Positions 1 through 64,000 of a stretch of DNA of 64,000 nt are shown piece after piece. The notes under the pieces are model-generated. The model saw nothing but the letters and a program-made list of their open reading frames with translations, was not told the DNA's origin and did no database searches. Every line of letters starts with the position of its first letter. Within the stretch, counting starts at the first letter, position 1. This DNA is from a virus. Where the stretch lies: IMG/VR virus record IMGVR_UViG_3300008107_000029, positions 1 to 64,000 of that record; one strand, given 5' to 3'. Made by a program: the position numbers and the translations under genes.

Positions 1-62
1 CCTGAACTTGTGTAAACATCTGCTGTCATATTGTATCTAGAACCTGTGACGCAGTTAAACAT
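1..62 (-). CDS. N-terminal fragment of a head-tail gene (cut by window edge)
   Basis: An ATG on the minus strand at 62 follows the stop of the connector gene (64-66) at once, and the frame stays open for 20 codons to the window edge (begins MFNCVTGSRY). Its place after the connector suggests another head completion or neck protein, but too little is visible to name it. Confidence 0.5.
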   Translation of the reverse strand, partial: MFNCVTGSRYNMTADVYTSS

Positions 63-63
63 G

Positions 64-987
64 TTAAACCACCATCAGTGTAATGTCTTTGTATTTACTA
101 AGAATAGTGTCAACTACAGCATTACCTGTACCAAAGAATGCGTTTTGGTTGTATTTAATTGTATAGGCTTCATTCTGGTTTGACTCAATGTACTTGTTTC
201 TTACGCCTGCGTCCGAGCAGCGATAATCTTCTACTAGAAGAGAAGTAGCCATGTTAATGTCATTTGGAACATAACTTGCTCCAAAGATTCCTTCTACAAT
301 GTACATGCTGTTCTTGATCCAAACTCCAGAAGATGGGATAGCATAAGTATGGTTTTGAGTCCATTCGTCTATGTTGTCTCCTGATGAAACAATCTTAATT
401 CCAAAGCCTGTGTTGTTAATTTCAATTGGGTAATCAAACAATGATGCTGCTGTATTTGTAGAATCGTAGTACAGTTCATCATCTTTCCAGATCTTTCTGA
501 TTTCAAGTAGGTGTCTGTTTAAAGGCAAGACATCTGAGTCATTCCCAAGAACTCCAACCTTAACATGTCTCTTTGTAAACTCTGAATTGATCTCTGAATT
601 GATAACTTCTCTTGCTAGCCTTTCATATCTGTTAAGGGCTGCAGTTGTTACTTGGGTAGAAGTAGTTGGGGTATCTGTAATTGTTAAATCTAGAAATGCT
701 GCAATCTCTGAAGCACTTGCATATTGTTTAACTAATTTGATAAAGAAAGATTCTTGTGTTGTGCCTCCCAGGGTAAGGTCTAGTCTTAAAACACGGTCAT
801 ACGAGGCTATAGAGGCTGGAAGGGTTATTGTCCAGGTGTGCCCTACGGTTGAGTGTGTTCCTGATCCTGTTGCAACTACTGTATTTAAATCTAAGTCAAA
901 TGCTGACCAGGCTAAAGTGGCTACGTGTGTTCCTTCTGTATACGTTACACCTATTGCTAGCCCTTCGGAAATATAATATTCTTTCAT
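64..987 (-). CDS. Head-tail connector-like protein
   Basis: 307 aa, third gene after the major capsid protein. The N-terminal ~90 residues are beta-rich and may be a separate domain. The C-terminal two thirds has the usual layout of connector proteins of the HK97 gp6/SPP1 gp15 type: a helical start (LDLTITDTP region), then a VEGIFGASYVPNDI-like segment, then a helix with Asp/Arg (LLVEDYRCSDAGVRNKY) and a final helix before the C terminus. The 'G.yG...P.dI..A..LL' pattern is characteristic of these adaptor rings, which sit under the portal. The start overlaps the previous stop by 4 nt (ATGA), indicating coupled translation. Assignment rests on motif and gene order. Confidence 0.65.
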   Translation of the reverse strand: MKEYYISEGLAIGVTYTEGTHVATLAWSAFDLDLNTVVATGSGTHSTVGHTWTITLPASIASYDRVLRLDLTLGGTTQESFFIKLVKQYASASEIAAFLDLTITDTPTTSTQVTTAALNRYERLAREVINSEINSEFTKRHVKVGVLGNDSDVLPLNRHLLEIRKIWKDDELYYDSTNTAASLFDYPIEINNTGFGIKIVSSGDNIDEWTQNHTYAIPSSGVWIKNSMYIVEGIFGASYVPNDINMATSLLVEDYRCSDAGVRNKYIESNQNEAYTIKYNQNAFFGTGNAVVDTILSKYKDITLMVV

Positions 988-1418
988 TTCATGATGCCGT
1001 AATAGTCGGCAACCTCCTTTGGTGAAGCCTCTCTAAGATTACCTCTAGAATTAGCAATAATTGAAATAGCCTCATCTTTGTCTATTAACAAAAATGGCTT
1101 TTCCAATTCAAAGTAGTAGTGCTTAACTTTATAAACACCTCTCATGATTGCCATAGTAACAAGCATCTTTTCATTAGACTTTGGGGATACAACATCTGAT
1201 TTAGTCTCATCAAGAATTGATACTGGCTTTGCTGGCTTCTTTACTGCATCCTCTGAAGATCCAGTTTCAGCCAAGGCCTTTTCATAATCTTCATAGGTAA
1301 TACCATAACTGTCAAACTTGTTAAGAATTTCTTCTTTACTCTTGCAGTTTGTAATATCTACAGCCATAATCCTTGCAGCCTTCTGCAAAGAAAAGTACTT
1401 TAGTGTGTTAAAAGACAT
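984..1418 (-). CDS. Small head-associated protein of unknown fold
   Basis: 144 aa, directly after the capsid gene and its terminator-like hairpin. Residues ~20-50 are a charged helical segment (SKEEILNKFDSYGITYEDY). A lysine/proline/serine-rich linker follows at ~55-80, then a compact C-terminal domain (MRGVYKVKHYYFELEKPFLLI). The two-domain layout and position fit a head decoration or connector accessory protein, but I recognise no family. A shine-dalgarno-like aaggagg lies just upstream. Its last four bases overlap the start of the connector gene. Confidence 0.6.
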   Translation of the reverse strand: MSFNTLKYFSLQKAARIMAVDITNCKSKEEILNKFDSYGITYEDYEKALAETGSSEDAVKKPAKPVSILDETKSDVVSPKSNEKMLVTMAIMRGVYKVKHYYFELEKPFLLIDKDEAISIIANSRGNLREASPKEVADYYGIMK

Positions 1419-1450
1419 TGTTCCTCCTTATAGAATTTTACCATAATAAC

Positions 1451-1484
1451 AGTAATGGGGTTGACATAAGCCAACCCCATTACT
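1451..1484 (-). terminator. Hairpin after the capsid gene
   Basis: Perfect 13-bp inverted repeat (1451-1463 with 1472-1484) around an 8-nt loop, 15 nt after the capsid stop codon. The following bases on the minus strand are T-rich but not a clean U-tract. It is a partial terminator or an mRNA-stabilising 3' hairpin that would help keep capsid mRNA abundant. Confidence 0.75.
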
Positions 1485-1498
1485 ATTAATTTTTAGAA

Positions 1499-2536
1499 TT
1501 AAAGTTGTGCAGCGTATGAAACTGCTGACTTCTCTTCCAAGAGTACGCCAAAACGTACGTATACTGTGTATTCTACAGTATCCTTCTTTGGCTTGAACTC
1601 ACGGTGAACTGTTACGTCTCTTTGGAATCCCCAAATGCGGTTTCCTGGGATTGTCAATTCAAGGTGGTTGTCTGGGAGTTGTGGTACTTCAAGTACTGGA
1701 ACACCGAAAATACGGTATTGTGCACCTGATGGACCTCCAAGACGAGGTACTTGACCGTCGATTACTCGTACGGCTACCTCTTCTGGGACTGTTCCCAACT
1801 TACGTAGATCAGCAATCATGTCTGTGATTCCCTTAGAGTTCGTGTAGAACTTAAGATCTCCACGACGTGCCTTGAACTTACGAGGAATAGCATTGTATAC
1901 TTCCTCGAACGCTCTGATAGTTAGTGGTGTGGTCGCTGCTGATGCATTGTCCCAAATACCTGTCATATCTGCAAGGCTTGCTGCTCCATCGTGTCCTGTT
2001 GCATCGGTATCTTTAACCTGTGCATAGAAACCCTTTAGAGTGTTGTTGTATGTACCTGCACCTGTTGTGCCTGCACGTCCGTTGATAGCAATGTCTTCCA
2101 AATCGTTTCCGAATTGTGCTGCCATCAAACGTACAATGTGATCCTCAAGACCATCACCTTCAAGGTTGTCCTCTAGGGACTCTGTTGAAAGTTCATAATC
2201 TAGACGGAACTTAGTTGTTGTAAGTTCAATCTTTGAGAATGTTGCTGCACTGTTTGTACCAGTGTCATCAGCCTGTGTTGCCTTCTTAGCAAGACGTGTA
2301 CCGACCTTAACCTTGTCAAGTTCCTGTGTGTTACCACGCATTGTAATACGACGTCCATCATTGGCAAGAACCATCTCATCGAACATATAGTCGATGAACT
2401 GACGTGACTGCTCTGGTAGTAGTACACCACCTGAGTTTGTCTCAGGACCATTGACAGTTGTCATGTCTCCTGGAGAGTTCAGTGGTGAGATAAATGTACC
2501 AGATGCTGCTGCTTTTTCTAGAATATTGTCGCTCAT
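1499..2536 (-). CDS. Major capsid protein, HK97 fold
   Basis: 345 aa, the usual size for an HK97-type shell protein. Gene order (portal, protease-scaffold, this gene, connector) identifies it. Recognisable features are an N-terminal arm rich in Gly/Ser, a segment like GGVLLPEQSRQFIDYMFDE leading into the spine helix, the E-loop stretch with many Lys/Thr, and a C-terminal P-domain strand with VPVLEVPQLP and VYVRFGVLLEEKSAV. A strong ribosome site (aggaggtg) sits 10 nt before the ATG, and a stable hairpin follows the stop, both suited to very high expression. No separate immunoglobulin-like insertion is visible. Confidence 0.88.
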   Translation of the reverse strand: MSDNILEKAAASGTFISPLNSPGDMTTVNGPETNSGGVLLPEQSRQFIDYMFDEMVLANDGRRITMRGNTQELDKVKVGTRLAKKATQADDTGTNSAATFSKIELTTTKFRLDYELSTESLEDNLEGDGLEDHIVRLMAAQFGNDLEDIAINGRAGTTGAGTYNNTLKGFYAQVKDTDATGHDGAASLADMTGIWDNASAATTPLTIRAFEEVYNAIPRKFKARRGDLKFYTNSKGITDMIADLRKLGTVPEEVAVRVIDGQVPRLGGPSGAQYRIFGVPVLEVPQLPDNHLELTIPGNRIWGFQRDVTVHREFKPKKDTVEYTVYVRFGVLLEEKSAVSYAAQL

Positions 2537-2595
2537 TATTTTTTTTCACCTCCTGTTAGTTTATAGATTTTGTAATGAGTATTGGTCAATTTGCA

Positions 2596-3210
2596 TTAAC
2601 CAAGCATATCGGCGGTTGCGAGGAAGCGTCCACCCCATACACTTTTTCTTATTGGTTCTTCAACCTCTGATGAATCGCCTAATTCACCAGACTTCTTAAC
2701 GGCAGTTGTATCTTCTACTGCTTCGACTCTACCATTCATGGCATCGACGATTGCAGTAACGCCTGCCAAAGTTTTAGAGAAATCTTCTTGCTGAGTCTTA
2801 ACTTCAGCGAGTTTGTCATTGAGGGTCTTAGCCAGATCAGAAACAACATTAACGACCTCAGAAAGACGGCTAATGCTAGCCTCTTCTGACTTCGCAACAG
2901 TGTCAGCAATAAATTCCTTGACTTGAGCAAGGCTCTTTGCTAGATCATCTTCTGCTGCTGCTTCGGATTCTGTCTGGTCCTCAGATGCTGCTGCTTCTGC
3001 TACAGGCTCTTCTGCATCTACTGCAGGTGTTTCTGTAACTTCATCAGACTTTGCGATTTCTTCTGTTGCTGCATCTTCTGCTGGTGCTTCAGTTGCTTCT
3101 GCTTCTGTAGCCTCATCTTCGAATGCCTCAACAACTTCGGCGGTGTCCTCAGTAACTGCCACTGCTTCTTCTACAACAATATCAATTGTTGCTTCTGTTT
3201 CTTGTGACAT
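2596..3210 (-). CDS. Internally initiated scaffold protein (nested in the protease gene)
   Basis: In-frame ATG at 3210 (residue 387 of the long product) is preceded by ggaggtg at 3216-3222, 5 nt away. This is as good a ribosome site as the capsid gene has. The product, 204 aa, would be the acidic plus coiled-coil part only. Phage lambda makes its scaffold Nu3 from an in-frame start within the protease gene C in the same way. Alternative: the site is chance, but the position exactly at the domain boundary argues against that. Confidence 0.7.
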   Translation of the reverse strand: MSQETEATIDIVVEEAVAVTEDTAEVVEAFEDEATEAEATEAPAEDAATEEIAKSDEVTETPAVDAEEPVAEAAASEDQTESEAAAEDDLAKSLAQVKEFIADTVAKSEEASISRLSEVVNVVSDLAKTLNDKLAEVKTQQEDFSKTLAGVTAIVDAMNGRVEAVEDTTAVKKSGELGDSSEVEEPIRKSVWGGRFLATADMLG

Positions 3211-4368
3211 ACTTGCACCTCCTTCATTATTTTGTGCATCTTCGGACTTCTTCATCTTGGTTTTGATGTATTCACTTTTTGTAAGTGGAGTGATCTGACG
3301 AAGAGTGTCCATTTTGTGTCCTACAAGGATATCGGTTGGCGACCATCCCTTATCGGACTTCTTATACACCCTGACTAGTATTGCTGGATTGTCAGGGGAA
3401 CCTATTGTGATGGAAGATCCTGTGATCTTTCCATTCTTAATTACTCGTGTTACCTTTCCACGAGCAACACCTTCAGAGGAATCCCAACTTACAAAAGACC
3501 CTACGGATAAATCCTTTTTCATCTTTTTCTTATGGTTTTCATTCTCTTCTTTTTCATCTTTAAACTTTCCTTGACGAGGCTTCTTCTTAGTTGCGTCATC
3601 ATTAGTAATTGTATTTTCTGCTGCTTTAATAAGATTTAGTTTATCATGATATTTGTCAATGAGAGCCTTAACCTCTACACCAACATCTTTACCAACGTTG
3701 TCTACCCATCCGATAGTTGTTAGTTCTTCAGAGCAGAATGAGCAAGATGCACTTTCTTCTTTAGACATGGTTGCCTTTTGATCTGTTTCACACCAAAATA
3801 CATTTTCAATATCTGACTTATTAAACATACCGTCTGCAAATGACTTCTCATCTACCTTTTGAATAGAAAAAATATTAGCAAACTGATTTGCTGGATTGTC
3901 TACAAGAGACAACTCAATAAGGTCATAATCCTTAATTACACGGACACTCTTATCGGCATCCTTATCAAAAACATTATCTGTTTCTTTTACTGCTCCACCG
4001 ATTGAAAATCCAGTGAGCGTTCCATCTAGAACCATTTCCCAAACGTCTTGGGCACCCTTTGAGACGTAGGCGTCTACAAAAACGCCATTATAAAATTTAT
4101 TTGTTTCCTGATCAAAGTACTTGTCTTGCTTAAAAGAGACTACTTTGCCTGCAGGGATTGGTTGGTGCATTAGTCTAACATTTCCACGGAATCTCTCAAA
4201 CGCTTTTGCGGAGGCCGTTGCTAAAACGATATCATTTTGCTTGTCAACATTGTCGAGTGTAGCCCAACCACTAACAATGCGTCGTTCTTTATCGACTTTG
4301 GCAATAGGAACTGTGAAGGTGATACTTTCGCCTTCTGCAACAATGGATGCTTTTATAAATGTTTCCAT
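2596..4368 (-). CDS. Prohead protease (S78_2/XkdF-like) fused to a scaffold
   Basis: 590 aa. Residues 1-170 resemble XkdF-type serine proteases of phage heads: likely catalytic His68 in RLMHQP and Ser122 in LTGFSIGG, then an ELSLVDNPAN motif where the third residue probably lies. A Cys pair (C209-x2-C212) follows, then a lysine-rich linker and an HVA1/Tudor-like beta barrel at ~288-358. From ~390 the protein is acidic and low-complexity (Ala/Glu), then a coiled coil (~490-560) typical of scaffolding cores. A good internal start (see 2596-3210) would give free scaffold. The protease probably processes the capsid interior and then itself. The Tudor-like domain is unusual; a similar one is encoded at 54566-55018. 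Confidence 0.82.
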   Translation of the reverse strand: METFIKASIVAEGESITFTVPIAKVDKERRIVSGWATLDNVDKQNDIVLATASAKAFERFRGNVRLMHQPIPAGKVVSFKQDKYFDQETNKFYNGVFVDAYVSKGAQDVWEMVLDGTLTGFSIGGAVKETDNVFDKDADKSVRVIKDYDLIELSLVDNPANQFANIFSIQKVDEKSFADGMFNKSDIENVFWCETDQKATMSKEESASCSFCSEELTTIGWVDNVGKDVGVEVKALIDKYHDKLNLIKAAENTITNDDATKKKPRQGKFKDEKEENENHKKKMKKDLSVGSFVSWDSSEGVARGKVTRVIKNGKITGSSITIGSPDNPAILVRVYKKSDKGWSPTDILVGHKMDTLRQITPLTKSEYIKTKMKKSEDAQNNEGGASMSQETEATIDIVVEEAVAVTEDTAEVVEAFEDEATEAEATEAPAEDAATEEIAKSDEVTETPAVDAEEPVAEAAASEDQTESEAAAEDDLAKSLAQVKEFIADTVAKSEEASISRLSEVVNVVSDLAKTLNDKLAEVKTQQEDFSKTLAGVTAIVDAMNGRVEAVEDTTAVKKSGELGDSSEVEEPIRKSVWGGRFLATADMLG

Positions 4369-4407
4369 ATCAGTATAATTATACTTCTATATTGTTTCAT
4401 AAAGCAC

Positions 4408-6003
4408 TTATTGTTGTTGGCGTCCTTCTCCTTGTGGATTTCTTCCAGTTCCAGCACCATCTGCAGAGTTTCCTTGACGCTGTTGATCACGTTCTCTGTT
4501 ACCAGTTGCTTGGGCAGTTGCTTCTGCTTTTGCCTGAGCATTCAACTGAATAACCTCATCTCCATCTGGGAGGCTGGACATTCCCATTCTAGTTCTAACT
4601 TCGTTTGGAGTAATTACCTGCATCCGAAGATATCTTTCATCAATCTTTGACTGAGTATCTTCATCGGTTAGAGTTAATTCATTAAACTTAAACCTAAAAG
4701 CATCTGTCTTTTCATTAATAATCTTGTTAATCTTCTTTTCCAAAGCCTGCTGTGCAGGTCTTGTAACTTGCTCTTTAAACGTACGATCAGACTCACGGGC
4801 GTTAGCCAAGGAGATTCCTTCTCCTGAGCCAATCTTAGAAATAGGAACACGGTGAGCCATAAGGATCTCATCACGATTACCCTTTCTGTAGTTGTTGAAT
4901 GAGGAATCTTGAATGCCTGCTTCAATAGGCTCCATCTTCATTTCAACCTTGTTGTCTGGTGTATCTCCTGGCAGAGGGATTACAACAGTTCTATGGTTTT
5001 GGCCTCTCAAGTTTCCTTGAAAGAATTCAAATAGTTTATCCTGTGCCTCACGAGACATCTTGGCACCTTTAAGCCAAAAGATATAACGAGGAACAGCCTT
5101 ATTTTCAAAATATTCTAAGTTAAAGCGTGAGGCAAATTCAGAGCCTGCCATTGCGTTCTTTGATGGAACAATGTCTGGAATTCCATAATAAGTATTTGTT
5201 GGTGTGTACTTCTTTATGTGAATCAATTCATTTGGACGACCATCGTTTGTGATTGGGTTAGGGGCAGAGTCCTGAAAGTTTCTAAAGAATGTATACTTTC
5301 CACCAACAGACTGAACAAATCCATCACGTAATCTACGTACACGAATTGTTGATGCAGGGATATGTCCAACATACCCAATCTCGCCAGTTGTCTTTCTTCC
5401 AATTTCGATAAAACCATTTCCAGTAGACTCTACGTCAGTCCATACCTTCATTAAAACATTTGTAAATGTTTCTTCATCGTTTCTTGATTCAATCCAATCA
5501 AGTGTGCGGTTCTTTGCCTTTTGCATATTTCTTCTAAGGCGTAGCAATTCGTCTTGTGAGTCTGTTGCTTCAATCATTTCCATTAACTTAGGAGATGGAT
5601 CTAAATCGTACCCCAAGCCAACAGTATTAGCAACCTTTGCATTGATAGATGCATAGTTGGCAGATGAAACTTCGTAGATTTTTGCTAAGGCATAAAGGTT
5701 GTATGGAGGTTCAATAACATCGAACAACCCGTATCCCATTTTATCTGGAATAAGTTGCTTTGAAGAAGATTTGTCTCCAGATAATTCATTGTTATCTGCC
5801 TTTGTAAGACCTCTTGTAATCTTACGTCTAAAGTTAGGTGAAAGACCTTCTGACTTTAAAATGGCTTCAGCACTAATATTAAACTCGTCTTTTTCAACAG
5901 TCAAACTCTTTGAAGAGTTTTGTGCTCTGTCTAAATAGACGCTACCAACTTGATTAAAGTCCTCGTTTTCTTGCATTTGCTTCATCCCTCCATGCTCCAA
6001 CAT
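4408..6003 (-). CDS. Portal protein, PBSX/XkdE-like
   Basis: Up to 531 aa. The N-terminal part carries the pattern of PBSX-type portals: GYGLFDVIEPPYNLYALAKI followed by NYASINAKVANTVGLGYDL. A central domain has the IHIKKYTPTNTYYGIPDIVP segment and FEFFQGNLRGQNHRTVVIPLP, and a Gln/Gly-rich tail closes the protein. The dodecameric portal is the DNA channel and packaging docking site. The first ATG (6003) overlaps the upstream gene by 50 nt. An ATG at 5976, 10 nt after ggagg, is the more likely start. The gene lies between a small gene and the protease-scaffold, the canonical head order. Confidence 0.88.
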   Translation of the reverse strand: MLEHGGMKQMQENEDFNQVGSVYLDRAQNSSKSLTVEKDEFNISAEAILKSEGLSPNFRRKITRGLTKADNNELSGDKSSSKQLIPDKMGYGLFDVIEPPYNLYALAKIYEVSSANYASINAKVANTVGLGYDLDPSPKLMEMIEATDSQDELLRLRRNMQKAKNRTLDWIESRNDEETFTNVLMKVWTDVESTGNGFIEIGRKTTGEIGYVGHIPASTIRVRRLRDGFVQSVGGKYTFFRNFQDSAPNPITNDGRPNELIHIKKYTPTNTYYGIPDIVPSKNAMAGSEFASRFNLEYFENKAVPRYIFWLKGAKMSREAQDKLFEFFQGNLRGQNHRTVVIPLPGDTPDNKVEMKMEPIEAGIQDSSFNNYRKGNRDEILMAHRVPISKIGSGEGISLANARESDRTFKEQVTRPAQQALEKKINKIINEKTDAFRFKFNELTLTDEDTQSKIDERYLRMQVITPNEVRTRMGMSSLPDGDEVIQLNAQAKAEATAQATGNRERDQQRQGNSADGAGTGRNPQGEGRQQQ

Positions 6004-6310
6004 CTCCGTATGGAGTTAACCCTGCATTCATTCTTTCTAGATCTTCTGCATACTCTGCATCTGAAACCTTTCCTGCACCTGCAAGAAATACTGCTTTGCC
6101 TTCTGGTTGTCCATAGTGCCTTGCAGCGTCTGTAATATTCTTAATCTTATTAAGGTCGTACTCACGGGAGGCAATGCTTAAAAAGTTTCCATCTCCGTCA
6201 GAAAAATACGATCCACCTGGAAGTTCCCAAACATACACTCCAATATCAGTGTTCTCACGAACCTGACGTACTTTTAAGTTCCTTGGGCCTTTGCCTTCAA
6301 TTCTAGTCAT
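5954..6310 (-). CDS. Small head-module protein, leaderless start
   Basis: 118 aa, immediately upstream of the portal and overlapping its annotated start. It has a beta-rich N-terminal half (NLKVRQVRENTDIGVYVWELPGG) and an acidic, helical C-terminal half. No ribosome site is visible. Instead an extended -10 (TGG-TATACT, plus-strand 6317-6322) lies 6 nt before the ATG, so transcription probably begins at the start codon. Function unknown; a portal-proximal protein with similar placement occurs in many phages. Confidence 0.7.
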   Translation of the reverse strand: MTRIEGKGPRNLKVRQVRENTDIGVYVWELPGGSYFSDGDGNFLSIASREYDLNKIKNITDAARHYGQPEGKAVFLAGAGKVSDAEYAEDLERMNAGLTPYGDVGAWRDEANARKRGL

Positions 6311-6359
6311 GCAATCAGTATACCATCTATATCAACATAAAACGTTTTTTATGCCACTG

Positions 6360-8879
6360 CTATGCAGTAATCCAGTTGTATTGAAGAATTGTCACGCCAG
6401 AGACTGGCTCAGACAGAGTTACTCTCTCGCCAACCGTGCCACTAATAATATTATTGCCAACAAAAGACTTGTATGTTTGATTAATTAAACTTGAACTGAT
6501 ATCTTGAGAGTATGTGGCAAGGTGCTGGATTAAGCAGTTGCTTCCACCAGAAGAATCACCAAAGGTTAATACTGGACCATCAAAGGCACCTGCTGTATTG
6601 ACGACGGTCATTGGAGAATTAAAGACTAGAGTAATATGCTTCCAAACGTACTTTTCTAATGTTAGTTGTGACTTAGTTAGATACTTGTTTGCCCCAAAAG
6701 TAATAGTACTTGAAAATACCCCATCAACATATAGGTCTACGGAAGTAGGGGCTGTAGTCCCTGCCACGGTGGTCCAAGAAATGATCTTTTCGTTATCATC
6801 TGAATCCGTTCTAGCAAAAAATGAGATTGTTTTTAGGCCGTTGTTGACTAATGGATCTGAGTTGGCAGGAATACTTCTGTAGGTTGTTGACACACCAGTT
6901 CCCCTAACGTTAATTCCAGAGAATGTTCCAAGAAGGATTGGAGAGTATACCTTTTCGGCAATAAAAGATAATCCATCATTTGAAGTAAGTTCAATTGTCT
7001 TATCAAATCCAGCAAACCTAGTTTCTAGGACTCCATCTTCATTCTTATCAAAGCCTCTTGACTCAACCGATATGTACTTTAAAACTGGTGGAAACTTTGA
7101 GGAATCCTGAGAGTCAATTACCAAGTCTATGTTTAAAAGGTACCCTGTTAAGTCATCAATACCTGACACATCAATCGTTGATAGTTCTTCTACATGGCTT
7201 GTCTCTATAATTGCAGATGAAGAAATTAAAGATGATTTAATGACAACTTCTGGGTTGGTTACTTTTGGATAACTATGACCAATAACAAGTTGAGATGCTC
7301 TTTTTTTATTAACCGTTGAAAATACGTTCTTGCCAAAGGTCTCTAAAGGAATGTTAATTGATGCATAGCCCTTCTTTTTAACCTTTACGTATTTATCAAA
7401 ATAAATCATTCCAGTTTTATAATAAGAATCAAACTCGTCAGCAAACACACCGAAGGCGTCTACAACATACTTGATCTCTTGTGAGTTTTGGATTATATTG
7501 ACAAAATGAACCTTTGCTGCCTCTAGTTGATTTTCATAATTGTCTAAAACGCTAATTCCTGTATATTGAGCACCAACCAAGGCTATAACACTATCAGTTA
7601 ATATGTTTGCTGCTTCTAGGCTAGAGGTATCAACAATAACATTATCAATGCTTGCATAATACAATCCGTCTACAACACCAAACAAAATTCTATAAGTTGT
7701 TCCTACGGAAACTCCTGTTTTTAATGTTACCTGAGCATACTTAGTTGGGCTATTGGCAAGTTTTTGCTGGTACTGTCTAATATAAAAATTAGTTCCTGAG
7801 TATACAACCTGAATCTTTTTATTTTGTTCGTTGAGGTCTAGAATGACTTGATCTGTTGAGGGGGTAGCAGTAGTAGTTAATTTTATTCCTAACAATCCAG
7901 ACCCATCTGTAAGTCTTCCAAAGTTTACTAAATCTAAATAGTTGTTTTTTTCATGGCTAAAGTAAAATGCATCTTGAGTTGCTGCGTTAGATGGGTGGGT
8001 ATAGTTGACAAAGACACCATCGTCTAATTGAAGTCCTTTTTCGGTTTTAATAATTCCATCAAACTTTAGATTTGTAATTGAGGCTGTACTTGGGATATTA
8101 ATAGCATTGATAGGTGTTTCATAAGTTCCTTCAAACTGTTGGTAAGATGCTCCATAGTTAGCAAATAGGTTGTGTGGAACCTTGTATGCTAGGCCATAAG
8201 CAAAATGTCTTTTTGCTACAACAGAAGAATATTCTTGCAAGTATATAGCAGGGGCATCAATAGCAACATAGCCTAGTTCGTCGTGTCCATAAAAGTTAAA
8301 GTTACCAGAAGAAAGCCCTGCAGTGATCAATGCATCTTTTTCAATATAAAAACTTGCAACTTCACCATTTACATAAAGATAGAAAGCATCATTCTTGTAC
8401 GTAACAGCAATATGCTTTTGATAAGCCCAAGAGTCTACCTTAATTCCAGTAAAATATGAATCGGTAGCCTTTAAAAGAATGTAGTTTTTATAAACATAAA
8501 CTCCAAAAGTAGAAGACTCGCTTACACCCATAACCTTATACTCTGAGTTTGTTGAGTTGTTGATTGAAAGCCAAAACTCAATTGTTGAAGGAAGGACGGT
8601 GGACTTTTGATTAAAGGCATTTCCTCTTGGTAAAACCAAAGAAGGGCTAGTCCCATTGTCTTTAAGGTAAGAGGCATGCATTCCACCTAAAACGAGAGGT
8701 AGTCCTTTGTTTTCTACTTTTAGTCCAGAGTTATATTTATATTGACCATCAAAAGAGGTGCTTGTTCCATAAGACACTGACGACTTAGCAACTACATCTC
8801 CAGTTGCACCAGACAAATTTTCATCCAATGACCAGACAGCCAATGGACCATCTTTTTGAATTAGGTCAGTGTATCTCAT
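6360..8879 (-). CDS. Large virion protein with LamG/concanavalin-like domains
   Basis: 839 aa, beta-rich throughout. The first ~230 residues look like a concanavalin A-like (LamG) jelly roll: WSLDENLSG start, TIEFWLSI strand, then KHIAVTYKNDAFYLYVNGE. A middle lectin-like segment (~300-450) repeats the pattern, and the last ~180 residues hold another copy (KTISFFARTDSD ... VWKHITLVFNS). Such laminin-G-like modules in phages usually bind carbohydrate on the virion surface. TATAAT at plus 8888-8893 with 8 nt to the ATG suggests a nearly leaderless mRNA. Location between the reductase and the head genes suggests a head or baseplate-attached fibre. Confidence 0.7.
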   Translation of the reverse strand: MRYTDLIQKDGPLAVWSLDENLSGATGDVVAKSSVSYGTSTSFDGQYKYNSGLKVENKGLPLVLGGMHASYLKDNGTSPSLVLPRGNAFNQKSTVLPSTIEFWLSINNSTNSEYKVMGVSESSTFGVYVYKNYILLKATDSYFTGIKVDSWAYQKHIAVTYKNDAFYLYVNGEVASFYIEKDALITAGLSSGNFNFYGHDELGYVAIDAPAIYLQEYSSVVAKRHFAYGLAYKVPHNLFANYGASYQQFEGTYETPINAINIPSTASITNLKFDGIIKTEKGLQLDDGVFVNYTHPSNAATQDAFYFSHEKNNYLDLVNFGRLTDGSGLLGIKLTTTATPSTDQVILDLNEQNKKIQVVYSGTNFYIRQYQQKLANSPTKYAQVTLKTGVSVGTTYRILFGVVDGLYYASIDNVIVDTSSLEAANILTDSVIALVGAQYTGISVLDNYENQLEAAKVHFVNIIQNSQEIKYVVDAFGVFADEFDSYYKTGMIYFDKYVKVKKKGYASINIPLETFGKNVFSTVNKKRASQLVIGHSYPKVTNPEVVIKSSLISSSAIIETSHVEELSTIDVSGIDDLTGYLLNIDLVIDSQDSSKFPPVLKYISVESRGFDKNEDGVLETRFAGFDKTIELTSNDGLSFIAEKVYSPILLGTFSGINVRGTGVSTTYRSIPANSDPLVNNGLKTISFFARTDSDDNEKIISWTTVAGTTAPTSVDLYVDGVFSSTITFGANKYLTKSQLTLEKYVWKHITLVFNSPMTVVNTAGAFDGPVLTFGDSSGGSNCLIQHLATYSQDISSSLINQTYKSFVGNNIISGTVGERVTLSEPVSGVTILQYNWITA

Positions 8880-8893
8880 ATCTTTTAATTATA

Positions 8894-10822
8894 TCACTTT
8901 ATGTCAGAAATATCACAGGCACCTGCTACGCATGCAAGTTCTTGGGAACCTGTTGTCATATCTGATGTCTCATACATCTTTAACCAATTCCAGTCAAGGG
9001 TGTGTGGTGTATTAGCAACTAATGCCTCATACTGCTCTTCTGTAATTGTTGTGTATGGTGCTTGCTGGTATGTGTGTTCTGAATAAGGCAAGAAAGATAC
9101 ACCAGACATTTCATCAATGTGCTCATATACCCAAGCACCTACAGCCATCCATTCACTTTCTTTTACTGATACGGTGATAGATGGTTTGTGCTCTGCCCAG
9201 TGTCTTTGATAAGCCAACCAAAGTTCCAAATGCTTAATTGCAGTTAGATCTTCTCTAACAAGAGATCCTTCTGGTGCCTTAATTGGAAAAGTAAAGACTG
9301 TTGTGTCGTTTGGCTTCATAACGTCTGGCTCTGCTTTTACACCCATGTCTTTTAGCATAGATGTAATTGGATCTTTGTTGTCTCCACGAATTGTACGAGC
9401 ATAGAACTGGCTATGCCAAGGGTGCATTCCTGAAGCACAGTTAACCAACTGAGAAACTGTTCCAGAAGGCTTAACGCAAGTAATTGCTGCTGACTGTGGA
9501 ATACCAATCTTTGCTGCCCATTCCTTATTTACTTCAACTGAATACTCACGAAGTTCTGTAAGCCACTTTTCAAGTTCTGCCATTCCATTTGTACCGTTAA
9601 GTGTTGGATGGCTAAACTGTCCAGTTAAAGAAACTCCGAGAAGTCTTTCTTCATTGCAGTTATCAGACCAAATCTTTCTTAGGTACTTAAATCTTGTAAA
9701 GGTAGACTGTACAGTTCCAAGAATTGTTGCAAGTCTAATTTTTTCTTTTAGTTCTTCTAGTGTATCGTTTTCACGAACAACAACTTCTGTTAGGTTACAG
9801 AACTCGTATGGACGAAGAATAATTTCTGAACATGGGTTTGTTCCAAAGTCAACTTCTGATTCTCTTCTTCCATTTTTTGCTGCAACTCTTTGTGCTGCTT
9901 CACGAGAAAAGATTCCTCGCTCTCCTGACTTTGAATCATACAGAGATTTCCACTCTGCAATAAAAACATCCATAGTTGGTTTTGTTGAATACACTGCTGA
10001 GTTATTTGCAAGAGCACGTTGTGCACTGTACTCCCACCAAGAACCTGACTTTGCACCTGCCATAGTTCTATCATTTAAATCAGAAAGAGAAATCATTGCT
10101 GAACGACGAACTCCACCGACAACTACAACTTCTGCAATCTTACACATAATGTCATGTGCTTCAATTGGAGTTAACTTTCTTCCCTTTGCATTGCTAATTG
10201 TTTCAACTGAAAAAGTAAATAGACGATGAAGTGGATCTGGACCAGATGCACGTCCACCAAAAGTTTTTAAACGAGAACCAACTGGTCTAACCTTTGACAT
10301 ATCCCAAGTTGGAATTTGTCCCTGATACAACAAAGCAATAAGTTCCTTAAGTGCCTTTGCCCAACCACTTTTAGAGTCTTCTACAACAATTGTTGTATTT
10401 GTTTTTTCAAAGTGTTCGTTAATAACTGGTAGTTGATTTACGTATTGTGATTCAACGGAATATCCAACACCTGTTCCACACATTAAAATATACATTGCTT
10501 CGTCAAAAGAACGAAGTGAGTCAACTGGTAAGTAAGCACAGTTGTAAAGGCAAACGTTATCTCTTTCTAATGCTGCTCCAGCAGTCATAAAGCCACGCAT
10601 TGACGGCATTACCTTTGTATCAAGAATTGCACTACGGATCTCTTCAATTACTGAAGAGTCGGTTTCAAATTCATTATGACGCTTCAAGGCATCAAACATA
10701 TAGTCTACGTATCTGTCGACTGTCTCATGCCAATCTTCTCGTCTGCCTTCCTCCTCATTCCATCTCGCATAGCGAGTCTTGTGAATTACTTGTTGGTATG
10801 CGGTTGGCAAACTAATTGACAT
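8894..10822 (-). CDS. nrdJ: Adenosylcobalamin-dependent (class II) ribonucleotide reductase
   Basis: 642 aa. It reduces ribonucleotides to deoxyribonucleotides using a B12-generated thiyl radical, supplying DNA precursors without oxygen or a second subunit. Landmarks: C91-x3-C95 in the N-terminal fold, GTGVGYS nearby, the radical-site finger loop NPCSEI with C331 and E333, then FCNL, and a C-terminal redox pair C-x4-C in ACVAGAC. Length fits the monomeric RTPR branch. A ribosome site (aaggaga) lies 8 nt before the ATG. The promoter is the minus-strand half of a divergent pair (10885-10913). Host cobalamin supply is implied. Confidence 0.92.
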   Translation of the reverse strand: MSISLPTAYQQVIHKTRYARWNEEEGRREDWHETVDRYVDYMFDALKRHNEFETDSSVIEEIRSAILDTKVMPSMRGFMTAGAALERDNVCLYNCAYLPVDSLRSFDEAMYILMCGTGVGYSVESQYVNQLPVINEHFEKTNTTIVVEDSKSGWAKALKELIALLYQGQIPTWDMSKVRPVGSRLKTFGGRASGPDPLHRLFTFSVETISNAKGRKLTPIEAHDIMCKIAEVVVVGGVRRSAMISLSDLNDRTMAGAKSGSWWEYSAQRALANNSAVYSTKPTMDVFIAEWKSLYDSKSGERGIFSREAAQRVAAKNGRRESEVDFGTNPCSEIILRPYEFCNLTEVVVRENDTLEELKEKIRLATILGTVQSTFTRFKYLRKIWSDNCNEERLLGVSLTGQFSHPTLNGTNGMAELEKWLTELREYSVEVNKEWAAKIGIPQSAAITCVKPSGTVSQLVNCASGMHPWHSQFYARTIRGDNKDPITSMLKDMGVKAEPDVMKPNDTTVFTFPIKAPEGSLVREDLTAIKHLELWLAYQRHWAEHKPSITVSVKESEWMAVGAWVYEHIDEMSGVSFLPYSEHTYQQAPYTTITEEQYEALVANTPHTLDWNWLKMYETSDMTTGSQELACVAGACDISDIK

Positions 10823-10863
10823 ATGACTGTCTCCTTTTCGTATTTGTAGTTAAAAATACCTCC

Positions 10864-10913
10864 TTGAAATTTGGAGGTAAGCCTAGTATACTACATGTAT
10901 GGTTCGTGGGCAA
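10864..10913. promoter_or_regulatory. Divergent promoters sharing one palindromic -10
   Basis: Plus strand: TTGAAA (10864-10869), 17 nt, TATACT (10887-10892). Minus strand: TTGCCC (plus 10908-10913), 17 nt, TATACT (plus 10885-10890). The -10 boxes overlap because AGTATACT is a palindrome, so polymerase can be bound in only one direction at a time. A hairpin-forming TACCTCC/GGAGGTA repeat lies in the reductase leader beside it. Confidence 0.75.
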
Positions 10914-10931
10914 ATTAACTCAGGAGGTAAG

Positions 10932-11168
10932 ATGAATAGAGATTTAACAATTCAAGAAGTGCACAAATATTTAAAACTAGTTGAACTAGGAGTGACTAAG
11001 CCTATATTATGTCCTCTAGATCAAGATCACATGCCAATGGTAAGTCAGTATGATGAAAAGTCACAAATGTCCTATTTTTACTGTCTAGCATGTGAGACAA
11101 AGTTACGCTTAGGTCAGAATTTAACTAAGTTTATATTTTCTCAACTTGACATATTTAAAACCCTCTGA
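10932..11168 (+). CDS. Small Cys/His protein divergent from the reductase
   Basis: 78 aa from an ATG with aggaggt 3 nt upstream; an earlier ATG at 10899 coincides with the expected transcription start and is less likely. It contains a CPLDQDH ... CLAC arrangement (two Cys/His pairs about 30 residues apart), a probable zinc ribbon. Transcribed from the shared divergent promoter. Function unknown. Confidence 0.65.
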   Translation: MNRDLTIQEVHKYLKLVELGVTKPILCPLDQDHMPMVSQYDEKSQMSYFYCLACETKLRLGQNLTKFIFSQLDIFKTL

Positions 11169-11174
11169 TAGACT
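11146..11174 (+). promoter_or_regulatory. Promoter of the lysozyme-like gene
   Basis: TTGACA (11146-11151), 17-nt spacer, TAGACT (11169-11174). The expected start of RNA, about 7 nt on, falls at or within 3 nt of the ATG at 11184, so the mRNA is probably leaderless. No ribosome site is present. Confidence 0.75.
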
Positions 11175-11183
11175 TTAATTATT

Positions 11184-11723
11184 ATGATTTATAAATATCA
11201 AAGAATATTTATAATTGTTGGATATATTTTTCTTATATTAGCAATTGTAAATATCACAGAGAGAGGTTATATATCGTCAAGAGCAGTAGCAGCGACTACT
11301 GTCCAAACTGATATCGCAAGATCTGAAAAGCAACTACGTGATCAGGTCATCAATTCTAAACAACTCACACCTGCCCAATTATTGTCAGTATTAAAGGATG
11401 CTGGATTTAAGGGAAACAACTTGCGTGAGGCTTGGGCCATTGCAATGAGAGAGTCTAATGGACGACCAAATGCATTCAATGGGGACCTTAGTACTGGTGA
11501 TCAGTCTTATGGAATTTTTCAGATAAATATGATTGGAGATCTAGGTCCTGATCGTCGTGATCGTTATGACTTAGAGAAAAACTCTGATTTGTTCAACCCT
11601 TACCTTAATGCTGAAATTGCATACAAGATGAGTCGTGGTGGTGAAGACTGGTCCTCATGGAAAGGTCTTACCCCTAGAGCAATGGAGTTCTACAAAGATT
11701 ATCCTAATTACTTTGATAAGTGA
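11184..11723 (+). CDS. Membrane-anchored lysozyme-like transglycosylase
   Basis: 179 aa. A hydrophobic N-terminal segment (residues ~8-25) acts as a signal anchor. From ~75 there is a lysozyme-like fold of the SLT type: catalytic Glu90 in AMRESNG, then SYGIFQIN at 108-115, and a final helix with GGEDWSSW. It would cleave the glycan strands of peptidoglycan. The topology (anchor then enzyme outside) suits a wall-opening role in lysis or a cell-surface modification during infection. The 3' end overlaps the convergent glycosyltransferase gene by 16 nt. Confidence 0.8.
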   Translation: MIYKYQRIFIIVGYIFLILAIVNITERGYISSRAVAATTVQTDIARSEKQLRDQVINSKQLTPAQLLSVLKDAGFKGNNLREAWAIAMRESNGRPNAFNGDLSTGDQSYGIFQINMIGDLGPDRRDRYDLEKNSDLFNPYLNAEIAYKMSRGGEDWSSWKGLTPRAMEFYKDYPNYFDK

Positions 11724-12688
11724 TTTCGTTCGGTAAATTCTGTAAAGAACTTATCGACCTTTGTAGACCAAGACCAGTCTCTATGAATCTCATGAGATTT
11801 AATTTCAAACTCACTTAAATACTGTTGTGGATTGTTGTATACCATCATGATCTTTTCTTTGAAGTCTGTCATGTCTGGTTTAAACATCATACCTGGATGA
11901 GTCTCTTGCCAAGGATGCATAGACAGTTCTGATTTAATAGCCAAGTCATCTGCAAGGTATTGATAGTCTGCCCAACCAGATGTAAAGATTGCTGGCATTC
12001 CTGTAGCCATTGCCTGAAGTGGCATTAAACCAAATCCTTCACCCCAAGATGGATAAAGCATTACGTGGCAAGAAGCATATAAGTCTGCCATCTCTGTATA
12101 GTTAAGATTACTTAAAATTACTTTAATATTTGGCTCTGTGTAGCAAGCCTCTGGAAGAGGATAATGCTTGTCTGAATTCTTGTAGCCCTTAATTACTAAC
12201 TCTACGTCATTGTTGCCTGCAAATAGGTCTAGAAAGGCTTCTACGGTCTCTGTAAGGCCTTTTCGTAGGGCAGGGTGGCCTACATGTAAAAACCTGAGTT
12301 TATAGTTTAGAGATCTTCCTCTTGGCGAGAAAGTATCATCAATTCCGTGATGAAAAACCTTTACGTCTTTAATTCCGTGATCTTCAAAAACATTTTTGGT
12401 AAATTGATTAGGTGCCCAGATTTCATCGCAGCCAAGCATTGGCTCAATCCAGTCTCCTTCGTTGGTGGGAAGCATTGTAGACTCCCAAGGGGTGTATCCA
12501 ATCTTAAGTGACTTGTCGTCAAAGAATTGATAGTGGTGTGGTTGAATAAAGTTGATTTCTACATTGGCAGGAATCTTATTTGTCATTACAGAGTAACCTA
12601 ATTTAGTAAGGTTGGTCATTAGTTTAAAATTTGCATAGCCGTAGCCAGTAGGCAAAAGTCCAGTGCCATTGTTAAATGAAATTTTCAT
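11708..12688 (-). CDS. GT4-like glycosyltransferase (GT-B fold)
   Basis: 326 aa. The C-terminal half has the nucleotide-sugar site of group 1 transferases: LRFLHVGHPALRKGL, VELVIKGY, then LYPSWGEGFGLMPLQAMATG in which the E-x7-E type motif lies (EGFGLMPLQAM). It transfers a sugar from a nucleotide donor to an unknown acceptor, perhaps virion proteins, DNA or host wall glycans. A -10 (TACAAT, plus 12695-12700) lies 6 nt before the ATG with no ribosome site, so a leaderless mRNA is likely. Confidence 0.82.
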   Translation of the reverse strand: MKISFNNGTGLLPTGYGYANFKLMTNLTKLGYSVMTNKIPANVEINFIQPHHYQFFDDKSLKIGYTPWESTMLPTNEGDWIEPMLGCDEIWAPNQFTKNVFEDHGIKDVKVFHHGIDDTFSPRGRSLNYKLRFLHVGHPALRKGLTETVEAFLDLFAGNNDVELVIKGYKNSDKHYPLPEACYTEPNIKVILSNLNYTEMADLYASCHVMLYPSWGEGFGLMPLQAMATGMPAIFTSGWADYQYLADDLAIKSELSMHPWQETHPGMMFKPDMTDFKEKIMMVYNNPQQYLSEFEIKSHEIHRDWSWSTKVDKFFTEFTERNHLSK

Positions 12689-12702
12689 AAACGGATTGTA
12701 TC

Positions 12703-12990
12703 CTATTTCCAGTTCTTAGTCGCTATATCGGAAAGGATCTTTAGTTGACCCTTTATTTCTTGAACATCAGCCTTTGTGTCATTTAACACGTCAGCCATCG
12801 AGTCTCCACCATTTGGATAGAGTTGATGCTCAATCTTATCAAGTCTTTCTCCAAGTGTACGACCCTTGCTATCCTTCTTAAAGATAACTTCAAATTTTCT
12901 AGCCATTCCGTAGCCAAAAAACCATACGCCTGCTATGACTGTGATCAGTTCCCAATATTGTAAAAACAGTTTGATGGGTTCTTCCCACAT
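12703..12990 (-). CDS. Single-pass membrane protein, DUF2746-like
   Basis: 95 aa: one transmembrane helix (~13-30), a basic stretch, then a helical tail likely to form a coiled coil (TLGERLDKIEHQL ... DTKADVQEIKGQL). This layout matches small membrane proteins that accompany lysis genes in actinophages (DUF2746-like). A ribosome site aagaggaat precedes the ATG. It lies in a pair with the 13055-13318 membrane protein, separated by a terminator hairpin. Confidence 0.6.
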   Translation of the reverse strand: MWEEPIKLFLQYWELITVIAGVWFFGYGMARKFEVIFKKDSKGRTLGERLDKIEHQLYPNGGDSMADVLNDTKADVQEIKGQLKILSDIATKNWK

Positions 12991-13018
12991 TCTGCATATT
13001 CCTCTTTTCTATATTAAA

Positions 13019-13039
13019 GGGGCTGGACTTACCAGCCCC
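13019..13039 (-). terminator. Rho-independent terminator
   Basis: 8-bp GC-rich stem GGGGCTGG/CCAGCCCC with a 5-nt loop, followed on the minus strand by TTTAATAT. It ends transcription of the 13055-13318 gene. Confidence 0.8.
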
Positions 13040-13054
13040 CTCAACATAATGTTA

Positions 13055-13318
13055 TTACTTGACTGTAGTCTTCTTCTTTGCTGGTGCCTTCTTAGGCTTT
13101 GCTGCAACTGCAGCAGCCTTAATGTCTTCTGCGGATGGTGTTCTACCAAAAGCAGGGTCATTAGGATTTGCATATCGAAGTGCTACGGGTGCTAGTGCTG
13201 CTACCAATGACCAAACTAGGTCCTTTGGATCAGTAACACCTGCCATGTAAAGAGTACCTACACCTGCAAGGACAGAACGTCCATAAGATGACAGTAGTTC
13301 TTTTAGTGATTTAGACAT
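13055..13318 (-). CDS. Small membrane protein, holin candidate
   Basis: 87 aa. A first hydrophobic segment (GRSVLAGVGTLYMAGV) and a second (LVWSLVAALAPVALRY) are separated by a short turn. The C terminus is lysine/alanine/proline-rich and cytoplasmic in character. Two short helices plus a charged tail fit a holin or an antiholin. A ribosome site (aaaggagac) precedes the ATG and a terminator follows. Other holin candidates are at 60174-60488 and 60491-60661, so the role is not settled. Confidence 0.6.
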   Translation of the reverse strand: MSKSLKELLSSYGRSVLAGVGTLYMAGVTDPKDLVWSLVAALAPVALRYANPNDPAFGRTPSAEDIKAAAVAAKPKKAPAKKKTTVK

Positions 13319-13421
13319 TTATGTCTCCTTTTTTTGTACAGCCTAAAAAGACTGGTAATATCTATTGTACACTATGATTGTTTTATGGTATTATTAGATT
13401 CTACGAGAAAGAGAAATAATA

Positions 13422-13649
13422 ATGGCAGAACTACACGAATCCCCAGAAAATGACATGAATGCCAATTCTGGGATTGTTAACTTTATCATGCTTGGAAGAA
13501 TTTACGATTTGTTAATGTTAATTGCAGATGCACAAGGCAAGGGAGCCGAAGCACTGGATCTATACAGCAAGCATCAGCAAGGACTATTAATGTCCCCACT
13601 TCCAGCCTTAGCACCACAGGTAGAAGAGGAAAATGTCCAAGAGAATTAA
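13422..13649 (+). CDS. Hypothetical small protein
   Basis: 75 aa with an amphipathic central helix (IMLGRIYDLLMLIADAQGKG) and an acidic end. Unrecognised. An extended -10 (TGG-TATTAT) and TTGTAC 18 nt before it lie upstream. It overlaps the start of the next gene, giving a three-gene plus-strand operon ending in the methyltransferases. Confidence 0.55.
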   Translation: MAELHESPENDMNANSGIVNFIMLGRIYDLLMLIADAQGKGAEALDLYSKHQQGLLMSPLPALAPQVEEENVQEN

Positions 13650-13770
13650 AACTGTTTTGGCTTTAACAGCATTTTTTATATTCCCACTACTTGCAGTTTT
13701 GTTTGTTGGAAAACTTATCTTTGAACAAATGGAAAAAATTAATTTTGACTTTGACCTTAATGAGGACTAA
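13633..13770 (+). CDS. Single-span membrane peptide
   Basis: 45 aa, starting inside the end of the previous gene after a gagga ribosome site. Residues ~7-30 are strongly hydrophobic, preceded by KRIK, so the N terminus should stay inside. An acidic tail follows. The stop overlaps the ATG of the methyltransferase gene by one base (TAATG). Confidence 0.6.
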   Translation: MSKRIKTVLALTAFFIFPLLAVLFVGKLIFEQMEKINFDFDLNED

Positions 13771-14564
13771 TGGAATACAAAGACAGATCACACCTAGAGG
13801 ATATTGCTAAAAGAGGAGTCTCCTCTAGAGATGTTGATGGAACCACATTTTATAAAATGATGGATACGTTTGAAATTTGTGTTGATCAAGATGACCACGG
13901 ATTTGCACCACACGCAGAAGATGGATATTGGGAATCTTGGATTACGCTTTGGATGTCGAAAAATATAGCACCTGGTTCTTTTGTAGCAGACATTGGTGCT
14001 AACCACGGATACTACTCGTTATTTCTTGCTGCACAAGACTGCCCCGTACACGCATACGAACCACAAGAAAAATTATGTGCCTTAATAGCAAAATCTGTTG
14101 AGGCAAACAACTTCGAAAATTTAAGGGTCTTTCAAGAGGCTGTAAGCGATGAGGCTGGATGGGCAGAGTTTATTGTTCCTATTCACCACGGTATGAATGC
14201 AACATTAACAGAACCAGGATATATGCCTGATGGATTTGAAACTATCTCAGTTCCTACTTCAAAATTAGATGACGTCCAATGGGACTACGATTTTATTAAG
14301 ATTGATGCTGAGGGTGCAGAAAACAAAATTTGGGATGGTATGCAGGAGTGGCTAGAACGTAATCCAGAAGTAACAATCCTAATGGAGTGGAGATATGATA
14401 GATATCCAGATCCAGAGACATTCGCTCAAAGTATATTCGAAAAAATGAGTGTGAAGGCAGTTAACTTCGATGGAAATGAAGAAGATATAGATCTTGAACG
14501 CTTGTATACTCGAAAAAATGCTGACTGGATGCTTGTTCTGCGAAAGGATACCAATAGGCCCTGA
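13770..14564 (+). CDS. FkbM-family SAM methyltransferase
   Basis: 264 aa. The SAM-binding motif ADIGANHGYYSLFL lies at ~73-87 (D74, G76, N78), followed by VHAYEP for the ribose and FIKIDAEGAE, all hallmarks of FkbM enzymes that O-methylate sugars or peptides. The family often acts on polysaccharide or antibiotic sugars, so it may modify a glycan made by the phage glycosyltransferases. Translation is coupled to the membrane peptide upstream, and a diverged relative follows directly. Confidence 0.85.
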   Translation: MEYKDRSHLEDIAKRGVSSRDVDGTTFYKMMDTFEICVDQDDHGFAPHAEDGYWESWITLWMSKNIAPGSFVADIGANHGYYSLFLAAQDCPVHAYEPQEKLCALIAKSVEANNFENLRVFQEAVSDEAGWAEFIVPIHHGMNATLTEPGYMPDGFETISVPTSKLDDVQWDYDFIKIDAEGAENKIWDGMQEWLERNPEVTILMEWRYDRYPDPETFAQSIFEKMSVKAVNFDGNEEDIDLERLYTRKNADWMLVLRKDTNRP

Positions 14565-14583
14565 AGCAGGGCACTTTATCCAT

Positions 14584-15348
14584 ATGAACTTTAACGGACC
14601 TACAAATAAGACTGAAGGGGACTACTCCCTTATATTAGATACTTTCTGGCTATTTACAAAGTACCCACATGATATTGCCATAACTAGAGAGTTAGGCTTA
14701 AATGCTGGATGGGACCCAGAATCCTGTGATGCCATTTTGCATAATGTAAAGCCAGGGGATGTATGTGTAAATGTTGGAATTGACTTTGGCTACTTTACTG
14801 AAATTATGGCAAGGCTTGCTGGTAAAAATGGAAAAGTAATCTCCGTAAGCCCAGTTTCTGAAATTATTGAAAATTACAAAAAGTCGACGGCTAAAAACGA
14901 CTATACCAATACTGCCCCTATAGAGTTATACATAGAGGCCCTAGGCAATAGAGAATTAGATGTAAGGTTTATATACCTAGAGGAAAACCCTGGAGCCTCA
15001 TATATTAAGAAACTAGGAATATCTCACGATGTTATGGGCCATGGGCAGTTTGAGGTTATAAATATGAAAACCAAGCCTTTTAAAGAGATATATCAAGGGG
15101 ATGTAGACTTTGCTATAGTAAAGGCTTCAGGATACGAATTAGAGGCCTTACAGGGCTTTCTAAGGCTACCTAAGACCCTAGTCATAGAATATGTTACACC
15201 TTGGGCAAGTAATGAGTATGTTGATTTTATTTTTGATAACTACGAAGTCAGAACCAATAAAGAAGTTCCTGTATTCCGTAATGATGATTTACTTAGATCA
15301 CATCTGAATACTGTGCTTGTATGTAGATTAAAGGACTCTATCATATAA
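14584..15348 (+). CDS. Diverged FkbM-like protein, probably weak or inactive
   Basis: 254 aa from ATG 14584; an earlier in-frame ATG (14494) would overlap the previous gene by 70 nt. It has the FkbM layout but key positions differ. The SAM motif reads VCVNVGIDFGYFTE rather than D-x-GAN-x-G, and the later IDxEGxE motif reads IVKASGYELEA. The fold is probably kept but catalysis is doubtful. It may act as a partner of the intact enzyme upstream. No clear ribosome site is present. Confidence 0.65.
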   Translation: MNFNGPTNKTEGDYSLILDTFWLFTKYPHDIAITRELGLNAGWDPESCDAILHNVKPGDVCVNVGIDFGYFTEIMARLAGKNGKVISVSPVSEIIENYKKSTAKNDYTNTAPIELYIEALGNRELDVRFIYLEENPGASYIKKLGISHDVMGHGQFEVINMKTKPFKEIYQGDVDFAIVKASGYELEALQGFLRLPKTLVIEYVTPWASNEYVDFIFDNYEVRTNKEVPVFRNDDLLRSHLNTVLVCRLKDSII

Positions 15349-15531
15349 AAGGTCAGAAGTCCTGACTAGCCACCGATTTTTTATAGAAAAAATACTATCT
15401 TTTATTAATATAAGTATTTTCTATTATATATTTTTTTACCTATATTTATTTTACTTATAGGTATTTTCTTCTTATATTTAGATTATACACAAAACTTTAT
15501 TATCAAGAGTAAAATGTCCTATTTTGTACCT

Positions 15532-16035
15532 TTATGGTTGCCATAGTTTAAATTGTCTATAGGGAGAATCAAAACTAGGCTGATTCTTCATTTTACCTAT
15601 CTTTACTTGCATATAAACTTTATCAGAACCGTCTAGGTTCCAGCATAGAGAGCCATACCAGATCTTAGGAGTGTTTTTACCTAGTACCCATGTGTTTGTA
15701 GCAGTAGAGTCCCTCACACCCCCTGATTTTAGTCTTACAAATCTTACTTTGATATATTTAGGATTCTTATCCCTAAAGTTTAACTTTAGACCTCCACAGT
15801 ATATTGATCTACTACTTACAGGATCTAAATAGTCTTCTCCTGTAAAGTCTAAAGTATGCCATTTACCATCAGCCTTGATCTTTTGTGTAAATTCATCTTT
15901 CTTTAATTGTCTTGCGTACTCTCCAGGATATATCTCATCAAAGAACATCTTGGAGTATTCTGGATTAGCCTTTACCCCCACCGAGCCAAAAAACAATAGG
16001 GATAGGGTAAATATAAATATTTGAATTTTCCTCAT
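15532..16035 (-). CDS. Secreted protein of unknown function
   Basis: 167 aa with a classical signal peptide (MRK, hydrophobic core to ~20, cleavage after VKA). The mature part is beta-rich and basic and holds two Cys far apart (YCGGL and SLCWN), compatible with one disulfide. No known domain seen. The -10 (TATATT) is 5 nt before the ATG and no ribosome site is present, again pointing to leaderless expression. The AT-rich gap 15349-15531 beside it holds a small GTCAG/CTGAC hairpin and nothing else I can name. Confidence 0.65.
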   Translation of the reverse strand: MRKIQIFIFTLSLLFFGSVGVKANPEYSKMFFDEIYPGEYARQLKKDEFTQKIKADGKWHTLDFTGEDYLDPVSSRSIYCGGLKLNFRDKNPKYIKVRFVRLKSGGVRDSTATNTWVLGKNTPKIWYGSLCWNLDGSDKVYMQVKIGKMKNQPSFDSPYRQFKLWQP

Positions 16036-16146
16036 ATTTTAATATAACACAGATAGGCCTTTGATTTTGGAAAAATGTGAATGTCTGTAAAACATGTATG
16101 ATACGAGTTTTTTATATGCGATCTAGAAATATATAGTGAGCACATA

Positions 16147-16170
16147 GGGGGAGTGCCATAGCACCCCCCC
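16147..16170 (-). terminator. GC-rich hairpin
   Basis: 10-bp stem (one G-U on the minus-strand RNA) with a 4-nt loop, just after the small gene 16177-16347. No U-tract follows, so termination may be partial. Confidence 0.6.
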
Positions 16171-16176
16171 GTCTGC

Positions 16177-16347
16177 TTAGTTATCCATAACGGCTTGATA
16201 AAATTTATCAGCGTTGAAGTTTGGGTTATCTGATAGAAAATAATCTGAGAAATCTTCTACCAAATCACTCATAGTTTCGATACCTAATTCATCTAGGTAA
16301 TCTTTTAGAATGTTAGCCGTAGCCACATAATCTTTTCTAGTCATCAT
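16177..16347 (-). CDS. Conserved small phage protein
   Basis: 56 aa, starting at the ATGA overlap with the upstream gene. It follows a pattern common in phages: a start like RKDYVATANIL, then a DFSDYFLSDNPNF segment and a closing KFYQAV helix. Such proteins are widespread, but their role is unknown to me. Last gene of the minus operon driven from 16883-16911. Confidence 0.65.
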   Translation of the reverse strand: MMTRKDYVATANILKDYLDELGIETMSDLVEDFSDYFLSDNPNFNADKFYQAVMDN

Positions 16348-16565
16348 TTTTCTACCACCCTTCTACCTTCACGATAGAATATCTTAGTGTAACACTTGCC
16401 TAGTGGCGTGTAGAGATTTACTGTCGAATACTCGTTAGCAAATCCCCAATCAGTAAATGCAAGAAAGTTCTTGAACGCTTGCAACTCATCTGAGTATTGG
16501 AATGTATTGTTAGGCTGTTTAGCCTCATCATATGTAACAGTTATCTTATACAAATTAGTTACCAT
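16344..16565 (-). CDS. Hypothetical small protein
   Basis: 73 aa from the internal ATG 16565, which avoids a large overlap with the gene before it. Beta-rich N terminus (LYKITVTYDEA), basic C terminus. Middle gene of a three-gene operon with 11- and 4-nt overlaps. Confidence 0.6.
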   Translation of the reverse strand: MVTNLYKITVTYDEAKQPNNTFQYSDELQAFKNFLAFTDWGFANEYSTVNLYTPLGKCYTKIFYREGRRVVEK

Positions 16566-16764
16566 TCTTTCTGTAATCAAATACCCAACGACTTTCGTTA
16601 GGTGATAGGTATTTGTGAGAGATGTGTCCCTCACTTGCTACCATATGGACAAATGCCATACGGCTTATATAGTTACCATTCGCAAGGCGAAAGATATTCT
16701 TATTCTTAGTATTGCTACTAGCCATAGGATGACTAGGCTCTACTACTACTGTTAGTGAGTTCAT
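16555..16764 (-). CDS. Hypothetical small protein
   Basis: 69 aa with a good ribosome site (aaagaaagggg) before the ATG. Contains NGNYISRMAFVHMVASEG followed by a short basic end. First gene after the promoter at 16883-16911. No family recognised. Confidence 0.6.
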   Translation of the reverse strand: MNSLTVVVEPSHPMASSNTKNKNIFRLANGNYISRMAFVHMVASEGHISHKYLSPNESRWVFDYRKNGN

Positions 16765-16882
16765 ATTGAACCCCTTTCTTTTTATTCGATTAGACTTTCT
16801 AATCTTTTTGCTGACCTAGGTTATTTGCTTATCTTATTTGATAAGGCTCACTAGGATTTCTTATTTAGTTGTTATAGTAGAT

Positions 16883-16948
16883 ATTGTAGCACCTACCACT
16901 GACATTTTGACCCTTTTTAGGGGGTGTGTCGATGTGATTTACACCACA
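16883..16948 (-). promoter_or_regulatory. Early promoter with ATGTCAG spacer and CRP-like operator
   Basis: Minus-strand GTCAAA (plus 16906-16911), 17 nt beginning ATGTCAGTGG, and TACAAT (16883-16888) with TGC before it. A near-palindrome TGTGA-TTTACA-CCACA lies at 16933-16948, its centre 29.5 nt upstream of the -35. It overlaps the end of gene 16939-17109. Confidence 0.75.
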
Positions 16949-17109
16949 CTAGGGGACTTATCGTAGGTATATCCTACGCCTGCCTCATAGTATGCGAACA
17001 TCTGTTCGGTTTTGTGAGATTTGTCTGACTTGCAGAACCTATCCCAACTATCACCTGTCCAATTACAGGAGAGGCACTTACTTACTTGATGTGATAATAC
17101 TTTAGTCAT
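16939..17109 (-). CDS. Small zinc-knuckle protein
   Basis: 56 aa from ATG 17109, behind a good aaaggg site; the longer frame would start inside the promoter. Contains CLSCNWTG near the N terminus and another Cys at ~27. Possibly metal-binding. Single-gene unit with its own promoter. Confidence 0.6.
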   Translation of the reverse strand: MTKVLSHQVSKCLSCNWTGDSWDRFCKSDKSHKTEQMFAYYEAGVGYTYDKSPSVV

Positions 17110-17157
17110 TTTGACCCTTTCTAGTTTGAGAACCTTTCTCAACTTTCTATATACCAT

Positions 17158-17233
17158 AGTATAACAGACCCCACTGACATTTTGACCTGTTTTTCGGGCG
17201 TGTCGCAGAACTATTTTTGTGATTTACACCACA
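17158..17233 (-). promoter_or_regulatory. Early promoter with ATGTCAG spacer and CRP-like operator
   Basis: Minus-strand GTCAAA (plus 17181-17186), 17 nt beginning ATGTCAGTGGGG, and TATACT (17158-17163). Operator TGTGA-TTTACA-CCACA at 17218-17233, centre 39.5 nt upstream of the -35: exactly one helical turn further than the previous promoter. Confidence 0.75.
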
Positions 17234-17261
17234 TTTTGCCGCCCTAGATCTACCGCCCCCG

Positions 17262-17348
17262 TGTGGCCTACATCACATATGACCTACGTCACAATGTCCG
17301 ATTTACCCCATTTATACCCCTCAAAATGTCAGACCCCTATGTTATACT
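17262..17348 (+). promoter_or_regulatory. Early promoter with two tandem CRP-like half-perfect operators
   Basis: CTCAAA (17320-17325), 17 nt beginning ATGTCAGACCCC, TATACT (17343-17348). Upstream lie TGTGG-CCTACA-TCACA (17262-17277) and TATGA-CCTACG-TCACA (17278-17293), each with one mismatch, then an ATGTCCGATTT element (17294-17304). Confidence 0.75.
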
Positions 17349-17403
17349 TCTAGGTATAGAAGGTTGAAAAAGAAGTAAACCTAACTAAAGAAAGGAAGTC
17401 AAA

Positions 17404-17580
17404 ATGACTTCACTAAATACAATGTGCAAAACGCACAATCCTTTTGTCCCTGCTATCTCTATGGTAGGTGATGACCAATTTACTTTCTGTCAAGATTGTG
17501 AACAAAACATTGAGCGTTGGTATAACGATACTGACCCTGAGCGTCTACCTATGTGGACAGATTGGAAGGTGTCTAAATAA
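17404..17580 (+). CDS. Small Cys-rich protein
   Basis: 58 aa, first gene of the plus operon, with aaaggaag 6 nt before the ATG. A CKTH pair near residue 8 and FCQDC at ~33-37 form a plausible zinc site. Function unknown. Stop and next start overlap (TAATG). Confidence 0.65.
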   Translation: MTSLNTMCKTHNPFVPAISMVGDDQFTFCQDCEQNIERWYNDTDPERLPMWTDWKVSK

Positions 17581-17744
17581 TGAGCACCCTTTATCCTCTA
17601 GTTTCCGTATGTGGAAACTCAACATCTTATGTAGATGCATTTGATGTAAACTATAATCCTCACGGCTCTATCTGCTGTGATAATTGCGAAAGCATTTTGA
17701 TTTGCCGTAAGGCGTGGGACTTTCTATACAAAGGAGTAAAATAA
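17580..17744 (+). CDS. Small Cys-rich protein
   Basis: 54 aa with CCDNC and another Cys before and after it, a possible zinc knuckle. Overlaps neighbours by one base on both sides (TAATG), so translation is coupled along the operon. aaaggag near its end serves the next gene. Confidence 0.6.
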   Translation: MSTLYPLVSVCGNSTSYVDAFDVNYNPHGSICCDNCESILICRKAWDFLYKGVK

Positions 17745-17959
17745 TGAGAGCCTATTCTATTGTAGATTTGCTAGTAGACCAATACTATGCACCAACATCA
17801 TTGCGTCGTAGATACAATGGTGGAATTATAAACTTTGCTGAAAAGCGTGAAGATGTTTATCCACCAGAAGGCTATGAGGCTTTCGCTGTTCGTTATCGTC
17901 CAACAGGTTCACTCAATGACGAGTGGGCAACAGTTGCTGTTAGAATTGAGAATTACTAA
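17744..17959 (+). CDS. Small protein, paralogue of 19357-19560
   Basis: 71 aa. Shares a pattern with the product at 19357: YSIVDLLVDQYY, a Ser-Leu segment, AEK, EGYEAF and a closing TVAVR strand. Probably a compact beta barrel. The ATG follows aaaggag by 7 nt. Duplication within the region suggests a useful but unknown function. Confidence 0.65.
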   Translation: MRAYSIVDLLVDQYYAPTSLRRRYNGGIINFAEKREDVYPPEGYEAFAVRYRPTGSLNDEWATVAVRIENY

Positions 17960-18063
17960 TGAATAATTTTTATCAAACTTTTTTTGTAAGTGGTAATGCA
18001 CTGCTTTGGTTTTCTATGATCTGTTTAGGTTATGGATTTTATTTATTCGTGAAAAGCGAATAA
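17959..18063 (+). CDS. Membrane peptide
   Basis: 34 aa. One hydrophobic helix (ALLWFSMICLGYGFYLFV) followed by KSE. Coupled to the preceding gene through TAATG; last gene of this operon. Confidence 0.55.
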   Translation: MNNFYQTFFVSGNALLWFSMICLGYGFYLFVKSE

Positions 18064-18077
18064 ATTTGCCGCCAAAA

Positions 18078-18163
18078 TGTGATGCATCTCACACCGTTTG
18101 AGCGTCTCAATATATGAAATTACTGGCTAGTAAGTTGAAAATGTCAGCCCCGTATGCTAGACT
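18078..18163 (+). promoter_or_regulatory. Early promoter with perfect CRP-like operator
   Basis: Operator TGTGA-TGCATC-TCACA (18078-18093). TTGAAA (18135-18140), 17 nt beginning ATGTCAGCCCC, TAGACT (18158-18163) with TGC before it. Operator centre is 49.5 nt upstream of the -35. Confidence 0.8.
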
Positions 18164-18210
18164 TACGGAGTAAGAAAGTGAGAAACTCTCACTACGAAAG
18201 GTGGTTCAAT

Positions 18211-18438
18211 ATGAACTTCACACTAAATACGCTCCCTGCGTCATACGCTAATAAAATCGTATGCTGTTTCTGCTCACAATATGCAAATGACTTTTGCAAA
18301 TCTTGTAATGACTACAAGGGTCTAATGACTCTTGCAGAATTTATGTCCTACTATGAAATTTCAGAGTGGGTTGCTGATGAGGCAGATGTAATGTCTGCTA
18401 AATTAGATGAACTTATTTCGAAAGGAGTGTATGCGTAA
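18211..18438 (+). CDS. Small zinc-ribbon-like protein
   Basis: 75 aa from ATG 18211 after aaaggtgg; the longer frame starts within the promoter. CCFC ... CKSC (12-residue gap) gives four Cys in two pairs. The rest is an acidic helical domain (LAEFMSYYEISEWVADEADV). Function unknown. Confidence 0.65.
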   Translation: MNFTLNTLPASYANKIVCCFCSQYANDFCKSCNDYKGLMTLAEFMSYYEISEWVADEADVMSAKLDELISKGVYA

Positions 18439-18581
18439 TGGGATACATTGAAATTTTTAGATTAGATGAAAATGGTGCAGGTTGGGTAGATTTATCTGAC
18501 GCTACACCAGATGAAATGTTCAATATCGAATTAGGGCTACTAAATGAAGGTGCCCTCTTTACTACTAAGGAGAATGACTAA
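18438..18581 (+). CDS. Hypothetical small acidic protein
   Basis: 47 aa (MGYIEIFRLDENG start). Coupled to both neighbours by TAATG overlaps. Beta-hairpin-like start and acidic helix. Unrecognised. Confidence 0.6.
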   Translation: MGYIEIFRLDENGAGWVDLSDATPDEMFNIELGLLNEGALFTTKEND

Positions 18582-18688
18582 TGAACATAGATGAATTCAA
18601 AGCCCACGTTATTGCACAGCGTGAGGCAAGCAAGGCTCAAGCCCTCGCTGCCCTAACTAACAACCTACCTACTAAAGAAAGCAAGTGA
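18581..18688 (+). CDS. Hypothetical short helical peptide
   Basis: 35 aa, alanine-rich amphipathic helix (FKAHVIAQREASKAQALAAL). Starts at the TAATG overlap. No family seen. Confidence 0.5.
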   Translation: MNIDEFKAHVIAQREASKAQALAALTNNLPTKESK

Positions 18689-18692
18689 TACA

Positions 18693-18923
18693 ATGATAAC
18701 TATGAGCACAGATAGAGAAATCTACTTTCAGGCGTTTGCCTATGAGTTAGAACCTGAAGACAACATTGCCTATGGTAATGAAACCTATATTGTAAATGAT
18801 ATTGAAGATGTCCCTAATGGATACATCTTGCACGTAACCGAAACTCAATGGAGTGAAGATACAGAATTATTTATTTCTGATTCTGAAATCCTTGATGTAA
18901 TTGCTCCAGAGGTGGAATACTAA
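18693..18923 (+). CDS. Hypothetical acidic protein
   Basis: 76 aa, strongly acidic, with alternating beta-like segments (AYGNETYIVNDIEDVPNGYILHV). Starts 5 nt after the previous stop. Role unknown. Confidence 0.6.
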   Translation: MITMSTDREIYFQAFAYELEPEDNIAYGNETYIVNDIEDVPNGYILHVTETQWSEDTELFISDSEILDVIAPEVEY

Positions 18924-19075
18924 TGATACTAGATAACGGAACACTAATTGCAATTGTAATTGCACTAACAGCATCTACAACAATGAACGTAATTTTATTT
19001 CGCCAATTGTTTTTGCGTGATCGTCTAATTGTATTTTTGCGAAAGCGTAACAAGGAACTCCAGCCACCTTTTTAG
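18923..19075 (+). CDS. Membrane peptide with basic tail
   Basis: 50 aa: hydrophobic helix (LIAIVIALTASTTMNVILF) then a Arg/Lys-rich tail (RDRLIVFLRKRNKEL). Its final codons form a small CCACC/GGTGG hairpin (19064-19079) that may end the transcript. Confidence 0.6.
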   Translation: MILDNGTLIAIVIALTASTTMNVILFRQLFLRDRLIVFLRKRNKELQPPF

Positions 19076-19136
19076 GTGGTTGAAGTTTCAACTAAATTTA
19101 CCGCCGTGGTCGGGCGTGTCGGATCTATTAAAAAGA

Positions 19137-19212
19137 TGTGAGATTTCTCACAGGAAAAATGTCCGATTTGCACCCTTTACGATTTGATTATCCCTCCAGA
19201 TTTTGCTATAAT
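19137..19212 (+). promoter_or_regulatory. Promoter with perfect CRP-like operator
   Basis: Operator TGTGA-GATTTC-TCACA (19137-19152), centre 39.5 nt before TTGATT (19184-19189). 17-nt spacer lacking the ATGTCAG motif, TGC-TATAAT (19207-19212). An ATGTCCGATTT element sits between operator and -35. No ORF fits before the next promoter, so it is the upstream member of a tandem pair. Confidence 0.75.
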
Positions 19213-19244
19213 ACTCTCATACAACAAAATACAGATTACAAGAG

Positions 19245-19320
19245 TGTGAAGTAAATCACAGAAAAAGTTTTACGACACACCCCCGTAAGTCCCCAAAATG
19301 TCAGACCCCTCTGCTATAAT
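19245..19320 (+). promoter_or_regulatory. Early promoter with perfect CRP-like operator
   Basis: Operator TGTGA-AGTAAA-TCACA (19245-19260), centre 39.5 nt before CCCAAA (19292-19297). 17 nt beginning ATGTCAGACCCC, TGC-TATAAT (19315-19320). Confidence 0.8.
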
Positions 19321-19356
19321 TGCAGGTATCAACAGAAAGAAAGAAGGTGGCATACA

Positions 19357-19560
19357 ATGTCAGCCAATGTCTATACAATCCAAGACCTACTCGTAGGAAC
19401 ACACTATCGTTCCCGTTCTCTCGAAGGTGAAATCATAAGTGCAGAAAAGCACCCTCACGCCGTATGGTATGAAGGTTGCGACTCTTACCTTGTAGAAGTG
19501 AAGCCTACTATTGGCTACGGATACAAGTATCGCACAGTAGCCGTAAAGGTAGATGAGTGA
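19357..19560 (+). CDS. Small protein, paralogue of 17744-17959
   Basis: 67 aa, with the same skeleton as the 17744 product: YTIQDLLVGTHY, SLEGEI, AEK, then RTVAVKV at the end. aagaaggtgg ribosome site 10 nt upstream. Both copies follow ATGTCAG-type promoters, so an operon unit was duplicated. Confidence 0.65.
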   Translation: MSANVYTIQDLLVGTHYRSRSLEGEIISAEKHPHAVWYEGCDSYLVEVKPTIGYGYKYRTVAVKVDE

Positions 19561-19571
19561 TAAATTCAGTT

Positions 19572-19715
19572 ATGATTATTGAGTGCCAATCTTGTGATGG
19601 TCGTGGGCTTGTCTTTCTAGGAGATAACAACGACTACGCAATCGAACCTTGTGAGTGTGTCTTACAAGATAATGAAACAGAATTGTTGTCAGACCCCTCT
19701 GATACAATACAATAA
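19572..19715 (+). CDS. Small zinc-finger protein, DnaJ-like knuckle
   Basis: 47 aa with CQSCDGRG near the start and CEC later, recalling the C-x2-C-x-G-x-G zinc repeats of DnaJ. No ribosome site is evident. The last ~10 codons overlap the promoter of the next gene. Confidence 0.55.
   Translation: MIIECQSCDGRGLVFLGDNNDYAIEPCECVLQDNETELLSDPSDTIQ
19680..19708 (+). promoter_or_regulatory. Early promoter, weak -35, motif spacer
   Basis: TGTCAGACCCC spacer motif followed by TGA-TACAAT (19703-19708). The position of the -35 reads GAATTG, a poor match, so expression may depend on the extended -10. No CRP-like site upstream. It lies inside the end of gene 19572-19715. Confidence 0.6.
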
Positions 19716-19740
19716 CCAACCAAACAGAAAAGAGAAAAAA

Positions 19741-19899
19741 ATGACAAACGCAACATACAATGTGGGAGATACTTTCACAACACAGAAGTCAGGTATCACA
19801 GGAACAATTACAGAAATTGTATCCCAAGATAATGGCAACACAAGAGTCAAACTAGATGTCAATGGCTCAGAGCGTTGGACTACTTTCTCAGTAAAGTAA
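19741..19899 (+). CDS. Small beta-barrel protein, paralogue of 20167-20337
   Basis: 52 aa from ATG 19741; the longer frame begins upstream of the promoter. Pattern YNVGDTFTTQKSGITGTI and a later TRVKL strand are shared with the next such protein. It looks like a small SH3/KOW-type barrel. Role unknown. Confidence 0.6.
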   Translation: MTNATYNVGDTFTTQKSGITGTITEIVSQDNGNTRVKLDVNGSERWTTFSVK

Positions 19900-19925
19900 A
19901 TTTAGCACTACGCTAAAGCAACTAT

Positions 19926-19950
19926 CCTGAGTAAGATACAAAACTGCTCA
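19926..19950 (+). ncRNA. CCTGAG/GCTC stem-loop, copy 1
   Basis: CCTGAGTA ... AAAACTGCTCA: 5-bp stem GAGTA/TGCTC (with one G-U) around an A-rich loop. One of six related elements in the window. Confidence 0.5.
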
Positions 19951-19984
19951 CCAGGAACTTACAAACGCAATCCGTATTCTCAAA

Positions 19985-20044
19985 ATGACAGATGAGGAAG
20001 TTGTAAGCACAAGCACTTACAATGCTATTGCTCGTTATCTGTAA
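19985..20044 (+). CDS. Possible short peptide or gene remnant
   Basis: 19 codons (MTDEEVVSTSTYNAIARYL). The frame is open upstream for another ~17 codons without an ATG or GTG (ELTNAIRILK precedes), and no ribosome site is seen. It could be the end of a decayed gene. The rest of the 19900-20166 gap holds two stem-loops and a TTTAGC/GCTAAA hairpin. Confidence 0.3.
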   Translation: MTDEEVVSTSTYNAIARYL

Positions 20045-20112
20045 TTAGATAATCGAAACAGGGACAGTTTCTAGAGTGTTCTAGTCCAATGTCGTAAGTA
20101 AGAACTCTACAA

Positions 20113-20137
20113 CCTGAGCAAGTTGTGAAAAGGCTCA
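20113..20137 (+). ncRNA. CCTGAG/GCTC stem-loop, copy 2
   Basis: CCTGAGCA ... GAAAAGGCTCA in the leader of gene 20167-20337: 4-bp stem GAGC/GCTC with A-rich loop. Confidence 0.5.
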
Positions 20138-20166
20138 ACCCCAAACTACTACCAAAGGAAAAACAA

Positions 20167-20337
20167 ATGACACTATCAGGATACACTTACCAAGTTGGAG
20201 ATTTATTTACAACAAGTAAGACAGGCGTTACAGGCAGAATTTATTCTTTTGCACCTGTAAGCAAAACAGTTACTCGTGTTGGATTACAATTAGCAAACGG
20301 ATCAAAACGATTTGCAATGGTAAAAACATCTAAGTAA
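20167..20337 (+). CDS. Small beta-barrel protein, paralogue of 19741-19899
   Basis: 56 aa from ATG 20167 behind aaagga. Shares YQVGDLFTTSKTGVTGRI and a TRVGLQL strand with its paralogue. Followed by a long-loop hairpin at 20341-20387. Confidence 0.6.
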   Translation: MTLSGYTYQVGDLFTTSKTGVTGRIYSFAPVSKTVTRVGLQLANGSKRFAMVKTSK

Positions 20338-20340
20338 AAT

Positions 20341-20387
20341 TATTTGGGAGTGGGTTTCAAACTAACCTAGGTGCCTCCTCCCAAATA
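20341..20387 (+). terminator. Hairpin after 20167-20337
   Basis: 10-bp stem (20341-20350 with 20378-20387) followed by a T-rich run (atatttcg). Loop is long (27 nt). Probable terminator. Confidence 0.55.
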
Positions 20388-20462
20388 TTTCGCCAGGCTG
20401 ATTAGGGCGATTATAAAAATACTATAGAGCACAGTTCACACCAACTGCAAGAGGTGTAAATT

Positions 20463-20487
20463 CCTGAGCAAGAATCAAAAAGGCTCA
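20463..20487 (+). ncRNA. CCTGAG/GCTC stem-loop, copy 3
   Basis: CCTGAGCAAG ... AAAAAGGCTCA, followed by a self-complementary AATTGTCGACAATT (about 20491-20506). No gene lies between this element and the promoter at 20574. Confidence 0.5.
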
Positions 20488-20547
20488 CTTTGCAATTGTC
20501 GACAATTTGCCGCCCCCACGCAGTCGGGCGTGTCGTAATTACGAGGA

Positions 20548-20602
20548 TGTGAGATTTATCACAGGAATTTGAGTTGACACGGCTGAGTTATTTTGCTATA
20601 AT
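20548..20602 (+). promoter_or_regulatory. Strong promoter with close CRP-like operator
   Basis: Operator TGTGA-GATTTA-TCACA (20548-20563), centre only 18.5 nt before the consensus TTGACA (20574-20579). 17 nt, then TGC-TATAAT (20597-20602). The spacer lacks the ATGTCAG motif. The ATG at 20610 lies 7 nt after the -10, so the mRNA is probably leaderless. Confidence 0.8.
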
Positions 20603-20609
20603 TGCAAGT

Positions 20610-20750
20610 ATGAATCACAAGACTAAAAAGGATAAAGAAGCCTTACGTAGGCTTATGGAGTTGCGTAGGTGCAATGCCTCATCCCCTATAAAGTCTAAGA
20701 AAGTTTATTCTAGAAAGAATAAGCATAAATGTCAGTCCCCCCTGATATAA
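20610..20750 (+). CDS. Small basic protein, leaderless
   Basis: 46 aa, about one third Lys/Arg, with two Cys. No ribosome site; the ATG is 7 nt after TATAAT. A nucleic-acid-binding role is possible from charge alone. Its last codons contain the next promoter. Confidence 0.6.
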   Translation: MNHKTKKDKEALRRLMELRRCNASSPIKSKKVYSRKNKHKCQSPLI

Positions 20751-20751
20751 T
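20723..20751 (+). promoter_or_regulatory. Early promoter, motif spacer, weak -35
   Basis: GCATAA (20723-20728), 17 nt beginning ATGTCAGTCCCC, TGA-TATAAT (20746-20751). No CRP-like site upstream. Confidence 0.65.
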
Positions 20752-20782
20752 CTAAACCTACCAAGTTAGAAAGAAGGCCCCT

Positions 20783-20908
20783 ATGGAATACAACGATGAG
20801 TTCTATGATAAACTCTATGAGCAAGGCTATGAGGTTATGAATGATATAAACTCTTGCTATTGCACTAACTACTCTATCTGCACTGAATGCACTAAGGGGT
20901 ATAACTAA
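20783..20908 (+). CDS. Small Cys-rich protein
   Basis: 41 aa, acidic first half, then CYC and CTEC (four Cys within 12 residues), a possible zinc knuckle. agaaagaagg precedes the ATG. Coupled to the next frame by TAATG. Confidence 0.6.
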   Translation: MEYNDEFYDKLYEQGYEVMNDINSCYCTNYSICTECTKGYN

Positions 20909-21346
20909 TGACTAAACTACTACGCTCTAAAGATAGGAAAGTAACTAATGCCGTCTCCCCTAATGGAAAAACAGCAACAATTGCCAACACTTTCGGTCTA
21001 CCTGCTGGAAAGGCTTGTTCAATTTTGGGTCTATACTCGTGTAAAGTCTGCAGCCCTCATCCTAAAAGATATTCCTAATCTATCTCTCTACTATTCTACT
21101 GATAGTGAGAATGTTGAGATTGGAAAAGATTTATCTAATGAGCACAATATCAAGTTAGCCTACCTTGCTAAGACATTTGACATAGGCAAGGCAGATATGC
21201 TAGAATTGGTCAACAAGACAGCCGTCCGTTGTCCTGAAAACAATAAGAAAATTCCACTAATATCTACGAATGGTAGTGCGTGTGTCTCGTGTGGGCAATG
21301 CGTATTCCAACGCAATGATATTTTATTTAGTGCAACTAAGAAATAG
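20908..21346 (+). pseudogene. Broken phage gene: N- and C-terminal parts in different frames
   Basis: Frame 1 (20908-21078, 56 codons) starts properly after the previous stop and contains NTFGLPAGKAC, a motif I know from a phage protein family with later Cys clusters, before drifting to a stop. A second frame (from about 20990 to 21346) then reads FWVYTRVKS, NLSLYYSTDSEN and a terminal CVSCGQC, which look like the later parts of the same family. The ~100 residues expected between them seem missing. The simplest reading is an internal deletion with a frame change. An alternative is that the second frame is expressed alone from ATG 20948. Confidence 0.55.
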
Positions 21347-21353
21347 GAGCAAC

Positions 21354-21425
21354 GTGTATCAACTAACAATTGGCACTTTAATTTTATTTATGATTTGTTT
21401 TTGGCTAGCAGAAAAGTTATTCTAA
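21354..21425 (+). CDS. Very short membrane peptide
   Basis: 23 aa from GTG with aggag 5 nt before it; nearly all hydrophobic (LTIGTLILFMICFWLA). Stop overlaps the next ATG (TAATG). Confidence 0.4.
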   Translation: MYQLTIGTLILFMICFWLAEKLF

Positions 21426-21577
21426 TGATAAATCAAAAATGTTTAAACTGTCCTCAGCCTATGTATCTTGAAGGTTACATTGAAGATGATATTCCGTTAT
21501 GTCATTCTTGCTATAGTGATCACACTCTAGTTAAATATGGATACACGGATGAAGATTTTTTAATGGGCACCTGCTAG
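21425..21577 (+). CDS. Zinc-ribbon protein
   Basis: 50 aa with CLNC and CHSC separated by ~20 residues, a simple zinc ribbon, and an acidic tail. Start is the coupled ATG 21425. Function unknown. Confidence 0.65.
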   Translation: MINQKCLNCPQPMYLEGYIEDDIPLCHSCYSDHTLVKYGYTDEDFLMGTC

Positions 21578-21593
21578 ATCGGGCCAGCCGCCC

Positions 21594-21613
21594 CTATCCA
21601 CAGGTTATCCACA
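21594..21613 (+). other. Two DnaA-box-like sites
   Basis: CTATCCACA (21594-21602) and consensus TTATCCACA (21605-21613), 11 bp apart, opposite in direction to the array at 27269. They lie directly upstream of the CRP-like operator of the next promoter, so host DnaA may influence it. Confidence 0.5.
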
Positions 21614-21625
21614 GGTTTACGAGGA

Positions 21626-21700
21626 TGTGATTTTTCTCACAGGAATAAATCGGACATTTCAAGGATTGGATTTGATAATGTCAGCCCGTTCTGTTATACT
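21626..21700 (+). promoter_or_regulatory. Early promoter with perfect CRP-like operator
   Basis: Operator TGTGA-TTTTTC-TCACA (21626-21641), centre 38.5 nt before TTGATA (21672-21677). 17 nt beginning ATGTCAGCCCG, TATACT (21695-21700). Drives the DUF932 gene. Confidence 0.8.
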
Positions 21701-21732
21701 TGGGGTAACAACAACAGAAAGGCAATAAATAT

Positions 21733-22734
21733 ATGGCTCATTTACTAGAAGAAGGTTCAAACGGCGAAGTTGCATTTGCATCATTGCGTGAACCTGCTTG
21801 GCACAATCTTGGAACAGTGTTTCAAGATGAGGTTACAACATCAGAAATGTTAGACCTTGCACATTTGTCAAATTGGAATGTGCGTCTTGAAGATGTAATT
21901 CTACCAGACACTTACACATCTGTCAAAAACAATTTTATGGTTGTTCGCAACAATCCATTTGAAGATAACCAAAATGATGTTTTGGGAATTGTTGGAGATA
22001 GATACAATGTAGTTCAGAATGAAGATTTATTTTCATTCGGTGATTCAATTCTTGATGGTGGAGGCGTGTGGGAAACTGCTGGCTCAATCAAAAAGGGAAC
22101 AGTTGTATTTGGTGCTCTTGCATTGGATAAGACAATCACTCTTGATGCACAAGGGGCAAACGACCAGACAAAAACTTATTTGCTATTGCACACATCACAC
22201 GATGGTTCTGTGTCAATTCAAGCAAGCATCACACCTGTTCGTGTTGTCTGCCAAAATACACTAAACCTTGCATTGCGTAGTGTAAAGCAATCATTCAAAA
22301 TTCGTCATACACAATCTGCTGACGGAAAAGTTGCTGCTGCTCGTGAGGCTCTTGGAATGTCATTTGCCTATATGGACACATTTGAAAAGGAAGCACAGGC
22401 ATTGTATCAAAAGTCAATGACCGAAGCAGAATTTATCAAAATCGTAAACACCATTTACCCTAAGCCTGAAAAAGATGCAAAAGGCTCTTTCAAGAAATGG
22501 GAAAACAAAATGGTTTCATTGCAAGAAATTCTTGCATCACCTACTAATGCAAACATTCAAGGCACAGCGTGGGCAGGACTCAATGCACTCACTGAGCGTT
22601 TAGATTGGTATCGCACATCTCGTGGTGGCAACAGCGAAAACACATTTGCATCTGCATCTGGTTTTGACCCTGTTATCAACGCAGAGAAAAATAAAATTTA
22701 CCAAACTGTAAAAGCATTTGCAGCGAGTAAATAA
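21733..22734 (+). CDS. DUF932 (phage/plasmid-like) protein
   Basis: 333 aa, the typical length of the DUF932/TIGR03299 family carried by phages and plasmids. Landmarks are EPAWHNLGTVF near the start, then YNVVQNEDLF, LLLHTSHDGS, TPVRVVCQNTLNLAL and a KIRHTQS segment. The biochemical role is not established; association with DNA replication or repair on mobile elements is often inferred. It is by far the largest gene of the early region and has its own promoter and a following terminator-like hairpin, suggesting importance early in infection. Confidence 0.85.
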   Translation: MAHLLEEGSNGEVAFASLREPAWHNLGTVFQDEVTTSEMLDLAHLSNWNVRLEDVILPDTYTSVKNNFMVVRNNPFEDNQNDVLGIVGDRYNVVQNEDLFSFGDSILDGGGVWETAGSIKKGTVVFGALALDKTITLDAQGANDQTKTYLLLHTSHDGSVSIQASITPVRVVCQNTLNLALRSVKQSFKIRHTQSADGKVAAAREALGMSFAYMDTFEKEAQALYQKSMTEAEFIKIVNTIYPKPEKDAKGSFKKWENKMVSLQEILASPTNANIQGTAWAGLNALTERLDWYRTSRGGNSENTFASASGFDPVINAEKNKIYQTVKAFAASK

Positions 22735-22743
22735 AAATAAATT

Positions 22744-22768
22744 CCTGAGCAAGAATTGAAACTGCTCA
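22744..22768 (+). ncRNA. CCTGAG/GCTC stem-loop, copy 4
   Basis: CCTGAGCAAG ... GAAACTGCTCA, 10 nt after the DUF932 stop and just before the hairpin at 22773. Confidence 0.5.
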
Positions 22769-22772
22769 CTCT

Positions 22773-22804
22773 AAATATTTATGCGTGATCGTGCATAAAT
22801 ATTT
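22773..22804 (+). terminator. Perfect 12-bp hairpin
   Basis: Arms 22773-22784 and 22793-22804 (AAATATTTATGC and complement), 8-nt loop. Followed by TTGGGGG rather than a U-tract. It ends the DUF932 transcript or protects its 3' end. Confidence 0.6.
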
Positions 22805-22817
22805 GGGGGCGGTAAAA

Positions 22818-22882
22818 TGTGACCAACATCACACGGTTACTATTAAGTAGGATTTGAAAATGTCGCAGGAATTTGCTATAAT
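22818..22882 (+). promoter_or_regulatory. Early promoter with perfect CRP-like operator
   Basis: Operator TGTGA-CCAACA-TCACA (22818-22833), centre 28.5 nt before TTGAAA (22854-22859). 17 nt beginning ATGTCGCAGG (variant motif), TGC-TATAAT (22877-22882). Confidence 0.8.
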
Positions 22883-22913
22883 TGCACCATAACCTAACAG
22901 AAAGAGGCCCCCT

Positions 22914-23330
22914 ATGGACCAGACGCCAGACCAGCACTATATGACACGAGAGTTTCTTGAAGGACAGATTGTTCAGTTTCAAGAAATAATCAAAAGCAAA
23001 GATGAGCACATTCAGCGTGTAACACAACGTGATTATGCAACTGCTGCAAACCTACAGACTATGCGTGATAAGATGCACGAATGGACTATGAAGGAATTAG
23101 AAGACAATGGTATCACAGAATCACAGGCAGAGGAAATTGCTGAGATTTGTGGATTCGAATTGTCTAAGGAAGTTGAAGTTGAAGTAACTGTTACTTACAA
23201 TATGACTTTGCAACTTGCTCACAATGAAGAAGCAGAAGATGTAGTAAATGACATTGACTTTGAAGCAATTTCATACGACACTGACAAAGTAAGTTGGATA
23301 TCAGCCTCAATAGATAGAATAGATATTTAG
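22914..23330 (+). CDS. Hypothetical coiled-coil protein
   Basis: 138 aa. Residues ~15-50 form a coiled coil (FLEGQIVQFQEIIKSKDEHIQ), then a helix (TMKELEDNGITESQAEEIAEI), then a beta segment (KEVEVEVTVTYNM) and an acidic end. It resembles small dimerising phage proteins of unknown function. A purine-rich site (agaaagagg) precedes the ATG. Single-gene unit before the tRNA. Confidence 0.6.
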   Translation: MDQTPDQHYMTREFLEGQIVQFQEIIKSKDEHIQRVTQRDYATAANLQTMRDKMHEWTMKELEDNGITESQAEEIAEICGFELSKEVEVEVTVTYNMTLQLAHNEEAEDVVNDIDFEAISYDTDKVSWISASIDRIDI

Positions 23331-23349
23331 TAGGGGGCTACTAATAAAT

Positions 23350-23374
23350 CCTGAGCACGATTCAAAACTGCTCT
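23350..23374 (+). ncRNA. CCTGAG/GCTC stem-loop, copy 5
   Basis: CCTGAGCACG ... AAAACTGCTC ends 4 nt before the tRNA-Arg. It could mark a processing site in the tRNA precursor. Confidence 0.5.
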
Positions 23375-23377
23375 TTG

Positions 23378-23449
23378 CCCCTTATAACTCAGAGGAAGAG
23401 TCAACGGTTTCTACCCGTTTGGTCGGAGGTTCGAATCCTTCTAAGGGGA
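23378..23449 (+). tRNA. tRNA-Arg (UCU)
   Basis: 72 nt. Acceptor CCCCTTA pairs fully with TAAGGGG, D stem ACTC/GAGT, anticodon stem AACGG/CCGTT with loop TTTCTAC (anticodon TCT, reads AGA/AGG), and T arm GGAGG-TTCGAAT-CCTTC with one G-U. Discriminator A, CCA not encoded. AGA is a natural need of an AT-rich phage, so it probably supplements the host pool. Confidence 0.9.
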
Positions 23450-23462
23450 CTTTACCGCCCGA

Positions 23463-23522
23463 TGTGATATTGATCACATTGATTAAGGACGAGTTGAAAA
23501 TGTCGCAGGATTTTGGTATAAT
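23463..23522 (+). promoter_or_regulatory. Early promoter with perfect CRP-like operator
   Basis: Operator TGTGA-TATTGA-TCACA (23463-23478), centre 23.5 nt before TTGAAA (23494-23499). 17 nt beginning ATGTCGCAGG, TATAAT (23517-23522). Here the operator is off the ~10-bp phase seen at the others. Confidence 0.8.
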
Positions 23523-23550
23523 TGGATTCCACTACTACCAAAGGAATAAT

Positions 23551-23832
23551 ATGGGATATAACACTGCAGTTGACTTATCTGAAAACCTGGACCTAGAGAC
23601 GTCCCTACGTATGCACTTGCGAGGTAATCATTACCCACCCGTGCCCGTTGAAATGGTCCCTATCTGTATTGAGGCCATTGAACTGGCTAAAGAAGAACTA
23701 TGGGATGAAGAGATCCAAATGCCATTAATTAACGACTTTCAAGTTATGTATAAGAATAGACAGACTGCCCCTGTATGGGCTATAATTGAGCAACACCACT
23801 TACACGCTTGGCTAGAAGGAGAGGATGAATAA
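23551..23832 (+). CDS. Hypothetical early protein
   Basis: 93 aa from ATG 23551 behind aaagga; the longer frame runs through the promoter. Helical and acidic (VPICIEAIELAKEELWDEEIQ). Starts a run of coupled genes to 26077. Unrecognised. Confidence 0.6.
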   Translation: MGYNTAVDLSENLDLETSLRMHLRGNHYPPVPVEMVPICIEAIELAKEELWDEEIQMPLINDFQVMYKNRQTAPVWAIIEQHHLHAWLEGEDE

Positions 23833-24017
23833 TGAAACTGAGAATGACCTATACAGTTGATTACGACGTAGACAAATTACTCCCTGAAATAAAGGATTAC
23901 GTAGGTGATTACGAACTCACGTTCGAAGTCATTAAAGAATTTGTAACTGATAGATTTATCAGCCCTGACCTACTTGACAAGAGTGGTCCCCATAGTGTAA
24001 AATATACTATCCTCTAA
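23832..24017 (+). CDS. Hypothetical small protein
   Basis: 61 aa, beta-hairpin start (KLRMTYTVDYDVDKLL) and an acidic helix. TAATG overlap with the previous stop. A similar N-terminal pattern (alternating strand then acid) occurs in the 25527 product. Confidence 0.6.
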   Translation: MKLRMTYTVDYDVDKLLPEIKDYVGDYELTFEVIKEFVTDRFISPDLLDKSGPHSVKYTIL

Positions 24018-24033
24018 CAGAACGGAACTACCT

Positions 24034-24309
24034 ATGAATAAAGTATATGGGGTAAACGATAAAGCCCTAGCAGACCTGTCAATACCTATCCACGACTTAT
24101 TGCACGGCTATCTTAAAAATGCTATGTATGAGACAGAAACAGAACTAATTCCCTTGCTAGCCAATAGCGAAGAGATTGGGTCAGATGAAGAGTATGAAGA
24201 TACAATTCAAAGACTAGAACTCACAGGGCGTATGGACGCATATGTCCAAATCTATTCCACATTAACTAGTTTAATCTTTGAGAGAGAGGACATTATAAAT
24301 GGAAAATAA
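24034..24309 (+). CDS. Hypothetical acidic helical protein
   Basis: 91 aa, mostly helical, acidic. ATG follows a gaacgga site by 8 nt. Overlaps the next gene by 11 nt. No family seen. Confidence 0.6.
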   Translation: MNKVYGVNDKALADLSIPIHDLLHGYLKNAMYETETELIPLLANSEEIGSDEEYEDTIQRLELTGRMDAYVQIYSTLTSLIFEREDIINGK

Positions 24310-24541
24310 TGCAGACTACCTAGAAAACCCTGAAATGTATGCAGACTACTATTCTTGCGACCTTGCTATCTCTATTACAAATATCAAGGCTAAGAATGCA
24401 CACCACGCAGAAGCCGTTATGCAAACCTTCATAGATGAGATTGCTAAGGTAATGGACGATGAAGTTAGTTGGGACGATGCCCAATGGGGTATTATCACTA
24501 ACAAGTTTGTGCCTGAGTTACAGTGTTGGGTAGAAGAATGA
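24299..24541 (+). CDS. Hypothetical small protein
   Basis: 80 aa with AHHAEAVMQTFIDEIAKVMDD as the main helix and a Trp-rich end. It looks like a small alpha/beta fold. Translational overlaps on both sides. Confidence 0.6.
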   Translation: MENNADYLENPEMYADYYSCDLAISITNIKAKNAHHAEAVMQTFIDEIAKVMDDEVSWDDAQWGIITNKFVPELQCWVEE

Positions 24542-24699
24542 GCACTACCTATAAGCCCTACACAATTAATGAACTCGTAAATGAAATCTACGAGGATAAC
24601 TACTCACACTTTGAGTTTATGGAAAATATGAACGGTGGAGACTGTGATTGTTCCCTTCATACTACTATGAATACTATTGTCAAGTATTGGGGTGAATGA
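24538..24699 (+). CDS. Hypothetical small protein
   Basis: 53 aa, start overlapping the previous stop (ATGA). Acidic helix, then CDCSLH, a possible metal-binding cluster. Confidence 0.55.
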   Translation: MSTTYKPYTINELVNEIYEDNYSHFEFMENMNGGDCDCSLHTTMNTIVKYWGE

Positions 24700-24935
24700 T
24701 GGAATCAGCATACATTGATCGCACCACCCAACTTGTAGAGTATATGAAGTTACATCTACTTAGTCTAGAGCAAGACTCTGCCTACCTTGAAAAGCAGATG
24801 GATTCTTATTCTAACTATGAGGATGATGACTACAGAACTCTAGAGATAGAGGATATCTCTACCAACGGTCAGATTATTGCTACTGCCCATTTATTGTCAG
24901 TGGCTGCTGATATACTAGGCGTCCCTACCAAATAA
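24696..24935 (+). CDS. Hypothetical helical protein
   Basis: 79 aa, helices separated by an acidic patch (SNYEDDDYRTLEIED). Starts with tandem ATG codons overlapping the previous stop. Confidence 0.6.
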   Translation: MMESAYIDRTTQLVEYMKLHLLSLEQDSAYLEKQMDSYSNYEDDDYRTLEIEDISTNGQIIATAHLLSVAADILGVPTK

Positions 24936-24945
24936 AAGGAGTAAT

Positions 24946-25101
24946 ATGAAAATCCCTAAGCACATAATGGAAGAACTAGAGGACCAAGCAAGCCAAATCA
25001 TTTACTTTGAGGCAGCAATGTCAAGTGAAGATAAGGCCACCAAGGCTGTCTTAAAGCGTCTTGTTGAAATCTATAAGGCAGGTGCAGAAAGTGTCAAGTA
25101 A
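24946..25101 (+). CDS. Hypothetical helical protein
   Basis: 51 aa with aaaggag before the ATG; two helices (HIMEELEDQASQIIYFEAAM, then KAVLKRLVEIYKAG). Possibly a small dimeric helix-hairpin. Unknown role. Confidence 0.55.
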   Translation: MKIPKHIMEELEDQASQIIYFEAAMSSEDKATKAVLKRLVEIYKAGAESVK

Positions 25102-25540
25102 GTTTATCGAAATGGAATTCGATGAGTGGTGTGACACTTACAAGCCTATTACTAATCATCTAGATTCAAATGCCTCCTTTGATGGAGCAATGTTTGAGAC
25201 CTATGGTGATGAAGTAGAGTTCGTCAAACAACAGCCTGAGAATCATATCTGGATGTATGGGGATGGAGACGACGGTGGTTCCTATGTATGGAATGGTTGG
25301 CATTTCATTAATAGGATAGGATACTTTATAACTGAAGTGCCGTGCCCACCTGATACAGATATCCAAATCAGAGTTAGCCACAATTGGTTCTACTGTGAGA
25401 ACTGTAGTGCTGAGTTTGAGGACCCTGATAATCTAATCAGAGATGCATTTGATGAACACGATTTGGAGAAATGCACACAATGTGCTACCATTGAAGAACT
25501 AACCCTAGTAGGATTGGAGCCTGCCAATGCCAATGTATAA
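25091..25540 (+). CDS. Zinc-binding protein of unknown function
   Basis: 149 aa if it starts at GTG 25091 (an ATG at 25112 is the alternative). The N-terminal two thirds is Trp/Asp-rich (NHIWMYGDGDDGGSYVWNGWH) and looks like a binding fold. The C-terminal part holds CENC ... CTQC about 30 residues apart, a zinc ribbon. Confidence 0.6.
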   Translation: MSSKFIEMEFDEWCDTYKPITNHLDSNASFDGAMFETYGDEVEFVKQQPENHIWMYGDGDDGGSYVWNGWHFINRIGYFITEVPCPPDTDIQIRVSHNWFYCENCSAEFEDPDNLIRDAFDEHDLEKCTQCATIEELTLVGLEPANANV

Positions 25541-25709
25541 AATAACTGCCACACGAGAAGTCAATTATGATTTTGAGATTGAGGCAGACACTGAAGATGA
25601 AGCCATCGCAGAGATTGAAAGAATCGAACGTGATGAGGATGTTGAAATATATGCCATTGATTGGTATCCGTTAGAAATTACTACTATCGACGAGGAAGAA
25701 GAAGAATAA
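25527..25709 (+). CDS. Small acidic protein
   Basis: 60 aa, strand then acidic helix (YDFEIEADTEDEAIAEIERI), a pattern frequent in small phage proteins. Extremely acidic C terminus (EEEEE). Overlaps both neighbours. Charge could mimic DNA, but nothing else supports that. Confidence 0.6.
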   Translation: MPMYKITATREVNYDFEIEADTEDEAIAEIERIERDEDVEIYAIDWYPLEITTIDEEEEE

Positions 25710-26077
25710 TGGGAGCACGTATTAACTTTGTATTTAAAGACTCAGAGAAGGGTCCATTGGTTGTCTTATACAGCCATTGGGGCCAGACTGAATGGCAGAC
25801 GGATATTGCAGCAGCCCTGCAGCATTCTAAGCCACGCTGGCAAGATTCTTCATATGGGACACGTATGATGATTAGTTATTTGATCAAGGATTCTATTATG
25901 GACGAGACTGGTTTTGGTATCTATGCAATTGACCAAGACGGTTACGACCTAGGAGAGCAAACAGTCATCATTGATTTCATTACCAAGACTGTAACTGACA
26001 ATGTATCTGTGTCCTGGGATGCATTTATTAACGCTTATGCGATAGGGGAAGAGCCAGACCTTTTGGTAGGGGTCTAG
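25709..26077 (+). CDS. Hypothetical protein
   Basis: 122 aa from ATG 25709, overlapping the previous stop. Begins GARINFVFKDSEKGPLVVLYSHWG and continues with a mixed alpha/beta fold. Recurrent in phages by feel, but function unknown. A GCCACC/GGTGGC hairpin follows the stop. Confidence 0.6.
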   Translation: MGARINFVFKDSEKGPLVVLYSHWGQTEWQTDIAAALQHSKPRWQDSSYGTRMMISYLIKDSIMDETGFGIYAIDQDGYDLGEQTVIIDFITKTVTDNVSVSWDAFINAYAIGEEPDLLVGV

Positions 26078-26134
26078 GCCACCAGTGGGGGGTGGCTGTG
26101 TTACATTGACAGCCACTCTCCCATTTGGTATAAT
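26078..26134 (+). promoter_or_regulatory. Terminator-like hairpin followed by a consensus promoter
   Basis: Hairpin GCCACC/GGTGGC (26078-26096), then TTGACA (26106-26111), 17 nt, TGG-TATAAT (26129-26134). Best sigma70-like match in the plus-strand region. Neither the ATGTCAG motif nor a CRP-like site is present, so this promoter is probably constitutive. Confidence 0.8.
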
Positions 26135-26151
26135 GGAGAAAAGGAGAGTAT

Positions 26152-26361
26152 ATGAAGGAGAAAAGACTAGCACAAAAGTTAGCAGACATCTTCGCTGACA
26201 CCCGTGTCAATGAGATAGAACTGGCTCATCAAACTGCTATCCTTTTTAGTGATACAATAGAAGATAAAGCAACATCTTGGCTGGCGTGGCATAATGCTAC
26301 AAAGAATTTCCAACCAAGTCCCTACGAGCAACCTGCAATCAACTTAGAGGAGTATGAATAA
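26152..26361 (+). CDS. Hypothetical small protein
   Basis: 69 aa with aaggaga before the ATG. Helical (LAQKLADIFADTRVNEIELA ...). First gene after the consensus promoter. Confidence 0.6.
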   Translation: MKEKRLAQKLADIFADTRVNEIELAHQTAILFSDTIEDKATSWLAWHNATKNFQPSPYEQPAINLEEYE

Positions 26362-26681
26362 TGGCAACAGAAGAAGTAACAGCAAAACAAAAAGAGTGGA
26401 TGGCTACAAAGCGAAAGACTGCAATCATTGCATCTGCATTTGCAATCATCAATGAAGTAGAAGCACACTCTTGGGAAGATTGGATCTTAGAAAACAATCT
26501 AGGAATTCCATACGCACTTGGTATCGAAACAAAAGATATCAAAGAAGAAGGTTTGACTGAATCAGGTTGGGAAACAATCGATACAACTTACAAATCTTTA
26601 TGTGCTGCACTTGGTGTAGATAAAATCGAATCAGTAAATGATTTGATGGAAACAATTTTTGAAGATGAGGATGACGCCTAA
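26361..26681 (+). CDS. Hypothetical protein
   Basis: 106 aa, helical, acidic end (EDEDDA). Coupled by TAATG to the gene before. Codon use looks smoother than in neighbouring tiny genes. Role unknown. Confidence 0.6.
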   Translation: MATEEVTAKQKEWMATKRKTAIIASAFAIINEVEAHSWEDWILENNLGIPYALGIETKDIKEEGLTESGWETIDTTYKSLCAALGVDKIESVNDLMETIFEDEDDA

Positions 26682-26777
26682 GAGGGGGCGGTCAGAGAAG
26701 TTATTTAATAACTCATTACGATCATATGAAAAATATCACTGGAATTTTGGAGGCTTCTCATTAATACTCCTATACTC

Positions 26778-26806
26778 TTGACAATCGCTATTGTATATGT
26801 TATACT
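26778..26806 (+). promoter_or_regulatory. Consensus-like promoter
   Basis: TTGACA (26778-26783), 17 nt, TATACT (26801-26806). It overlaps the TTG that could otherwise start the next gene. Confidence 0.65.
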
Positions 26807-26840
26807 AGGGTTTTTGCTATATTGGTCTTATAAGGAAGAT

Positions 26841-27008
26841 ATGAAGAGAGTTAAGAAATCTTTATCTCAGGGTAAACAGCCATATAGTATAGATGCCTTT
26901 AATCATAGACATCCTGGACGTAATCCTAATAACAAAGTATCCTTTAGTAATACTCTATATAGTAATAGAGGATCATATTCAGTTAGCCGCCCTCAGAATG
27001 ACAAATAA
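26841..27008 (+). CDS. Small basic protein, possibly with a membrane anchor
   Basis: 55 aa from ATG 26841 (aaggaag directly before it). A longer form from TTG 26778 would add a convincing transmembrane helix (IVYVILGFLLYWSY), but that TTG is the -35 of the promoter here. If another upstream promoter reads through, both forms may exist. Confidence 0.5.
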   Translation: MKRVKKSLSQGKQPYSIDAFNHRHPGRNPNNKVSFSNTLYSNRGSYSVSRPQNDK

Positions 27009-27174
27009 GATAGATTACGATCTGCCGAAAAATATCACTGGAATTTGTCCGTGGTGCTACGAGCAGGCGGCGGTGGTAGAAGATTACCTTGATCCTCAAT
27101 ATAAGATATATACATGTAATACACACCCAAGAGTATTCTATGATACTCTCTCTGGATATCTAAGATATTTATAA
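26998..27174 (+). CDS. Small zinc-finger protein next to the origin
   Basis: 58 aa, overlapping the previous stop by 11 nt. Has ICPWC and a later C-x-THP, a possible Cys/His zinc site. Last plus-strand gene before the origin gap. A near copy of its first segment (YD-x2-KNITGI) occurs upstream at 26717-26748. Confidence 0.6.
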   Translation: MTNKIDYDLPKNITGICPWCYEQAAVVEDYLDPQYKIYTCNTHPRVFYDTLSGYLRYL

Positions 27175-27268
27175 TATAACATTACGATAATATACACATA
27201 ATCACTGAAATGTCAAGTGTTTATGTGTATTTTTTTATATATTTTTATATAGAAATATAGGGATAATA
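27175..27268. other. AT-rich unwinding region beside the DnaA array
   Basis: Almost pure A/T with long T runs (27230-27250), directly left of the DnaA boxes. No gene. It fits a DNA unwinding element. The wider gap 27175-27505 contains this, the array, and an AT-rich spacer with nothing else I can name. Confidence 0.6.
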
Positions 27269-27404
27269 TGTGGATAACTTGCATATATATGTGGATAACT
27301 TATAATAATATGTGGATAAATAGGTATAAAATGTGGATAAATAGGATATAAGTGTGGATAAGTATAGGGGGAACTGTGGAAAAGTATTACGATTATGTGG
27401 ATAA
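27269..27404 (+). other. Putative replication origin: seven phased DnaA boxes
   Basis: TGTGGATAA, the complement of the DnaA box TTATCCACA, begins at 27269, 27290, 27311, 27332, 27353 and 27396, with a one-mismatch copy TGTGGAAAA at 27375. All point the same way and the steps are 21, 21, 21, 21, 22 and 21 bp, two helical turns each. Plus-strand genes end just before it and minus-strand genes end just after it. This is the structure of an iteron-type origin that uses host DnaA. Confidence 0.8.
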
Positions 27405-27505
27405 CTCTCATTAATACCCATATATAGTATTAGACTTCCATACTAGTACTACATATAGACATAACAATAAGTATTTATTTACTTAAATATCCACTATACT
27501 CCACT

Positions 27506-27619
27506 TTACTCCACATCATCAGCAACCGTGGGCAGACATACTTCCTTTTCCCATATCTTCTTTCCATCTTTCCATATAGGCCAATACCCCAGTGCTCTCC
27601 AGTCCATATCATATATCAT
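27506..27619 (-). CDS. Hypothetical short peptide
   Basis: 37 aa (MIYDMDWRALGYW start), Trp/Lys-rich, coupled to the upstream gene by ATGA. Last gene of the minus operon that runs up to the origin. Confidence 0.5.
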   Translation of the reverse strand: MIYDMDWRALGYWPIWKDGKKIWEKEVCLPTVADDVE

Positions 27620-27810
27620 TCTCTTGCCCATTGATCTTCCCATAAGCCCATAATGGATTCATTCCCTATATCGTCAAAGTAGTATCTCTTCTTATCAGGG
27701 TTATAAGTCCATCCTCTCCATAAGCCGTCGTCATCTAGCCAAGTTAGGTTAGTAGGTCCTTCTTCTTTATATGCTGCTATCCTACGTAGTAATTCCTTGT
27801 CAGTTATCAT
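27616..27810 (-). CDS. Hypothetical small protein
   Basis: 64 aa, Trp- and Asp-rich (LTWLDDDGLWRGWTYNPDKKRYYF), a WW-like beta sheet by appearance. ATGA overlaps with both neighbours. Confidence 0.6.
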   Translation of the reverse strand: MITDKELLRRIAAYKEEGPTNLTWLDDDGLWRGWTYNPDKKRYYFDDIGNESIMGLWEDQWARE

Positions 27811-28097
27811 AACTCTGTCAATACCTCATACTTGTCCATATTGAATACTTTATCCTTCTGTAGTCTCTTAATAGATCTAGAGAGTCTATCTTCCCTACGC
27901 CACCCAAAGTATGACTTTATATATACAATACCATAGGCAATAGCCATAGCCATAAATCCATACTGATCAGTAATAAGTGCATATGCTATCCATAGGCATT
28001 CATTGAGTAGTAGTACTAGCCATCCCCAGATAGTCTTCCTGCCGACCAAAAATATACCTGTTACTCCTACTATGCCTAAAGCCCAATCCCACGTCAT
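27807..28097 (-). CDS. Small multi-span membrane protein
   Basis: 96 aa with three hydrophobic segments (LGIVGVTGIFLVG, GWLVLLLNECLWIAYAL, FMAMAIAYGIVYI) and a basic C-terminal tail. The W-x-LG-x-x-G-VTG start and the NECLWIAYA segment recall PnuC-like small transport or phage membrane proteins. Assignment uncertain. Confidence 0.6.
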   Translation of the reverse strand: MTWDWALGIVGVTGIFLVGRKTIWGWLVLLLNECLWIAYALITDQYGFMAMAIAYGIVYIKSYFGWRREDRLSRSIKRLQKDKVFNMDKYEVLTEL

Positions 28098-28294
28098 TGT
28101 CTATGCCTCTTTCTATTCCCGTACTTCGCTCTTACCTCTGATTTATATCTATTCACAATCATCCTTGTCATCTCTTCTACCTTCTTATTCACACACCATA
28201 GCCTAGTAGGCAATTGCTGATGAACCTCCCAGAACTCTTCTTCTGTATCCATCATATTGCATTCAATACAACTAATAGCCACCCAAGCACTCAT
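28094..28294 (-). CDS. Small Cys-containing protein
   Basis: 66 aa, CIEC near the start and a basic tail (NRYKSEVRAKYGNRKRHRQ). Possibly zinc- and nucleic-acid-binding. ATGA coupling downstream; overlaps the upstream gene by 23 nt. Confidence 0.55.
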   Translation of the reverse strand: MSAWVAISCIECNMMDTEEEFWEVHQQLPTRLWCVNKKVEEMTRMIVNRYKSEVRAKYGNRKRHRQ

Positions 28295-28475
28295 TTCTAG
28301 TATGATATAACCTGATCTTATTCATGATCTTCTTGTTAGGGGCATATAGTTCTTCCCCACAGCAAGCAGTCTTGAGATACCATTCTTTAGCAAAAAAGTC
28401 ATATCTCATACCTTTAAAGTTGGCATACTTATTAGCCACAAAGGTCTCAAATGGATCTGGTATATCGTATATCAT
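28272..28475 (-). CDS. Hypothetical small protein
   Basis: 67 aa with a central CC pair (KTACCGEELYAPN). Basic. Coupled to the 34-residue zinc finger before it. Confidence 0.55.
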   Translation of the reverse strand: MIYDIPDPFETFVANKYANFKGMRYDFFAKEWYLKTACCGEELYAPNKKIMNKIRLYHTRNECLGGY

Positions 28476-28576
28476 TTATGTTCTTTTTTTATATGGTTAT
28501 ATAGGGTAAAGTGGGCAAACCCAGACCTTACCTCTATCTCTCGTTTACAGTCTGGACATATCACTAGCCTAGCCAT
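28472..28576 (-). CDS. Tiny C2H2-like zinc finger
   Basis: 34 aa: CPDC near the N terminus and two His near the C terminus (AHFTLYNHIKKEH), the layout of a single C2H2 finger. Driven by TTGACG-N17-TGC-TATAAT. Stop overlaps the next ATG. Confidence 0.6.
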   Translation of the reverse strand: MARLVICPDCKREIEVRSGFAHFTLYNHIKKEHK

Positions 28577-28603
28577 ATATACCTTTTCTCTAGTTAAGGT
28601 ACA

Positions 28604-28632
28604 ATTATAGCAGATAGCCTAAGCCCCGTCAA
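28604..28632 (-). promoter_or_regulatory. Promoter of the 28576-27506 operon
   Basis: Minus-strand TTGACG (plus 28627-28632), 17 nt, TGC-TATAAT (plus 28604-28609). Near consensus, and without the ATGTCAG or CRP-like elements of the plus-strand series. Confidence 0.75.
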
Positions 28633-28645
28633 GTGTGAGAAGATT

Positions 28646-28660
28646 GCCCTGTTTCAGGGC
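28646..28660 (-). terminator. Short GC hairpin terminator
   Basis: GCCCTG-AAA-CAGGGC on the minus strand followed by aatctt; it separates the structural-like genes from the next operon. Confidence 0.55.
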
Positions 28661-28714
28661 TTATTGGTATCTCGACGCCCCAAAATTTTTCGAACTGCTT
28701 CGCAGCCTTAGCCT

Positions 28715-28858
28715 TTACTTAGCCTGGTTAGCCTTTACTCTATTGTAGCCAGTCTTCTTCTTATTCATCGATCCAGGCTTCTTGTAGCCAGGCTTGTTAG
28801 GCACATTAGACTGCCTAATTTCAAGTGATTTTGCGATCTTATTGTGATGCTTTCCCAT
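28715..28858 (-). CDS. Small very basic protein
   Basis: 47 aa, more than one third Lys/Arg/His, with tandem GYKKPGS / KTGYNRV segments. Coupled to the upstream gene (TAAATG). A nucleic-acid or capsid-interior binding role is possible. Confidence 0.55.
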   Translation of the reverse strand: MGKHHNKIAKSLEIRQSNVPNKPGYKKPGSMNKKKTGYNRVKANQAK

Positions 28859-29299
28859 TTAGTGCTCCCTTATGTAAGTTCCACTAATGTGGAAGTCGTC
28901 TTCTACTGCCAGTGCAAATGGCGTGTTATGTGTAAATGCTGTATCTCTACCTTGTGAGTCAGTAAAGTTTAATAACATTTGTATACTACCTGCAGTTACG
29001 TGACCTCCAATAGAGTAGTTTCTTTGTGTGGAAGCATCATAAACTCCACCACTTCTAAACTGGTAATCATAGGCTGCTGCAAAAGGTAGGTTGAGGTAAT
29101 ACTGTCCAGTACCAAAGGTAAGGATATTATCAAAGTCTACGTTAATTCTAAAATGGATTAAGTCTCCTAGGCTAATGTAAGATCCAGTAAATAGTGGTGC
29201 TCCAGTGAATGTTGGCTGTGTCTCAGTGGTACCACCCTGGACTCCAAGAGGAAATGCTAACTCTGCTGAGACGTCTGATACGTCAGTAATGTGAATCAA
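28859..29299 (-). CDS. Probable small virion protein
   Basis: 146 aa, beta-rich with aromatic strands (HFRINVDFDNILTFGTGQYYLNLPF). Looks like a compact beta sandwich of the tail-spike or fibre-tip type. ATGA overlap with the gene before it. No family recognised. Confidence 0.55.
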   Translation of the reverse strand: MIHITDVSDVSAELAFPLGVQGGTTETQPTFTGAPLFTGSYISLGDLIHFRINVDFDNILTFGTGQYYLNLPFAAAYDYQFRSGGVYDASTQRNYSIGGHVTAGSIQMLLNFTDSQGRDTAFTHNTPFALAVEDDFHISGTYIREH

Positions 29300-29583
29300 A
29301 TCTGCTCCTGAATAAAGACTGCTACTGTAGCCCCAGTCTCACCAACTGCATACATCCTGTCCAAAGGATTAAGATCAATTGAGAATGATTGCTTAGGGAA
29401 TAGTTTGTGTCCAAAGTTAGTAGAACTGACGCTTGAAGTGCCAATGTAAACCATAGCAGTGGGATGTGTATTCTGTACAGAAAGTGAGTTCTTTCTATTT
29501 GCTTCAGAGTCGTATACAGTTAACTCCTGTGGAGTACTGTTTAATGATAAGTTTCTTGTTCTGATTTCTGATACAAAGGCCAT
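29296..29583 (-). CDS. Probable small virion protein, leaderless
   Basis: 95 aa from ATG 29583. TATAAT lies exactly 6 nt before it (plus 29590-29595) and no ribosome site is present. Beta-rich, with LTVYDSEANRKN and a closing VAVFIQEQI strand, resembling the 42167 product in style. The apparent extension upstream is a shadow of the 32-residue zinc gene. Confidence 0.6.
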   Translation of the reverse strand: MAFVSEIRTRNLSLNSTPQELTVYDSEANRKNSLSVQNTHPTAMVYIGTSSVSSTNFGHKLFPKQSFSIDLNPLDRMYAVGETGATVAVFIQEQI

Positions 29584-29590
29584 AATAGTA

Positions 29591-29689
29591 TTATACACCA
29601 CCCCAGTCATTACAAGAGTAGCACACTCCACGTCCATTTAACTCTTCTACCATTGTAGAACATTTCATACAAATCTCTGTCTTATTCAT
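29591..29689 (-). CDS. Tiny zinc-ribbon protein
   Basis: 32 aa, CMKC ... CYSC 15 residues apart, a minimal zinc ribbon. The stop overlaps the -10 of the next gene; the start overlaps the previous stop region. Confidence 0.55.
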   Translation of the reverse strand: MNKTEICMKCSTMVEELNGRGVCYSCNDWGGV

Positions 29690-29873
29690 CTGCCCACTGC
29701 CTTGGGTGATCATACTTAGGATCTCCTGTGATCTCTCTTAATAATTCTTCTAACATTAAACACTCATCGTGCTTCCACCATACTAAACAAAACAGTAAAC
29801 CATTATGCTCTGATACGTTTTCACATCTTAAATACCTATTGATGAGTCTCTCAAGTATTTGTTCTTTATCCAT
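29682..29873 (-). CDS. Hypothetical small helical protein
   Basis: 63 aa from ATG 29873 with gggagaa before it; earlier in-frame ATGs lie inside the neighbouring peptide gene. Helical, two Cys, acidic. Unrecognised. Confidence 0.55.
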   Translation of the reverse strand: MDKEQILERLINRYLRCENVSEHNGLLFCLVWWKHDECLMLEELLREITGDPKYDHPRQWADE

Positions 29874-29875
29874 AC

Positions 29876-29968
29876 TTATTCTCCCTGGTCTACGCCGTAT
29901 GTCATTTGAATATAACATACTGTCCAGCCTGCAATAAATGCAGGGATCAGCCATAGTGCGTGTAACAT
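29876..29968 (-). CDS. Short membrane peptide
   Basis: 30 aa, mostly hydrophobic (LWLIPAFIAGWTVCYI). gggag ribosome site; TAATG coupling with the gene before. Confidence 0.45.
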   Translation of the reverse strand: MLHALWLIPAFIAGWTVCYIQMTYGVDQGE

Positions 29969-30129
29969 TACTTACTCCCTTCTGTCTTATAGATACGTAA
30001 TCTTGTCCAACATCTTGTACAATCTTCGTATGTGTTACCAGTATAAGGGCAATGTGCTTCGTAAGGGTGATGACCTATCTTACTACATACCGTCCATTTT
30101 ACGTAAAAGTTTCTAATTCTTTGCTTCAT
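29968..30129 (-). CDS. Small Cys/His-rich basic protein
   Basis: 53 aa with Cys, His-His, a later His-Cys and CTRC, likely to bind zinc. aaggaga precedes the ATG, which overlaps the end of the glycosyltransferase gene by 17 nt. Confidence 0.55.
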   Translation of the reverse strand: MKQRIRNFYVKWTVCSKIGHHPYEAHCPYTGNTYEDCTRCWTRLRIYKTEGSK

Positions 30130-31252
30130 CTTTGTTCTCCTTCTTCTTAAAAACAGGGTTTACTATTGGCAGGTGCTTTGCCTTCTTTGTCTTTCTTTGT
30201 TCAAGATCTATGCCTGCATACTTTAAATATCCTTTAAATGTTCTTGGAAGGTATCCAAATTCGTCATTACTTGCAGTAATCAATGAGTTTATTCTTTCTG
30301 ACTCCATTGCTAATCTTTCTTTATATGAGTACCAACGCTTATAAGGGTATTTTTTGGTCTCTGTAAAGTAATCTCTACCACCAGCATCATTGATAATAGA
30401 AGGATCTTCAGTCCTAAAAGACAAGTCTCCTAAGTCTTTTTCTTCTACAAACGTAACAGTTCCAGCGTATCTATGATATACATATGGGGTTGAACTATGA
30501 CAAAACTCATACCCCCTCATATACGCAAGGGCTGATTGATATAGTTCTTCTCCCCAAAATATTAAGTCTTCATTTAAGCATGTACGATAACTGTTTACCC
30601 AGATAGGCCCATCAGTAAACATATTGTGTGCACAAATTTTAATTGCTGGAAGCCACCTGTTTTCTATCCAGCCATGAGAATGGTGTCTTTGTTCACCTGG
30701 ATATATTGTATGATCCCATCCTACTGGAAAGTGTGGGCTTCTTCTATCGTCATAAAGCCAAAAAGCATATTTGTTTTCATTCCTTGTAGTAAAGACTTCA
30801 TCGCCATCTTCTCCTGTTTCAACATCAAATCCAGGAGCATAGTTTCCTAGCAAGACACGCTCTCCAAAATATGTCTTACAGTCTTCAAACTCATTGATTA
30901 TATCTACATCCCAATCTTTTCTAAATCTCATGTGGGAATCAATTTGAAAGAAGTAATCCTCGTTGTTGTAATATTGTAATGCGTTTAGCCTACCTCTTCC
31001 TACACCAAAGAAGTCTGCGTGTTTAAAAAATCCTGATTTGTAATTTCCCTCTGGTGGATCAAAATCTAAAACCCAAAACTTTTTATATTCTGGGTCTGTT
31101 AACTGATCTAAGTCAGAAAGATATATAGGGCTACCAACGTAAACCCTTTCTGGATACTTTGCATTTTTAAATAAATGTTTTATTGTTGCAGCATAATCGT
31201 AGTCTTCCATTGTAGGAACCGAAACAAAGATAGTTTTTAAATTACGATCCAT
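30113..31252 (-). CDS. GT60-like (GlcNAc transferase family) glycosyltransferase
   Basis: 379 aa from ATG 31252 (TAATG overlap with the upstream stop); 31276 is an earlier option. It begins with KTIFVSVPTMEDYDYAATIKHLF, then GRGRLNALQYY and the hallmark QIDSHMRFRKDWD, the metal-binding motif of the GT-A family that includes Skp1 hydroxyproline GlcNAc-transferase. A later NYAPGFD and HSHGW fit the sugar pocket. It likely attaches a sugar from a nucleotide donor to a protein side chain. A second member is at 35869-37140, and each is adjacent to a DUF6065-like gene. Confidence 0.75.
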   Translation of the reverse strand: MDRNLKTIFVSVPTMEDYDYAATIKHLFKNAKYPERVYVGSPIYLSDLDQLTDPEYKKFWVLDFDPPEGNYKSGFFKHADFFGVGRGRLNALQYYNNEDYFFQIDSHMRFRKDWDVDIINEFEDCKTYFGERVLLGNYAPGFDVETGEDGDEVFTTRNENKYAFWLYDDRRSPHFPVGWDHTIYPGEQRHHSHGWIENRWLPAIKICAHNMFTDGPIWVNSYRTCLNEDLIFWGEELYQSALAYMRGYEFCHSSTPYVYHRYAGTVTFVEEKDLGDLSFRTEDPSIINDAGGRDYFTETKKYPYKRWYSYKERLAMESERINSLITASNDEFGYLPRTFKGYLKYAGIDLEQRKTKKAKHLPIVNPVFKKKENKDEAKN

Positions 31253-31989
31253 TACATGTATTCTTTTTTCTGCCACATTTCTTTTTTATAGCCACTGGAA
31301 AGATGTCTTCTTACCTTCATGTTTAGTAGTTCGTATTCATCTTTTCCCATAGCCCTTGGCTCTGTAGCCATCCAAGATTCACGCTTAAAAGGAATGATTT
31401 GCATCATTGGTGTTCCCATTGGAATAACCCCCTCAAATCCCTTTTTAATAAAAAATGGGTGGTTCCCTGTCGCATACCAGTGATCAGTATCCATCACGCC
31501 AGAAACTGTATGAATTGGAAGGTCATCTCTGTTTAGTGGGTGTGTGTACAAAGTACTGTAGCCAGGTGGAGTCTTTGCTTCCCAGTGTGTAAGCCAAGTA
31601 AACTCACAGTCATAGTACTCATCTGGAATAGGCATAGATGTTTTATTTGATGGACCTCTAGTATTAACTATGTTAAAAGATGGGTGTGAACTAATCTTTA
31701 CACTTGCTCCATTAAAAGAACTCTCTACATAAATATCACAAGGGGTTGTCATAATATATCCCATAGTAAACGCATCAAAGAACGGCATACACTGTTTTAG
31801 TGTTGAGTTAGCACTGCCAAATCTATCATCCCACTCTGCTGTTTTTGAGTGATGAGAAGGTATATTTTTATACCAATCTGGAATTAAAGTTCTTGCTGGC
31901 TTAGGGGCCTCACAAGATTGTAAGATTATCTCATCCCTAGCAACAAAAGTAATGTCCTGATAGGGCCTAAACTTTTTCTTCTTAAACAT
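31252..31989 (-). CDS. DUF6065-like protein (paralogue 1)
   Basis: 245 aa. Family signature: DWYKNIP near the start, CMPFFDAFTMGYIM, TPPGYSTLYTHP, GVMDTDHW and MGTPMMQIIPFKRESW. Two relatives lie at 35178-35879 and 57288-58043. The GY-x-L, D-T-D and G-x-P-x-x-x-x-P pattern recalls DUF6065, possibly a double-stranded beta helix. The start follows FmdB-like gene 32002. Catalytic role unknown; its pairing with GT60-like genes suggests work on the same substrate. Confidence 0.6.
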   Translation of the reverse strand: MFKKKKFRPYQDITFVARDEIILQSCEAPKPARTLIPDWYKNIPSHHSKTAEWDDRFGSANSTLKQCMPFFDAFTMGYIMTTPCDIYVESSFNGASVKISSHPSFNIVNTRGPSNKTSMPIPDEYYDCEFTWLTHWEAKTPPGYSTLYTHPLNRDDLPIHTVSGVMDTDHWYATGNHPFFIKKGFEGVIPMGTPMMQIIPFKRESWMATEPRAMGKDEYELLNMKVRRHLSSGYKKEMWQKKEYM

Positions 31990-32001
31990 TGTCTACCTTT
32001 T

Positions 32002-32196
32002 CTATTTGTTTTTTGCTGAATCTGTTTTGTAAAATCCTGAGCCTTTAAATTGTATTGCAAATGATGAATAAGATCTAATCATATCTGCTTCACATTCAAC
32101 ACAAGTATATCCTGGATCTTCATCTTTAATTGATCTATGCACTGACATTATAGCGTGTGCATCATCTTCAGAGCATTTGTATTCATATACGGGCAT
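32002..32196 (-). CDS. FmdB-type zinc ribbon
   Basis: 64 aa beginning MPVYEYKC, with a later CVEC and a terminal FKGSGFYKTD, all standard for the FmdB family of putative regulatory proteins. The usual first CxxC is present only as a single Cys followed by Asp/His, so metal binding may be altered. TAATG overlap with the proteasome-like gene. Confidence 0.8.
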   Translation of the reverse strand: MPVYEYKCSEDDAHAIMSVHRSIKDEDPGYTCVECEADMIRSYSSFAIQFKGSGFYKTDSAKNK

Positions 32197-32825
32197 TACT
32201 TTTCCACCGTGCCAGTCCCAACACCCTTACGATACATCTTAACCTCCCCTGAAGGAAATGACTTGTAGGCCATTACTGGTGCTCCACAATAGGTGTCGTG
32301 TTTAATTGCAGCCTCAACTGCCCATGCTGCATGCTGGTCATGCTTCTTTACCCAATCTGGATCTTTCCAGCCGTGTGCTAGATATCCCATTGCCAACTCT
32401 GTTCCAGAACCAATTACAGAATAATCTCTGTTGACTGAAACTCCAAGTGTCTCACTGACAGTGAAAGACTTTCCGTGTGTTACTAAAGTAAAGTATGAGT
32501 CGTCTGGTATTCCAGCCACTCCATTTTCTGTTTTTAATGATTGCTCATCTGACATTGCATCTCTGATTAATGGTACAACCTTTGTAACCATAAATTTCAT
32601 TGCCTCGTTGTAGTCATCAAGGTTTACTGTCTTGGGTACAACTGGATACTTAATTCCAAACTGTACTACATCGCAAACTCTATCTGCTCCTGCAGCACCA
32701 ATAAGCCAAGTGCCTTGTTGAACAATTTTATTTGTAGGTGTGGCTTTAATGTTATCCCAAGTAATACCAGAATCAGATGCCAATACTGCATACTGTGAAC
32801 TAACGGTTGAGACTATACAGGTCAT
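32196..32825 (-). CDS. Proteasome-beta-like Ntn hydrolase
   Basis: 209 aa. After removal of Met the chain begins with Thr1, and Asp17 (VLASDSGIT) and Lys32 fall at the positions of the proteasome catalytic triad. A GSG motif (VIGSGTELA) and a GAPV segment also match, and the length is that of beta/HslV subunits. It would be a threonine peptidase, probably self-assembling. It sits between IMPDH/GMPR and FmdB-like genes with 4- and 1-nt overlaps. The natural target is unknown. Confidence 0.75.
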   Translation of the reverse strand: MTCIVSTVSSQYAVLASDSGITWDNIKATPTNKIVQQGTWLIGAAGADRVCDVVQFGIKYPVVPKTVNLDDYNEAMKFMVTKVVPLIRDAMSDEQSLKTENGVAGIPDDSYFTLVTHGKSFTVSETLGVSVNRDYSVIGSGTELAMGYLAHGWKDPDWVKKHDQHAAWAVEAAIKHDTYCGAPVMAYKSFPSGEVKMYRKGVGTGTVEK

Positions 32826-33856
32826 GCTGATCCCCTTGCGTGTGGTTTGGATTCGTTTAAACTTGCTATAGATACTGTATCATATTCGGAGTCTTCTTGC
32901 AAATCTGACAGGCTGTGAGATCCAGAATAAGAACACCCTGAGCCTAGGCCTAATCTAAATTTATTTAGACTATCTTCAACTGCCCCCTTGTATGGTACCT
33001 TAGTAGATATACCCTCAGAACCTGCAGAATAGCCTCTCCAGGCCTCCTGAGCCTCACTTGAAGCCATCCCACGGAAAGACTTAAAGCCATCAATAATGTC
33101 TCCTGGAGCCTCGTCGTGTCCTGCCAAAGCAGATCCTAGCATAACTGCAGATGCCCCTGCTGCAAAAGACTTAACCATATCTCCTGAGTTCCTAATTCCA
33201 CCATCTGCAATGATTCCCAGATTAGATACTGATTCATCATTAAAGCAATCTAAGATGGACTGTAGGGTTGGCCTTCCGTGCCCAGTTACAATCCTAGTAG
33301 TGCAGGCTGCACCACCACCAATTCCAACACGAACAGAGTCTGCACCCATCTGCAATAGCATCTTGTATCCTTCTGCTGTTGAAACATTGCCAGCCATAAT
33401 GTGTGTAGCAGGATTTAAAACTGCTCTCAATTTCTTTACGGCTTCTAGTGCATAATCACTGTGACCATTTGCTGTATCAACACATATTACTTTTGCTCCA
33501 GCCTCTTCTAATTCTAAGGCGTGTGACTCATAGTATCCAGTAGCAGCAACTGCTGCACCAACTACAAATCCCATTTCGGAAACAAGTTTAACTTGTCTTA
33601 CCTGCTCTACCTCATCCATATACCTATGGATTATACCTAGACCACCAAGCCTAGACATATGAGAAGCCATCTCCCATTCAGTAACAGTGTCCATAGGTGC
33701 AGAGATAATTGGAGTAGACAATGTGATCTGTGCTTCTGGCCTAACTCCAATAGTCATAGATAGGTCTACGTCTGATCTACTTTTAACACCTGACTGTTGT
33801 GGCACCAAAAGAATATCATCAAAGCATAGTGCCTTAACGTTGTTATACTTTCTCAT
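32822..33856 (-). CDS. IMP dehydrogenase / GMP reductase family enzyme
   Basis: 344 aa TIM barrel without the CBS insertion. FDDILLVP at ~12, SAPMDTVTE at ~52, catalytic Cys185 in ACTTR, FRGMASSEAQ and a VPYKGAVEDSL flap. The CSYSG near the C terminus looks like GMP reductase, while the final ESKPHARG resembles the end of actinobacterial IMPDH, so the reaction direction is open. Either would shift guanine/adenine nucleotide supply during DNA synthesis. Confidence 0.85.
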   Translation of the reverse strand: MRKYNNVKALCFDDILLVPQQSGVKSRSDVDLSMTIGVRPEAQITLSTPIISAPMDTVTEWEMASHMSRLGGLGIIHRYMDEVEQVRQVKLVSEMGFVVGAAVAATGYYESHALELEEAGAKVICVDTANGHSDYALEAVKKLRAVLNPATHIMAGNVSTAEGYKMLLQMGADSVRVGIGGGAACTTRIVTGHGRPTLQSILDCFNDESVSNLGIIADGGIRNSGDMVKSFAAGASAVMLGSALAGHDEAPGDIIDGFKSFRGMASSEAQEAWRGYSAGSEGISTKVPYKGAVEDSLNKFRLGLGSGCSYSGSHSLSDLQEDSEYDTVSIASLNESKPHARGSA

Positions 33857-34051
33857 TTACTCGCCGTCTACTTCGTAAGGGAATCCTAAGTCTTCCAGTT
33901 CATTATATTCTTCAATAATTAACATCTCTTTATAATAGATGCCATCTTTAATCCATTCAATGGTTGAAGCGTGAACGCCCTCACTAATTAGATTACCAAC
34001 AACTTCTTCGTCTATGATCCAAACTGGTCTAGATAGTTCAATGTCTTTCAT
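33857..34051 (-). CDS. Hypothetical small protein
   Basis: 64 aa, acidic. Begins with a strand pattern (RPVWIIDEEVVGNLI) and ends directly before the IMPDH/GMPR start. Coupled by ATGA to the gene upstream. Confidence 0.6.
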   Translation of the reverse strand: MKDIELSRPVWIIDEEVVGNLISEGVHASTIEWIKDGIYYKEMLIIEEYNELEDLGFPYEVDGE

Positions 34052-34305
34052 TTTTTACCCCTTGGTGGATCTCCTGCTTTGCCGTCAAAATGACACTTGA
34101 CACCAAAACTTTCAATGATCTTTCTAAGCATCTGCATATACTCCATGAGGCCTACTTGTCGTTGTTCACTCATAGCCATAACCTGATTTTCATAAGTTCT
34201 AAGTCCTATGTAGTCTGGGTATTCAACAAAATCTATCACCACGCCATAAGGTGGTTTTAAATCTCGAACAGCCTTTCGCATCTCTGGAGTGAACTTCGTA
34301 GCCAT
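34048..34305 (-). CDS. Hypothetical small protein
   Basis: 85 aa: VRDLKPPYGVVIDFVEYPDYIGLR then an amphipathic helix with EYMQMLRKIIESFGV. Widespread style in phage operons. ATGA overlap with the next gene. Confidence 0.6.
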   Translation of the reverse strand: MATKFTPEMRKAVRDLKPPYGVVIDFVEYPDYIGLRTYENQVMAMSEQRQVGLMEYMQMLRKIIESFGVKCHFDGKAGDPPRGKK

Positions 34306-34308
34306 TTC

Positions 34309-34593
34309 TTATCCTATCTTCTCGATTATCTTATTCCATGTCTCTGAAGTTTTATGGGCATTCTTCATATTATCTGGCTTTCCATCTGCCAAATAAACTC
34401 CACCCCAAACTCCCCAGGACATAGTGTTAGTTCCATATTCAAAGCACTGCTTTATAACAGGGCAGTTAATACAAATCTTATCTGTAGAGGCAGCAACTTC
34501 TTTGTCTTCCTCATATTTATCAAAGAATTCATTTACTTCAAGGTCCTGACAAATTCCTCGAACTTGCCAATTAGTCTCTTCGAATAGATTCAT
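34309..34593 (-). CDS. WhiB-family iron-sulfur regulator
   Basis: 94 aa from ATG 34593. Four Cys (15, 41, 44, 50; C-x25-C-x2-C-x5-C) and the WGVWGG turn at 60-65 are the WhiB signature. The protein holds a [4Fe-4S] cluster and, in actinobacteria, binds the principal sigma factor to change transcription. Phage versions can also block or replace host WhiB functions. The C-terminal basic part is short. Longer starts at 34626 or 34668 overlap the preceding gene more. Presence of WhiB is strong evidence for an actinobacterial host. Confidence 0.9.
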   Translation of the reverse strand: MNLFEETNWQVRGICQDLEVNEFFDKYEEDKEVAASTDKICINCPVIKQCFEYGTNTMSWGVWGGVYLADGKPDNMKNAHKTSETWNKIIEKIG

Positions 34594-34786
34594 TAGGAAG
34601 GTTCCATCCGTCCTTTGTGGGGACATATCTATTCGCAAAGCCCCATACGCCCTTGTAACGCATTCCATCTTTGCTAAACTCTGCAGCCTTGCTTCTCTTA
34701 AACTTTACAATTGTCCAGCCGTCCCAATGTAGGTCCTTAGACTTTGCAACGATTGCTTCTGCTTGTTCTAACTTGTTAATCTTCAT
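34571..34786 (-). CDS. Hypothetical small protein
   Basis: 71 aa from ATG 34786 with aaggagagaa before it. Helix (KLEQAEAIVAKSKDLHWDGW), then a compact beta part (GMRYKGVWGFANRYVPTKDG). Overlaps the WhiB gene start by 23 nt. Confidence 0.6.
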   Translation of the reverse strand: MKINKLEQAEAIVAKSKDLHWDGWTIVKFKRSKAAEFSKDGMRYKGVWGFANRYVPTKDGWNLPNESIRRD

Positions 34787-34800
34787 TTCTCTCCTTGTGA

Positions 34801-35163
34801 TCATTTATAGATCCTTGTAGGTATTTCCATATTTTCAGCCTTACTCATAATAGGGTCAAAATACGGATTGTACTCTTTAGCACTAAAATATAATACCATT
34901 TCTACAGGACCTTTGTCAAGTTCATCTAGGAAGAGTTGTTTGGGCACACGATGATACTTTATTTTGATTTTCTTTTGCTTAAAGTAAGCCGAAGTCCTAT
35001 TGCAATACTCTGCAGTAAAATCATTTAACATGTGAGGGCCACCACACCAGATGTCGATCCTGTTGTCCTCAGAATTCTTATACGTTTCAATGGCAACTGT
35101 CAGCCCACGCATAAAGTCTGCGTAACTGTTAAAGTCGTCGTGTGCGTATGCATAAATAATCAT
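34801..35163 (-). CDS. Hypothetical protein, leaderless
   Basis: 120 aa, alpha/beta (MIIYAYAHDDFNSYADFMRG ... RIDIWCGGPHML). A Rossmann-like start and CGGPH turn suggest a nucleotide- or sugar-related enzyme fold, without further proof. TATACT (plus 35170-35175) 6 nt before the ATG, so a promoter begins here inside the long minus operon. Confidence 0.6.
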   Translation of the reverse strand: MIIYAYAHDDFNSYADFMRGLTVAIETYKNSEDNRIDIWCGGPHMLNDFTAEYCNRTSAYFKQKKIKIKYHRVPKQLFLDELDKGPVEMVLYFSAKEYNPYFDPIMSKAENMEIPTRIYK

Positions 35164-35177
35164 TGTCGTAGTATACC

Positions 35178-35879
35178 CTATCTATATTCTTTTCTATTCC
35201 ACCATAGATTTTTATATCTATTGACGAAAGATGTGTTGTGCTTATTAAGCATTGTTTGTTGATAACCTCTGCTTTCATCTACTGAGTACTCAGCAGTAAA
35301 CGAATCTCTTTTAAATGGCACAACGTGACATATTGGAGTTCCGTAAGGGATTACACCAGCGAAATCTTTTCTGATGTGAAAAGGAAAGTTAATGACTAAA
35401 GGAAATCTGTCAGTGTCTACAAACCCTGGAATGATCTTAAATGGAAGATCTTCACGATGTGGTGGTTGAAAAAACATTGTACTGTAACCATCTGGGGTAG
35501 TAATTCTCCAAGGATTAATAAACTTTAAAACAGTATCTTCATAACCATACGGCACTGGATATCCAATTACCTGATCGTCTGTATGTCCCTCTACTGCTTT
35601 AGTGTCGTAATCCATAGACCAGGAAACATCTACGTTACCATGCCCATCTCTTTTAACCAAGATGTCCGTCCATGTTTTTATTACATAGCCAGTAGACAAT
35701 GAATCCAAAATAGGAACACATTTTTTCATAGTAGCGTTCATTCCATCAAACTTACCACCGATGTAAGTATCCATAGACTTATACCAATCTGGAAGGTTCT
35801 TATTGGCAGGCTCTGGTTTTGGTGCAGCCTCAGACAACAGTGGATCAATTAAAGAAAATTGTATTTTTTTACTTGACAT
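35178..35879 (-). CDS. DUF6065-like protein (paralogue 2)
   Basis: 233 aa, same framework as 31252-31989: LPDWYKSM, KCVPILDSLSTGYVI, TPDGYSTMFFQPP, GFVDTDRF, YGTPICHVVPFKRDSF. Start overlaps the end of the GT60-like gene by 11 nt. Probably acts with that enzyme, since the other GT60-like gene also has such a neighbour. Confidence 0.6.
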   Translation of the reverse strand: MSSKKIQFSLIDPLLSEAAPKPEPANKNLPDWYKSMDTYIGGKFDGMNATMKKCVPILDSLSTGYVIKTWTDILVKRDGHGNVDVSWSMDYDTKAVEGHTDDQVIGYPVPYGYEDTVLKFINPWRITTPDGYSTMFFQPPHREDLPFKIIPGFVDTDRFPLVINFPFHIRKDFAGVIPYGTPICHVVPFKRDSFTAEYSVDESRGYQQTMLNKHNTSFVNRYKNLWWNRKEYR

Positions 35880-37140
35880 ACCTTTTATTCCAATGCAAAG
35901 AGTTTTCTTGTGTAGAAAATGAGTACATTGAAATCATCGAGTTAATTAAATTAACAAGACTATTTTTTGACCTATGTGTCTTTGTCTTAAAGACTAGACC
36001 TTCCCAATCTATACCAAAGAAAGTATTAAAATCAAAGATTAATTTTTCATCTTTTGAATCAATAAAAGAATCTACAATCTCTTTAATTTCTTTATAAGAT
36101 TCGGTATCTTTAAAGTTTGAATCTTCATATACCTTTGTTTCTTCCCAGTCAATGCCCGTCCTTGTAAGGAACAGCCTTGATCCATAGTGCTTATAGATGG
36201 GTGTCCATCTCATACTGTAGAAAGAAAAACCTTCTTTAAAAAACTTTAAAGTAGTTTTAAAGTTGTCTTCATGAATTGATAAAGTCTTTTCCGATGCTTT
36301 ATTAATTCTATTAATATCTTTGGCTTTGCCAAACAAAAAGTATAAAGATAAAGCATTTGTTTTTGCTATAACTTCATTCTCTTTAAACTTAAGTCCATAG
36401 TACAATGGGAATCCATTATCAAATAAAAAGTCTTTGTGCATTTGTAATTCATCATAGAATTCATCTAACTCTTCATCTTTTTGGATTCCTTCTGTGCTGT
36501 CTAGAAATCTAACCATAGTAGAGTTTTCCATAATGCCAGAACTTGGATACCTTGCACCGTCATACTCTTCTCTTTGTAGAGTAGTCATTTCTTTATGATT
36601 CATGTAAAACTTAAAACCTTCTGTTTCGTTGTCATGTGGCAGATAGGCTCTTGGAAATGCAGTAAGCAAAACCTTTGAATCAAACTCAGCAAGTGACTGA
36701 TATTGTTTAAGTAGAACAATGTCCCAGTCTGGATCAAAACGCATATCAGATCCTATAGTCATGAAGTATGTTTCATTATTGTATTTAGAGTCTGTAAACA
36801 TTCTTAGTTTGCCATAGGTATCATAGATATAGTTTTTTTCTTTGCCGTCCAAAGCAACATAAGAAGTAGGAACGTATGAAATTCTTAAATTTGGATGATT
36901 GATTGGTGGCTCTAGACCTATATAGTTTTGAAATCCATGACCAACTATTCCTATAGTACAACTAACAAATAGGTTTCCTGGATCTCTTGCATTGTTATAT
37001 AAACTTTCAATAGTGTCATAAACACCTTCGTTTTCTCCAATAATGCTTACAAAGATAGAAGAAGTTTTTCTTTCGTCAACTAAGTATTCAGGGTCAAAGT
37101 TTGTTCCCTCAAATGAGTTTGTTCTGGTTGCTATGTTCAT
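35869..37140 (-). CDS. GT60-like (GlcNAc transferase family) glycosyltransferase
   Basis: 423 aa. TSSIFVSIIGENEGVYDTIESLYNNARDPG at the start, then TIGSDMRFDPDWD as metal-binding centre, matching the family form QIDSHMRF. A later FDNGFPLYYG and HYGSRLFLTR complete the fold. Immediately downstream of three dioxygenase-like genes and overlapping the last. Family knowledge: Skp1 GlcNAc-transferase (GT60) glycosylates hydroxyproline made by a prolyl hydroxylase; the same pairing here is suggestive. Confidence 0.72.
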   Translation of the reverse strand: MNIATRTNSFEGTNFDPEYLVDERKTSSIFVSIIGENEGVYDTIESLYNNARDPGNLFVSCTIGIVGHGFQNYIGLEPPINHPNLRISYVPTSYVALDGKEKNYIYDTYGKLRMFTDSKYNNETYFMTIGSDMRFDPDWDIVLLKQYQSLAEFDSKVLLTAFPRAYLPHDNETEGFKFYMNHKEMTTLQREEYDGARYPSSGIMENSTMVRFLDSTEGIQKDEELDEFYDELQMHKDFLFDNGFPLYYGLKFKENEVIAKTNALSLYFLFGKAKDINRINKASEKTLSIHEDNFKTTLKFFKEGFSFYSMRWTPIYKHYGSRLFLTRTGIDWEETKVYEDSNFKDTESYKEIKEIVDSFIDSKDEKLIFDFNTFFGIDWEGLVFKTKTHRSKNSLVNLINSMISMYSFSTQENSLHWNKRYVK

Positions 37141-37661
37141 TATCTAGTCTTTTCTTTGTAGTTAAAATACCAATGGTCTGGCTCTGCATAATGTAAGAAG
37201 AGCATTAATACTTTATTTCCTGGTGTAAAAGGTGGTCTGCCATGAAATTGATCTTCACCGTACATTGCAATAGCCTGATTGGCTTTAAGAACATAGTCTT
37301 TACCTTCAATAGTAACAGGCCAAGGTTCTTTTGAATACAGGCAAACGTCGTAACTATAGGTGCATGCATTGCTATCATAGTGAAATGGCAAAGACGATTT
37401 GTCGTTTTCGTATAGAGCAACGGTAGCATAAGTTGGTAGCAATGTCTCACTCCCAAAATCTTTTCTTGCTTTGTCAATGTTAGTTATGAGTATATTGGTT
37501 ATATAAGGAGAATTATGAAACCATCTATTCATATTATCATTTGACCAAAGCCACTCTTGGTTAAAATTAAATGTATTAATCTTGTTTATAATAGAAGTAT
37601 AATCTGATTGCTTGAAAAAATTATCAACAATCCAAGGATCTTTAACCTTACTGTTGACCAC
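37140..37661 (-). CDS. 2-oxoglutarate/Fe(II) dioxygenase-like protein
   Basis: 173 aa. Metal triad H94-x-D96 (PFHYDSN) and H140 (QFHGRPPF), inside a double-stranded beta helix, with Lys150 or a nearby basic residue for oxoglutarate. Small, cupin-like, with KDYVLKANQAIAMY forming the back sheet. Likely hydroxylates a side chain or small substrate. Overlaps the gene before by 14 nt. Confidence 0.75.
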   Translation of the reverse strand: MVNSKVKDPWIVDNFFKQSDYTSIINKINTFNFNQEWLWSNDNMNRWFHNSPYITNILITNIDKARKDFGSETLLPTYATVALYENDKSSLPFHYDSNACTYSYDVCLYSKEPWPVTIEGKDYVLKANQAIAMYGEDQFHGRPPFTPGNKVLMLFLHYAEPDHWYFNYKEKTR

Positions 37662-38313
37662 TGAACCTGTTTCCTTCCAATAAAAATTCAGTTCCAGGCT
37701 CTCCTAACCACGTTACAACAGCATATTTAGTTCCAGAAATTACTGGCTTTGCTTGATGTAGGTATGCATAGTCTGAAGGGAACAAAGCAATAGAAGGTGT
37801 TTGTGGATGAATATTTACATCGTGATGTACAAAATAGGTAGAACCGCCTTCATACTCACTTGGATTTAAATACATTACTGCTGAAAGAGTTCTGTATTCA
37901 TGTCCTGGTCCTCTATCGCAATGTGCTTTGTATTGTTTTCCTGGACCGTACTTTAAAAGTTGTAGGCCTTCGTCAAATGCAATATGTAAATCAAATGAGT
38001 CACAATAGTCTCTAACGCTTGCTCCAAGTCTGTCTCTAATTAATTCTGTTGCCGTTTGCATATCTTTTGCAGTCTTAGAAACAATGTCACAAGAGTCAAT
38101 TGCCATCACTTGGTTTGACCTTACAGTACCACCGTCGTGTCCCTGACCTACTTTTGCACCCTGAAAAGATACTTGACTTGTTACGTCTTGATCTATTGCT
38201 TCGTATGCTGCAATAATTTCTGCAGCCTGCTCTTTAGTAAAGATGTCATTGTATATTGCAATGGCTCCACCAAAAATATCCTTGGTTACTTCCTTTGGCA
38301 TATCTTTAATCAT
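37648..38313 (-). CDS. Prolyl-4-hydroxylase-like dioxygenase
   Basis: 221 aa. All landmark residues are present: H131-x-D133 (YKAHCDRG), H186 (AYLHQAKPV) and K196 (GTKYAVVTW) for Fe(II) and oxoglutarate binding; the GGSTYF strand and YGPGKQY entry also match P4Hc domains. It hydroxylates protein prolines or a similar residue using O2. Second of three tandem dioxygenase-type genes, upstream of the GT60-like enzyme and downstream of the collagen-like fibre gene. Confidence 0.85.
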   Translation of the reverse strand: MIKDMPKEVTKDIFGGAIAIYNDIFTKEQAAEIIAAYEAIDQDVTSQVSFQGAKVGQGHDGGTVRSNQVMAIDSCDIVSKTAKDMQTATELIRDRLGASVRDYCDSFDLHIAFDEGLQLLKYGPGKQYKAHCDRGPGHEYRTLSAVMYLNPSEYEGGSTYFVHHDVNIHPQTPSIALFPSDYAYLHQAKPVISGTKYAVVTWLGEPGTEFLLEGNRFSGQQ

Positions 38314-38322
38314 TTTATTCCC

Positions 38323-38934
38323 TTATCTCATATAGGATAGGGAGATTGTCCCTATGCCTTTTTCTTTCTCGTACAACTCTGAATCAATATCTTTACCACC
38401 GTGAAAAGCAGTAAAGAGACTTAATCTATAATGACTCAGGACTGGGTTGACTGAGTGCGTATACATAAAGTCTGCTGGTAATAATAATATTGTACCACCT
38501 TTAGGTTTGTATATCAAGTCTTCAAACTGATCAAATTTAATACTTCCACCCTCGTAATCGTCATTAAGAAAAACATAGCATGCTATCTTTCTTGTAAATG
38601 GAAGATAATCTATTTTATCATTGATAGAAGAAGATGCATTTAGGTTAATATTTTGAATTCCAGATCCTGGATTCATTACAAAAAATTGATACTTTTCTTG
38701 CCATTGTAGGGTATGAATAGACTCTTTGTATAAATCACAATAAGAAACCAAGCACTCTAGCACAGTCTTTTGAAGTTTTTCTAATTTGTAATTAATTTTT
38801 TTATCGGAGGATATGATTCTATTAGACTTTAATTCAAGTGGAGCCAGTCCATCTTCACCAATAATTAAATCTTCAACGGGAAATTCTACAATTCCTGGGG
38901 CAAGAATGTTATACTTCAAATCTTGGTGCCTCAA
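38323..38934 (-). CDS. Degenerate dioxygenase-like protein
   Basis: 203 aa with the P4H-like fold (CYVFLNDDYEGGSIKF, then LLPADFMYTHSVNPV with H160 and R170 in YRLSL). The usual H-x-D before it is not found; the matching segment reads GIQNINLNAS. Iron binding would be poor, so it may be a pseudoenzyme or a substrate-binding partner of the active enzymes downstream. Overlaps the previous gene by 26 nt. Confidence 0.7.
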   Translation of the reverse strand: MRHQDLKYNILAPGIVEFPVEDLIIGEDGLAPLELKSNRIISSDKKINYKLEKLQKTVLECLVSYCDLYKESIHTLQWQEKYQFFVMNPGSGIQNINLNASSSINDKIDYLPFTRKIACYVFLNDDYEGGSIKFDQFEDLIYKPKGGTILLLPADFMYTHSVNPVLSHYRLSLFTAFHGGKDIDSELYEKEKGIGTISLSYMR

Positions 38935-39418
38935 TTTCTGTGTCTTTGTTTTCTACAACAGTCTCTTTATAAACAATTAAAGATTTGTTATACAAGAATC
39001 CATTGCTATCATAAAGTTTAATGTAATATTCTCCAAAGGTTTTTGGAGTAAAACGAACTACAAACCTAATGTCTCCTTCTTTTTCTAAAGGATACTCCTC
39101 TACTATTTGAATATTTTTTGGATCATCCATATCTACTAAATGAAGTTCAATTCTTAAATCTTCCATTTTTTCATAAATTAACCATTCATTTAAATAATAA
39201 AGTTCAATTTCTTCTCCTAAAGGAAATGTTTCTTTTTCTAAAAACACAGTGTTTGTTTCTGGAATGTATACAATTTGAGGCTCTGATGGGTCTTGAAGAT
39301 ATAAATCAATTAAATCAGATTTACCTATAACAACTTGTGAGCATTCTGATTGCTGTGCTTTAAATAGAATATCCTCGTCAAGGGTTCGTCCTTCTGGAAC
39401 GTAATAGATTAATTCCAT
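38909..39418 (-). CDS. Hypothetical protein with Ig-like end
   Basis: 169 aa, acidic. The C-terminal half looks like an immunoglobulin-type beta sandwich (IRFVVRFTPKTFGEYYIKLYDSNG). Stands between the fibre genes and dioxygenases; may be a fibre chaperone or attachment protein. No family seen. Confidence 0.55.
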   Translation of the reverse strand: MELIYYVPEGRTLDEDILFKAQQSECSQVVIGKSDLIDLYLQDPSEPQIVYIPETNTVFLEKETFPLGEEIELYYLNEWLIYEKMEDLRIELHLVDMDDPKNIQIVEEYPLEKEGDIRFVVRFTPKTFGEYYIKLYDSNGFLYNKSLIVYKETVVENKDTEIEAPRFEV

Positions 39419-39420
39419 TA

Positions 39421-40491
39421 TTACACCAATAGTTCTTTGATAGTTCCTGCTTCATGCCCAGTAACATCAAGTGCTACGGATGAAGGTCTTACAAATTGAG
39501 AGACTAGGAGGATTACTCCACCACCTGTTTGGTATGCCATTGCAGATGAGTTGTAGTATCCAGTTGCATAAACTGTTCCAAATCCAACCATCTTTCTTGC
39601 AGAAACTACAACAACTCCACCACCTGGTTGAGTTCCGTTTCCTGCACCACCACGTAATGGCAGTGGGACTGTTAAAGATCCACCAAAAGCATATCCATTA
39701 ATAGCATTCATTGGTAAGTTATAGTACTCAGGACCACCGTTAGCAACCACTGGAAGGCTACTAGCATAGCCAAGACCATCTCCTCCTAGACTATTTGATA
39801 CACTAACCTCAGACCCTCCTAGAAGTGATCCAACACCACTAAAACCATTCTTAAGTCCAATACTTGTTGTGGCTTGGTTGGCAATTGCCGAACTAAAGGT
39901 AAGGATATTTCTTACAAACACCCTATACCCATTAGTGTTTACGTGTACGCCTGGGGCAATAGTAAGATTACTATAATACATATCTCTAGTAAGATCTGTG
40001 TTTGCTGAGATTGTAACTGTTCCGTCTTTTCCAGATCCGTAAATTGAATCTGGAATGATATTAAAGTCGTATGTTGCTTGTGTCAGCCTGGTGATTGTTC
40101 TAATCTGATTGCCCTTTGCAGCATTAAGGCCGTCAAAGTAATAGTAGTTTACTGGTGTAGATGAGTTTGGCTGTATAGTTATTTTTCTAGCAGTTGCTGC
40201 GTTAAATCCAGAAGCATATGCTGCATAGTTTGCAACCAAAGTATTGTTTAAGAAATACTTAATTCCATATGCAGAACTCAAGGCACTTCCAGTGCTGTCT
40301 GCTACTGTTCCAATACATATTGGATGGCTTGCGTTGCTAGCATTGTCTTGGTTAATTGTATATGTATCTCCAACTGCCAATGTTAATACTGGGGCTGTAA
40401 CTGAATTTAAAACATAGTTTGTTGAATAAGTAGTTGTCTGTGTAAAAGCAGATGATTCTTGACTAACTGATCCAAATTGCGTAATAGGCAT
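39421..40491 (-). CDS. Gly-rich fibre protein, short paralogue
   Basis: 356 aa. The central block DGTVTISANTDLTRDMYYSNL, then NGYRVFVRNIL and GGDGLGY, matches the N-terminal block of the 40491 product (DGDVTVISNISLNRDMYYNNL). An N-terminal domain unique to this copy precedes it. Ends with a GGGVVVVSARK-type strand repeat found in both. The stop and start of the two genes overlap by one base. Likely beta-helical fibre segments with glycine-rich tips. Confidence 0.65.
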   Translation of the reverse strand: MPITQFGSVSQESSAFTQTTTYSTNYVLNSVTAPVLTLAVGDTYTINQDNASNASHPICIGTVADSTGSALSSAYGIKYFLNNTLVANYAAYASGFNAATARKITIQPNSSTPVNYYYFDGLNAAKGNQIRTITRLTQATYDFNIIPDSIYGSGKDGTVTISANTDLTRDMYYSNLTIAPGVHVNTNGYRVFVRNILTFSSAIANQATTSIGLKNGFSGVGSLLGGSEVSVSNSLGGDGLGYASSLPVVANGGPEYYNLPMNAINGYAFGGSLTVPLPLRGGAGNGTQPGGGVVVVSARKMVGFGTVYATGYYNSSAMAYQTGGGVILLVSQFVRPSSVALDVTGHEAGTIKELLV

Positions 40492-42164
40492 TATTTAACA
40501 TCCTCCTCATTCTTAATAATTATAACACTTCCTGCTGTAGCGTATCCACCATCACCTGTACCTGCAGCAGATCTAACTTCAATAGTAGAAGGAATATTGT
40601 CTTCAGTTACTAGTAAAACAACTCCACCACCACCTGCATATCCAATAGTTCCTGGAGTTCCTGGAAGTCCAGCAGTAATAGATCCTCCTGCACCACCTGC
40701 TCCTCCTGCTCCACCAGGACCACCCTCAGCATATACTGAAGGAATAAATGATGTTGACTCTGGCTGATATGCTACAAAGAAAAATGAATATTGAGTTGGT
40801 CCTTGTCCTACTTGACGAGACTCTGTGTTGCTTCCAAAGTTTGTATAAGATGCAGCAACTTGTCTTTGTGTAGTAAATGGAAATGGGTTAAAAGATCCAG
40901 GGTTTCCTGGGGTTGGGGAGTTTCTTCCAGTTTGTACATACGACCATGGCTGTCCAGGCTGAAAAAATGAAAATGGGTTGCCTGGTTGAAAGAATGAAAA
41001 TGGGTTTCCAGGCTGAAAGAATCCACCACCTCTTGGAAATCTAACAAATCTTCCTGGGTTTGTTCCAAAAACTGTTCTTCCAGGGTTTGTTCCAGAAACA
41101 GTTCTTCCTGGAAAGACTCCAAAGATTCCTCTAGACCAAGCGTTGCCTGGAGTTGGAGCGTTTACATAAGAATATCCTGGTGTAACTGCTGGAGTTACTT
41201 GAGTATAGGTATAGTTAAATGTAACAGAAAATGGTTGTTGATAAAATTGTGTAACTACTGTTGGTGCATTGTATCCATATGCCAATACATTGTAGTTATA
41301 TCCTGCTGCATTTACTTGAGTTCTTGAGAATTGAAAAAAGTCTGGGGCCTTTGCTCCTGTATTTCCTGGTGCACCTGGATTACCAACACTTCCTGCGGTT
41401 CCTTCACCTGGTAAAGGTAATGGTCCTGGAGACTTTCCGTCAGCACGAATAATTCCAGATCCTATAATTTTTCTTGCAGAAATAACAACTACTCCACCAC
41501 CTGGACCTCCGTCTCCTCCAAGTCCTGCAGCACCTCCAAGCCCTCCAGTTCCTAAGTTTCCTGGAGCACCTGTGTTTCCTGGGGATCCTTTTCCACCTGG
41601 GGCACCCACTGTGTTTGTTCTAGATGTAGGACTTAAATTTCCTGGTGCACCTGGAGAACCTGCAGGGGCAGGCTGTGCAACTCCGTCTGCACCTTTGTTA
41701 CCTGGTGTACCTGGTTTTCCACCAGATCCACCTTGAAGTGTTCTAAGTCTATTTAATGCTGCATCAAATTTATATGCAACAATTGCTTGTGAAAAATTAT
41801 AAAACTCTGCTTCTCCAAAGAAGTTCTCACCGTTATTAAGACCACCAGATCCACCAAGAGTATCAGATGCTTTGACTCCCGAAGCCCCACCACCAAAGAT
41901 AGTTCCTGCAGTTACAGTGTCAGCGAGTCTTCCGATAACAGAAGTGGCGTCTGCCATTGTTAATGTGTCTTTAACAAAAACTCTAAATCCGTTTGTATCT
42001 AATTGTACGTTTGCTAAAATTGTAAGATTGTTATAGTACATGTCTCTATTCAAAGATATGTTTGAAATAACAGTGACATCGCCATCTGTTCCTGGTCCAT
42101 AAATCTCAAGGCCACCCTTACGGGAAGCCAAGACAACAGGCTCTGGAACTCTTACATCAGACAT
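40491..42164 (-). CDS. Collagen-like Gly/Pro-rich tail fibre or adhesin
   Basis: 557 aa. After a beta domain (1-140) come collagen-type Gly-X-Y triplets at ~149-224 and ~257-271 (GKPGTPGNKG, GSPGAPGN, GNPGAPGNTG), with Pro often in the Y position, which is the position of hydroxyproline in collagen. Next come NPGRTV/FQPGNPFSF tandem repeats (~365-420) and a GGAGGAGGAGG stretch (~498-520), ending in a beta strand shared with the 39421 product. A trimeric fibre is likely. Upstream of three dioxygenase-like and one GT60-like gene. Confidence 0.72.
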   Translation of the reverse strand: MSDVRVPEPVVLASRKGGLEIYGPGTDGDVTVISNISLNRDMYYNNLTILANVQLDTNGFRVFVKDTLTMADATSVIGRLADTVTAGTIFGGGASGVKASDTLGGSGGLNNGENFFGEAEFYNFSQAIVAYKFDAALNRLRTLQGGSGGKPGTPGNKGADGVAQPAPAGSPGAPGNLSPTSRTNTVGAPGGKGSPGNTGAPGNLGTGGLGGAAGLGGDGGPGGGVVVISARKIIGSGIIRADGKSPGPLPLPGEGTAGSVGNPGAPGNTGAKAPDFFQFSRTQVNAAGYNYNVLAYGYNAPTVVTQFYQQPFSVTFNYTYTQVTPAVTPGYSYVNAPTPGNAWSRGIFGVFPGRTVSGTNPGRTVFGTNPGRFVRFPRGGGFFQPGNPFSFFQPGNPFSFFQPGQPWSYVQTGRNSPTPGNPGSFNPFPFTTQRQVAASYTNFGSNTESRQVGQGPTQYSFFFVAYQPESTSFIPSVYAEGGPGGAGGAGGAGGSITAGLPGTPGTIGYAGGGGVVLLVTEDNIPSTIEVRSAAGTGDGGYATAGSVIIIKNEEDVK

Positions 42165-42166
42165 TT

Positions 42167-42502
42167 TTAGGCTATCTCCACTCCACTAATATGTAGGCTG
42201 ATTGCGTCTGCAACGTTTGCTAGACACTGTATTGTAGCACCTGTTGGAACTACGATACTTCCATCTACTAGTTGAGTAGTATTTGCAGGCACTAGGATTT
42301 CTCCAAAGGCCTTGTTTGTTGCTAATGCAGTTCCCCCACTTGGCACAATGTGAATCGTTGCTCTAGCGTCTATACCACTGGTATTCGCTATAAGTATTTG
42401 CTTCACAAGTGTAGTTGTGCTTGCTGGAACTGTATACAATGTTGCAGCCGTAGTAGTTAATCGTGTTACTGCTGCTAGTTGTTTTGGTGTATATGCTGGC
42501 AT
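42167..42502 (-). CDS. Small beta-sandwich virion protein
   Basis: 111 aa: TLYTVPASTTTLVKQILIANTSG ... ATIHIVPSGG ... AISLHISGVEI. The pattern of a compact jelly roll often found as a repeat unit in phage tail or fibre proteins. Ribosome site agaggtg. Related strands appear in the start of 42519 and 43397 products. Confidence 0.65.
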   Translation of the reverse strand: MPAYTPKQLAAVTRLTTTAATLYTVPASTTTLVKQILIANTSGIDARATIHIVPSGGTALATNKAFGEILVPANTTQLVDGSIVVPTGATIQCLANVADAISLHISGVEIA

Positions 42503-42518
42503 TTCTTCACCTCTTCTC

Positions 42519-43379
42519 TTATACCTGCATCCAGATCAATGCTAGATCTGTTGTATTACCTGACAATACAATCTTATTGTTTGCATCGTCATAGGTTGCT
42601 GTAATATTATTATGGGTAGTGTGGTCAAACAGTACGGCAGCAGAGTCTTGGATTAATTCTACATCTCCACCCGTTGCATTTGTACCAGTAAGAACAATTT
42701 TATTTGCTAGGTCATCGTAAGTAACAGTAATGTTTACGTGATCGTTATGTGTTAGGGCTGCTGCTGCAGCATCTTGTGCACGTTCTGAAACATAGTATTG
42801 GTTTGTAGTTCCTTCTGGAAGGTTGTCAGTTGTCTTAGCACCAAAAAGGTTTTCCCATTCAGCATCTGTTACGTACTGTGGGTGTGGGTTTGCTAAGGCC
42901 TCGTGAGCGTCAATACTGTTATCAATTGTAGTCTGGTTAGCAGAGGCAATCCATGCGTTACCTGCCCAAAAATACATTAAGTTAGTAGTAGAGTTAAACC
43001 AAATGTCTCCAATTTGTGGAGTTGGTGGCTCTGTTGGCTGCTGAATAACAAACTGAGATCCAATTGACTCGTAAATACCATTCATAGAGAATGAAGTAAC
43101 TCCTTGGTCAGAGCGAATGTAAACCTTATCTCCTACACCAATTGTAAATCTGTAAGTCTCAATGGAGTTTCCACGAGACAAATCTGTGTTATATGTAAGC
43201 CAAGCCCATTTAGATTGATTTTGGTCTTCATCTTTAGGTACTAGATAGATGCTAATTCTGTCATCTACGCTTCCAATGTTTGTAGCAATCACAGAAATCA
43301 AAGCGGATCTTGGAGATGCAAACATAACAGTTGTTGTATCTGCTAATGGTACATTTGTTGCTAGTCTACTAATTGCCAT
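42519..43379 (-). CDS. Fibre-like protein with TYDD repeats
   Basis: 286 aa. N-terminal jelly roll like the 43397 product, then a DIWFNSTTNLMYFWAGNAW linker, and two copies of NITVTYDDLANKIVLTG-type hairpins at the C terminus. The same hairpin is repeated in the 50897 product. ggggaga ribosome site. Probably a short side fibre or spike. Confidence 0.65.
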   Translation of the reverse strand: MAISRLATNVPLADTTTVMFASPRSALISVIATNIGSVDDRISIYLVPKDEDQNQSKWAWLTYNTDLSRGNSIETYRFTIGVGDKVYIRSDQGVTSFSMNGIYESIGSQFVIQQPTEPPTPQIGDIWFNSTTNLMYFWAGNAWIASANQTTIDNSIDAHEALANPHPQYVTDAEWENLFGAKTTDNLPEGTTNQYYVSERAQDAAAAALTHNDHVNITVTYDDLANKIVLTGTNATGGDVELIQDSAAVLFDHTTHNNITATYDDANNKIVLSGNTTDLALIWMQV

Positions 43380-43396
43380 GTGTCTCCCCTAACCTA

Positions 43397-44047
43397 TTAT
43401 ATCCTATTTAACTCACCAAACAAAAGGTATTCGTTTGGATTTGTTTTAAGAAGTTCTATTACGCTGTGAGCACCTTCGCTAACATTTGTACACCCTGCAT
43501 TCTTATTTAACGTTACACCAGAGGCTGCTACAACTTGCACTGCTGCCTGTGTGCTAGTAACGTAAAACCTTGAACCAAGTGGTGCAGGGTTTACAGTCTC
43601 ATTTGGAACTGTAAGTGTTACAGTGCTACCGTTGGTAAGTTTTAGCATTCTATCTATATCTTCAAATACTAATGTATGCGATGAAGCAGCATCAGTACGA
43701 GTAAGTAGTTGCTTTGGGGAGTATGCGAGTAGGTCTGTTTGTTGAATTCCCTCTGCCAGGAATGAGAATCCTTCTCTACTTCCACTAACGTATAGTTTAT
43801 CACCCTCCACCAAAGCAAATCTGTGTACTTCTACTGAGTTTCCTGACTCAATTAGAAGATTTTTTGTTATGTAAACAAAGTTTGCATCGATTCCAGCACC
43901 TTCTGGGTCAATGTATATTGTTGTAGATCCAATGTTTTCATTTCCATTAGTAACCAATACAGAGGCAAGGTACTCGCCATCCGAAGTAAATATTAGGACT
44001 GGTGTATTTGGATCTGGGTTAGCAATTCCTAGTCGTCTCAGAGCCAT
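43397..44047 (-). CDS. Fibre-associated protein
   Basis: 216 aa. N terminus (RLGIANPDPNTPVLIFTSDG) pairs with that of the 42519 product (RLATNVPLADTTTVMFAS), giving two related head domains; the second half has LVFEDIDRMLKLTNGSTVTLTVP. Lies 4 nt after the giant gene stop. Confidence 0.6.
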   Translation of the reverse strand: MALRRLGIANPDPNTPVLIFTSDGEYLASVLVTNGNENIGSTTIYIDPEGAGIDANFVYITKNLLIESGNSVEVHRFALVEGDKLYVSGSREGFSFLAEGIQQTDLLAYSPKQLLTRTDAASSHTLVFEDIDRMLKLTNGSTVTLTVPNETVNPAPLGSRFYVTSTQAAVQVVAASGVTLNKNAGCTNVSEGAHSVIELLKTNPNEYLLFGELNRI

Positions 44048-44050
44048 CTG

Positions 44051-47000
44051 TTACGCCTGCGATTCTGTCCATGAGACACGAGCAGAGATTTTAAGAGGTA
44101 TTGCTTCAGTTACTGAGGCAGGCTCTACGACAACTGCTGCTACTGTAAGAACATCTGGTCCGTCTGGGAACACACCGTCTCCACCAAGGATTGAGTTACC
44201 TAAAGTTGCAAGTTCTGCAAGAGATAATGTAGTATCTTGTGAGTTTACGGTTCCAGTACCTGCTGCACGGAAGTTGTAGAGAACAATTCCACCAGTGTAC
44301 AAATCTCCCTTAGAGTGTTTAATCAACTGGCTGAGTGAAGGCTTGTTCACGAATGTCCAGTTAGTGTTATCTAAAGTTGAGTTAAGAATCAAGTAGATTT
44401 CGCAGTCGTAGTTTGTAAGAATACCAACAGAGTTAAGAATTGTCTGCATTCTATTTACTACTTCTTTTGAACCTAAGTTACCAGTGTTAGCATTATCTAC
44501 TGAAGGAGCAAGACGTGCTGATACTAGAGGGATTACTGATGGAACAATGTCTGTTCCTGATCCAATATTGTATGTTTGTGATGTTGGATATGTAAAGGTT
44601 GCTCCATCGTTAGTATAAATAATTACTTGAGCACCTGAACCAGTTGAGCCACCAGTGTACCAACGTGCATTGTTAGTAAGAGTTGCAGTTCTTGGGAATG
44701 TTCCAGAGCCTGGTGCTACTGTTGAAGCAATAAACTGTGTAGATGATCCTAGGTAAGGTGTAATATAAACAACTGAACCATTAGAGATTGTTGATCCAGT
44801 ATAAGATCTACCACCTGATCCACCATAGAAGAATGTTGATGGTACAGATGAATCTGCTTCCCATCTAACTCTATGGACAGTTCCTGCAGTCATTCCGTGT
44901 CCACTTGCTACGGTAAAGACAGTAAAGTTATTTGTTGCATCAAATAATTGCTGTTGAGAAGTTACGGTTCTAAATGTGGCACCATCTGTTGCAGAAGGAG
45001 CCTGGTCAACATAAACCCAACCAGTGTTATTGTATCCACGAACTGGCACTCCAATTGTTTTTGTTCCTACTGGAAGTTTTTCATTAAGTGCAGTTGAGTT
45101 AGCCACTGCTGTATTATTTTTAATTGCAGCAACTACTGCGTTGGTGTATGAATCAAATGTAATTCTGTAAGCAGCAACAGTTGTTGCTGTGTCAGGGTCA
45201 GTGATGGTATATGACTTAGTTGTTTCAATTTGACCAGGAGCAGTCTTTTGAGTTGAGTTGTTTGTAAACTGAATTGAATCTCCTGCTGCTGTAAACAAAT
45301 AAGCCTTGTCATCTTGGAACTCTCCATCCATAATAATAGATGTACCCCAGTGAGAAAGTGATGGTACGTATGAAGGAATTCCTGTTGAAGTAATTTCATA
45401 ACGGGCTGGAAGGTTTCCTGCTCTCATGTATGCTTCAGTAAATATATTGTTGTGGATAAATTCATGGAAGTACTTTACGTGCCCCTTTTGATCTTTAAAT
45501 CCAAATCTAACTTTACCTGCACCATACCAAGAGTAGTCAATGTAAGCCATTTGAATCTTTGTAAGATCTAGGTTAAATCCTGATGGGCCAGTTCCATCTG
45601 CTGGATCAAGGTTCCAGTTTGCTTGTTCTACTTTAGTATCTACAACCTTTGAAATGATAACTCCACTCTTAGAGATACCACGATATGCTGGTTGGATATA
45701 CATAATGTCATTTGAGTCAACCTTTACAACCTTGTAAGTTTGTCCCTTAATAACAACGCTTTGTCCCTTTGCTACCTGAGAAGAGAATGAAGTGCTAGAA
45801 CCAACAATTCTTGTAGAGTTAAACGCTACTGTTGCAGTTCCAGACATCTGTTGTGTAGATGATCGTCTTACACAGTACAACTTGCTACCGTCAAACTCAA
45901 AGAAGATTCCATTTTGATCATCAAACAATCCTGATCTTAGTACACAGTTTACCCAAGAAACTGGATTAAATTGTGGGAATCCTCCTGGACGATCTGTTTG
46001 TGGAGTTCCTAAAAGTGTAATGGTGAATGTTCTTTCATCAATAATTTGATTAATTTCAAAGTTTCCATTCCAGTAATTAGGACCAAGATCGCCAATTCCA
46101 TTTACAGCATCTACAATTCTAACTGTAACAACATCTGTACAGCGATGTGGGTTTCTTGTTGTAATTGTTGCAGTAGTTCCTACTCTTGTATATGTATCAA
46201 TCTGAGTTGGAGCGTTAAAGTTAATTGCCTTAGATACCTGAATACCCTTACCTGACTGGTAACGGAAGTACTTACGGGTCTGACGAATCATAGATGCGTC
46301 TGGGTTAGTAGAAGGAGTAAGTTCAACACCACCGTCGTAAGGTCTGTGAACTGCGAATCCATCACCCTTAACATACAATGATGTAGAGGTTGCATATGAT
46401 AAATCGGTTCTAGCAACACCAGAGGCAGTTGAGATTGGAGTTTGTGCTTCATCTGATCCTGTAACTGGAATAGTATCTTCTACAGTCAAGGCAGTTGCTG
46501 ATCTAATTCCAGTAATCTTGGAAGCAAACACTGTTCCTGGAAGTACTGGAGAGATTGTCATGTTACCAGTTCCAAGGCCAGTAATATCAATTCTGTTTGA
46601 ATCTGCATTAGCATCTGCTGGATTTGGATAGAATGCTAAAGTTGAAGTTGTAAGTGCTCTTACATAGTAAATTCTTGATGCTGAAAGCCCAGTTGGCAAA
46701 GTAGTACTAGATGAAACTCTTACAGCAAGACCAGTTGTATATGTATGTGTATCTTGAGTTGTAACAATGTTTGTTGTTAAGTTAATACCACTGGACTGAG
46801 TTACAAATTCAAGATTGCTTAATCTAGTATCTGGTACATATACTTTAAATACATCTCCAATCTTATAAAGATTTGGGAAGTTTGTTCCAAGTCCATTGAT
46901 TGTTTTTGTTCCTGGAACTAGGCTAACAGTTCCGCTTGCAGGAAATTCTGCAGCAACGTTAGAACTTGTAATTGAGTGAGTTACACCAGATCCAAATGAT

Positions 47001-50000
47001 GTTAAAACAATTTCTCTTCCAATTTCAGCATCATCTCTGGTTGCTGCAAGTTGGAACCAATCTTGGCTAATTCTAATTGCATAATATGTAGTTCCAGCAA
47101 CAAGTCCACCGATTTGTGTTCCTGATGTGTTATATACTACTGGAGCACCTGTGTAATACTGGTGATTTGTTTGGTTAATAATACTATAGTTAAGGTCAAG
47201 TGTGTTCAAAGGATCGAAGGTATAAGTTCTTGGGCTAAGAATTGCACTTGTTGGGTTAAGGGTAAAGTGTGTATCTGTTGGAATGGTTTGAATTTCATAG
47301 ATTCCGTCAATAGCATTTGTACCAGTGATTGAAAGTTCGTGTGTTCCAGTTCCAACAGCACTAAAGTTAATAAGCCCTGGGATCTTTTTAAATGTTCCAG
47401 TTCCTCCAAGATTTGTGTCTAGAAGAGGTACACGATCATCTACTGGGGCTTCTCCTGCTGCGTTAACAACTAGGGAGGCTGCACTTTCAGGTGAATAGAA
47501 TAGTGCTAATCTGTTTGCATCCAATCCTCTAACAAAGTAAACTGTTCCACTCTTTAAACCACCAATTGGGGTAGTTGAGTTATAGATTGCAGGCTCTGCA
47601 GATGCAGTTGAATATCCGTGACCTGCAGATGTTATGTAAAATGCAACCGTGTCTACAGTGGACAATCCTTGTACTGGGATGTTAAGTGAAGAAAAAGTAG
47701 CCGTTGTAGATAGTCTAAAGTAGTTTTCTGTTGGTGTAAAGACATAGTACTGGTTAGCATTTACAAGTCCAGTAATTGCTGGATTAACACCAGATGAGTA
47801 TGTAAGAATCTGTCCTTCAGACAAAGCATTCTGTGGAAGATAGATTCCATCAGCAAAGTCTGTTGCTGTTCTACGTGTAAAGGTCATTGTTCCTGAAGAA
47901 TATGGAGATGGCAAGAATGCTTGATAAGCACTTGCCTTTGTTGGCTTAAGTCTAATTCTGTTTTCATTTACCTTTTCAACAAAGTAGTTAATTCTTTGTC
48001 CAATTGAAATTGGTCCGAATCCACCAGTAAATCTAACGTTTGCGTTTGTTGTACTTGCTGTAAAGTTAATAGATCCTGTGTTGTCAATTGCCTTTTCAGG
48101 AGTTGTGTGCAGTGTAAATGTTGTTGATGATAATGGTCTAATGTAGTAATTACGGCCTGGAACAACTTGAGGAGTGCTTGTAAAGGGAGTGGTTGTAGTC
48201 CCGTCGTCCATTGTAAACAATACTGCTTGTCCAGTTCTAAAGGTTGTAGCGTCTCCATTTACCATTGTTAAAATTTCTGTTGCAGTATCAATTGCTGATA
48301 GGTTGCTTACAGTAGGAGCCACAATAGCCAACTGAACTTTTGCTGTTCCAACTGTTGTAATGTCTACAATTGAAGTGTTAGCAATTGCATTTGCTAAAGT
48401 AGGATGAAGAGTTAATGTATTGGTTCCTGTCTTTCTTACAAAATATTTAGTATTGTTTGTCAACCCACCTGCAAGAGTTGGGCTGCTTTGTGTAATAGTA
48501 GCAGTTCCAGATCCTGAAGCAGTGATGTTAACTAAATTGTTATTTGCAATAGCGTCTGCTGAAGAAGCGTGAAGAGTAAATGTTGTACCACTTGCTACTC
48601 TTACATAATAAGTTCCGTTATCAGTTAAACCACCTGGTTGTGCATTTACTGGTTTCAATGCTCCAACTCCAGAGCCACGAGCAACTAAGTCTACAGTGTT
48701 ATTGTTTCCTTGTGCTCCAGCCTTGCTTCCGTGCAAACTAATTGTTGTTGAGTTAATAACTCTTACAAAGTATGTTGAGCCACTTGTTAATCCGTTAGGT
48801 ACAACGTCTCCACCATTGTAGTAAACTACTTCTTGTCCACTTACATAGTTTTCTGTTGATGGTACAGTAATTTGATCAGTTACTGGATCGATTCCGTTTG
48901 CCTGCTCAAATGAGAGTGGACGGGCACGATGCTTTACTGTTACTGCATCTCCAGTTGTAAATCCTGTTGTGCTTGCAACTGTAATAACATCGGTTGCTAG
49001 GTTAACACCAGCGTTAGCATTAAATGTTGTTTCTGCACTTTGTGCAGTTAAAAATACTGGAGTTCCTGTGTTAACCCTTGATCCATCATCAACTGTAATA
49101 ACGTTTGATGTTGTATTAATTCCAGTTGTTGCAAGAGCAGTAATTTTTCCATAGTTTTCATCTACTGGTCCACCTTCTCCAGAAGCAGTTTCTACTAGAA
49201 CAACATCGTCACTAGAAAATCCATGATTTGGAACATATACGCTGTCGTAGTTTTCTTCCATAATTCCAACTACAATCCATGTAGTTCCATTAATGGTAGT
49301 TCCGTTAATATCTAGAATTCCAGTACCTGCTGGAGCAGTACCTAATCTTAATGTTCTGTTTTGCTTAATAACTGTACTTGTTCCAGTACCAGTTGATGTT
49401 ACGTCAACCTGTAATGTGTCGCTAGAGGCACCTGCTGCAGATGTGTGTAGAGACATTGTTGTGGAAGAACGAACACGAATGTAGTATGTGTTACCACTAG
49501 TAAGTCCAGTTGGAATTGTTCCAGAGTTTGAGTAATATGTTACGGCATCACCAGTTGTAAAACCAGATGTGCTTGGCACTGTAAATACATTTGTAACAAC
49601 GTCTAAAGATGTTCCACTGTTAGTCCATGTTTCTCTTGCTTCAGTCTTATTAGCCTGGTTGACATAAAGTTTTACATAGTTAGTTACAGTGTGGTTGTTA
49701 GTTGACTTGTGTGGAGAAGCAGCAGTTAGACCAGTTCCAGTTGAAAAAACAAACACTGGATCGTCTTCTTCTACCCCTTTAAGGTTATTTGTTGTTGTAA
49801 TAACGTCAGCAACTGTTGCAGAAGCAACTTTGTTTGCAAAAAATAGTGCATGCTGTCCAAAATTACTTGTTCCATTTCTTGTAAATTGAACTAAAGTTGC
49901 TGTATTATATTCGTCAATTTCAGTTGATGAGAGAGCAACAGTATTGTTATCAATCTTTACTGCATAGTACAAAGAATAGTTTGTAAGTCCACCGACTAGT

Positions 50001-50872
50001 GTGTCTTCATATGGACCAACATACATAACTGGATCTCCAGTTGTAAATCCATGAGATGTAATTGTAATTGTAGAAGCATTGTAATCTACATTAGATGCTT
50101 GGAAGAATCCTGAGACCTTTCCTCTCCAGTCATAAGGAACGAATGCAAACTTTGAATAACCTTCAAGGGAAGTTGTTGCATTTGTTTCAACTGTAGCAGT
50201 TAGAGTATCTACGTTTGTAGGTATAATACTTGCTGCATTAAATCTTAAAGTCTTTCCACCAACAGTGTTTGACAAAATAAACTTTGTTCCTACGCTAAAT
50301 CCGTGTGGATAGATTGTGTCAACGGTAAGGATTGAAGGCACTGCACCGTCTGTTCTAATTGAACCTAGTGTATCTAGTTTGTATTGGGTAGCCTGATATA
50401 AACGACCACCAAAAATTTGAGTTGTATCATCTTTAATTTCAACTGTACCACCTGGAGTAACTCCAGCAAAATTCATTGTCTTCTTTGCTTTGTATTCAAT
50501 AATGAATGCTGAAACAAGACGGCTAACTACGAACGCACCTTCTGCAATGTTGGTAGTAAGTCCAGATACGATAATAGGAGAACCAACAGATAGGTTGTGC
50601 TCAGTGCTGCATACTACCTGAACAATGTCTGAGCCTTGTGTGGCAAGGACACTTGTGTGAGAAAGGGCAGTTTGTCCAGGTCTAGAAAAGAAGGTAGGAA
50701 TGTTGTTAACAAGTTCGATTGTCTCCCAACGTGTTTCCTGTAGACCATATTCAAAGTCTGTATCAATAAGGTTAGATGGTGTAGAAACACGAATTTTCGA
50801 TACTGGATCGACATACGTTTCAATTGGCTCAAAGAGGGTTTCCTCTGTTTGGGGTCTTAAATATCCTGACAT
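44051..50872 (-). CDS. Giant repetitive tail or surface protein
   Basis: 2273 aa, the largest gene in the window. N-terminal ~160 residues look like a base domain (SKIRVSTPSNLIDTDFEYGLQ). The long middle holds about ten units of the form GLTSGNTYYIRVRSSTTMSLH, each spanning 60-90 residues with a TGDAVTYY strand before it, a beta-rich repeat seen in large phage adhesins and tail proteins. The C-terminal ~600 residues include YSWYGAGKVRFGFKDQKG, known from virion proteins of large phages. TATAAT is 6 nt before the ATG (plus 50879-50884), so the mRNA is probably leaderless. Confidence 0.7.
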   Translation of the reverse strand: MSGYLRPQTEETLFEPIETYVDPVSKIRVSTPSNLIDTDFEYGLQETRWETIELVNNIPTFFSRPGQTALSHTSVLATQGSDIVQVVCSTEHNLSVGSPIIVSGLTTNIAEGAFVVSRLVSAFIIEYKAKKTMNFAGVTPGGTVEIKDDTTQIFGGRLYQATQYKLDTLGSIRTDGAVPSILTVDTIYPHGFSVGTKFILSNTVGGKTLRFNAASIIPTNVDTLTATVETNATTSLEGYSKFAFVPYDWRGKVSGFFQASNVDYNASTITITSHGFTTGDPVMYVGPYEDTLVGGLTNYSLYYAVKIDNNTVALSSTEIDEYNTATLVQFTRNGTSNFGQHALFFANKVASATVADVITTTNNLKGVEEDDPVFVFSTGTGLTAASPHKSTNNHTVTNYVKLYVNQANKTEARETWTNSGTSLDVVTNVFTVPSTSGFTTGDAVTYYSNSGTIPTGLTSGNTYYIRVRSSTTMSLHTSAAGASSDTLQVDVTSTGTGTSTVIKQNRTLRLGTAPAGTGILDINGTTINGTTWIVVGIMEENYDSVYVPNHGFSSDDVVLVETASGEGGPVDENYGKITALATTGINTTSNVITVDDGSRVNTGTPVFLTAQSAETTFNANAGVNLATDVITVASTTGFTTGDAVTVKHRARPLSFEQANGIDPVTDQITVPSTENYVSGQEVVYYNGGDVVPNGLTSGSTYFVRVINSTTISLHGSKAGAQGNNNTVDLVARGSGVGALKPVNAQPGGLTDNGTYYVRVASGTTFTLHASSADAIANNNLVNITASGSGTATITQSSPTLAGGLTNNTKYFVRKTGTNTLTLHPTLANAIANTSIVDITTVGTAKVQLAIVAPTVSNLSAIDTATEILTMVNGDATTFRTGQAVLFTMDDGTTTTPFTSTPQVVPGRNYYIRPLSSTTFTLHTTPEKAIDNTGSINFTASTTNANVRFTGGFGPISIGQRINYFVEKVNENRIRLKPTKASAYQAFLPSPYSSGTMTFTRRTATDFADGIYLPQNALSEGQILTYSSGVNPAITGLVNANQYYVFTPTENYFRLSTTATFSSLNIPVQGLSTVDTVAFYITSAGHGYSTASAEPAIYNSTTPIGGLKSGTVYFVRGLDANRLALFYSPESAASLVVNAAGEAPVDDRVPLLDTNLGGTGTFKKIPGLINFSAVGTGTHELSITGTNAIDGIYEIQTIPTDTHFTLNPTSAILSPRTYTFDPLNTLDLNYSIINQTNHQYYTGAPVVYNTSGTQIGGLVAGTTYYAIRISQDWFQLAATRDDAEIGREIVLTSFGSGVTHSITSSNVAAEFPASGTVSLVPGTKTINGLGTNFPNLYKIGDVFKVYVPDTRLSNLEFVTQSSGINLTTNIVTTQDTHTYTTGLAVRVSSSTTLPTGLSASRIYYVRALTTSTLAFYPNPADANADSNRIDITGLGTGNMTISPVLPGTVFASKITGIRSATALTVEDTIPVTGSDEAQTPISTASGVARTDLSYATSTSLYVKGDGFAVHRPYDGGVELTPSTNPDASMIRQTRKYFRYQSGKGIQVSKAINFNAPTQIDTYTRVGTTATITTRNPHRCTDVVTVRIVDAVNGIGDLGPNYWNGNFEINQIIDERTFTITLLGTPQTDRPGGFPQFNPVSWVNCVLRSGLFDDQNGIFFEFDGSKLYCVRRSSTQQMSGTATVAFNSTRIVGSSTSFSSQVAKGQSVVIKGQTYKVVKVDSNDIMYIQPAYRGISKSGVIISKVVDTKVEQANWNLDPADGTGPSGFNLDLTKIQMAYIDYSWYGAGKVRFGFKDQKGHVKYFHEFIHNNIFTEAYMRAGNLPARYEITSTGIPSYVPSLSHWGTSIIMDGEFQDDKAYLFTAAGDSIQFTNNSTQKTAPGQIETTKSYTITDPDTATTVAAYRITFDSYTNAVVAAIKNNTAVANSTALNEKLPVGTKTIGVPVRGYNNTGWVYVDQAPSATDGATFRTVTSQQQLFDATNNFTVFTVASGHGMTAGTVHRVRWEADSSVPSTFFYGGSGGRSYTGSTISNGSVVYITPYLGSSTQFIASTVAPGSGTFPRTATLTNNARWYTGGSTGSGAQVIIYTNDGATFTYPTSQTYNIGSGTDIVPSVIPLVSARLAPSVDNANTGNLGSKEVVNRMQTILNSVGILTNYDCEIYLILNSTLDNTNWTFVNKPSLSQLIKHSKGDLYTGGIVLYNFRAAGTGTVNSQDTTLSLAELATLGNSILGGDGVFPDGPDVLTVAAVVVEPASVTEAIPLKISARVSWTESQA

Positions 50873-50896
50873 GTTTCTATTATACCTCTTTCGTTA

Positions 50897-53854
50897 TTAT
50901 GCACCCAACCACCATGAGTTGGTTAGTGATCCTACTGATGCTGCACCTGCTGTTTGAACTTCAAAGACAATTCTATCACTGTCGTCATCATAAACTGCCA
51001 CAAGGTTTACGTGATTATCGTGTACTAAAGAAGGTGCTACAAGGTCTGTAACCACTTCTGTTTGGGTATTTCCAATTGGAGTGTATCCAAGAGCAGATGT
51101 TATATCTAATAATCCTACAGTTACGTTACCATTGACTGCTGGTCTAGTTCCAAACTGAATTAAGTCTACTGAATCTGGAACACTAAGAAGAAGTTGGTTT
51201 GGACCATCATCATATGTGACTGTAACGTTTGTATGGTTAGTATGATTTAGTAATGGTTCAACCCAATCTTGAATTTCTTCTTGTGTTTTTGGTGTTGGAA
51301 TCTTAATTTGTATCTGTGGTAATCCAGTAATTGGATCCTCTGCTACATAATCTACTACAACGTTTTCATGATTAACGTGGTCCAGTGTGTCATAAATGAA
51401 TGCTGATGTTTGTAATCCATTAAATGCAACTGGGATTGTAAGTTCAATATCTCCGTGTGCTGATTGAGTGATTGTTGCTGTACCTTCAACATCTCCATCA
51501 ATGGTAAATGTAACTTCGGCATCTCTTACGGCAAGAGTTCCAGTGTTGGTAAGGTCATCGTATACAAAGTTTAATCCAAATAGATTTAATTGTCCATCTA
51601 AGAAGTTAAAGATTTCATCATCTACTGCTTCTTGAAAATCTGTAATGTCAGTTGATACGTGGTCGTGTCCTAAGTATGTTAAAGCCTTCCATACAGTTCC
51701 ACTCTTTATATACAAGTCTCCAGAGTCTGCTACATATCCAAAAGCACCAGAGTCTGCACCAGTTGGTAATGCTGCTTGATTTGCATACCCTTGAGTAACA
51801 ATATTTTCTATAGCAAACAAAACTGGGTCTGAAGATATGTTGGTTGGTCCACCTAGATAAAAATAATTTTCTTGTAAACTTGGAGCAATTTCTACCTGCC
51901 CAGGTCCATACAAATATATGGCTCCATCAAATGTTGCTATAGCACTTGATAGTTTAACAAGAATTCCCATTCTCTGTGTAACAAAGTTATATTGTTGTGG
52001 GCTTATTGACGGAACTCCGTTTAGCCCAACGTATAGTTCTGATCCTACAACTGCACCAGTAATTTCAAAGGTGGATGCTGCTATTAATCCTTGGCTTGTT
52101 ATGTATCCATTACTTGATGCTGGAATGGTTTCTTCTGCTATTCCTATTGATGGCATTGTTGATGGAGTTCCAGCACTTGCTAAAACAACATTTGGTACAG
52201 TCGATCCACTAGCATATCCACTAATACTAACAAAACTGCCTGCGTTAATATCGGTAGTGCCGTTATTTCTAACATAAATTTTTGTCTTTGGTGCAAAGTT
52301 AACCTCAGCCTGGTAGATTAATGGGTCTCCAGCAGTTGTTGGCAAAGCCATTGCTGAAGTTATAGATGGATGGGAGGGTGTTCCAAAATAAGAAGAAACT
52401 CTACTGTCAACTCTTGGGTTGGTATACCATAAATTTGTTGCTGTTCCAGTTTCTGATACATCGTCTGTGTCAAGAACTACTGTACCAATAAAACCATTTA
52501 CTGAGTCTACTTGGCTAAGAACTTTATATGTATCTCCACCGTCTAAACTCCAAGCAAATTGCTGGTTTGCTTCGCTCCAAGCAAGGATTGCATTAGTAAG
52601 ATCTCCTCTTGCAACTTCAATACCTGACTTTAAAGTACTTGCTGGAGTGCCAGTTTGTGCTGAGTTAATAAGAATAGTTGTATCTTCTGTTGTAATAGTT
52701 CCTGCATTAAATATAGTTTCAGTACCAAGTACACTTAAGTTACCAGTTACTGTTAAATTATTTGGAATGGTTACATCTGTTGCCAAGCCTACAGTGGTAA
52801 TTCCATTTGTTGTAGTTGCTACTATTTGATTTGTAGTTCCATTGATTGCTAACACACCAGTGTTAGAAATTGTTAATCCGTTAGTTGCTGAATCGTATGT
52901 GGTTGATATACCAGTCTTTGTTGCTCCATTAATTAACGCCCCTGCAGAATCTTTTGCACGGTCATCTGTAAACCATAGGTTTGTTGTTGCTGGATCTCCG
53001 TCATTGCCTTCAGCAATATCTCCAGTTGTTATAGTTACAACTCCTGTTTCGCCATTAACGCTTAGAACATTACCAGCACCAGTCAAAACTATTCTGTTGT
53101 TTACGTCATCGTATGATGCTGTAACATTTGTATGTCCAGCATGGTTAAGAAGTGGTGCAGCAGAATCCTGTACTGCTTCAGTAAAGTCTGTTACTTGAGT
53201 AGAAGGAATTGCAATGTCGACATTTGATGCACTTGTAATACGACCATCAACATCTACTGCAAATTGTGATACTGAGTTAGCATCTCCGTATGTTGCTGGT
53301 GTAACTCCAGTGTCTGAAAGATCAATAGTAATTGTGGTATTACCAAGATTGGTCATTGTTGCTGATCCAGTTGCATCTCCTGCAATACTAATTACTGGAT
53401 CGTTAACATTAAATGTTAATGTATTTAAGATGTCGTCATATGATACTGTTAGACCAGAATGTGTGGCTGCTACAACCATAGCCTGTGCAGCATCCTGTAC
53501 AGCCTCTGTAAAGTCTGTTATGTTGGTAGATACGTGGTTGTGTGAGTTATCTGCAACTGTTGTTGTAATGGTTGCGTTAGCAAGGTTTGTTACTGTTCCA
53601 GTTCCACTTACATCACCATCTAGGGTTAATGTAAAGTCACCTACATTGAAGTTTAATTTTCCAGTTGTATCGTCATAAGTAACGTCAATACCAGATTCGG
53701 TATTTGTAGTTACCATAGCACCAACTAGGTCTTGAATATCTTCTGCAACGTTTGTAATATCTGTAACTGTGTGCGTGTGCGATGGATACGCTAACGCCAC
53801 ATCTACTTGAACGACATCATTTGTTCCTTCGTCTACTATTACATTAATTGCCAT
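50897..53854 (-). CDS. Long tail-fibre-like protein with TYDD hairpins
   Basis: 985 aa. At least seven copies of a short hairpin (HTNVTVTYDDGPNQLLLS, THSGLTVSYDDILNTLTF and others) alternate with GDVSGTGTVTNL-type beta-solenoid turns and DFTEAVQD helical links. A middle part has LWFTDDRAKDSAGALI, typical of long phage fibres. Few Cys. It is most likely a trimeric fibre. The start lies 1 nt before the gene above. The same hairpin ends the 42519 product. Confidence 0.7.
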   Translation of the reverse strand: MAINVIVDEGTNDVVQVDVALAYPSHTHTVTDITNVAEDIQDLVGAMVTTNTESGIDVTYDDTTGKLNFNVGDFTLTLDGDVSGTGTVTNLANATITTTVADNSHNHVSTNITDFTEAVQDAAQAMVVAATHSGLTVSYDDILNTLTFNVNDPVISIAGDATGSATMTNLGNTTITIDLSDTGVTPATYGDANSVSQFAVDVDGRITSASNVDIAIPSTQVTDFTEAVQDSAAPLLNHAGHTNVTASYDDVNNRIVLTGAGNVLSVNGETGVVTITTGDIAEGNDGDPATTNLWFTDDRAKDSAGALINGATKTGISTTYDSATNGLTISNTGVLAINGTTNQIVATTTNGITTVGLATDVTIPNNLTVTGNLSVLGTETIFNAGTITTEDTTILINSAQTGTPASTLKSGIEVARGDLTNAILAWSEANQQFAWSLDGGDTYKVLSQVDSVNGFIGTVVLDTDDVSETGTATNLWYTNPRVDSRVSSYFGTPSHPSITSAMALPTTAGDPLIYQAEVNFAPKTKIYVRNNGTTDINAGSFVSISGYASGSTVPNVVLASAGTPSTMPSIGIAEETIPASSNGYITSQGLIAASTFEITGAVVGSELYVGLNGVPSISPQQYNFVTQRMGILVKLSSAIATFDGAIYLYGPGQVEIAPSLQENYFYLGGPTNISSDPVLFAIENIVTQGYANQAALPTGADSGAFGYVADSGDLYIKSGTVWKALTYLGHDHVSTDITDFQEAVDDEIFNFLDGQLNLFGLNFVYDDLTNTGTLAVRDAEVTFTIDGDVEGTATITQSAHGDIELTIPVAFNGLQTSAFIYDTLDHVNHENVVVDYVAEDPITGLPQIQIKIPTPKTQEEIQDWVEPLLNHTNHTNVTVTYDDGPNQLLLSVPDSVDLIQFGTRPAVNGNVTVGLLDITSALGYTPIGNTQTEVVTDLVAPSLVHDNHVNLVAVYDDDSDRIVFEVQTAGAASVGSLTNSWWLGA

Positions 53855-53855
53855 A

Positions 53856-54548
53856 TTATGTCAATTGCCCCCTAGTTGTATCTGTTGAAGCAGTTACGCT
53901 ATATGTAATGTCTTCAACAACATCAATTTCTCCCTTTAAAATAGTTTGAACAGTCCAGTGATCGTCAAATGCATTAAGTGCATCGTCACCAAAGTCTGTT
54001 AAGTTTGTCTTTCTTGCAATTTCAAGATCATATACTGCATTGTCTGGTAGTCTTTTGCTTACACCATCTGGCAGGAACATATGAATCTTTCCAGCAGTAA
54101 TTTCAGATGCTTTGTTTCCAATCTGGAACTCTGCCTTTACGCTAGAGGTTACTGTTCCAGTTGCATTTTCCTGAGTGACAACGCTACCAGTTGACTGATA
54201 TGTTATAGTGGTTGCAGTGACTGAAGTAATAACTCTAGTTCCATCCCATCCTACACCAACACCTGCTACAGTAATAGTCTGATTAGTATCAAAGTTATGG
54301 TTTTGGCTTAATGTTAGGGTTGCGTATGTTGTTCCACCAACTAATTCTCTTTGTTTTTGTGTGACTGTTGCAGTTGAAGTGAAGGTCAAAGGTTGTAGAT
54401 CTGGTCCGTAAATCTCTGCTTTAATGCTATAATTTGTTAAATTGATGGCTGTGCCACCATTATCTTTTACTGTTGCGATAGCGTAATAAGTATCACCACG
54501 GTAAAGCGTGATATTTAATGTTCCTGGAGTATTATTGACGCTTGCCAT
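53856..54548 (-). CDS. Virion protein upstream of the long fibre
   Basis: 230 aa. Starts with a strand pattern found in many fibre-base proteins (LNITLYRGDTYYAIATVKDNGG) and ends with YDLEIARKTN ... VQTILKGEIDVVEDIT. A central variable beta domain is inserted. Likely an adaptor between tail and fibre. A TATAAT 6 nt before the ATG (plus 54555-54560) and no ribosome site. Confidence 0.65.
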   Translation of the reverse strand: MASVNNTPGTLNITLYRGDTYYAIATVKDNGGTAINLTNYSIKAEIYGPDLQPLTFTSTATVTQKQRELVGGTTYATLTLSQNHNFDTNQTITVAGVGVGWDGTRVITSVTATTITYQSTGSVVTQENATGTVTSSVKAEFQIGNKASEITAGKIHMFLPDGVSKRLPDNAVYDLEIARKTNLTDFGDDALNAFDDHWTVQTILKGEIDVVEDITYSVTASTDTTRGQLT

Positions 54549-54565
54549 GATTACATTATATCCTA

Positions 54566-55018
54566 CTAATGATTCTTAGAACTAGGAATAATCGCACCCT
54601 TCCACATTGATTGTTTGATCGGAACACAGTTTGGAACTTGGCGTCCGTTCTTTTCTTTCATACCTACTTGCTTATAACCAGACCAACATGCTTTTGTAAG
54701 ATTATCCCATTTATCTTCATCTTCATTGTCTGACTCGTATAATTCTTCTGACTTATCCATGCTGTGATCTGATTCAATTTTAACTGCATCTTTGTACATC
54801 ATTCCAATGCTAAAAGCAGTTGGCTTCCATGTGCCATCTTTTTCAATATAAATTCTAACTGACATTGCTGGATTGTCTGGAGGCATAGACTCAATAGCAA
54901 ACTCTGTTCCAGGTGTTCCTAGGGTTCCACCCTCAATCATAATGTGTTCAATCATGCCATGGACCATACCCTCTGTGGTTTTACCCATTACCATGTCGCC
55001 TTCTTTTAGTGTTAGCAT
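54566..55018 (-). CDS. Tudor/HVA1-like protein with C-terminal CWSGY motif
   Basis: 150 aa. First ~85 residues repeat the barrel inside the protease-scaffold (GDMVMGKTTEGMVHGMIEHI ... PPDNPAMSVRIYIEKDGTW). The C-terminal end ACWSGYKQVGMKEKNGR followed by VPNCVP is a motif I know from proteins near phage head genes. Ribosome site aggaggaaag. May interact with the head or scaffold. Confidence 0.65.
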   Translation of the reverse strand: MLTLKEGDMVMGKTTEGMVHGMIEHIMIEGGTLGTPGTEFAIESMPPDNPAMSVRIYIEKDGTWKPTAFSIGMMYKDAVKIESDHSMDKSEELYESDNEDEDKWDNLTKACWSGYKQVGMKEKNGRQVPNCVPIKQSMWKGAIIPSSKNH

Positions 55019-55046
55019 ACTTTCCTCCTAGACCATTTTATCATAA

Positions 55047-55367
55047 TTAACCTAATGCTGAACGCATATTCTGTAGCAACTCACGCTCAAACGGATCTAG
55101 GTCATATAGGTCCATATTTAAACCTTTGTCCGTTAACCTAAAGATCCACTCTGCTGTATCTGACATAGAAACATCAACCATATCCTTGGTCCACAGTTCA
55201 AACATCATCATTGAAATGTCTTCAATATAAGAATGGTATAGTTCTGGTGCAATCTCAGCACACTTCTCAGTGATGCTAAACCTATACTCACCGTCATCGT
55301 TTAGAGCAACTATTTCAATTGCTCCAGCCTCAATGAGGTACTGGATGTAGAGATCCTCTTCTTCCAT
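55047..55367 (-). CDS. Hypothetical acidic protein
   Basis: 106 aa. Beta hairpin (EIVALNDDGEYRFSITEK) then helices, a winged-helix-like outline. Start lies inside the HNH gene end (38-nt overlap). Role unknown. Confidence 0.55.
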   Translation of the reverse strand: MEEEDLYIQYLIEAGAIEIVALNDDGEYRFSITEKCAEIAPELYHSYIEDISMMMFELWTKDMVDVSMSDTAEWIFRLTDKGLNMDLYDLDPFERELLQNMRSALG

Positions 55368-55641
55368 TGCTACGCTTCACTACCTTTCTTCTATCTTTGA
55401 CCTGCCTAACAACCTTTCCATTTTTATCTGGAACTTGATCCGCTTTCCAGTTGTTACACTGTCTGTGGGTCAATCTCAAGTTGTCAATATCCCAAGTGCC
55501 ACCTTTTGATAATGGAATCCAGTGATCTATTGTGGCTGCATCTTTGTCAAAGGGAAGTTGACAAATAAAGCATAGATCTCCGTCTCTGCTTATTAGATAT
55601 TCCAACCGTTCTTTTTTAGTTGCAAATCCTGTATATTCCAT
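55330..55641 (-). CDS. HNH endonuclease
   Basis: 103 aa. CFIC pair, then IDHWIPLSKGG with the catalytic His, NLRLTHRQCNNWK with second Cys pair component and metal His. A complete beta-beta-alpha metal nuclease, likely a free-standing homing or packaging-associated enzyme. TATAAT (plus 55650-55655) 8 nt before the ATG suggests leaderless expression. A basic tail could bind DNA. Confidence 0.85.
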   Translation of the reverse strand: MEYTGFATKKERLEYLISRDGDLCFICQLPFDKDAATIDHWIPLSKGGTWDIDNLRLTHRQCNNWKADQVPDKNGKVVRQVKDRRKVVKRSNGRRGSLHPVPH

Positions 55642-55650
55642 ACAAGATAA

Positions 55651-55815
55651 TTATACATCTATAAGTTTAAGAACGAACATGCATGGGTCTCCACCATCTT
55701 CCCATTCTTGTTGCTCTTCCTCCGTCATATATGGATCTCCATCGTGTGTATTACAAAAGGCTTCAGACACCCATCCCTTTTCTTGCCCGTAGGCTACCCA
55801 CTCATGAATGTCCAT
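55651..55815 (-). CDS. Conserved small actinophage-type protein
   Basis: 54 aa with the recurring motif FCNTHDGDPYMTEEE and a closing GGDPCMFVLKL, a pattern I recognise from short proteins in actinophages. Two Cys and a His could bind metal. Starts at the TAATG overlap with thioredoxin. Confidence 0.65.
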   Translation of the reverse strand: MDIHEWVAYGQEKGWVSEAFCNTHDGDPYMTEEEQQEWEDGGDPCMFVLKLIDV

Positions 55816-56075
55816 TACAGACCTAACTCTTTAATAAATCTTGGCTTTGGCATAGCACCAATAACAAACTTAACGATCTCGCCGTCTTCTTCAAGAATGT
55901 ATGTTGGTACTGACTTGATGTTGTATCTTTGAACCATCTCTGCATCAGCATCAATGTCAATCTTTACAATCTTTAAATCTGGGTACTCTTTTTCTAGTTC
56001 GTCAATTACTGGGTTCATCATCTTGCATGGTCCACACCACTCTGCCCAGAAGTCCAACAGGACTCTTTCTTTCAT
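55815..56075 (-). CDS. Thioredoxin
   Basis: 86 aa with the active site WCGPC (C14, C17) and cis-Pro in VPTYIL. A minimal thioredoxin fold lacking the first strand and helix. It can reduce the C-terminal cysteines of the phage ribonucleotide reductase and thus sustain dNTP supply. Strong aggagg site; promoter TATAAT upstream. Confidence 0.9.
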   Translation of the reverse strand: MKERVLLDFWAEWCGPCKMMNPVIDELEKEYPDLKIVKIDIDADAEMVQRYNIKSVPTYILEEDGEIVKFVIGAMPKPRFIKELGL

Positions 56076-56113
56076 AATAACCTCCTAAGTTATAGTTATA
56101 TTATACCTACTAG

Positions 56114-56187
56114 CGATACTAAGGGGACTTGAACCCCTGACCTCCACCGTGACAGGGTGGCGTTCTAACCAACTGAACTATAGTACC
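56114..56187 (-). tRNA. tRNA-Asp (GUC)
   Basis: 74 nt. Acceptor GGTACTA/TAGTATC (one G-U), D stem GTTC/GAAC, anticodon stem CCACC/GGTGG with loop CTGTCAC (anticodon GTC), T arm AGGGG/CCCCT with TTCAAGT loop. Discriminator G, as required for Asp identity. CCA not encoded. Its 5' end overlaps the HNH gene stop. Confidence 0.93.
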
Positions 56188-56483
56188 TTGCTACGATTAT
56201 ATGTTCTCATCCTGTGACAGTTAGAACATACTATTTCGCACTTTGCTATTTCTTCTAACAACACTTCCATAGGAGTTGCTGTCTTAACCATCTCAGAAAT
56301 GTTAGCAACCTTATCTCTAAGATGATCAAAATCTAAAACTGGTGGTGGGTAGTCAACGTTGCAATCAACACACGTTGGGTGATCTAGTTTGTATTGCCAG
56401 ACAAACTTTCTTCTTTTATTTTTTCTTTGCTCATTTCGGTCAACATAAATATCTTTTGACTTAATGTATTTAAGTTCTGGCAT
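56178..56483 (-). CDS. HNH-like endonuclease
   Basis: 101 aa. CVDCNVDYP, then LDFDHLRDK with the catalytic His, and CEIVCSNCHRMRTYNRS, a typical HNH zinc site. Its stop lies 10 nt inside the tRNA-Asp. Preceded by a TTGACA-N17-TATAAT promoter and the sixth stem-loop. The tie to a tRNA is typical of homing-like nucleases inserted next to tRNA genes. Confidence 0.8.
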   Translation of the reverse strand: MPELKYIKSKDIYVDRNEQRKNKRRKFVWQYKLDHPTCVDCNVDYPPPVLDFDHLRDKVANISEMVKTATPMEVLLEEIAKCEIVCSNCHRMRTYNRSKVL

Positions 56484-56505
56484 TTATTCCCTATCTAATT
56501 ATAAA

Positions 56506-56561
56506 GAGCAGTTTTGTGTCGTACTCAGGACAATTATAGACTATTAGGCAAGGCCTGTCAA
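56506..56561 (-). promoter_or_regulatory. Consensus promoter with stem-loop copy 6 at the transcript start
   Basis: Minus-strand TTGACA (plus 56556-56561), 17 nt, TATAAT (56533-56538). The expected start is within 3 nt of CCTGAGTACG ... AAAACTGCTC (56506-56529), the only copy of the stem-loop family on this strand. Confidence 0.75.
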
Positions 56562-56565
56562 GTGT

Positions 56566-57144
56566 TTACTTCTTGGCTGCTGGCTTTGCTGCTTTTGGCT
56601 TTGGTGGTAGTTTAACTGCTAGTGCAGCACCCTCTTCACCAACATAGTTAGGACGACCCCAACCAACTACACCATTGATCAACTTCTTCTTGTTGTCTTT
56701 AACATATGCACGAGTCTTCTCTACGCACATGCCACCATTTCGCTGATCTCCTTTTGCAGTTCCTGAAGTGTTTCCTTCAACAACTTGGATTGTTCCGTCG
56801 CCATTATTTTTTACACAGATACCTACGTGAGATGTTCTGTTGACGCCATCTTCTGGAAAATCAAAATAGATGATATCTCCTGGAGTTGGATCGTCATTAC
56901 GTGCATCTGCCCAACGATTCATTTTCTTAAATGCAGCCTCTCCTGCAGGGGTGTATACGGTATTAGGTACCTTTACTCCTGCTTGGTTAGCACACCACAT
57001 AACAAATGAACCACACCATGGTTGAAAGTTTGCTTTTGTAAACTTACCATACTTTGTTTCATTATCTTTTGGACCCTCAATGGTTCCAACTTCAGCAAGT
57101 GCTACTTCTACAATTCTTGCTGCTGATCCTTGTACTGCTGCCAT
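56566..57144 (-). CDS. CHAP-domain peptidoglycan hydrolase (endolysin)
   Basis: 192 aa. Catalytic Cys44 in QPWCGSFVMWC, His106 in TSHVGIC and Asn125 region GNTSG form the CHAP triad; it cuts peptide bonds or amide links of peptidoglycan. A lysine/proline/alanine tail after ~170 may bind the wall. aaggagata site. The leader contains a structured RNA (57168-57273), so expression may be gated. Confidence 0.85.
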   Translation of the reverse strand: MAAVQGSAARIVEVALAEVGTIEGPKDNETKYGKFTKANFQPWCGSFVMWCANQAGVKVPNTVYTPAGEAAFKKMNRWADARNDDPTPGDIIYFDFPEDGVNRTSHVGICVKNNGDGTIQVVEGNTSGTAKGDQRNGGMCVEKTRAYVKDNKKKLINGVVGWGRPNYVGEEGAALAVKLPPKPKAAKPAAKK

Positions 57145-57167
57145 TCTATCTCCTTTTATTTTATAGA

Positions 57168-57287
57168 CTGGTGCGAGGTCCTTTTGACCTGCGTCGAATG
57201 GGGAAAGCGTTATGCTGTCTCACCTGCTCTATGGTATGGTAACTATTCATCCTAAGATAAAGCCTCACACCAGCCTTGATTATTATA
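57168..57287 (-). ncRNA. Structured 5' leader of the CHAP gene, with promoter
   Basis: Arms CTGGTGTGAGG and CCTCGCACCAG (57263-57273 and 57168-57178) give an 11-bp helix closing a ~106-nt RNA. A rival hairpin AGGTC/GACCT (57176-57190) competes with its top base pairs. The extended -10 TGA-TATAAT (57282-57287) sets the start about where the helix begins. The 3' arm ends ~20 nt before the ribosome site. Two exclusive folds near a ribosome site suggest a switch; no known class recognised. Confidence 0.6.
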
Positions 57288-58043
57288 TCACTTATAGGAT
57301 TTTGGAACACGGTAGTGTCTACCGTAAGAACTTACAATCTTTCTAAGCAATCTTTCTAGCCTTATTTGTTGTTCTACTTCAGGGATGTGAGTGATTTCCA
57401 TTTCCCACTCATCCCTTTTAAATGGTATTACTTGAACTATTGGAGTCCCTGCCTCAATAATTCCTTCAAAATCTTTTTGAATAATGAATGGTGGATTCAC
57501 ATCTGTTTCTAACTTATCAGTGTCAACAACACCTGCAATTGTTTTAAAAGGTAGGGAGTTGTAGCCAACTGGATGGATAAACAAAGTTGAGTATCCTGGT
57601 GGCGTCTTTATAATCCAATGCCCACTCCATTTGTATACTTGATCTGAATATCCTTCGGGAATGTCATACCCCTTAAATTGATCAGTGCTCCATCTGGTTA
57701 CTGGGTTGATTGAAGAGGCAAAGAATGCTTCTTGAGTAGTATTGTTTCTATTGGCACCATCTCTATATGCAAATTCTATATCGCAATGAGACTTAATAAT
57801 ATATCCAGCAGTTAATCCATCTAAGATTGGTAAGCATCTTTTTAATCCAACATTTGGAACTCCATTGCCAGAAGACTCACCATTCTTACCATCTCTTCTG
57901 TAAGCCTGCATGCTAAATTTATCTTCACCCCATAAATAATGTGGAAGATCTTTCCACCATTGTGGGATCATTTTAGAAGCAGGTTCTGGCTGTGGAAAAG
58001 CCTGAGTTACTGGAGTTCTAGATTCAAATATAATTTTTGGCAC
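57288..58043 (-). CDS. DUF6065-like protein (paralogue 3)
   Basis: 251 aa from GTG. Signature retained: IPQWWKDLP, RCLPILDGLTAGYII, TPPGYSTLFIHP, GVVDTDKL, AGTPIVQVIPFKRDEW. Farther from the GT60-like genes than its two paralogues. Extended -10 TGT-TATAAT and gaaagg precede it. Function unknown. Confidence 0.6.
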   Translation of the reverse strand: MPKIIFESRTPVTQAFPQPEPASKMIPQWWKDLPHYLWGEDKFSMQAYRRDGKNGESSGNGVPNVGLKRCLPILDGLTAGYIIKSHCDIEFAYRDGANRNNTTQEAFFASSINPVTRWSTDQFKGYDIPEGYSDQVYKWSGHWIIKTPPGYSTLFIHPVGYNSLPFKTIAGVVDTDKLETDVNPPFIIQKDFEGIIEAGTPIVQVIPFKRDEWEMEITHIPEVEQQIRLERLLRKIVSSYGRHYRVPKSYK

Positions 58044-58077
58044 TGCTTACCTTTCGACTTTCTAATTATAACATAAA

Positions 58078-58103
58078 GGGGATGGGCTGTAAAGCCCACC
58101 CCC
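58078..58103 (-). terminator. Rho-independent terminator
   Basis: 11-bp GC-rich stem with 4-nt loop (one G-U in the RNA), followed by TTTATG on the minus strand, just after the S-layer-like gene. Confidence 0.75.
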
Positions 58104-58118
58104 TCTAATATTAAAGGA

Positions 58119-59141
58119 CTACTTAAGTAGTGCTACCTTTGCACGTGGATTCTTTGCGTTCCACTTCTTTGCAAGAGCATTGTACTTAGCCTTGTATGTA
58201 GCAAGTGCTAGATCAGCAGATGCCTTTGCAGTTGTTGCTGCAGTTGTTGCAGTTGCTGAATCGCTTGCACGACCAGCCTTTTCTGTAGCAAGTGCAGAGG
58301 TAAGTTCAAGTACCTTTGCATCTGATGCTGCACGAGCAGTACGCTCTGCTGCAAGTTGAGCAACTAGTGATGCGTTTGTTGTTGCAAGGTCTGCAACATC
58401 TACGAATCTAGTTACTGTCTTAACTGCTGCAGGAAGGCCTACAACATCAGTAGCAGTAATTGCAAACTGAAGTGCTGCACGAGAAGCAGTTGCTGGATAT
58501 GTAATGTTAACCTTAGAAACTCCAGTTGCTGTATCAGATGCAGATACTGTTCCTGCTGTTGCTCCAATTGCTGTAACTACTGGAGTTGTTGCAGATGGAA
58601 CGTTTCCAAAAACATCTGAGACCTTAACTTGTGCTTCTACGATTGAAGAGGTGCTTACTGAGTCAAGCGTTGTTACAACTAGGTTGTACGCTGGACCAGC
58701 AGTTCCCTTTACATAGTAAACGAAAGAATTTCCCTTTACATTGATTGTTACAGTTCCAACTGCTGTAGTTTTAGTATATACATAAAACTCTGCTGTAGAT
58801 CCAGTTCCTGTATTAACAGACCATGTTGATGATCCTGATGCAGAAGTTACTGGAGCAGCATCTGTATGGAGTGCTGTTACGATTGTAGCATTTGTTGCAA
58901 CTGCAGTGACTGCAGTTCCTGTCTCAATGCCACTGATGGCAAAACGAACTGCATCTGCAGCGTCTACCTTGTTATCTGATGGAACAGTAACTACTGCTGC
59001 ACCAGCCTGTGTGTTTGCGTCGTTATCGGCAACTGTTGCTACCGTAAGTACGACTGTTGGAACGTTTGCACTTGCAGATGTTGCAAGCAAAACTGATCCT
59101 AGAAGTGCAGTTACTACTGCACCGATTGTCATTTTCTTCAT
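58119..59141 (-). CDS. Secreted S-layer-like protein of host type
   Basis: 340 aa. Signal peptide (MKKMTIGAVVTALLGSVLL, cleavage after ASA). Two or three Ala/Thr/Val-rich beta domains with Ig-like feel (VVTTLDSVSTSSIVEAQVKVSDVFG), then an Ala-rich coiled coil from ~255 (LVAQLAAERTARAASDAKV) and a basic end (KKWNAKNPRAKVALLK). This build resembles abundant surface proteins of low-G+C freshwater actinobacteria (recall, not a search). Own ribosome site and terminator: an isolated cargo gene. It may cover or mimic the host surface. Confidence 0.65.
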   Translation of the reverse strand: MKKMTIGAVVTALLGSVLLATSASANVPTVVLTVATVADNDANTQAGAAVVTVPSDNKVDAADAVRFAISGIETGTAVTAVATNATIVTALHTDAAPVTSASGSSTWSVNTGTGSTAEFYVYTKTTAVGTVTINVKGNSFVYYVKGTAGPAYNLVVTTLDSVSTSSIVEAQVKVSDVFGNVPSATTPVVTAIGATAGTVSASDTATGVSKVNITYPATASRAALQFAITATDVVGLPAAVKTVTRFVDVADLATTNASLVAQLAAERTARAASDAKVLELTSALATEKAGRASDSATATTAATTAKASADLALATYKAKYNALAKKWNAKNPRAKVALLK

Positions 59142-59234
59142 TATTACCTTTCGATTGGTTTTGTATTTGGCATGATTGCCAGATACTATTATAGCCTATT
59201 GACGTTTTACATGTCAAATAGGAATCTTATATTA

Positions 59235-59435
59235 CTAGATCGTGTCTCTTTCGTCTAGTATCTCAAGCATGAAACTCATCATTTTAGCATATCCAATTGG
59301 GTCATCAACTATGGCGTTATAGTGGTGTCCACAAAATAGCAGTTCACCAGTGATACCTTTGACCTTAACATAGGCCTGTGCCCCACAGGAGTCACATCTG
59401 TCTGTAGCATTAAGAACTTTGATTATTGTTTCCAT
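59235..59435 (-). CDS. DUF7455-like zinc protein
   Basis: 66 aa. DRCDSCGAQAYVKVKG and LLFCGHHYNAI match the short actinobacterial protein family DUF7455 (CxxC ... CxHH zinc site). GATAAT (plus 59442-59447) sits 6 nt before the ATG. Supports the actinobacterial host. Confidence 0.8.
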   Translation of the reverse strand: METIIKVLNATDRCDSCGAQAYVKVKGITGELLFCGHHYNAIVDDPIGYAKMMSFMLEILDERDTI

Positions 59436-59471
59436 GGCTTAATTATCCCATCCTTTATTGGATATGTCAAG

Positions 59472-60110
59472 TCAGTGCCTATAGTAGTTTGAATACCAGA
59501 TGTCAGTGTATCCTTTAATTGATTCAAAGTCCATTGACCTAAGAGACTCTTCGTCTGGAAAATACTTTAATGTAAAGTTATCCCAGTTTTCTTTTGTTGC
59601 CTGATCAAAGTGGAAATCTAAACTTATTAAAAACATTAGTTCCATAGACCAAGACCAAAAAGTTTTATGAGGGATCTGGCTAGCAATTTCTTTCATGTTC
59701 TTTAAACAGTCTTCTGGATCTTCTAACTCATAGTGATCTAACAGAAGGGCATCAAATGTTTCCTGAGTTTTAAAGTTATTAATGTCTTCATTGATAATGG
59801 TAACATTACTTGGAAGGATGTTTGTATTAAGAAACATATCAATAACTTCTTTAGATGATTCTACTACGGTAACAGAGTTTACTCCTTTTTTTTGAGCCAC
59901 CCACAAAGCAAGAATTCCAAAACCAAGACCAGACATCAGTACGTTGCCAGTTGCTAGGTCGTATGAAGAATAAAGATCTTCAATTTCGTCCAAATTCTTT
60001 TTACCTAAAACCATCCATTGCCTATCATCATTAAACAAATAATAATTGATATCATCTTCGGTTATTCTAACCTTGTTAATTTTTGATGGAATTATATTAA
60101 ACTTTGGCAC
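59472..60110 (-). CDS. SAM-dependent methyltransferase-like protein
   Basis: 212 aa from GTG. SAM motif GNVLMSGLGFGILALWV, acidic VVESSKEVI, then DALLLDHYE, the pattern of spermidine-synthase-like Rossmann methyltransferases. The C-terminal part is Trp/Phe-rich. Substrate unknown; small-molecule or protein O-methylation possible. ggaagg in the leader. Confidence 0.7.
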   Translation of the reverse strand: MPKFNIIPSKINKVRITEDDINYYLFNDDRQWMVLGKKNLDEIEDLYSSYDLATGNVLMSGLGFGILALWVAQKKGVNSVTVVESSKEVIDMFLNTNILPSNVTIINEDINNFKTQETFDALLLDHYELEDPEDCLKNMKEIASQIPHKTFWSWSMELMFLISLDFHFDQATKENWDNFTLKYFPDEESLRSMDFESIKGYTDIWYSNYYRH

Positions 60111-60173
60111 TGTATTTAAATCAAAAATAATCTAGCCACCTTCCATAAATAATTGGTTAGTGGCTAAATTATA

Positions 60174-60488
60174 CTACTTATTTGCTTTCTTGTCAACTGC
60201 ACTGAATGCTTCGTTAATCTCAGAAGCACTTAACTTACCGTCATCTAGGAACGCTCTTGCTAGTTTTTCAACTACTGTAGCGACTCCAAGAGTTCCAGCC
60301 ATAATTACTGCTGTGATTGTATCGATTCCAACTAGGGAACCTGCACCTATGATTGATAGTCCTGACGCTGCAAAAACTGCAATGATTCTCATAAGAATAT
60401 TCCATAGGTTAGTTACGGCTGTTGAGCCAATAACTTCTTCTCCTGTAGTAGGATCAGTAATCGTTACGTCTACTTTCTTTCTTGCCAT
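60174..60488 (-). CDS. Holin candidate, two membrane helices
   Basis: 104 aa. Two hydrophobic helices (LWNILMRIIAVFAASGLSIIGAG and ITAVIMAGTLGVATVVEKLA) and charged ends. Similar in outline to class II holins. Strong gaggagg site, coupled closely to the 56-residue membrane protein upstream and near cell-wall hydrolase genes. Confidence 0.65.
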   Translation of the reverse strand: MARKKVDVTITDPTTGEEVIGSTAVTNLWNILMRIIAVFAASGLSIIGAGSLVGIDTITAVIMAGTLGVATVVEKLARAFLDDGKLSASEINEAFSAVDKKANK

Positions 60489-60490
60489 AT

Positions 60491-60661
60491 TTACTCCTCC
60501 TCTCTATTACGAATTGGATAACTTAATATCCAAGTCGTCATGGTTATTAATATTCCGTAACCAACTACGGTCTTTGCAGACCCGTCTAAAACAACCCAGG
60601 CAATAAACATACCAAGGAGAGTCCATTGTTGATCTAGGATATCTTTTATTAGTTTTACCAT
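60491..60661 (-). CDS. Small two-helix membrane protein, holin-like
   Basis: 56 aa. WTLLGMFIAWVVLDGSA and VVGYGILITMTTWILSY are two transmembrane segments; acidic end. Overlaps the end of the PA14/TolA-like gene and lies 2 nt before the next holin candidate, so the pair may be a holin and regulator. Confidence 0.65.
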   Translation of the reverse strand: MVKLIKDILDQQWTLLGMFIAWVVLDGSAKTVVGYGILITMTTWILSYPIRNREEE

Positions 60662-62916
60662 TTTCCATTCCTCCTTGTAGCACCTGAATTTGTTCCACCA
60701 CTAGGTCCACCACCTGATGATCCACCACCTGCTGGTGAAGAACCACCTGCTGCAAGGCCAACAGCATTCAATGCTGCTCCCGTTGCCACAACTGTTGCTA
60801 CAACCATATCTGTAGCCTCTTCTCTTTCTTCTGCAGTCATATCTGCACCAATACTTCCTAGTGCTGCTAATGCTGCTCCTGGATCTGTAAACGCTGCTTC
60901 TAATAATGCACCTGGATCTTGAACAAGTTCAACATTTGCAGCAACCTGGGCTGTAATAATTAATGCGTTTCCGTTTTCATCTGTACGAACTTCAACTGGT
61001 GTTGAAGGTGGTAGGTCTGAATAAGAAACTCCAGATGCTTTAATATCTGCAGCAGATAAAGATTCTCCAGGCTTGAGATCTTCAAGCAACGAAGCAACAA
61101 CAACTTCTTTTTGTTCTTCAGTTAATTCCTTACCTTCTTTTGCATCTTCAAGAATCTTATCTAGTTTTTCTTCTTCAGCCTTTGCTGCTTCCTCCTCAGC
61201 CTTAGCGTTTTCTAATTCTTTTTCTTTTGCTTCAGCCTCTGCTTTAGCATCTTCTGCTGCTTGTTTAGCAGCCTCTTCTTCTGCTTTCTTTGCTTCTGCT
61301 TCAGCCTTTGCATCTTCCTCTGCCTGTCGTGCTGCCTCTGCTTCTGCTTCTAATCTTTCTGCCTCTGCTTTTTCAGCATCAGCCTTTGCCTTTGCTGCTT
61401 CTTCTTCTGCAGCAATTCTGTCAGCCTCTGCTTTTGCTGCAGCCTCTTCTGCTGCTATACGATCAGCCTCTGCTTTGGCTGCTGCTTCCTCTGCTGCGAT
61501 TCTATCTGCTTCTGCTTTTGCTGCTGCTGCCTCTGCAGCAAGTCTTGCTTGTTCTGCTTGATATGCTTGCTCTGCAGCAATACGTGCATTCTCTGCTGCG
61601 ATTGCAGCAAGTCTTGCAGCCTCTGCTGCTGCAGCAGCCTGTCGTGCTGCTTCTTCTTCTGCTAGTTTGCTATCAACTGCTGCATCTGCTGCTGAAACTG
61701 CAGCATTCATATTTGAAATAGCAGGAGCAATTGCTGAGATTGCTTGAGTTGTTGCATTGGTAGCAGATGTTAAATTATTTATTGCTACTGTTGCAGACTC
61801 ATTTTTTTGTGTTGCAATATTTTGTGCACTAGTCTGTTGTCCAATATATGTATTTAAAACTTGAGTGTCTGTTACAAGAGTCTGCTTGGCAGTCTCCAGT
61901 GCTTGAACCAATGCTGGATCTTGAGTTGTTGTGATGGTTGAAAATGCTGATGCCTGTGGAAATGTAAAGTAACCAGTTCCGTTAGCACGAAAAATTAACC
62001 ATCCTAAATGAACTTCTGCCCCTCCACCATTTTCATAATACCAAAGAACAAAATCTTGCTTCTTGTCTGTAGAAACATCATATGTTTGGCTATAAGGACT
62101 ATAAGATGTTCCTTGATCTACCCAGTTGTTAATTGCTACCTGACCATCAATATAAAGTCTAGTTCCATCATCTGCATATGTGTTATATCTAACTAGGGCT
62201 GCTTCTTCTGGAAGTGTGATGGTTCCTTCAAACTTAACTATAACTCGGTCAACTTTTCCTGAGTTAAGAACCTGACCACCTTCCCAAACATGAGAAAGAG
62301 ATGCAACAGTTGTTGTTGAAAGTGGGGTTGTGCTTGCTGTAGGTAGTTGAGCGTTTGGATTTCCACTGTATTCGTAGGTAGTTGCCTTGACACCGTTTAC
62401 AACAGTTTCAACTACTGAAGCATTAACTGCAGCCTGAGCAGATGTTACAGTTGCACTGTCTGAGGCTACAATTTGAGTTTGAGTATTGACCCTAGCAGTG
62501 GCTGTCTCTACATTTGCAAGGGCTATATTCTTTTCTTGCACTGCTGCATTTGCTACAACGGTTGCAGATTCTTGATTAGCAATAGCCACAGTAGCACTAT
62601 CAACTACTGCCTTGGCCTGTTGTATTGAGTTCTGAGCCTCTGTGATAGTGGCTGTAACAGTCTCTGTAGGCTGTGTGATGGCTGTTGCTTGTGTTTGGAT
62701 CAACGCCGTTGCTGTTTCAGCCTGAGTTATAGCAACCTGGGCTGCCTCTATAGTGGCTGTTGGCGTTAAGATTATAGTTGTGGCAGTAGATGATTCTGAG
62801 GGGGTTATTTGGACAGTGGTAACTTCTTCAGCGTAGGCTTCTTTTTGTGATAATAGTAGTAGCCAAAACACCAACAATGTTGTTATAAATGCTGACCTTA
62901 GTACTAATCTCTTAAT
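60655..62916 (-). CDS. Secreted PA14 / TolA-like coiled-coil protein
   Basis: 753 aa if it starts at ATT 62916, 6 nt after ggag; TTG 62877 is a poorer alternative because it cuts the signal peptide. The signal runs to QKEAYA. Next come Thr/Ala-rich helices (~30-180), a PA14-type lectin domain (YADDGTRLYIDGQVAINNW), coiled coil, then a long AAAEAARLAAIAAENARIAA / KAEADRIAAEEA array like TolA stalks, and a Gly/Ser-rich end. Likely a surface or virion protein that binds glycans. The ATT start is rare; a sequencing difference from ATG is possible. Confidence 0.65.
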   Translation of the reverse strand: MKRLVLRSAFITTLLVFWLLLLSQKEAYAEEVTTVQITPSESSTATTIILTPTATIEAAQVAITQAETATALIQTQATAITQPTETVTATITEAQNSIQQAKAVVDSATVAIANQESATVVANAAVQEKNIALANVETATARVNTQTQIVASDSATVTSAQAAVNASVVETVVNGVKATTYEYSGNPNAQLPTASTTPLSTTTVASLSHVWEGGQVLNSGKVDRVIVKFEGTITLPEEAALVRYNTYADDGTRLYIDGQVAINNWVDQGTSYSPYSQTYDVSTDKKQDFVLWYYENGGGAEVHLGWLIFRANGTGYFTFPQASAFSTITTTQDPALVQALETAKQTLVTDTQVLNTYIGQQTSAQNIATQKNESATVAINNLTSATNATTQAISAIAPAISNMNAAVSAADAAVDSKLAEEEAARQAAAAAEAARLAAIAAENARIAAEQAYQAEQARLAAEAAAAKAEADRIAAEEAAAKAEADRIAAEEAAAKAEADRIAAEEEAAKAKADAEKAEAERLEAEAEAARQAEEDAKAEAEAKKAEEEAAKQAAEDAKAEAEAKEKELENAKAEEEAAKAEEEKLDKILEDAKEGKELTEEQKEVVVASLLEDLKPGESLSAADIKASGVSYSDLPPSTPVEVRTDENGNALIITAQVAANVELVQDPGALLEAAFTDPGAALAALGSIGADMTAEEREEATDMVVATVVATGAALNAVGLAAGGSSPAGGGSSGGGPSGGTNSGATRRNGKW

Positions 62917-62947
62917 CCTTTTCTCCTAGATGCCATAAGAATGACAT
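62912..62947 (-). CDS. Possible 11-codon leader peptide
   Basis: ATG 62947 is 8 nt after TATAAT, giving MSFLWHLGEKD; its stop overlaps the ATT that may start the large gene. Translation of this peptide could carry ribosomes to the weak start. Short, so uncertain. Confidence 0.35.
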   Translation of the reverse strand: MSFLWHLGEKD

Positions 62948-62966
62948 ACAAGTTAATTATACAATA

Positions 62967-63003
62967 AATAGGATAGTGAGTTCAGAAAACCCACTACCCT
63001 ATT
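62967..63003 (-). terminator. Strong hairpin after the M23 gene
   Basis: 16-bp stem (two G-U in the minus-strand RNA), 5-nt loop. It separates the M23 peptidase from the PA14/TolA-like gene. Confidence 0.75.
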
Positions 63004-63014
63004 TTGTTAATTGA

Positions 63015-63413
63015 TTAAGATGCAAGAATTGCTGCAGGATCAATATCCTGTCCAGCACTCCATTTAATATTTGATCTCATTTCAAAGTGAAGATGAGGAC
63101 CAGAAGAATTTCCTGTATTCCCAGATTTTCCTATGACCTGTCCTTTCTTTACTGTAGCACCAGGCTTGACATCTGCTGCAGATAGATGAGCATAAATTAC
63201 CCAACCACCTGAAACTTTTTGTACTAATTGTGTACCATAACTGGCTCCCCAGTTAGCATTTTCAATCTTTCCATCTGCTACTGCAACAATTGGTGTTCCT
63301 CCTGGAACTGCAAAATCCACACCTGTGTGGTAGCCTTTGCTCCACATCTTACCAAGTTTCTTGTAAGGTGTAGTAATTTTGCCATTTGTAATTGGTAGAC
63401 CCAAAGTGAGCAC
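63015..63413 (-). CDS. M23-family peptidoglycan endopeptidase
   Basis: 132 aa counted from GTG 63413. Zinc ligands H29-x3-D33 (YHTGVDFA) and H107-x-H109 (GPHLHFE), with H76 (YAHLS) in place. A LytM/glycyl-type endopeptidase that cuts wall cross-links. No signal peptide, so it relies on a holin or the virion. The GTG touches its aaagggg site; a TTG at 63404 has the better spacing. Confidence 0.87.
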   Translation of the reverse strand: MLTLGLPITNGKITTPYKKLGKMWSKGYHTGVDFAVPGGTPIVAVADGKIENANWGASYGTQLVQKVSGGWVIYAHLSAADVKPGATVKKGQVIGKSGNTGNSSGPHLHFEMRSNIKWSAGQDIDPAAILAS

Positions 63414-63433
63414 CCCCTTTCATTAACATCCTA

Positions 63434-64000
63434 TCAGACAATGCGTAATGATCCTAGATAATCTTCAATGTCATTTGGCATTGGATATCTAGGTGTATGG
63501 GTAACTCCTTCTTTTTTCATTCTCTTCTCTTCTTCAAGACGATTATCTCTTTTATTATCTGCGTAAGTGTGGACTTCAATATCACCGAACTCTGTTCTGG
63601 TGCTTCTTGTAAGTGCATTGTAGATTGCCCCACAGGTGGCGTCTGCAAGGTCTTTAGAGCCTTTTCTTGGGTGATCCACCTTATCCTTAATGATTCGCAA
63701 TCTTAATAATTCATTAATTAACAATTCAATTCTTGGTCCCTTAACACGCTCTTCAGATATAACCATAGACATATCTTCATAGTGCTTCTTTGCCACAGAC
63801 AAATTCTCAGTATAAATACCGACTGCTTTAAGGTCCGTCATCATTTCAAATGAGTTCCAACGGTCAAACGTAACCATTCTTAATGGGAATCCCATTCTTC
63901 TAATGTTAATGATAAACTCTTTTACCTCAGTAAAACTGACTGCCTCGTTTGGCTTAGGTGTCCAGTATTTAACAAAGTCGACTTTAACAACTGGGACTTT
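63434..64000 (-). CDS. Large terminase subunit, C-terminal nuclease part (cut by window edge)
   Basis: Frame open to the window edge, at least 188 residues. YWTPKPNEAVSFTEV leads to FPLRMVTFDRWNS, where the Asp is a nuclease metal ligand, and GSKDLADATCGAIYNAL near the end holds the last Asp pair of the RNase H-like nuclease. It cuts concatemeric DNA at the start and end of packaging; the ATPase part lies outside the window. Endolysin-type genes follow. Confidence 0.85.
   Translation of the reverse strand, partial: KVPVVKVDFVKYWTPKPNEAVSFTEVKEFIINIRRMGFPLRMVTFDRWNSFEMMTDLKAVGIYTENLSVAKKHYEDMSMVISEERVKGPRIELLINELLRLRIIKDKVDHPRKGSKDLADATCGAIYNALTRSTRTEFGDIEVHTYADNKRDNRLEEEKRMKKEGVTHTPRYPMPNDIEDYLGSLRIV

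Follow-up and report, generated by a model that had tools for sequence, protein, structure and literature searches.

Phased DnaA boxes beside a predicted MraZ operator in a freshwater tailed phage and its relatives, a possible host-DnaA-dependent start site for replication

A freshwater tailed phage carries seven DnaA boxes on one strand and in helical phase next to a predicted MraZ operator, and over 100 related viral sequences keep DnaA boxes and MraZ operator together. Host DnaA very probably binds the array, and we consider it evenly balanced whether the locus serves as a host-DnaA-dependent start site for phage replication with input from MraZ. The virus record has 96,832 bases and the stretch analysed here, called the window, comprises its bases 1-64000 (Table 1).

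Table 1. Features of the locus and of the phage (positions in the window, or in the record where stated).
Feature	Position	Strand	Remarks
DnaA-box pair (TGTGGATAA, TGTGGATAG, 11 bp apart)	21594..21613	-	upstream of DUF932 promoter; recurs in relatives
DUF932 gene (phrog_1221), syntenic marker	21733..22734	+	array 4.5 kb downstream
Last small ORF of rightward (DUF932) operon before junction	26893..27174	+	ORF only, no family match
Terminator-like hairpin with T7 tract	27192..27237	+	-21 kcal/mol, z -3.15
AT-rich low-stability stretch, candidate unwinding element	27219..27268	.	5' side of box 1
Array of seven DnaA boxes	27269..27404	+	box search, simulations
TGTGGATAA boxes	27269, 27290, 27311, 27332, 27353, 27396	+	exact match
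TGTGGAAAA box	27375	+	reads TTTTCCACA on other strand
AT-rich spacer, array to MraZ operator	27405..27489	.
MraZ operator (predicted)	27490..27514	-	GTGGA-N5-GTGGA-N5-GTGGA; TCCAC at 27490, 27500, 27510
Last small ORF of leftward operon, heading to junction	27616..27810	-	ORF only
RecA/UvsX-like protein	record 68639-69646
Pol III alpha (DnaE-type polymerase)	record 70126-73380
SSB	record 73384-74037
DnaG-type primase	record 74045-75001
DnaB-like helicase	record 75268-76494

The boxes of the array follow each other in steps of 21/21/21/21/22/21 bp, each of about two helical turns with a single 22-bp step, and a recount bore out all coordinates, the + strand and the steps that a first-pass annotation had given for seven boxes in phase and in a single orientation. 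The one-mismatch box that it had placed at 27375 is also present and corresponds on the other strand to the mioC-type DnaA box, in which C occupies the fifth position and which is a good binder (The DnaA Tale, PMC5835720). In 100 Markov simulations of the window, exact boxes occurred at a mean of 0.94 per simulated window and two same-strand exact boxes within 136 bp were never obtained (0/100); the array is not a product of chance, and with it the locus has the DnaA-box cluster expected of an oriC-type region. Elsewhere in the record only two exact boxes were found, at 21605 (-) and 45451 (+). Searches of the array region against INPHARED with megablast and blastn gave no match, and a search of the region against Rfam returned nothing but a sub-threshold chance match to mir-965. 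Virus contigs in general commonly contain phased DnaA-box arrays, with at least 120 three-box stretches versus 12 for the reversed word, and their steps peak at 11-12, 21-22, and 33 bp, although some of these arrays may be host oriC fragments.

In E. coli oriC, the unwinding element DUE is followed by box R1, and the AT-rich stretch at 27219-27268 lies on the same side of the boxes. Among all 50-bp stretches of the record it ranks third in instability, and the least stable 30 bp begin at 27229. The low stability of the AT-rich block that had been described beside the array was thus confirmed, but the block overlaps the T-tract of a terminator-like hairpin that closes the rightward operon and that had been missed. 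The low-stability stretch 5' of TGTGGATAA that is characteristic for oriC-type regions is present, in part as a terminator, and is the natural candidate for unwinding in this phage, though it is also a terminator tail. The locus had further been presented as the only large gap between convergent operons; the junction is indeed convergent, but a second convergent junction, without a gap, is located at 11.7 kb. Two other features of the window were observed. The least stable 50-100 bp of the record are found at 15403-15467, include a 15-bp tandem repeat (TATATTTATTTTACC), and form another possible unwinding site. The motif ATTACGA occurs at 26715, 27014, 27181, and 27386 with similar flanks and near the ends of small genes; these copies belong to a 40-nt direct repeat family (D3, ...ATTACGATnnn...ATCACTGGAAT), and the motif is also common immediately left of the MraZ operator in relatives.

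The first-pass account of the surroundings of the array had left out a triple of TCCAC motifs at 27490-27514, which is present as a single copy in the record, was not obtained in any of 60 simulations, and displays the three direct GTGG-type repeats with a period of 10 bp that define an MraZ operator. In relatives, the motif reads GTGGAG-N4-GTGGAG-N4-GTGGAG on the other strand, which agrees with the MraZ sites of repeated GTG reported in PMC7761207, where MraZ is presented as transcription repressor of the dcw operon. When the motif of the relatives was scanned over bacterial and archaeal chromosomes, 52 matches were detected, 49 of which had an ORF with an MraZ signature within 450 bp downstream, and five of these ORFs were confirmed as PF02381; one of the three remaining matches comes from a phage contig that was binned with a MAG. 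Because 49 of the 52 chromosomal matches are located just upstream of mraZ, the triple beside the array is by its sequence an MraZ operator, and binding of MraZ to it is predicted. An MraZ-like ORF follows none of the 115 phage copies of the operator, and in 101 of these 115 copies the distance from the operator to the nearest DnaA box is 36-38 bp.

A search for the array in related phages had been suggested at first pass, and the loci of 80 relatives were collected by means of the DUF932 marker, of which the 55 with at least 6.7 kb of downstream sequence were counted. It is evident that position and strand of the boxes are kept in diverged relatives, since same-strand TGTGGATAA was found 3-6.7 kb downstream of DUF932 in 47 of the 55, with two or more boxes in 42, whereas 8 of the 55 had no box at this place. 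In total, 136 boxes were on the same strand versus 3 on the opposite strand (0 and 5 for the reversed-word control), and where boxes deviate it is mainly to the DnaA-type variant TGTGTATAA. The locus lies where a conserved rightward operon, made up of small genes, ends; past this point gene content and direction vary. The constant core in relatives consists of three TCCAC at a period of 10 bp, about 30 AT-rich bases with CAGTAA, and the first TGTGGATAA, and the spacing from operator to box is identical in 81 of 82 copies of this core. In the window phage the array is located on the opposite side of the operator from the boxes of the relatives, the right side having only a degenerate ATCAGCAACC, and therefore the window phage is a rearranged member of the group. 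Some relatives (L285, L286, L305, L327, L390, L234, L254, L267, and L275) retain operator and CAGTAA and have no DnaA boxes after them. The complete phage core with operator, CAGTAA, and DnaA boxes was also observed in a contig (L418) from a MAG labelled Chitinophagaceae, probably a misbinned phage. Neither array nor operator was found in the contigs, many of them fragmentary, of phages sharing the tail fibre, and a pile-up of contig ends close to the operator, which could have indicated a genome end, was not significant.

Among cultured phages, the closest relatives belong to the Stanwilliamsviridae, a family with Streptomyces phages (57% identity for the polymerase and 44% for the capsid protein). 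In 7 of 8 cultured members, a DnaA-box cluster is present in a large, mostly unannotated gap: Jay2Jay, NootNoot, Lululemon, BillNye, Wakanda, TunaTartare, and Comrade contain clusters of TTATCCACA/TGTGGATAA in a gap of 0.8-1.5 kb with few or no annotated genes, and only Coruscant does not show this. Like the window, NootNoot and Lululemon have this gap at a junction convergent with the DUF932 operon. The MraZ operator is absent from all eight. In Jay2Jay, NootNoot, and Lululemon (L400, L461, L462), the cluster starts 93-94 bp outside a terminal repeat of 10.5-11.4 kb; closeness of boxes to the terminal repeat was rejected as a general rule, as the repeat of BillNye begins 5 kb away.

The phage possesses head, tail, terminase, and WhiB genes; WhiB is the usual marker of actinobacterial hosts for phages (PMC6802176), and the host is probably an actinobacterium. 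It encodes a replication module (Table 1), and neither a DnaA domain IV nor an mraZ gene was detected in it; none of its ORFs of at least 80 aa matched a plasmid Rep or DnaA family, and no DnaA was found among 12 relatives. Three paralogues of phrog_7084, whose function is unknown, are encoded at 31252-31989, 35178-35879, and 57288-58043 of the window. The recruitment of host DnaA proposed at first pass is well supported, as the boxes match the consensus exactly or are DnaA-type variants (TGTGTATAA, TGTGGAAAA), as their position and strand are conserved across many phages, as no DnaA-like gene was detected in the phage, and as TTATCCACA clusters adjoin dnaA in a freshwater actinobacterial genome, an Aquiluna MAG; the binding itself is inferred.

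The locus is most economically explained as a DnaA start site that would feed the phage helicase and polymerase. Host DnaA would load cooperatively on the seven same-face consensus boxes and the DnaA filament would open the AT-rich stretch 5' of box 1, where the DnaB-type helicase, primase, SSB, and DnaE-type polymerase of the phage could be loaded, while host MraZ on the adjacent operator would probably modulate firing or local transcription according to the state of growth or division. A phage origin at the array, as had been proposed, is plausible but unproven. Cumulative GC skew, which had been named as a check, does not decide the matter because the raw skew tracks the gene strand; skew at fourfold sites gave a weak sign in 19 of 28 relatives and nothing in the window phage. 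DnaA-trios were counted within 16 bp of a box, on the side and strand that follow the order of R1 and DUE familiar from E. coli. In the window, runs of 3 at box 1 (p 0.4) and of 5 at box 7 (p 0.08) were obtained, and in relatives the mean longest run was 5.7 versus 2.1 on the other strand, a signal that fades under stricter thinning of similar sequences. As the signal is weaker after such thinning and not significant in the window, the trios are suggestive only. Counting against an origin are the relatives without boxes, several of which keep the MraZ operator, the box pairs at early promoters, and the unusual side of the operator on which the array is found in the window phage. A convergent junction is also awkward as an origin because bidirectional forks leaving it would be expected to meet transcription head-on on both sides.

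Boxes and operator may instead form a transcription-control site without a replication start, where bound DnaA and MraZ would act on RNA polymerase, repressing, activating, or blocking it where the early operon ends or at adjacent promoters. We judge this to be rather unlikely, and it is the strongest rival, since pairs of boxes, accompanied by a CRP-like palindrome, are repeatedly found upstream of early promoters and since DnaA boxes precede a dnaB-like gene, identified by eye, in the Aquiluna MAG. Furthermore, a third box can be located between the -35 and -10 of the next promoter (relatives L241 and L262), MraZ is known as a repressor of the dcw operon (PMC7761207), and a terminator and convergent promoters flank the array. 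However, the array has no obvious promoter to serve in the window, and seven same-face boxes by an unstable stretch exceed the needs of a simple operator. The early promoter of the window itself, at 21594-21733, is modular, with the DnaA-box pair, a CRP/FNR-like palindrome (TGTGATTTTTCTCACA), and an extended -10 promoter, and early genes of relatives show these elements in the same order, together with a GGCGTGTCG motif and a hairpin upstream.

Less probable still is that the replicating phage uses the locus as a sponge that titrates DnaA (and MraZ), halting host initiation and disturbing the control of division genes. In E. coli, box clusters and datA are known to titrate DnaA (PMC5835720), and the nine or ten high-affinity boxes of each phage genome would increase in number as phage copies accumulate, but a sponge needs no single strand, no fixed phase, no fixed operator distance of 36-38 bp, and no conserved map position. 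The first-pass annotation had called the array iteron-like, and a phage-encoded initiator or repressor binding TGTGGATAA as iterons would agree with direct repeats of 21-22 bp, the usual iteron spacing, and with the many phage genes of unassigned function. We consider such a protein very improbable: whereas iteron units of 17-22 bp are conserved over their length, only the box of 9-10 bp is common to all units here, the repeat is an exact DnaA box and varies in DnaA-like ways, and no cognate Rep or DnaA-like protein was found among the ORFs of at least 80 aa. Finally, a coding repeat, in which the 21-bp unit would specify the heptapeptide YLSTxxx within a minus-strand ORF of 58 aa at 27245-27421, is hardly credible and was rejected, as the frame is open but the 22-bp step throws boxes 6 and 7 out of frame, the five in-frame copies share the identical codons TTA TCC ACA, and boxes in relatives have other spacings.

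For large tailed phages that encode a replisome, the usual assumption is that they supply an initiator of their own or prime on transcripts. If a host-DnaA-dependent start is correct, phages that conserve a DnaA module and have no recognisable initiator would depend on the master initiator of the host. The pairing with MraZ, a nearly universal division regulator, suggests that two host growth regulators start or time phage replication or gene expression. More tentatively, and with doubt prevailing, MraZ operator and oriC-like DnaA module at fixed spacing might constitute a widespread actinophage cis-element that makes replication, or the late-gene switch, follow the cell cycle of the host. With this operator, a phage would be seen to use MraZ for the first time in the open-access literature searched, relative to which the coupling of the operator to DnaA boxes also appears new. 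The cultured Streptomyces relatives Jay2Jay, NootNoot, Lululemon, BillNye, and Wakanda make the DnaA part testable.

The iteron origins of P1 oriR, pSC101, and RK2 combine iterons with DnaA boxes and resemble the phage locus in their direct repeats about two helical turns apart and in a likely participation of host DnaA, whereas in the phage the DnaA box itself forms the repeat and the search for a Rep gene found none. The MraZ operator at the mraZ/dcw promoter has, like the phage site, three GTGGAG-type repeats with a 10-bp period; unlike it, the phage site does not precede mraZ and is coupled to DnaA boxes. For the Pseudomonas phage vB_PseuGesM_254, an AT-rich region with DnaA boxes has likewise been proposed as origin, and in the available portion of that article this is one Ori-Finder prediction, with neither comparative support nor an MraZ operator (PMC11512268). 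The basal unwinding system (BUS) of bacteria consists of DnaA boxes plus DnaA-trios and an unwinding element (PMC8287927). Unlike a bacterial oriC, the phage locus lies where two operons converge, a long way from any dnaA, trios are not evident in the window, and initiation is hypothetical; as in a bacterial oriC with BUS, same-strand boxes are preceded by an AT-rich stretch 5' of TGTGGATAA, and most relatives come closer to the BUS with tandem boxes 2-3 bp apart and, on their 5' side, a stretch with A at every third base.
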